A stretch of 15,633 nucleotides of DNA from Dehalococcoidia bacterium (GTDB lineage Bacteria > Chloroflexota > Dehalococcoidia > GIF9 > UBA5620). Positions 1 through 15,633 of the stretch are shown here, in pieces; within the stretch, counting starts at the first letter, position 1, and every line of letters starts with the position of its first letter. A program made the position numbers and the translations under genes. The notes under the pieces were generated by a model, which saw only the letters and a program-made list of their open reading frames with translations, made no database searches and was not told the DNA's origin. The DNA lies in the NCBI GenBank assembly GCA_016783225.1, contig JADHWZ010000029.1:1-15633 (forward strand). The letters run 5' to 3'.

Positions 1-635
1 TTGGTGATGTCATAGCCTAGCGCCGCTTTGACTACAGGAGGGCCCCCGGGAAAGACCTGGCTGATGCCCTTCACCATGAGGTTGAAGTGAGCCAGACAGG
101 CATCGACAGCCGGGAGGCCAGCTACCGAACCCATCACCGCCGAAACAACCGGCGCTACATTGAGGAGACGCGACGCCATAGTTGACCAGACGTTGCCGTC
201 AGGGAGGTATGTGCAGCCAAGCTGCTCAAAGGTGCGCACGCTGCCCCCGGCAGCATCGAGCAGACGAATGTAGGGTAAGCGCCAGTCCAGGGCTAGTTTG
301 AGAGGATTCGGCTTGCTACCTATGCCCTCCGCAGCAGACCCACCCCGGACCGTGAAATCCCCACCGCTGAGAATCACTCTGCGCCCATTCAAGGTACAGA
401 GGCCCATCACTGAAGGGTTCGGCGTGAACTCCACCAGTTTGTCATCGTCATAGGTACCACTACCGGCAAGCCCACCTATCTCCTCGAATGATCCTGGGTC
501 AGCCAGCGCGGCGATTCGCTCGCGGACAGTCAGCTTACCCCGTGCACGTTGTCGTGCCACACCTTCCGGGCCACCCATCTGTGCGGCAAGATCCTTCCGG
601 TGCTTCAGTTCTTCAATCTCCGGTCGCCATACCAT
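1..635 (-). CDS. Acyl-CoA carboxylase carboxyltransferase (beta) subunit, N-terminal part
   Basis: Partial gene: 211 codons are visible and the C-terminus lies beyond position 1. The reading frame is open from ATG 635, preceded by a good ribosome site (GGGAGG, about 7 nt spacing). The protein opens with a helical segment (RPEIEELKHRK), then GGPEGVARQRARGKLTVRERI, the conserved N-terminal pattern of the crotonase-fold biotin-dependent carboxyltransferases (propionyl-CoA, methylcrotonyl-CoA or glutaconyl-CoA type), followed by DPGSFEEIG and a VILSGGDFTVRGGS segment typical of the acyl-CoA binding half. The family moves a carboxyl group between biotin and an acyl-CoA, or drives decarboxylation in sodium-pumping versions. 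Substrate cannot be told from this half. It is the first gene downstream of the 636-1139 gap and is probably transcribed on its own promoter. Confidence 0.88.
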   Translation of the reverse strand, partial: MVWRPEIEELKHRKDLAAQMGGPEGVARQRARGKLTVRERIAALADPGSFEEIGGLAGSGTYDDDKLVEFTPNPSVMGLCTLNGRRVILSGGDFTVRGGSAAEGIGSKPNPLKLALDWRLPYIRLLDAAGGSVRTFEQLGCTYLPDGNVWSTMASRLLNVAPVVSAVMGSVAGLPAVDACLAHFNLMVKGISQVFPGGPPVVKAALGYDIT

Positions 636-1139
636 GGACTGCCTCCCTTCAAGTATGTACAGACTGTGTAGTCAACCACCCGACAGGCCCCTCTACTCGG
701 CTCAGGTGATAAAGCCAAACAAGGGCTCTGTTGAAGCTATTTTACCATAGAAAGCTGCCTGTGCACCCAGTTGGACATAAGTATCTGGGTTTGAATGGTG
801 AGACGGTCAGCCGGTCCGTTAGTCTATATATTGTGAACACCATGTGCATGTTTTCATTCGCCTAACTGCTGAGCAAGAAATCGATGGAATCTCTGTTGGC
901 TAGTTGTGCCATGAACTGGTGGGCATGCGGAATGTAGTTACAACTTTGGAGAGGGTACTCTTATTAGGCAGATGACACAATACAGGCGATTGTGACATCG
1001 TCTGCACACCATGGACGAATGTTGCCACGGGGTGAACCATTCCGGTACATGAAGTTAGCCCCAAAGCCCGTGTTGGGCGACCCAAACGGCAACGAGCGAA
1101 GCAACGCAGCCGCATCCAGTGTCACGCGCCGTTGCTGTT
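636..1139. other. Intergenic gap with no recognisable gene
   Basis: About 500 bp between the carboxyltransferase start and the end of the phospholipase C-like gene. Open frames here are short, lack ribosome sites and resemble nothing recognised. Apart from the weak -10 at 739-747 there is only a poor inverted repeat near 1098-1137 (arms AGCAACG/CGTTGCT, long loop, no T run), which could sit at the 3' end of the upstream transcript. Confidence 0.5.
739..747 (-). promoter_or_regulatory. Possible extended -10 element upstream of the carboxyltransferase
   Basis: Minus-strand TGGTAAAAT matches an extended -10 (TG-N-TAAAAT, five of six bases of the consensus hexamer). It lies about 100 nt upstream of ATG 635. 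No convincing -35 hexamer is found 16-19 nt further upstream, so this is a weak call. Confidence 0.25.
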
Positions 1140-2114
1140 TCATTCATTTCTTATCTTAGCTCGTTGGTCTCTTTCCCATTTCTCATACCTTCGCCAGACC
1201 CTGAACCAAACACGAGCAATCGAATCAATTGCATCTGCAAGAACGGCCACACTAAGATCCTCAAAGGATATCGAGCCCAAAGACTGCCAGTTTCCCGAAG
1301 TGACATCGGTGTGGGCATACTGCTGGGGAACGAAGCAATACGAAAGGAGATAGGAATGCTGGCATATAGCACTCATGAAGTCCCACACGTTGCTATTGTT
1401 GGTACCCCACGAGATAATGAATTTCCTGTCGCATAGTATGTCGTCGGCTGTCTTCAGAAATGATGCTTGATATTCCCGGTCACTGCTTGGATCCCTCGAC
1501 GGGTACCCGTCTGGGTCATAGAGGAATCGCTCATTGTTCTCATCGATTCGGTAACAACGTCTGACCATATCATCCCACTCAGCTTCAACATGTCCGTGAA
1601 GATCCATTTCTTCTGAGAATCTCCTGCTGTCGCAGTGGAAGGGCACGTGTGCGTCTGCAACATAGTGACTTAGCATGAAAAGCAATAGCGCCACTTGATT
1701 ATCCGTCGGAGAAACGGGTGACCCTTTGTCCTCTCTTTCCTGTATTTTCAGATGATCGACCACTGAATGTGCGATAGATTCGCAACGATCAGGCAAGTTG
1801 TCGCACTTGTCAACCGTGAAAGATCTCTTTCTTAGAGGATGGCCTTTGCCGTGTTGATAGCCCAGGTAGGTTCCTGGAAGCCGTCTAAACCTGTTCTCAG
1901 CTTCAGCGGAAGGCGTGAGTTTAAGCACGTGACTGTTGGCCATGTCTTTTATCACTGAGTCAGGGTACCAGGCTCCTCGTATCACTCCGTCCTTATGGTT
2001 TTTGAACCATCTTATGAGGCTATTGGCGTACTTGCGGTTTGCATCGGGCAGGCTTGTTTCTTCCAGTCTTCTTATTGCCATAAAGGCTAGCCAGGCATGA
2101 GTGAATTTCTTCAT
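1140..2114 (-). CDS. Zinc-dependent phospholipase C / S1-P1 nuclease superfamily hydrolase
   Basis: 324 aa, ATG 2114 with a purine-rich GGGGGG ribosome site. The metal-ligand pattern of bacterial zinc phospholipase C is visible: H6 near the N-terminus (B. cereus enzyme His14), D52 in WYPDS (Asp55), H62 (His69), H150/D154 in HYVAD (His118/Asp122), H160 in VPFH (His128), and H175/E179 in GHVEAE (His142/Glu146). The spacings 4-6-15-4 compare with 4-6-14-4 in the B. cereus enzyme. The HYVADAHVPFH stretch nearly matches the family signature. These enzymes cleave phosphodiester bonds of phospholipids or nucleic acids with three Zn ions. There is no signal peptide, and no processed N-terminal Trp to serve as the Trp1 ligand, which is unusual for a family that is normally secreted. 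It is the last gene of the accessory cluster. Substrate unknown; fold assignment fairly sure. Confidence 0.75.
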   Translation of the reverse strand: MKKFTHAWLAFMAIRRLEETSLPDANRKYANSLIRWFKNHKDGVIRGAWYPDSVIKDMANSHVLKLTPSAEAENRFRRLPGTYLGYQHGKGHPLRKRSFTVDKCDNLPDRCESIAHSVVDHLKIQEREDKGSPVSPTDNQVALLLFMLSHYVADAHVPFHCDSRRFSEEMDLHGHVEAEWDDMVRRCYRIDENNERFLYDPDGYPSRDPSSDREYQASFLKTADDILCDRKFIISWGTNNSNVWDFMSAICQHSYLLSYCFVPQQYAHTDVTSGNWQSLGSISFEDLSVAVLADAIDSIARVWFRVWRRYEKWERDQRAKIRNE

Positions 2115-2211
2115 CGTAACCCCCCATTCAATTACTCGGACTTTTTGCTCTTCACGTCAAGGCCAGCCGTGGATGGCCGGACAGACGGCGGTCGCATTGG
2201 CCAACAGCCAT

Positions 2212-2234
2212 ATGGGCGAACACAGAGCTCGCCC
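2212..2234. repeat. 7-bp inverted repeat (hairpin) between the transglutaminase-like and phospholipase C-like genes
   Basis: TGGGCGA and TCGCCCA flank a 9-nt loop. It lies just downstream of the transglutaminase-like stop codon. No T tract follows on the minus strand, so it is not a classical intrinsic terminator; it could stabilise a 3' end or be incidental. Confidence 0.4.
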
Positions 2235-2241
2235 AACCCGT

Positions 2242-2604
2242 TCACAGCCTGTGAAATTCCAACAGCTCAAGCGTAGCAGGATCTCTGACATCCCAGCAAA
2301 CCAGCCTTTCAGCACGCCGACTGATACTCGCTACCACCTTATCATATATCTGGTAATTGCCGAGTCGGAATGAGTAATTGTCGAAGAAACACAACCTGCC
2401 TTCCGAAGGTGTGAATGCACAAACTGTATGGCTGGCCTGAAACGGCCTTACCATAGCCGTAACCAGAACTGGGCTGCAATTCGGGTTCCACTCGCGGAGC
2501 AGCTCGGCAGCCAAGCTGGCGAAACCGTCACAGTCATCCTTCTTCTTGGCCCAGGTTACCTGTGGGTAGCTGATGCAGTCGAACAGGTGAAAAGGTCCGT
2601 CCAT
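2242..2604 (-). CDS. Transglutaminase-like cysteine protease domain, C-terminal portion
   Basis: 120 aa from ATG 2604. The transglutaminase/cysteine-protease triad is visible: C25 in KKDDCDGFA, H59 in ASHTVCAF, D75 in CFFDNYS. The segment before Cys (YPQVTWAKKKDDCDGFASLAAELL region, residues 13-36) is typical of bacterial transglutaminase-like peptidases. Members cleave or cross-link peptide bonds via a thioester. The ATG follows an in-frame TAG (2608-2610) by one codon, and the upstream frame (2611-2832) appears to encode the missing N-terminal helix, so the gene is probably one 196-residue ORF broken by a nonsense codon (TGG Trp to TAG would fit the context). If translated alone it has only a weak ribosome site and would depend on coupling to the upstream ORF. 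No signal peptide is visible. Confidence 0.65.
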   Translation of the reverse strand: MDGPFHLFDCISYPQVTWAKKKDDCDGFASLAAELLREWNPNCSPVLVTAMVRPFQASHTVCAFTPSEGRLCFFDNYSFRLGNYQIYDKVVASISRRAERLVCWDVRDPATLELLEFHRL

Positions 2605-2607
2605 TGT

Positions 2608-2832
2608 CTACGTAACCTGCCTCAGACACGCTTCGATTTCTTCTAACGAGCTGGCTGCAGGGAGAGCAGTGTGGAGATAACGACGCTCACATAATCGGCG
2701 ACGCAACCGCGACCAACCGTACCGACCGGTACGAAGCCACCAGATTAAGAAGCAATCGACTATTGATTGCACAATGCAAAGCGCAGCCCAGGAAACCCTC
2801 GACACTCCATCAGCCAATAGCCTGTTGTGCAT
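2608..2832 (-). CDS. N-terminal fragment of the transglutaminase-like gene, ended by an amber codon
   Basis: 74 aa from ATG 2832, 9 nt after the stop of the I9-like gene; no Shine-Dalgarno, so translation would rely on coupling. Residues about 13-33 are hydrophobic (possible membrane segment or signal anchor), followed by a basic stretch. The last residues (SLEEIEACLRQVT) look like the helix that precedes the core in transglutaminase-like proteases and run in frame through TAG 2608-2610 into the 120-aa ORF. TAG is a regular stop in this region (all six larger intact genes from 2842 to 8001 use it), so programmed readthrough or pyrrolysine is less likely than a mutation or sequencing error. 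Confidence 0.45.
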   Translation of the reverse strand: MHNRLLADGVSRVSWAALCIVQSIVDCFLIWWLRTGRYGWSRLRRRLCERRYLHTALPAASSLEEIEACLRQVT

Positions 2833-2841
2833 GGAGAAAAG

Positions 2842-3090
2842 CTACTGCGTGACTATCCGTTTTCGCGCAAGTTGCTCCGGCCTAATTGTCACCCCACCCA
2901 CAAGTTTGACACAGGGTAGTTTCCTTACCTCACCTGCAAAGCAGTTGTCAAATGTAGCTATGATAGCTTTTCCCTGCCCTGTGATAATGTCTACGTTCCC
3001 ACCGAGAGTCTTTATGGTGGAGATCGTCCTGTCGGTAGCTTCAGGTGTGAAGCCTTCTTTAAGAATAACCAAGAAATTCTGTAGAGCCAT
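2842..3090 (-). CDS. Peptidase inhibitor I9 / subtilisin-propeptide-like small protein
   Basis: 82 aa, ATG 3090 behind a GGGGAG ribosome site, 24 nt after the PASTA gene stop. The order is beta (FLVILKEG), helix (ATDRTISTIKTLGG), beta (NVDIITGQGKAIIATF), helix (AGEVRKLPCV), beta (KLVGGVTI), which resembles the stand-alone I9 inhibitor or the propeptide that folds and inhibits subtilases. No protease domain is fused. A cysteine-protease-like gene follows directly, so a protective or chaperone role for a neighbouring hydrolase is conceivable, though I9 inhibitors classically act on serine proteases. The assignment rests on pattern, not on invariant residues. Confidence 0.6.
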   Translation of the reverse strand: MALQNFLVILKEGFTPEATDRTISTIKTLGGNVDIITGQGKAIIATFDNCFAGEVRKLPCVKLVGGVTIRPEQLARKRIVTQ

Positions 3091-3114
3091 GGAGATCTCC
3101 CCGGTACTGTCTTG

Positions 3115-4524
3115 CTATGGTGGGAAGCCCCCTCCCTTTGAAATCGTAAGACTGATGGGTGTTCCTGCAGCGACCTCCGCACCTTGCCGGGGCTTCTGTG
3201 CTATTATCATGCCTTCAGGCTTGCCGCTTTTTCTCCAAGCAATGTTGCCTATTCTGAGATCGTTCTCTCTGGCAACTCCTTCAGCTTTCTCTCTGTTCAA
3301 TCCCAGTAGACTAGGCACACGAACGACTTGAGGCTTTGACACTACAATGTCCACCGCAGTGTTGATTGGCACCTTCGCCCCGGACCTTGGTCTCTGCTCA
3401 ATTACAATGCCTGGTTGTTCTCTATCGCGTCTCTCTGTAATCCTACCTACGCGAAGCTTGGCTCCTGCAAAGATGTCAGCAGCTGACTCTTTTGGCATAC
3501 CCGTTACATTAGGCACAGTGACTACTTCAGGGGTTGCAGTGACCATATCCACCTGAGTCCCCACAGGAACCTCTTTGTCAGGTCCAGGGCTCTGCTCAAT
3601 CACAGTACCCTCGGTTTCTTCACTTGGGGCTTTCGCAATTGCACCTACGTTGAGCCTCGCTTTCTGAATAGCTCTCCTTGCGTCTTTGAGTTTTCTTCCA
3701 ACCACACGGGGCACCGCAGCCATTTCGAGCTTTGCGATCAGCAGATCGATTGAGGTCTCAACTCGCACCAGAGTACCGGCAGTTATGCTCTGACTGATCA
3801 CAGTGTTTGGTCGCGAATCGCTGAATTCCAGAGTCATCTTGCCTACTGTGAGCTTTGACTTCCCAATCATATCAATGGCATCATCTTCATTCATGCCAAT
3901 GAGGTTAGGCACTCGCACCTCCTTGACCTTACAGATTATCAGAGCGACAGAGCTTGCGATTGGAATTCTGGAATAAGGGGCTGGATGTTGCTCAATCACA
4001 GTTCCAGGTGCAGCCAGACTGACGCGCTCCGCTATTTCGCCTTTCGCAAGTTTGGCCTTTCTAATACAGTCCAAGGCTGCATCCACATGCATTGCTATTA
4101 GATTGGGAACCTCCATCGTTCCAGGCAGTGCGGCCGGGGCTTTAGGGGTCGGCTTTATGGAAAAACGGAGAGTGCTCAGACTCTCGGAAGAAGCGACCTC
4201 TCCCGATCTGGGCAGCTCGAAAGCTATGCTACCTCGTTCGTCCAGGGTGACGTTTACTTTGAGATCAGTGTCAAGGTTACTGACCACATAGTTAATAGGC
4301 CCTTCACGGCCCCTTAGTCCATCCTGCATCTTCTCCAAGGCAGCCCCAAACGAAGATAGCAGATTGTCGGGGCTGAGCTTTGGTCGTTCCGTTTGGAGAG
4401 CGTGTAGCTCTCCCTCCAGATCCTGGATTCTCTTATTCAAATCCGCTATTGCCTGGTCTTTGGCTCTTATGGCTTCTTTGGCCTCTCGTAATTGGCGCTT
4501 GATGCTTTCTATGTCTTGTGGCAT
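3115..4524 (-). CDS. Coiled-coil protein with five PASTA repeats
   Basis: 469 aa, ATG 4524, six bases after the stop of the 139-aa gene, with a weak ribosome site, so probably translationally coupled. Residues 1-48 are a charged coiled coil; 50-128 form an unrecognised beta-rich domain (contains NYVVSNLDTDLKVNV); then five tandem PASTA domains at about 138-199, 203-265, 269-330, 335-397 and 401-463, each opening V-P-x-[LV]-x-G and carrying the GTVIEQxP-type turn. PASTA domains normally lie outside the cell on Ser/Thr kinases or PBPs, binding muropeptides. Here there is no kinase, transpeptidase, signal peptide or membrane helix, so the protein appears cytoplasmic or exported by an unusual route. 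It may act as an elongated scaffold. Stop is TAG. Confidence 0.85.
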   Translation of the reverse strand: MPQDIESIKRQLREAKEAIRAKDQAIADLNKRIQDLEGELHALQTERPKLSPDNLLSSFGAALEKMQDGLRGREGPINYVVSNLDTDLKVNVTLDERGSIAFELPRSGEVASSESLSTLRFSIKPTPKAPAALPGTMEVPNLIAMHVDAALDCIRKAKLAKGEIAERVSLAAPGTVIEQHPAPYSRIPIASSVALIICKVKEVRVPNLIGMNEDDAIDMIGKSKLTVGKMTLEFSDSRPNTVISQSITAGTLVRVETSIDLLIAKLEMAAVPRVVGRKLKDARRAIQKARLNVGAIAKAPSEETEGTVIEQSPGPDKEVPVGTQVDMVTATPEVVTVPNVTGMPKESAADIFAGAKLRVGRITERRDREQPGIVIEQRPRSGAKVPINTAVDIVVSKPQVVRVPSLLGLNREKAEGVARENDLRIGNIAWRKSGKPEGMIIAQKPRQGAEVAAGTPISLTISKGGGFPP

Positions 4525-4530
4525 TTCTCT

Positions 4531-4950
4531 CTACGCCCCCTCTATCATGACGGGAGGAGGGATACAGACTACCTTAGCTCTTAGCACGCTCGTTCCAGCT
4601 GCTTCGTAATCAAACAGGCTCTTGTAAGATGCATTGAGTGGAGCTGCGTACAAAACCGGTTTCCAGACTACTGGCTTTCCCTCTTCTTTCTCTTCCTCTT
4701 CTTCCCAGTGCATTGAAACAGACATCTTGATTTCGATATTGGTTTCTGGCAGATGATACCATGTGGCGTGCAAATCATAGCCTAGCTCTTCTCTCTTATC
4801 TGCGAGCTCTACTTCCGTGGCAATCGAGTTTTCATCTAATGCTCTCTGAGCCTCCGCGATTGCACGCCCCACGTGCTTAAGCAGTTCACCCAAAGGTGCG
4901 ATCAGAACTTCTGTGACTCTCTCTCCTACCTCGTTAGACTCGTTCGGCAT
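4531..4950 (-). CDS. Uncharacterised protein, paralogue of the adjacent 162-aa protein (DUF2589-like architecture)
   Basis: 139 aa, ATG 4950 with a strong AGGAGG site 7 nt upstream. The N-terminal helix (AIAEAQRALDENSI) and later IEIKMSVSM and NASYKSLFDYEA...LRAKVVCIPPP segments align with the 162-aa protein encoded just upstream. It has an acidic insert (EEEEEKEE, about residues 82-90). No transmembrane segment or signal peptide. The layout (N-terminal helix, amphipathic beta strands, polyproline end) recalls DUF2589-type proteins, but I cannot confirm the family from sequence alone. It sits six bases before the PASTA gene, so the two are probably co-translated and may interact. Confidence 0.7.
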   Translation of the reverse strand: MPNESNEVGERVTEVLIAPLGELLKHVGRAIAEAQRALDENSIATEVELADKREELGYDLHATWYHLPETNIEIKMSVSMHWEEEEEKEEGKPVVWKPVLYAAPLNASYKSLFDYEAAGTSVLRAKVVCIPPPVMIEGA

Positions 4951-4992
4951 GTCTTGTCCTCCTACGTCTTTTCAACCTACACCCCGAAGTCT

Positions 4993-5029
4993 CCCCAGAG
5001 GGGACTCCCTGATTGAGACCCCTCTGGGG
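4993..5029. repeat. Perfect 11-bp inverted repeat between the two paralogues
   Basis: CCCCAGAGGGG (4993-5003) and CCCCTCTGGGG (5019-5029) with a 15-nt loop, between the 162-aa and 139-aa genes. On the minus strand no T tract follows, so it is not a standard intrinsic terminator. Likely an mRNA hairpin that separates or tunes expression of the two paralogues. Confidence 0.7.
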
Positions 5030-5058
5030 TTGGGAGCACCTTCAACTTGACTTCCTCC

Positions 5059-5547
5059 CTAGTCTTCAGGAGCAGAATAAGGTTCGAACTCGGGTATCAG
5101 CCGCGGCGGTGGGGGCACTGGCACCAACGTGGTGCGCAGCAAGCTGGAGGCTTCCGCCTTATAGGAATACTTCTGGCTGTAGCTAGCGTTGACACTGGCT
5201 GACCAGCAAGCGAATCCTATTTTGCCTTTCGCGGTAACCCCTACCTCTTTGGTCTTGGTCATACTGATGGCAATCTTAACCTCAATGACGCTCTCAGAGA
5301 ACTGGTAGAAGGTAGGGTTGATACCGAATTGGAGCAGCGTCATCGTCGCAGACTGCGAGGTCCAGTTCCCACTCGCATCTTCAGTGAATCGTAATGGCAC
5401 AGTGATTTCGCTAGCCGTATCGGACAGCTCTAGCAACGTCTCGATCGAATTTCGGTCCAGTGCTGACTGAGCCTCAGCGATAGCCATTCCAAGCTTTGTC
5501 ACCAACTGCGGAAAAGGCGCGTTCAAAACATCGTTACCTACTGCCAT
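5059..5547 (-). CDS. Uncharacterised protein, paralogue of the 139-aa protein (DUF2589-like architecture)
   Basis: 162 aa, ATG 5547 behind AGGAGG. It shares the helix AIAEAQSALDRNSIETLLEL, the strand IEVKIAISM and the terminal block NASYSQKY...LLRTTLVPVPPPP with the 139-aa protein. The last 22 residues are proline-rich and acidic. No membrane segment or signal peptide. Two diverged copies next to each other suggest a hetero-oligomer or layered assembly together with the PASTA protein. The best resemblance I can offer is the DUF2589 type of phage- or island-borne structural-looking proteins, held loosely. Stop is TAG. The ~500 bp upstream contains a truncated patatin and a repeated leader unit rather than another intact gene. 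Confidence 0.7.
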   Translation of the reverse strand: MAVGNDVLNAPFPQLVTKLGMAIAEAQSALDRNSIETLLELSDTASEITVPLRFTEDASGNWTSQSATMTLLQFGINPTFYQFSESVIEVKIAISMTKTKEVGVTAKGKIGFACWSASVNASYSQKYSYKAEASSLLRTTLVPVPPPPRLIPEFEPYSAPED

Positions 5548-5707
5548 TTCTTACCTCCTAATATGATATGATCTAGTTCGTTTGCCACCCGCACCCGCCA
5601 GAACCAGACTGCCCACAGCATGGGATCGAACCGGTGACTTGTTCTCCAGTCAAGCTCATCCGTCACGTGCAGAGGCAACTTGCCTTCTTTGTGTGCCTTG
5701 AATTATC

Positions 5708-5824
5708 TCATCTGCATAACCTCCTCTCAAATGCCAAGCAAGCGGCGCCGATGAGGCCTACTCCCTTGACGCCTCCACCTTCGAAAACGGCGTCAGCCTT
5801 AAGGCTATTTCCTTCCTTCATCAT
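5708..5824 (-). pseudogene. Truncated N-terminus of a second patatin-like phospholipase
   Basis: A 38-codon frame from ATG 5824 reads KADAVFEGGGVKGVGLIGA, the beta-strand and oxyanion-hole loop (G-G-G-x-K-G) that opens RssA-type patatins, and then stops at TGA 5708-5710 without reaching the GxSxG nucleophile. No downstream frame restores it. A weak GAGGG site precedes the start. The sequence differs from the intact patatin at 6064-7080 (DGGGIRG type), so it is not a duplication of that gene but the remains of a second, different patatin, lost by deletion. Too short for automatic gene finders. Confidence 0.65.
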
Positions 5825-5913
5825 TTCCCTCGTTATTATCTAGCGTAGGGTGCCAGTTCAACCTCAGTCTCTAGCTTCTTTCGTGCCTACTGATGTAACC
5901 CATGCTTTCGTCC

Positions 5914-5997
5914 TCAGCCCGCTTCAGTCCATGCACTGACGACACGAAGGGCATCGGCAACCGCCACCAAACAGCCACTCCAGTGCCCTTGCGTCAT
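5914..5997 (-). CDS. Leader ORF, copy 1 (27 aa)
   Basis: ATG 5997 with GAGGAG 9 nt upstream. The peptide MTQGHWSGCLVAVADAL... matches the start of the 60-aa leader ORF at 7989-8171 and, more loosely, the 28-aa ORF at 7158-7244. An in-frame ATG at 6003 is the alternative start, but the spacing favours 5997. It stops 89 nt before the truncated patatin. Between copies 1 and 3 most base changes alter the amino acid, so coding function is uncertain; the hairpin inside it may be what matters. Confidence 0.4.
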   Translation of the reverse strand: MTQGHWSGCLVAVADALRVVSAWTEAG

Positions 5998-6066
5998 ACT
6001 CATTGTCTCCTCTCACTGAGTGCGGACCGTTCGCAAGCTTATTTCACTCGGGAGTTGTTGATTCTA
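5930..6066 (-). repeat. Repeated ~137-nt leader unit, copy 1
   Basis: Minus-strand order is TAGAAT, 15 nt, GAAATAAG, 40 nt, ATG-A-x-G-CAAGGGCACTGG, hairpin (arms at 5947-5953 and 5984-5990), then GCATG. The unit aligns without gaps to copy 3 (8104-8240); both are 137 nt. The TAGAAT begins exactly at the patatin stop codon, so the unit starts inside the end of that gene. The 7-bp stem AAGGGCA/TGCCCTT is intact, with one C-A mismatch before further pairs. Confidence 0.7.
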
Positions 6067-7080
6067 GCGAGCAGCCACCAACAAGTCGGCAAAGGAATCC
6101 AACTGACTGTCGAATTTTTCAGCAATGCTAGTCCCGTCTTGTTGCAAAGCAGCAAGATTCTCGGTTGAGGTATCATCCATGTCAGGACTGGCATAAAGGA
6201 GATCATGATTGACTCTTAAGTACTGTTCGGAGCGGCCAACTGAATCAAAGACCTGAGATACTTGATAATCCACGGTTTCTGAAACAGCAGACATCAGAAT
6301 GTCCATTATAGGTCTAATCCAGCTGAGAGCCCCCCAATCTTTGGCCTTTCTATAACTGTATTGTTTCTTGATATATCCCGTACCAATGGACAGGATGGCC
6401 ATGTCTATCGCAGTTGGTTTGCTATCAAACTTCTGCCTTGCTTCCGCATATGCGCAAAGTGTTGGATTGTTTGCGAATATGCCGCCGCCAATCACCGGAT
6501 AGGGAACGTTTGTCAAAGACTTCATCATCTTGGCTTCAAAGAATGTCGGTTCTGCTGACGTAGCTCTAGCAATATCCCTCACTAAGTAATCGTGCATCTT
6601 CTTTTCTTTTGCATCGAGTTGGTTAAAGAACTTTGCCCTTCTCCTCTTGATATCGTAGGCAGTGACAAGGCAAGGCTTGAGAAGCTCACTGAGCCTCAGC
6701 TCTCCGAAGTAGTTTTTCAGAGCTTTTTCCAGTTCTCTTGCACTGTACCTCTCATCTAATAGACCACCGAGCGCCCGAATCCTCTGTGAAAGTGACGCAT
6801 CAAAAATCTGCTGTCCTCTTTTCAGATATAGGTCTACAGCTTCCTCGGCTGAAAAGCGCGGTCTTGTCGGATTGCCGTTGAAGTCAGGGCAGAGATAGAC
6901 ACAGGTCAAGATTCCACCAGTGCTCGTTCCGGCTACTAGGTCAAAGAAGTCCGCGATTCTGGCATCTTGATTTCCCTCACGTTCTTTTAGTTTTCGCTCG
7001 AGTGAGAGTAACACTTGTCCTGGAATGATACCTCGAATGCCACCTCCGTCAATTGATAGAATGCGGGTTAATTTCGCCAT
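6064..7080 (-). CDS. Patatin-like phospholipase, catalytic Asp replaced by Gly
   Basis: 338 aa, ATG 7080 with a GGAGG site. The patatin fold is clear: oxyanion loop DGGGIRG (residues 11-17), nucleophile elbow GTSTG with Ser53, the TFFEA region (about 179-183), and the segment at 196-206 that in the family reads DGG-x-x-x-NNP. Here it reads VIGGGIFANNP, so the dyad aspartate is Gly198 (codon GGC at 6487-6489; GAC would be Asp). Family members hydrolyse phospholipid acyl chains; the CapV-like branch acts as a membrane-degrading effector in CBASS. No cyclase or sensor gene is present here. With the Asp missing, hydrolysis is doubtful unless another acidic residue substitutes. No signal peptide. 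Stop TAG. The gene is preceded by leader unit copy 2. Confidence 0.88.
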   Translation of the reverse strand: MAKLTRILSIDGGGIRGIIPGQVLLSLERKLKEREGNQDARIADFFDLVAGTSTGGILTCVYLCPDFNGNPTRPRFSAEEAVDLYLKRGQQIFDASLSQRIRALGGLLDERYSARELEKALKNYFGELRLSELLKPCLVTAYDIKRRRAKFFNQLDAKEKKMHDYLVRDIARATSAEPTFFEAKMMKSLTNVPYPVIGGGIFANNPTLCAYAEARQKFDSKPTAIDMAILSIGTGYIKKQYSYRKAKDWGALSWIRPIMDILMSAVSETVDYQVSQVFDSVGRSEQYLRVNHDLLYASPDMDDTSTENLAALQQDGTSIAEKFDSQLDSFADLLVAAR

Positions 7081-7157
7081 GATTGCACCACCTCCAGCTT
7101 ATTTTCTACCCTTATAGGTCACTAACCTTGGGTTATCTGCTCCCAACTAGACGAGCT

Positions 7158-7244
7158 CTAAGTTCGTCTGATTCTGCTCCAAACCAAAGAGGCACCAGCA
7201 ACCGGCACCAAACAGCGCTCTTGGTGCCCTCGTTTGGGCCGCAT
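7158..7244 (-). CDS. Leader ORF, copy 2 (28 aa)
   Basis: ATG 7244 opens MRPKRGHQERCLVPVAGAS..., related to the leader peptides of copies 1 and 3 (GHWxxCLxAVAxAL). The base aligned to their start codon is not ATG here; the ATG used lies six bases further upstream, only 2 nt after AGGGG, which is poor spacing. A one-base deletion after the hairpin shifts the frame relative to the other copies. It ends 77 nt before the patatin start. Real translation is doubtful. Confidence 0.3.
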   Translation of the reverse strand: MRPKRGHQERCLVPVAGASLVWSRIRRT

Positions 7245-7264
7245 CTCCCCTTGCGACCCAGCTT
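7189..7264 (-). repeat. Repeated leader unit, copy 2 (shorter, diverged)
   Basis: From AAGCTGGGT through the GAGGGCACC...GGTGCCTC hairpin, this aligns with copy 3 without gaps up to the second hairpin arm. The upstream TAGAAT and GAAATAAG boxes are not conserved. The outer stem pair is G-C where copies 1 and 3 have A-U, a compensatory difference, and one G is bulged. Confidence 0.65.
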
Positions 7265-7338
7265 GCATCTGAGGGGGGGAGTATCGACCAGGGACTTTGG
7301 GAAGGGATTTGGCTCTTGGTGGCAAACATAGCAACGGG

Positions 7339-8001
7339 CTAACGAGCGCTTAACTCCGGAGGACGGTCGGGTGAGACTATCAGTGTAAACTGCTGCACCT
7401 CAGAAGGTGTCTGGCCTGACTCAATGGTTAGAGCTAACGTGTAGTCGTGGTTCGGTAATGCCCAGTCCGAGTGCAGGGTGATGCGGTCTTTGATCAGGCC
7501 CGCCAGTTCTACACTATAGGGCCAAGTTATCCACTCGGCGCCTCTTTTTTGAGCTCTTACAATCCGGACTGTCGCAAAGCCAGCGGGGTTGATTGCATCT
7601 GGCATATCGAGATAACAACTCAGCTGATAGTCCGTTTGATGGACTGCGAACTCAGCCCGTGCCGTGCAGTCTGTTGCCCCTCCTTCTCCATCGTTGTCTA
7701 CTCGAACGACAATGTCATGAATGTTTGTGCCTGTGGTGATAGGTCTTATGGAAGTAGCGTCTATGACAAGGTAGGGCTCTTGGTTTTCATTCACTGCTGA
7801 CAAGCCTAGCCCACCCAAGAACAAAAGGAAACTGACCGCTATGCCCATTATTGTTCGTGGTATTTTCATCCAGTCCTTCTTTAGCACGGCCAAAGCTATG
7901 GTTGAGAATAGGCACAGCACAGCTACTACAAAAAGAGTGACTACTATCTGAGGCAAACAAGGATATATGTAATCTGTAAACAGAGTCGTTAGCGATTCCA
8001 T
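7339..8001 (-). CDS. Membrane protein with two TM helices and a CARDB-like beta domain
   Basis: 220 aa, ATG 8001 behind GGAGAGG. Two hydrophobic helices lie at about 15-40 (PQIVVTLFVVAVLCLFSTIA) and 50-70, joined by a short KKDW loop. Residues 75-220 form a predicted beta-rich domain; the VRVDNDGEGGATDCTARAEF pattern resembles the N-x-G-x-x-A strand-turn of CARDB/DUF11 Ig-like domains. No enzymatic motif is visible. Its start overlaps the end of the 60-aa leader ORF by 13 nt, suggesting coupling. As the first large gene after the promoter it could anchor the cytoplasmic products of the cluster to the membrane. Stop TAG. Function unknown. Confidence 0.75.
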   Translation of the reverse strand: MESLTTLFTDYIYPCLPQIVVTLFVVAVLCLFSTIALAVLKKDWMKIPRTIMGIAVSFLLFLGGLGLSAVNENQEPYLVIDATSIRPITTGTNIHDIVVRVDNDGEGGATDCTARAEFAVHQTDYQLSCYLDMPDAINPAGFATVRIVRAQKRGAEWITWPYSVELAGLIKDRITLHSDWALPNHDYTLALTIESGQTPSEVQQFTLIVSPDRPPELSAR

Positions 8002-8171
8002 AGGCTCACCCTCTCCTTCAGTTCACTATTGAAAGTGGCTATGTGGGGCCTCTTATTGCCGTTTTGTCTAATAGCCGCACAAGTAACATCTTGGCTAGCC
8101 TCACATGCTCTTGAACTAAGAAGGGCACCAGCAACCGCCATCAAACAGCGATCCCAGTGCCCTTGCTTCAT
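7989..8171 (-). CDS. Leader ORF, copy 3 (60 aa), overlapping the membrane-protein start
   Basis: ATG 8171 with GAGGAG 8 nt upstream and a good promoter 57 nt before it. The first 17 residues (MKQGHWDRCLMAVAGAL) match copy 1; the rest is unrelated to it. It terminates at 7989, 13 nt inside the next gene in another frame, so ribosomes finishing it could restart at ATG 8001. A hairpin (8121-8164) lies inside the coding region. It may be a regulatory leader peptide or a small protein. Confidence 0.5.
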   Translation of the reverse strand: MKQGHWDRCLMAVAGALLSSRACEASQDVTCAAIRQNGNKRPHIATFNSELKERVSLWNR

Positions 8172-8240
8172 CCGCTTAACTCCTCGTAACCCAGCTTATC
8201 TCGCTTGTAGACTTATTTCGTATATGGCCATCGCATTCTA
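8104..8240 (-). repeat. Repeated ~137-nt leader unit, copy 3
   Basis: The most complete copy, running from the -10 box TAGAAT to GCATG. The perfect 8-bp arms AAGGGCAC (8157-8164, minus) and GTGCCCTT (8121-8128) can extend to 11 pairs in RNA with two G-U wobbles. Copy 1 has TAGAAT, GAAATAAG, ATG, both hairpin arms and GCATG at identical offsets. Confidence 0.75.
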
Positions 8241-8264
8241 GCCCTCACTCATACTGGTTGTCAA
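8235..8264 (-). promoter_or_regulatory. Sigma70-type promoter for the accessory cluster
   Basis: On the minus strand TTGACA (8259-8264), 18-nt spacer, TAGAAT (8235-8240): a perfect -35 and a five-of-six -10. It points at the 60-aa leader ORF and the membrane-protein gene. Expected transcription start is near 8228. The -35 hexamer is not present ahead of copy 1 of the repeat. Confidence 0.7.
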
Positions 8265-8386
8265 TACCTCGAAATGCAGAGATGAACCCAGGGTACCTAC
8301 GGCGCTTATGAAGTCATCAAAACCTGTAGCTGAAATTCTGGGCGGATACAAATTAGCTTAACGTGTCCATGTCAATGCCACGCCGT

Positions 8387-8785
8387 TCAGTCGAGCATTG
8401 CCACCGCGTCGATCTCAATGAGCGCTCCTTCGCTCAGCAGGCTTTTGACGATGATGCCAGTGGACGCAGGGAAACTCTCCCCGAAGTACTGCTGCCGTAT
8501 GTCAGCAGTCGCTTTGTAATTCTCTTTACTAGTGATGTAGTCTGTGGTCCATACCACGTCTTCGAAGGTAGCTCCGGCAGCTTCCAAGATAGCCTTGAGC
8601 TTCTCGTAAATCACTTCGGTCTGCTCAACAATGTTTCCTGCAACTACTGGCCTGTTTGTAGCTGGATCGATTAGGGTAGCATCCGTGCCGCTGATGAAGA
8701 GCATGTTGCCCTTGCGTACCGCTGGTGCAAAAGTCAGACTCTTGTATGCTTCCCAGCCCGGGTTTATCATTGTCTTTTTGCTCAC
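8387..8785 (-). CDS. RidA/YjgF/UK114 family protein lacking the canonical arginine
   Basis: 132 aa, GTG 8785 chosen because GGAGG lies 7 nt upstream (the internal ATG 8770 has none). Family features are visible: the NPG...FAPAVRKGNMLFISG N-terminal strand pair, the helix region EQTEVIYEKLKAILEAAGATFEDVV and the C-terminal IEIDAVAML strand. RidA trimers hydrolyse reactive enamines/imines such as 2-aminoacrylate. The arginine that binds the substrate carboxylate (Arg105 in E. coli, in P-A-R-S) is replaced: here the motif is FPASTG, with Ser108 at that place. Such members often belong to pathway-specific Rid subfamilies with other substrates. Single gene upstream of, and separate from, the accessory-cluster promoter. 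Confidence 0.88.
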   Translation of the reverse strand: MSKKTMINPGWEAYKSLTFAPAVRKGNMLFISGTDATLIDPATNRPVVAGNIVEQTEVIYEKLKAILEAAGATFEDVVWTTDYITSKENYKATADIRQQYFGESFPASTGIIVKSLLSEGALIEIDAVAMLD

Positions 8786-9128
8786 GGGGATCCTCCTTTC
8801 TGTATTGCGGCTAGAAGATGGGCTTGATATGTGAACAGTGTCGCAAGCTGCATGTTTTTGGTTCTGATCTGGCTATCCGCGTGCGCCTGTCGTCCTCTCT
8901 TGTGAGATCCTAACACCGTGTAATACAGCCGGGCAATGTGAGCTAGGCTATTGCCGGTACGCTGCTCAGGTTGCAGCCAACTGCCTAAAGTTACAACGCC
9001 AACTTCGACGATCCGTCTTCCGCTTTAGTCATCTATCTGCCCCGTCCGTGGCAGGAGCAGGGGACCATAGCGAATGCTTGTGCTACGGTTGGATTGCAGC
9101 GATGACCCCCCAGACGAAACGGAGCAGG
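8786..9128. other. Intergenic gap, no gene recognised
   Basis: Between the RidA start and the end of the iron-sulfur operon. Beyond the RidA ribosome site (8791-8796) I see no convincing promoter, terminator or ORF. Confidence 0.5.
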
Positions 9129-9701
9129 TCACAGAGATTTACTGGCTGAGAACTGACAATAGCCGCTTTTCGGCAAGGATGCCTCCATACTGGCCACGGC
9201 ATCTAAGTCCAAGCCCTGGTGCAACACGTCCATGGCAGTGAGACAGACGTGCTTGCAGACCATCAACTTCGCCACGTCCTTTCCACACTTATCAGTCAAT
9301 GACTTGTAAATGGGGCAATCGGTTATTCTGTAAGCCAAACGCCGAGGACTGTTTTCCATAACAGGCAGGTTAGCCAGTTCGAGTATGCTTGAATAGGCTA
9401 TCTCCAGGAATCTCTGTGGGAGCAGAGCGAATTTGTAGTAACCACCAAGCTGGTCTATAGCCTCTTTCAGTACCTCATAGGTCCTGTCCGGATATTCCTC
9501 GCCCAGTTGGAGAGTCCTCTGTATTAGGTCCCTCCCGTACTCCGCGAAGATCTCCTTGCCGATCTCCTCAATCTGTTGTTTACTCTTGTTTGCAATAGCT
9601 TCAGAGAATCGGGTGACAACTTTTTCTATGTCAAATTCCCGACGTATCAACGCCAGCATATCCTGATTCAGCTCATAAGAAAGAGCCTTTTTCTCAGCCA
9701 T
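9129..9701 (-). CDS. Uncharacterised cysteine-containing protein, third gene of the Fe-S operon
   Basis: 190 aa when started at ATG 9701 (MAEKKALSYEL), which has GGAGGG 6 nt upstream and overlaps the ferredoxin stop by 8 nt; an upstream extension to 9764 would overlap the ferredoxin more and is less likely. The N-terminal two thirds are helical. The C-terminal third has spaced cysteines (ITDCPIY, DKCGK, VCKHVC, SGYCQF) in a pattern reminiscent of the L-2-amino-thiazoline-4-carboxylate hydrolase or V4R-like domains, which I cannot confirm. Operon position suggests a partner or maturation role for the redox proteins. No membrane segment. Confidence 0.7.
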   Translation of the reverse strand: MAEKKALSYELNQDMLALIRREFDIEKVVTRFSEAIANKSKQQIEEIGKEIFAEYGRDLIQRTLQLGEEYPDRTYEVLKEAIDQLGGYYKFALLPQRFLEIAYSSILELANLPVMENSPRRLAYRITDCPIYKSLTDKCGKDVAKLMVCKHVCLTAMDVLHQGLDLDAVASMEASLPKSGYCQFSASKSL

Positions 9702-9951
9702 TCGAACCCTCCTCCAGAACCAACTTGATAGCCCCTTCGGGACAAATGTTGACGCAATCCCCACAACCGGTGCACTTGTCTATGTAATGTGCCCACAGAA
9801 AGTAGTCCCCTGGCACCTTAGGGTCGGTCTCCTTGAACTTCTCCACCTTAGCTGCCGCGACCATGAACACAGCCTGCGGGCACACCTGAAGACACTTCTT
9901 GCAAGCAAACGGGGTTGTGCACTTCGATGCGTCTATCTCTATCTTTATCAT
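9694..9951 (-). CDS. Dicluster 4Fe-4S ferredoxin with an atypical first motif
   Basis: 85 aa, ATG 9951 overlapping the TAA of the upstream gene by one base, with GGAGG 7 nt upstream; the longer frame to 10047 reads into the neighbour and is rejected. The second motif is canonical, C60-x2-C63-x2-C66-x3-C70-P. The first is C11-x5-C17-x2-C20-x3-C24-P, with three extra residues between the first two cysteines. A 35-residue insert separates the two motifs. Likely a small electron carrier for the 287-aa protein or for a dehydrogenase nearby. Confidence 0.88.
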   Translation of the reverse strand: MIKIEIDASKCTTPFACKKCLQVCPQAVFMVAAAKVEKFKETDPKVPGDYFLWAHYIDKCTGCGDCVNICPEGAIKLVLEEGSNG

Positions 9952-10814
9952 TACCAAGCCTCCTTCAATGCCGGTAAGCTCTCCCTCTCCACCAGAGTTA
10001 TCGCATTCTGGGGACAACCCGACTGACAAAGACCGCAGCCAAAGCATCTAAACTGGTCAATGTTGGGCCTGTCTTTCACAACCTCAAACTTGAGCGCCCC
10101 GAACTGGCAGCGCTGAACACATATCCCACATCCGTTGCACAAATCATAATCCACCTTGGCAACATAGTGTCCCTTAAGGGCATTGAGCTCCAGACCGTAG
10201 TCCAAGCGGCCTCTTATGGCCAGACAATCCGGGTAGCTGCAATTGCAGATTCCTCCCATATACGGCCCGCCAGACGGACTTACGCCGAAGGTCATAAGCA
10301 GATGCATGAATCCAGCTTTATCCCACTTGGCAAGCCATTCCTTAGCTTCATCAGCATCCATGAAGTGGACGCCTCCCTTGTATCTCTCGGGCCAGCGTTC
10401 CCACTTAAGCATGCCTACACCAAGTCCTGTGCATGAATATTCGTGCTCATTCGTCTCTTCTTGAGCTCGCACATGATGACGGCAAAGACAGAACATCGCC
10501 GCTATGGGATAGGCAATATCACACACCTCTTTAGCTTCGTCAAGCGTCACCGTTTGCGCTAACTGGATTGGCCCCTTGGGGAAGGCCATATCTCGTTGAT
10601 TCGCCTTTTTCACCAGCTCAGCGAACTTCTCAGGGTCTTGCACTTTGGCGGTCATTATCTCTCCGAGGATTCTCCCTGACTGAGCTTCTGGATCGCTTCC
10701 ATATTCCTTGGGCGCGTCCCCTGGTCTTTTGACCGTATACATAAACCTGGCATAGTTTTGGGGATTGAGAAACCATCTCGTCCCATCTCCATATTCATCA
10801 CAGACCCAGCACAT
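9951..10814 (-). CDS. 4Fe-4S binding oxidoreductase-type protein
   Basis: 287 aa, ATG 10814 after AGGAGG. It begins MCWVC (C2, C5) and has a central region with several further cysteines (CLCRHHV; CNCSYPDC) that could ligate a metal, then two C-terminal ferredoxin motifs: C226-x2-C229-x2-C232-x3-C236 (without the usual following Pro) and C257-x2-C260-x2-C263-x3-C267-P. Such proteins accompany acyl-CoA or aromatic-compound metabolism genes in anaerobes; the precise electron donor or acceptor is not shown. First gene of a three-gene operon (287 aa, ferredoxin, 190 aa) with one-base and eight-base overlaps. No signal peptide, so cytoplasmic. Confidence 0.85.
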   Translation of the reverse strand: MCWVCDEYGDGTRWFLNPQNYARFMYTVKRPGDAPKEYGSDPEAQSGRILGEIMTAKVQDPEKFAELVKKANQRDMAFPKGPIQLAQTVTLDEAKEVCDIAYPIAAMFCLCRHHVRAQEETNEHEYSCTGLGVGMLKWERWPERYKGGVHFMDADEAKEWLAKWDKAGFMHLLMTFGVSPSGGPYMGGICNCSYPDCLAIRGRLDYGLELNALKGHYVAKVDYDLCNGCGICVQRCQFGALKFEVVKDRPNIDQFRCFGCGLCQSGCPQNAITLVERESLPALKEAW

Positions 10815-11353
10815 GTATTATTACCTCCTTTTCTTGACAGTAGCCTTGTCGCAGTCTCAAAACAAATCTGGTGGCGCTCCAATATGGGACGCTAACTGTG
10901 TCTGTTGCGTTATCATCTCCGCGCTTCTTGACATCGTGGCCGGTCATGAATGCCGCTTATGTTACCATCATTCGGCGGACCAGCCAAATCTCAGGACTCT
11001 TTCATGTTAGCACAGCGTGTCACATATTCATGTCTGTTAGAACCGGGCATCTATCGACATGTCACAGTCAAACGTCGCTGGGGATAGTTTCGCAGGAGAA
11101 GTTCCTGATTCTCCCGCTTTTCAGGCTATATTCTTGAGGTACTCGATGTCAAACAGGAGGCTAACTACAAGCGTGAAAAGCCGCGCGAGTTGAAATGGGA
11201 CAGCCAAAGTTGATATGTTACGGCTTCGGGCTGGCTACAAGTCCTGACACAATGGCTCTAGTAGCCATCGAAAGCCAGCATCCCACAATAGATTGCTCTG
11301 CCCGCAGTTGATATGAGAATGCCGACATATTCCTATCAGGTGAGCTTCGGAAC
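10815..11353. other. Divergent intergenic region
   Basis: About 540 bp between the Fe-S operon and the thiolase homologue; it must carry promoters for both. No strong hexamer pair was found. AGTTGATATG occurs twice, 98 nt apart (11208-11217 and 11306-11315); the second gives TTGATA with a weak TCCTAT 17 nt downstream, ahead of the thiolase. A 38-codon frame from ATG 11194 lacks a good ribosome site and is not called. Confidence 0.4.
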
Positions 11354-12478
11354 ATGAGAGACGTACTGGTAGCGGGAGCAGGTCTGCACCGCTACGACAT
11401 TTTTCCTGAGACGTCCTTTGTTTCTATGGGTGTGGAGGCATGCCAGCGGGCTCTGGAAGATGCGGAAGTACAATGGCAGGATATTGAAGTTGGATACTGT
11501 GGTTCTCTCAACCTACCGCCCATGAGCGGTCATGCTATTGGTCTTTACCTCGGTACTTATGGAACTACCATGACCAACGTGGAGAATGCGTCGGCGAGCG
11601 GCTCTTCGGCTTTTCGAGAGGCATACCTGGCCATTGCCTCGGGGATGCACGATGTCGCTATCGCCATCGGGGTGGACAAGCTAAGGGAGTATCGACGTCC
11701 ATCTCCAAGAAAAAAGCAGGATGGGAAAACAGAAACCGTGAAGGCCCCCAGCAATACTGGAGACATGCAGTCGTTCGCCTTACTCGCCCGGGATCACATG
11801 GCCCGGTATGGCACAACGATAGACCAGCTTGCCATGGTCTCAGTGAAAAGTCACCGCAACGCCAGCTTCAATCCGTACGCGCACTTTCAGAAGCCGGTAA
11901 CCCTGGACGAAGTACACCGTGCCCGCATGGTGGTTGAGCCCTTAACCGTACTTCACTGTTGTCCCTGGGACGAAGGAGCCGCGGCGGTCGTGCTCTGTGC
12001 CGCTGACATAGCTGCGCGTTTCACTCGGAAGCCATGCCCCAGAGTGCTTGCCTCGGTTTGTACCGGCTCGACGGGTGGTGACCCTCTGGTTGACCTCACC
12101 GAAGTGACAGCCTACAAGGCTTATGACATGGCAAGCTGCGGCCCTGAAGGACTTGACCTGGTTGAAGTCCATGACGCTGTCACCATTGAGGAGATCATCT
12201 ACTATGAATCCCTCGGCCTCTGCCCCACAGGCGAGGGTGGACGTCTGATCGAGAGCGGAGAAACGGAGATAGGTGGACGAATCGCGGTCAACACCAGTGG
12301 CGGCCTCATTTCAATGGGCCATCCTATCGGTCCTACAGGGTTAGGGCAGATTGCGGAGATTCTGTGGCAGATGCGTGGACAGGCGGGCAGCCGCCAGGTA
12401 CCGGACAACCCCAGGAGAGATCTGGCGCACATGGTAGGTGCGGGAGGAGTCTGCTTCATACACATCCTGGGGCTGTGA
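11354..12478 (+). CDS. SCP-x/lipid-transfer-type thiolase homologue, catalytic Cys replaced by Ser
   Basis: 374 aa, ATG 11354 with AGGTGA upstream. The thiolase fold is clear throughout: N-terminal VAGAGLHRY, the nucleophile loop VENASASGSSAFREA, the His motif EVHDAVTIEE, and the C-terminal NTSGGLISMGHPIGPTGLGQ with the conserved His. The nucleophile position, Cys in thiolases (xNACASG), is Ser80 (codon TCG at 11591-11593; two changes away from a Cys codon). The terminal region reads VGAGGVCFIHIL. Thiolase homologues without this Cys include the retro-aldolase Ltp2 of steroid side-chain cleavage, which needs a DUF35 partner. No DUF35 gene is visible here. The only plus-strand gene of the window, convergent with the acyl-CoA dehydrogenases. 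Confidence 0.88.
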   Translation: MRDVLVAGAGLHRYDIFPETSFVSMGVEACQRALEDAEVQWQDIEVGYCGSLNLPPMSGHAIGLYLGTYGTTMTNVENASASGSSAFREAYLAIASGMHDVAIAIGVDKLREYRRPSPRKKQDGKTETVKAPSNTGDMQSFALLARDHMARYGTTIDQLAMVSVKSHRNASFNPYAHFQKPVTLDEVHRARMVVEPLTVLHCCPWDEGAAAVVLCAADIAARFTRKPCPRVLASVCTGSTGGDPLVDLTEVTAYKAYDMASCGPEGLDLVEVHDAVTIEEIIYYESLGLCPTGEGGRLIESGETEIGGRIAVNTSGGLISMGHPIGPTGLGQIAEILWQMRGQAGSRQVPDNPRRDLAHMVGAGGVCFIHILGL

Positions 12479-12482
12479 GGAT

Positions 12483-12587
12483 CTACAGGGTTTGTCTTGC
12501 GCGGCCCCACGCTAAGCATGCCTGTTCTTGGAAATACTCTTCGCAGTTAGGACAAGGCCCCGCGGATTGCCTTGACATGACCCGCAT
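12483..12587 (-). CDS. Possible 34-aa zinc-ribbon-like small ORF
   Basis: In the convergent gap after the dehydrogenase operon, a 34-codon frame reads CPNCEEYFQEQACLAWGR, a CxxC...C pattern like small zinc or Fe-S peptides. No convincing Shine-Dalgarno (alternative start ATG 12578). Same strand as the dehydrogenases, 90 nt downstream. Could be chance. Confidence 0.2.
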   Translation of the reverse strand: MRVMSRQSAGPCPNCEEYFQEQACLAWGRARQTL

Positions 12588-12677
12588 TGCTACAGCATAC
12601 AAAAGCAAAGACGCAGTGCGGAGCAATAACCCTCCACAAACGGCTCTGGATCAGGCCTTCTGGTCTCTACAGTCCTT

Positions 12678-13928
12678 CTATCGCTTGGCAAACCTTTCGA
12701 ACCAGTCCGGTATTCGAGTCTCATCGGCCTCTTTCCAGAGGCCAAGCGGCTTCCCTCTGGGCATTTCGGGAGCCGGCCAGTTGTCTACTTGCTGAGCGAT
12801 CTTCTCCAGGTGGTGAGCCGTGTCGCCCAGATACAATTGAGCGGACTTCGCCCGCCTCGAGTATAATGGCAGGATGCCATCATCAACGGTGTAACCAACA
12901 CCAGAGAGAACCTGGTGAGCATACCAGCAAGCCCTCTCAATGGCATCGCTGGTCCAGGCTTTGGCTATGGCCACTTCCATATCACAAGAGCGCCCCTCGC
13001 TGAGTCTCCAGGCTGCCTGGTAGGTAACCCACCTAGAGGCATCCACTTCACTCAGCAAAAAGACACAGTGTTCCTGGACATATTGATTGATGCCGATGGG
13101 CTGCTCAAACTGTATCCTGGTTTTGGCATGGTCCACGGCCAGTTCCAGCACCCGCTGGCCGGCCCCCACCATCTGGGCACATAGCAGCACCGTCCCCTGC
13201 TGTAAAACCTTTGCCAAAGGAGACCAACCACCGTTGAGTTCTCCCACCATGTTGTTCTTGGGGACTCTCACCTTGTCAAAGACGACCTTGCTCTGTTTGT
13301 CACCGGCCGTAGTTCTCAGTAGGGTGTAGCGTATACCGGGGCTCTTGGCATCCACCAGGAACAGCGTTATGTTATCCTCAGGCGCTGCCCCATCGGCGGT
13401 CCTAGTTACACACAGAAGGTAATCGGCGATATGGGCATCGTGAACGAACAACTTGGTGCCATCGATGACATAGTCATCCCCATCGGCCGCAGCACGAACG
13501 GTTACCCCTTCAGCATCCCAGGCTTTGCCATCCCAACTGGATTCAGGCTCAGCCAAAGCCAGGGCAAGAATCAGTTCCCCATTGATTATCTTGGGTAGGA
13601 AATCCGCTTTCTGGTCTTCACTGCCTGCAGCCAGGATAGTCATCCCACAGAGGACCGTAGTGGAAAGGTGAGGGCTGGGAAACATAGCTCTTCCCATTTC
13701 CTCGTGGAGGACAGCCAGGTCCAGAAAGCTGCCCCCGGTGCCGCCGTATTTCTCAGGGTAGACAAGCCCCGTCCATCCCAGGTCGGCCGTCTTGCGCCAC
13801 AGCTCTGGAGAATAGCCCTTATCACCTTTTTCTACCTCCCTTACCACGCTCTCAGGACATTCCGCTTCCAGGAAATCGCGGGCTTGTTTCTTCAGCATTT
13901 CCTGCTCTTCACTCATGGAGAAATCCAT
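12678..13928 (-). CDS. Acyl-CoA dehydrogenase family protein, probably the non-catalytic partner
   Basis: 416 aa, ATG 13928 behind AAGGAG, 42 nt after the upstream dehydrogenase stop. The ACAD layout is complete: N-terminal helices (DFSMSEEQEMLKKQARDFL), YPEKYGGTGGS, the middle beta domain (LALAEPESSWDG where the usual flavin-contact motif is T-E-P-x-A-G-S-D), and the C-terminal helical domain. Neither position used for the catalytic Glu is acidic as expected: the IVD/LCAD site has QQGTV (243-247) and the MCAD-type site reads LGDT (367-370). This fits the non-catalytic subunit of heteromeric dehydrogenases like FadE26-FadE27. Co-transcribed with the 397-aa dehydrogenase. Stop TAG. Confidence 0.88.
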   Translation of the reverse strand: MDFSMSEEQEMLKKQARDFLEAECPESVVREVEKGDKGYSPELWRKTADLGWTGLVYPEKYGGTGGSFLDLAVLHEEMGRAMFPSPHLSTTVLCGMTILAAGSEDQKADFLPKIINGELILALALAEPESSWDGKAWDAEGVTVRAAADGDDYVIDGTKLFVHDAHIADYLLCVTRTADGAAPEDNITLFLVDAKSPGIRYTLLRTTAGDKQSKVVFDKVRVPKNNMVGELNGGWSPLAKVLQQGTVLLCAQMVGAGQRVLELAVDHAKTRIQFEQPIGINQYVQEHCVFLLSEVDASRWVTYQAAWRLSEGRSCDMEVAIAKAWTSDAIERACWYAHQVLSGVGYTVDDGILPLYSRRAKSAQLYLGDTAHHLEKIAQQVDNWPAPEMPRGKPLGLWKEADETRIPDWFERFAKR

Positions 13929-13970
13929 AACTCTACTCCTTTCTCTCAGGATTCGTTAATTGAATGCTTC

Positions 13971-15164
13971 TCATGCGCTCTTGGCGGTGGTAGGTCTTGC
14001 TGCTCTTGGCAAACCAAGTCCTCGCTGGGAAACGACAACCTTGTTTATCTCGATAGTCCCGGCTGGATGTGTGCTCAGTGCGGCCTGCCACGCTCTCTCC
14101 ACCCGCCCTTCGTATTTCACGTCCTCCGAGCCTTTCTGAAGCTGACCGTAAAGGCCAAATATGTCCATTAGTTCCTTGGCGCGACGAGCCAGAGGTGTTT
14201 TGGCGAAAAGCGCCCCCAGATTGTAGGGCTGCGGTCCCAGTTTCTCCCTCTCGCTAAAGTACCATTGCCCGTGCCAGCCACAGAGTCTGTCCACCTCTGC
14301 TTCAACAACCATCCTTGCAACCGTCTCCCGAACCTTGGGATCCTCAATAAGTGGCTTCCCGTTTCGCTTCGTTTCCTTGCAAAACTGGACAAACAGTTCC
14401 AGACTCCGCTTACCACCTGCCGCCGAGCCAGTGCCGCTTCTTTCAAACATAAACGTGGCCATAGCATGATAGAAGCCCCGATTAAGCTCGCCAAGCAGAT
14501 GATCCTTGGACACCCTTACATCATCAAAGAAAATGTCAACTGTAAAAACACCCATGGTTGGCAACGCGCCATAGGTTATTCCAGGGGCATGCGCTGGGAT
14601 AAGAAAGAGACTCAGTCCCCTGTGCTTCGGCTGGATATCCTGCGTCCTAGCTAGGGTATAAAGGTAGTCCGCCGGAGCCAGGGCAGTAATAAATGTCTTC
14701 TGGCCGTTCAAGATGAAGTCATCGCCATCCTGGACAGCCTTTAGTTGCACATTGGCCTCATCAGAACCAGCATCAGGCTCGGTAAAAGCCTGATACCATA
14801 TCGAGCCGCCCCGAGCTATCGGGGGTAAGAATTTCTTCTTTTGCTCCTCGGTGCCAAATAGGTGCAGGGGAGGTCCACATACACGCAGTCCCTGACTACC
14901 CGGCCAGACTGTCCCCCAGTACCCCTGTTCTTCCATGATGATCCCTTGTTCCATGTCGCTCAAGCCTAGACCGCCAGACTCCTTGGACCAGCCTGGTGCC
15001 AAATAACCCTTCTCGCCAGCTTTCTTTTGTAGCTCCATCCCGAAGGCAAGCTGTTCCTCCGTCATAGCGATACCCGCCCTATGGTCTTCAGGTAACTCAT
15101 TGACACAAAACTCGTGCATCTCTCTTCTTAATCTCTCTTGCTCTTCAGTGAATCCAAACTCCAT
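13971..15164 (-). CDS. Acyl-CoA dehydrogenase, probable catalytic subunit
   Basis: 397 aa from ATG 15164 (MEFGFTEEQERLRREM), with AAGGAGG 7 nt upstream; the ATG six bases upstream (15170) is too close to the ribosome site, and the open frame to 15251 lacks family similarity. FAD/acyl contact motif WYQAFTEPDAGSDEANVQ (123-140), NGQKTFITAL (153-162), and the C-terminal PAGTIEINK...RGLGLPR block (368-387) are typical. E241 in MFERSGTGS sits where IVD and LCAD carry the catalytic Glu (LERLVLA region). It oxidises an acyl-CoA to the 2-enoyl-CoA, passing electrons to ETF or a ferredoxin-linked partner. First gene of the pair; a branched, cyclic or steroid-derived substrate is inferred, not shown. 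Confidence 0.9.
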   Translation of the reverse strand: MEFGFTEEQERLRREMHEFCVNELPEDHRAGIAMTEEQLAFGMELQKKAGEKGYLAPGWSKESGGLGLSDMEQGIIMEEQGYWGTVWPGSQGLRVCGPPLHLFGTEEQKKKFLPPIARGGSIWYQAFTEPDAGSDEANVQLKAVQDGDDFILNGQKTFITALAPADYLYTLARTQDIQPKHRGLSLFLIPAHAPGITYGALPTMGVFTVDIFFDDVRVSKDHLLGELNRGFYHAMATFMFERSGTGSAAGGKRSLELFVQFCKETKRNGKPLIEDPKVRETVARMVVEAEVDRLCGWHGQWYFSEREKLGPQPYNLGALFAKTPLARRAKELMDIFGLYGQLQKGSEDVKYEGRVERAWQAALSTHPAGTIEINKVVVSQRGLGLPRAARPTTAKSA

Positions 15165-15213
15165 GATCATCCCTCCTTTCAAGAAATACCGCATTCCTTT
15201 GCTCAGGAAACCA

Positions 15214-15229
15214 GATACAGAAGTGTATC
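15214..15229. promoter_or_regulatory. 16-bp palindrome upstream of the acyl-CoA dehydrogenases
   Basis: GATACAGAAGTGTATC: 6-bp arms and a 4-nt centre, about 50 nt upstream of ATG 15164. Candidate operator for a dimeric regulator (TetR- or GntR-like sizes fit) or a small leader hairpin. Not matched to a known site. Confidence 0.3.
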
Positions 15230-15324
15230 CCACCTCCTTTCTCAAGAACAACGAGCATAGCCGACATTTCCTATGTCAAGGGGTCGCTCACTGAATTTGA
15301 GTTGGGTTCGCGCAGGCCTGTACC

Positions 15325-15633
15325 TGAGGTGGACCCCATCCTTAGGACAGGATAGAGGCTGTCTTAAGAGTGGGTACCACTATCCTCAAGAGGTCTAGTG
15401 TTAGAGATTCTACCATACCTGTACTGGTGGCTTCTACCGGGGTTGAGGTGAATACCTCGGCCGGTGTCCGGTAGCCGAGAGCCTGGTGAGGGCGCTCGGT
15501 GTTGTAGAAGCGGAAGTAGTTACCAAGACCGATTCTGGCTTCTCTGCCATCCTGATATGCTTTCAGATATACTTCCTCGTATTTCACTGACCGCCACAGC
15601 CTCTCGATGAACAGGTTGTCGTTATAGCTTCCT
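15325..15633 (-). mobile_element. Right end of an IS3-family insertion sequence
   Basis: The transposase frame enters from the right edge, and the stop codon is 17 nt from TGAGGTGGACCCC, an IS3-type terminal sequence (TG start, GACCCC core). The left end and any target duplication lie outside the window. It has landed about 160 bp upstream of the acyl-CoA dehydrogenase start. Confidence 0.7.
15342..15633 (-). CDS. IS3-family transposase OrfB, C-terminal part
   Basis: The frame is open to the right edge of the window; 96 codons are visible before TAA at 15342. It reads SYNDNLFIERLWRSVKYEE, the DDE-domain helix with the catalytic Glu (FIERLW), then the conserved YFRFYNTERPHQALGYRTPAEVF end of rve integrase cores in IS3 transposases. 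A 35-residue tail follows. The true start lies beyond 15633; the internal Met near 15587 is not the start. Confidence 0.9.
   Translation of the reverse strand, partial: GSYNDNLFIERLWRSVKYEEVYLKAYQDGREARIGLGNYFRFYNTERPHQALGYRTPAEVFTSTPVEATSTGMVESLTLDLLRIVVPTLKTASILS

Follow-up and report, generated by a model that had tools for sequence, protein, structure and literature searches.

We know of no function for proteins of the DUF2589 superfamily (PF11655); matches were obtained in four genomes, and in two of these a pair of DUF2589 genes flanks a third gene. PASTA repeats are found in PknB/Stk1 kinases and PBPs, and both PASTA and OmpA domains normally act extracellularly. In this study, we analyzed a window of 15,633 nucleotides (the whole stretch of DNA, as distinct from any feature in it) in which four genes, here named A to D, encode proteins comparable to these and to subtilisin propeptides (I9) and DAHP-synthase FXD domains. 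An earlier note had proposed a block of eight genes or gene remnants behind one promoter as an undescribed system, and no description of the gene set was found in the literature. The minus-strand open reading frames and their order agree with that note. What stands of the proposed system is a four-gene core (A, B, C and D), whereas the lipases, the protease-like gene and the membrane protein do not hold as members. The features of the window are as follows:

1140..2114, minus strand: neighboring gene, zinc-PLC/S1-P1-nuclease-like protein of 324 aa (PF00882 subthreshold)
2242..2832, minus strand: neighboring open frame that is broken at an in-frame TAG (2608-2610) and whose likeness to cysteine proteases was seen only by eye
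2842..3090, minus strand: D, small protein of 82 aa with a predicted subtilisin-propeptide (I9)/DAHP-synthase FXD-like fold
3115..4524, minus strand: C, 469 aa, with a coiled coil, an A-like beta domain and five PASTA repeats
4531..4950, minus strand: B, 139-aa paralog of A
4993..5029, minus strand: hairpin with an 11-bp outer stem between A and B, from RNA folding and shuffle z
5059..5547, minus strand: A, 162-aa core protein
about 5700..5820, minus strand: remnant, 5' end of a second patatin-like gene (GGG-x-KG motif, after which the frame is lost, by eye)
6064..7080, minus strand: neighboring gene, patatin-like protein of 338 aa lacking the catalytic Asp
7339..8001, minus strand: neighboring gene, membrane protein of 220 aa
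8235..8264, minus strand: promoter-like site with 11 of 12 consensus matches

The promoter that had been reported is present as TTGACA-18-TAGAAT, in a region with nine promoter-like sites versus a mean of 6.0 (sd 2.2) in shuffled sequences. Gaps inside the block, taken from the ORF coordinates, measure 516 bp between the patatin gene and A and 258 bp between the 220-aa gene and the patatin gene, and they make one common transcript for all genes less than certain.

Composition of the four-gene core

None of A, B and D matched a family above cut-off in any library scanned. A search with A at E 1e-3 returned 126 proteins, including A itself. The HMM-HMM search that the earlier note had suggested was run for A and matched DUF2589 with an hhalign probability of 96.2 (E 2.7e-9, 160 columns), which represents profile-level homology over the whole domain in one pairwise comparison with seven proteins on the DUF2589 side. 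With HMMER, PF11655 had no match at E up to 1 among 27 relatives of A and none above the gathering score in 10 module genomes (0/10, best E 0.54). Judged by its profile, A is therefore a remote relative of DUF2589 that lies below HMMER detection. Alignment of A with B gave a probability of 99.8 (E 6e-28), and B alone gave 3.7 against DUF2589. The "DUF2589-like pair" of the earlier note thus holds in the sense that A resembles DUF2589 by profile-profile comparison only and B is a paralog of A, both proteins belonging to one superfamily related to DUF2589. AlphaFold2 (AF2) predicts a helix plus long beta hairpins for A (pLDDT 69.3, pTM 0.48). Since this model is weak and has no fold match in the PDB, the assembly discussed below is one that we infer.

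Protein C is the PASTA scaffold of the earlier note, and its five repeats were confirmed by Pfam (E 1.2e-65). Although it shares these repeats with the PknB/Stk1 kinases and PBPs, C differs from them in lacking any above-cut-off match to a kinase or a transpeptidase, in having no transmembrane segment or signal peptide by hydropathy, and in carrying instead a coiled coil and an A-like domain. Its N-terminal 140 residues matched six proteins, C itself included. By eye, the beta domain of C has a likeness to A.

The fold of D was predicted by AF2 with a pLDDT of 82.6, supported by fold matches and an alignment across 27 loci. The model has the beta-alpha-beta-beta-alpha-beta order of I9 and DAHP_snth_FXD (Foldseek and VIA-align 2 matches), so that D, as had been proposed, is I9-like by predicted fold. 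Its sole match to an I9 or FXD family was to DAHP_snth_FXD in Pfam, with 22.3 bits against a cut-off of 27. In contrast to the subtilisin propeptides and the FXD domains of DAHP synthases, D is encoded by a stand-alone gene, and family searches identified neither a protease nor a DAHP synthase among its neighbors in the window.

Distribution of the core and near-absence of export signals

The refuting case named by the earlier note, that homologs of these genes never co-occur in other genomes, is contradicted by the co-occurrence of the core genes across phyla. A second gene of the A/B family was found in all 88 loci, C in 43 and D in 28 (E 1e-3, counts that include the window and the seeds of the models). 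All 13 other type-C loci carry the four genes together, 12 of them in the order D-A-B-C; these counts were obtained at E 1e-2 for L006-L077 and by a separate search for L121-L123, and D of L011 and L031 was detected only in the E 1e-2 search. Those loci come from Proteobacteria, Aquificota, a MAG labeled Acidimicrobiaceae and Methanocalculus, and larger relatives with several paralogs of A are present in Bacteroidota, Chlorobi, Chloroflexota, Clostridia and haloarchaea. The undescribed system of the earlier note can therefore be redefined as the PASTA coiled-coil protein, the 139/162-aa paralogs and the I9-like protein. Patatin, which had been listed with the PASTA protein and the paralogs as a neighborhood to be scored for conservation, did not share in it, having no phmmer match in other loci.

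The identity matrices of the core proteins were also correlated. Across 14 type-C loci the correlations were 0.78 for A/B, 0.73 for A/C and 0.62 for B/C (0 of 2000 permutations each), values that are inflated by the close relatives among those loci, and across 12 loci they were 0.35 for A/D (2 of 2000 permutations) and 0.48 for B/D (1 of 2000). The three proteins A, B and C diverge in parallel, and all four genes recur as a set in different phyla. A compact set that extends from Aquificota to methanogens and haloarchaea, and for which no family name, function or structure was found, represents a gap in the prokaryotic parts list.

Export signals were sought by hydropathy in 355 core proteins and were seen in none of 59 B, 43 C and 28 D proteins and in one borderline case among 225 A proteins. 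The window's own A to D have no N-terminus resembling a signal peptide, in agreement with the earlier note. This absence is hard to square with the normally extracellular PASTA and OmpA domains. One explanation is that the module is left over from, or related to, a contractile particle of the phage-tail type, as release by lysis would account for cell-wall-binding domains without export signals. In L076 the gene directly upstream of D-A-B-C encodes a tail-tube protein (Phage_T4_gp19, E 3e-36), and PG_binding_1 proteins with no signal peptide evident by eye adjoin the module in L018 and a DUF2589 gene in L131. We nevertheless regard this origin as highly improbable, as a tail gene occurs at one of 88 loci among the neighbors searched, PHROGs gave no match for A, B or D, and no relative of A was found in viral contigs or phage records. 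The coiled coil of C matches two PHROGs families of unknown function. A phage or plasmid origin of the core was rejected, based on the lack of relatives of A in viral contigs and phage collections and a single record in plasmids.

Lipase-, protease- and hydrolase-type neighbors

The earlier note had counted two lipase folds in the block. The patatin fold is well supported (PF01734, E 3.9e-20; 73.3 bits versus a cut-off of 27.7), and the nucleophile motif GxSxG is present as GTSTG, but in the alignment with patatin-17 the window protein has Gly at the position of the catalytic Asp of the Ser-Asp dyad. The zinc-PLC likeness lies below the Pfam cut-off (PF00882, 19.6 versus 26.8 bits); this 324-aa protein has 596 relatives, and 22 of the 120 listed have PF00882 and/or PF02265. 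The cysteine-protease-like gene exists as one frame split by the TAG, and neither piece, nor the read-through, had a Pfam family at E 0.1. The proposed membrane anchor has hydrophobic segments (19-residue hydropathy maximum 2.88), and all its family matches are below cut-off. Judging from their sequences, the patatin gene and the broken frame look degenerate.

All four neighbors were rejected as members of the system. A phmmer search (E up to 1) with the patatin, the PLC, the broken frame and the membrane protein against the ORFs of 88 loci gave no convincing match outside the window; the sole weak one, in L088 (E 0.0035), was obtained with the N-terminal piece of the broken frame. The lipase- and protease-like genes therefore look like unrelated, partly decayed neighbors of the core, an indication that striking neighbors of this kind can be bystanders. 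Two more specific candidates were also set aside. A CBASS assignment of the patatin falls under the NCBIfam cut-off (NF041079, 170.6 versus 200 bits) and its better PDB match is plant patatin-17, yet PADLOC phospholipase-effector models match it (E 1.5e-63); no cyclase was present among the nine window ORFs scanned with PADLOC. The zinc-PLC was considered as a shared effector since PLC-like proteins adjoin the module in L046 and L007 (30% identity over 157 aa between the two, that of L007 having no Pfam match), but BLAST detected no similarity between the window PLC and its L046 counterpart. PF00882 matches occurred in 12 of 40 module genomes, with only two, both in L046, placed beside the module among those whose contigs were resolved.

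An unlikely alternative, which the earlier note had in part envisaged, is a system for conflict or membrane attack whose effectors (lipases, proteases and cell-wall hydrolases) are exchangeable and in which the core serves as scaffold or sensor. The PADLOC matches of the patatin speak for it, as do neighbors at other loci: DUF6765 proteins in or beside the core operon together with zinc-PLC-PLAT proteins in L046 and PLAT-repeat proteins in L068, a cellulase directly behind a second C-like frame in L077, in L028 and L121 a weakly DUF7379-like protein with, by eye, an alpha/beta-hydrolase fold and with a frame that overlaps C, the PLC-like protein of L007, and a PG_binding_1-Peptidase_M15_4 protein just upstream of D in L018. 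However, the window's own effectors lack convincing phmmer matches at the other 87 loci, the patatin and the protease-like frame are damaged as described above, and a hydrolase adjoining the core was named in 4 of 13 other type-C loci (L018, L028, L077, L121) among the neighbors scanned. In addition, PADLOC had no match for the window's A, B or D or for 27 relatives of A (0/27), and its matches with C fall in the PASTA repeats or the coiled coil, so that support for a conflict role is weak. A true effector link nonetheless has some room, given that hydrolases of different families adjoin the core in several other genomes.

Quite unlikely, in our estimate, is a role of the core as adaptor module in a signaling or conflict network, comparable to that of Trypco2 adaptors in VMAP ternary systems. 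Trypco2 (PF19631) had weak matches in 3 of 27 relatives of A (best E 0.027), which are under the gathering score (24.2 bits), and two genes behind the module in L027 are vWA-like by eye, whereas Pfam gives just OmpA, in one of them. PMC7159879 reports, for iSTAND ternary systems, accessory domains that similarly include OmpA and PASTA. In contrast to VMAP Trypco2 systems, ATPase and peptidase partners are absent among the core neighbors scanned, and no trypsin, MoxR ATPase, vWA or STAND was named in 48 Pfam-scanned protein entries, some of them window or core proteins.

A possible cytoplasmic assembly

Our preferred reading, to which we give slightly less than an even chance, treats A to D as a conserved core operon whose products assemble into a hetero-oligomer in the cytoplasm, a function that we infer. 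In such an assembly A would be the abundant main subunit, with the hairpin either protecting its message or causing partial termination, and B a lower-copy variant subunit. C would join via its beta domain and extend its coiled coil and PASTA arms as a tether, the arms perhaps reaching peptidoglycan or its fragments. By analogy with the I9 propeptide and subtilisin, D may help A, B or C to fold, or may cap beta edges. The patatin, zinc-PLC, protease-like and membrane genes would have arrived separately beside the core and partly decayed. The linkage of A, B, C and D provides DUF2589-superfamily proteins with partners and a testable assembly model. A wider version, which we judge fairly unlikely, would make D-A-B-C the minimal form of an undescribed bacterial and archaeal assembly in which A is the polymer of a ring, filament or shell made in the cell, an I9-type protein is the chaperone, PASTA, OmpA or lectin arms are displayed, and lineage-specific hydrolase cargo meets the cell wall without Sec export.

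The hairpin between A and B matched no known RNA in an Rfam search of the window. Its gap is borderline, with a z of -2.68 when the stop codon is included (1000 shuffles) and -1.72 without it. Counterparts were identified in L006, L018, L034 and L123, so that a hairpin follows A in five of six measurable type-C A-B gaps, counting the borderline one of the window; the A-B gap of L011 has no hairpin (z -0.66). The hairpin after A hints at excess production of A. When all loci are taken, a z below -2 occurs in only 24 of the 84 gaps that follow A, and gaps of other kinds reach such values as well (9/23 preceding A after another gene, 3/7 preceding B after another gene, and 5/10 between B and another gene).

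Recurrence and types of the core operon

HMM-based examination of 88 loci for A, B, C and D indicated that these four genes (encoding proteins of 162, 139, 469 and 82 residues, respectively) form a core operon that is very probably real. Besides the window itself, the loci comprised the best 80 of 231 stretches encoding an A relative (one genome per GTDB species, one peptide pattern), six stretches obtained by genome searches and a single plasmid locus; within them, L033 and L124 are probably one contig (equal contig and gene lengths), and L066 and L125 are both from genome G033. Since all loci but the window were fetched via A, only the partner genes count as evidence. At least two A/B-family genes were found in all 88 loci, a count that includes model seeds and rests on A and B models that partly detect each other's families, with C in 43 and D in 28 at E 1e-3 (these counts, too, include seed sequences of the models). 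The distribution of the module, the A–D set, is sparse: 1/400 in Chloroflexota, 2/146 in the order of L046, 6/101 in that of L028, and 1/8, 2/199 and 1/198 in the classes of L011, L034 and L076, respectively (centre genomes included throughout).

The window's operon type, type C, was found in 13 other loci (L006, L011, L018, L024, L028, L031, L033, L034, L076, L077, L121, L122 and L123), with L079, a close copy of L077, excluded from this count and from the identity-matrix correlation. Gene order is D-A-B-C in 12 of the 13 and D-A-A-B-C in L077, unlike in the window, where D is behind C. Among A, B and C, identity matrices are correlated at 0.62–0.78 (14 type-C loci; 0/2000 permutations); the matrix of D correlates less, at 0.35 with A and 0.48 with B (12 loci). 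These correlations fit inheritance as a unit, with close relatives and shared species history contributing to them.

Type A (Chlorobi, Chloroflexota, Cyanobacteria and others) has the order D-A-A-paralogue-coiled coil, and type B, mostly from Bacteroidota, is a ten-gene operon. The sole type-B locus scanned, L039, encodes three more A proteins, a TPR protein and a protein with weak similarity to L7/L12; PASTA occurs on its C- and B-type proteins, and an OmpA domain is embedded in an A-type protein with two A-type segments (L039:6781-8613). Type D was found in Clostridia, Fibrobacter and methanogens, with DUF4332/HHH domains in both B proteins scanned (L046 and L059) and additional small helical genes, TPR-like by eye.

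Neighbouring genes in the window and elsewhere

Read in the direction of transcription, the minus-strand block of the window begins with genes for a 220-aa membrane protein and a patatin-like protein, followed by a patatin 5' remnant (recognised by eye), A, B, C, D, a broken frame and a gene for a zinc-PLC-like protein. Two further features are:

8387-8785: ridA-like gene, upstream of the minus-strand gene block
8264-8235, minus strand: promoter-like site

The earlier note had proposed all eight genes as one system; our analyses narrow that proposal to A–D, with the lipases and the protease-like frame of the window as likely bystanders. When the zinc-PLC, patatin, membrane protein and both pieces of the broken frame were compared by phmmer with six-frame ORFs of the 88 loci, the single match outside the window was a weak one, of the N-terminal piece of the broken frame in L088 (E 0.0035). 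An in-frame TAG interrupts the broken frame, which has no match in Pfam, even when read through. The patatin matches PADLOC phospholipase-effector models (E 1.5e-63), and its catalytic Asp is replaced by Gly in alignment to patatin-17. The zinc-PLC is a member of a large conserved family and has 596 relatives, versus 126 for A (E 1e-3, A itself included, in a search reaching only proteins with shared short words); judged from these counts rather than from genomes, most relatives of the zinc-PLC probably occur in the absence of the module.

Hydrolases bordering the core elsewhere are diverse: DUF6765 and a zinc-PLC-PLAT protein (L046), DUF6765 (L068), a GH5 cellulase behind C-like frames (L077), weakly DUF7379-like proteins (L028 and L121), PG_binding-M15 (L018), Metallophos (L035) and a weak C25 (L055). 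They could be named in 4 of the 13 other type-C loci, an uncontrolled count. A D-like segment lies in a glycosyltransferase-like ORF (named by eye) at L077:7624-9891 and L079:7227-9803, and a tail-tube gene (Phage_T4_gp19; L076:510-941) immediately precedes D-A-B-C in a MAG labelled Acidimicrobiaceae.

Homology, folds and export signals

A Pfam scan found five PASTA repeats in C and no family above cut-off for A, B or D. Comparison by hhalign shows that A and B are paralogues (99.8). At the profile level, A matched DUF2589 (96.2, E 2.7e-9, one pairwise comparison), and B alone did not (3.7). The earlier description of the pair as DUF2589-like thus holds as remote homology of A but not as membership, as HMMER found nothing over cut-off for PF11655. 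The predicted model of D (alignment from 27 loci) has a good ferredoxin-like fold, its best fold rows being the DAHP synthase FXD domain and I9-type propeptides and inhibitors; that of A is poor and matched nothing in a fold search.

No description of the module was found in open-licence literature. In an Archaeoglobus transcriptome (PMC3949148), AF0414–AF0417, a cluster of short DUF2589-related genes, is reported as up on lactate. We would place the module with DUF2589-superfamily operons, a kind already known but uncharacterised.

The main puzzle is that proteins of module operons carry PASTA, OmpA and laminin-G arms, yet A–D proteins appear by hydropathy to be without export signals: none of 59 B, 43 C or 28 D proteins had a signal-peptide-like or TM segment, and one of 225 A proteins had a borderline N-terminus. 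In an Anaerolineales MAG, a 1546-aa protein in the module operon combines six laminin-G-like domains with a PASTA repeat at its C-terminus (L066:2807-7447). The PG_binding_1 protein of L131:467-1426, whose gene adjoins a DUF2589 gene, shows by eye no evident signal peptide, echoing L018. Tentatively, and with slightly less than even confidence, we envisage a cytoplasmic hetero-oligomer in which A would be the main subunit, B a variant subunit, C a PASTA tether and D an assembly helper.

Intergenic hairpins

Hairpins after A hint that A may be made in excess. Six of the 14 type-C A-B gaps are long enough to fold (at least 28 nt with the stop codon; the other eight are at most 18 nt), with z values (1000 shuffles) of -2.68 (window), -2.36 (L006), -7.7 (L018), -2.97 (L034), -2.96 (L123) and -0.66 (L011), L034 and L123 being close relatives. 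Without the stop codon, the window gap reaches only -1.72, with 12 of 200 shuffles as good. At other gaps, a hairpin with z < -2 comes after the last A in L002, L046, L056, L068, L080 and L120, and after an A preceding another A in 13 loci, of which nine are from Bacteroidota. Over all loci, z is below -2 in 24 of the 84 gaps that follow A, compared with D-to-A 0/16, B-to-C 0/4, C-to-A 1/7, C-to-other 0/4 and other-to-D 0/8. Nevertheless, A is not alone in this, because other-to-A (9/23), other-to-B (3/7) and B-to-other (5/10) gaps show the signal too; B-to-A gives 0/1 and other-to-other 1/2.

At the right edge of the window lies an integrase core (rve_3) fragment (15342-15632, minus strand). 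A separate hairpin element has no Rfam family, and an exact pattern search of viral contigs and the fetched loci gave no match. In its consensus fold, 2 of 20 pairs are preserved by changes in both partners, and the copy at 7187-7264 is barely more stable than its shuffles (z -1.18). Its three window copies (8120-8197, 7187-7264 and 5946-5997, minus strand; 52–74 nt, 63–87% identity) each lie upstream of the following gene or gene remnant, at a distance of ~105–125 bp.
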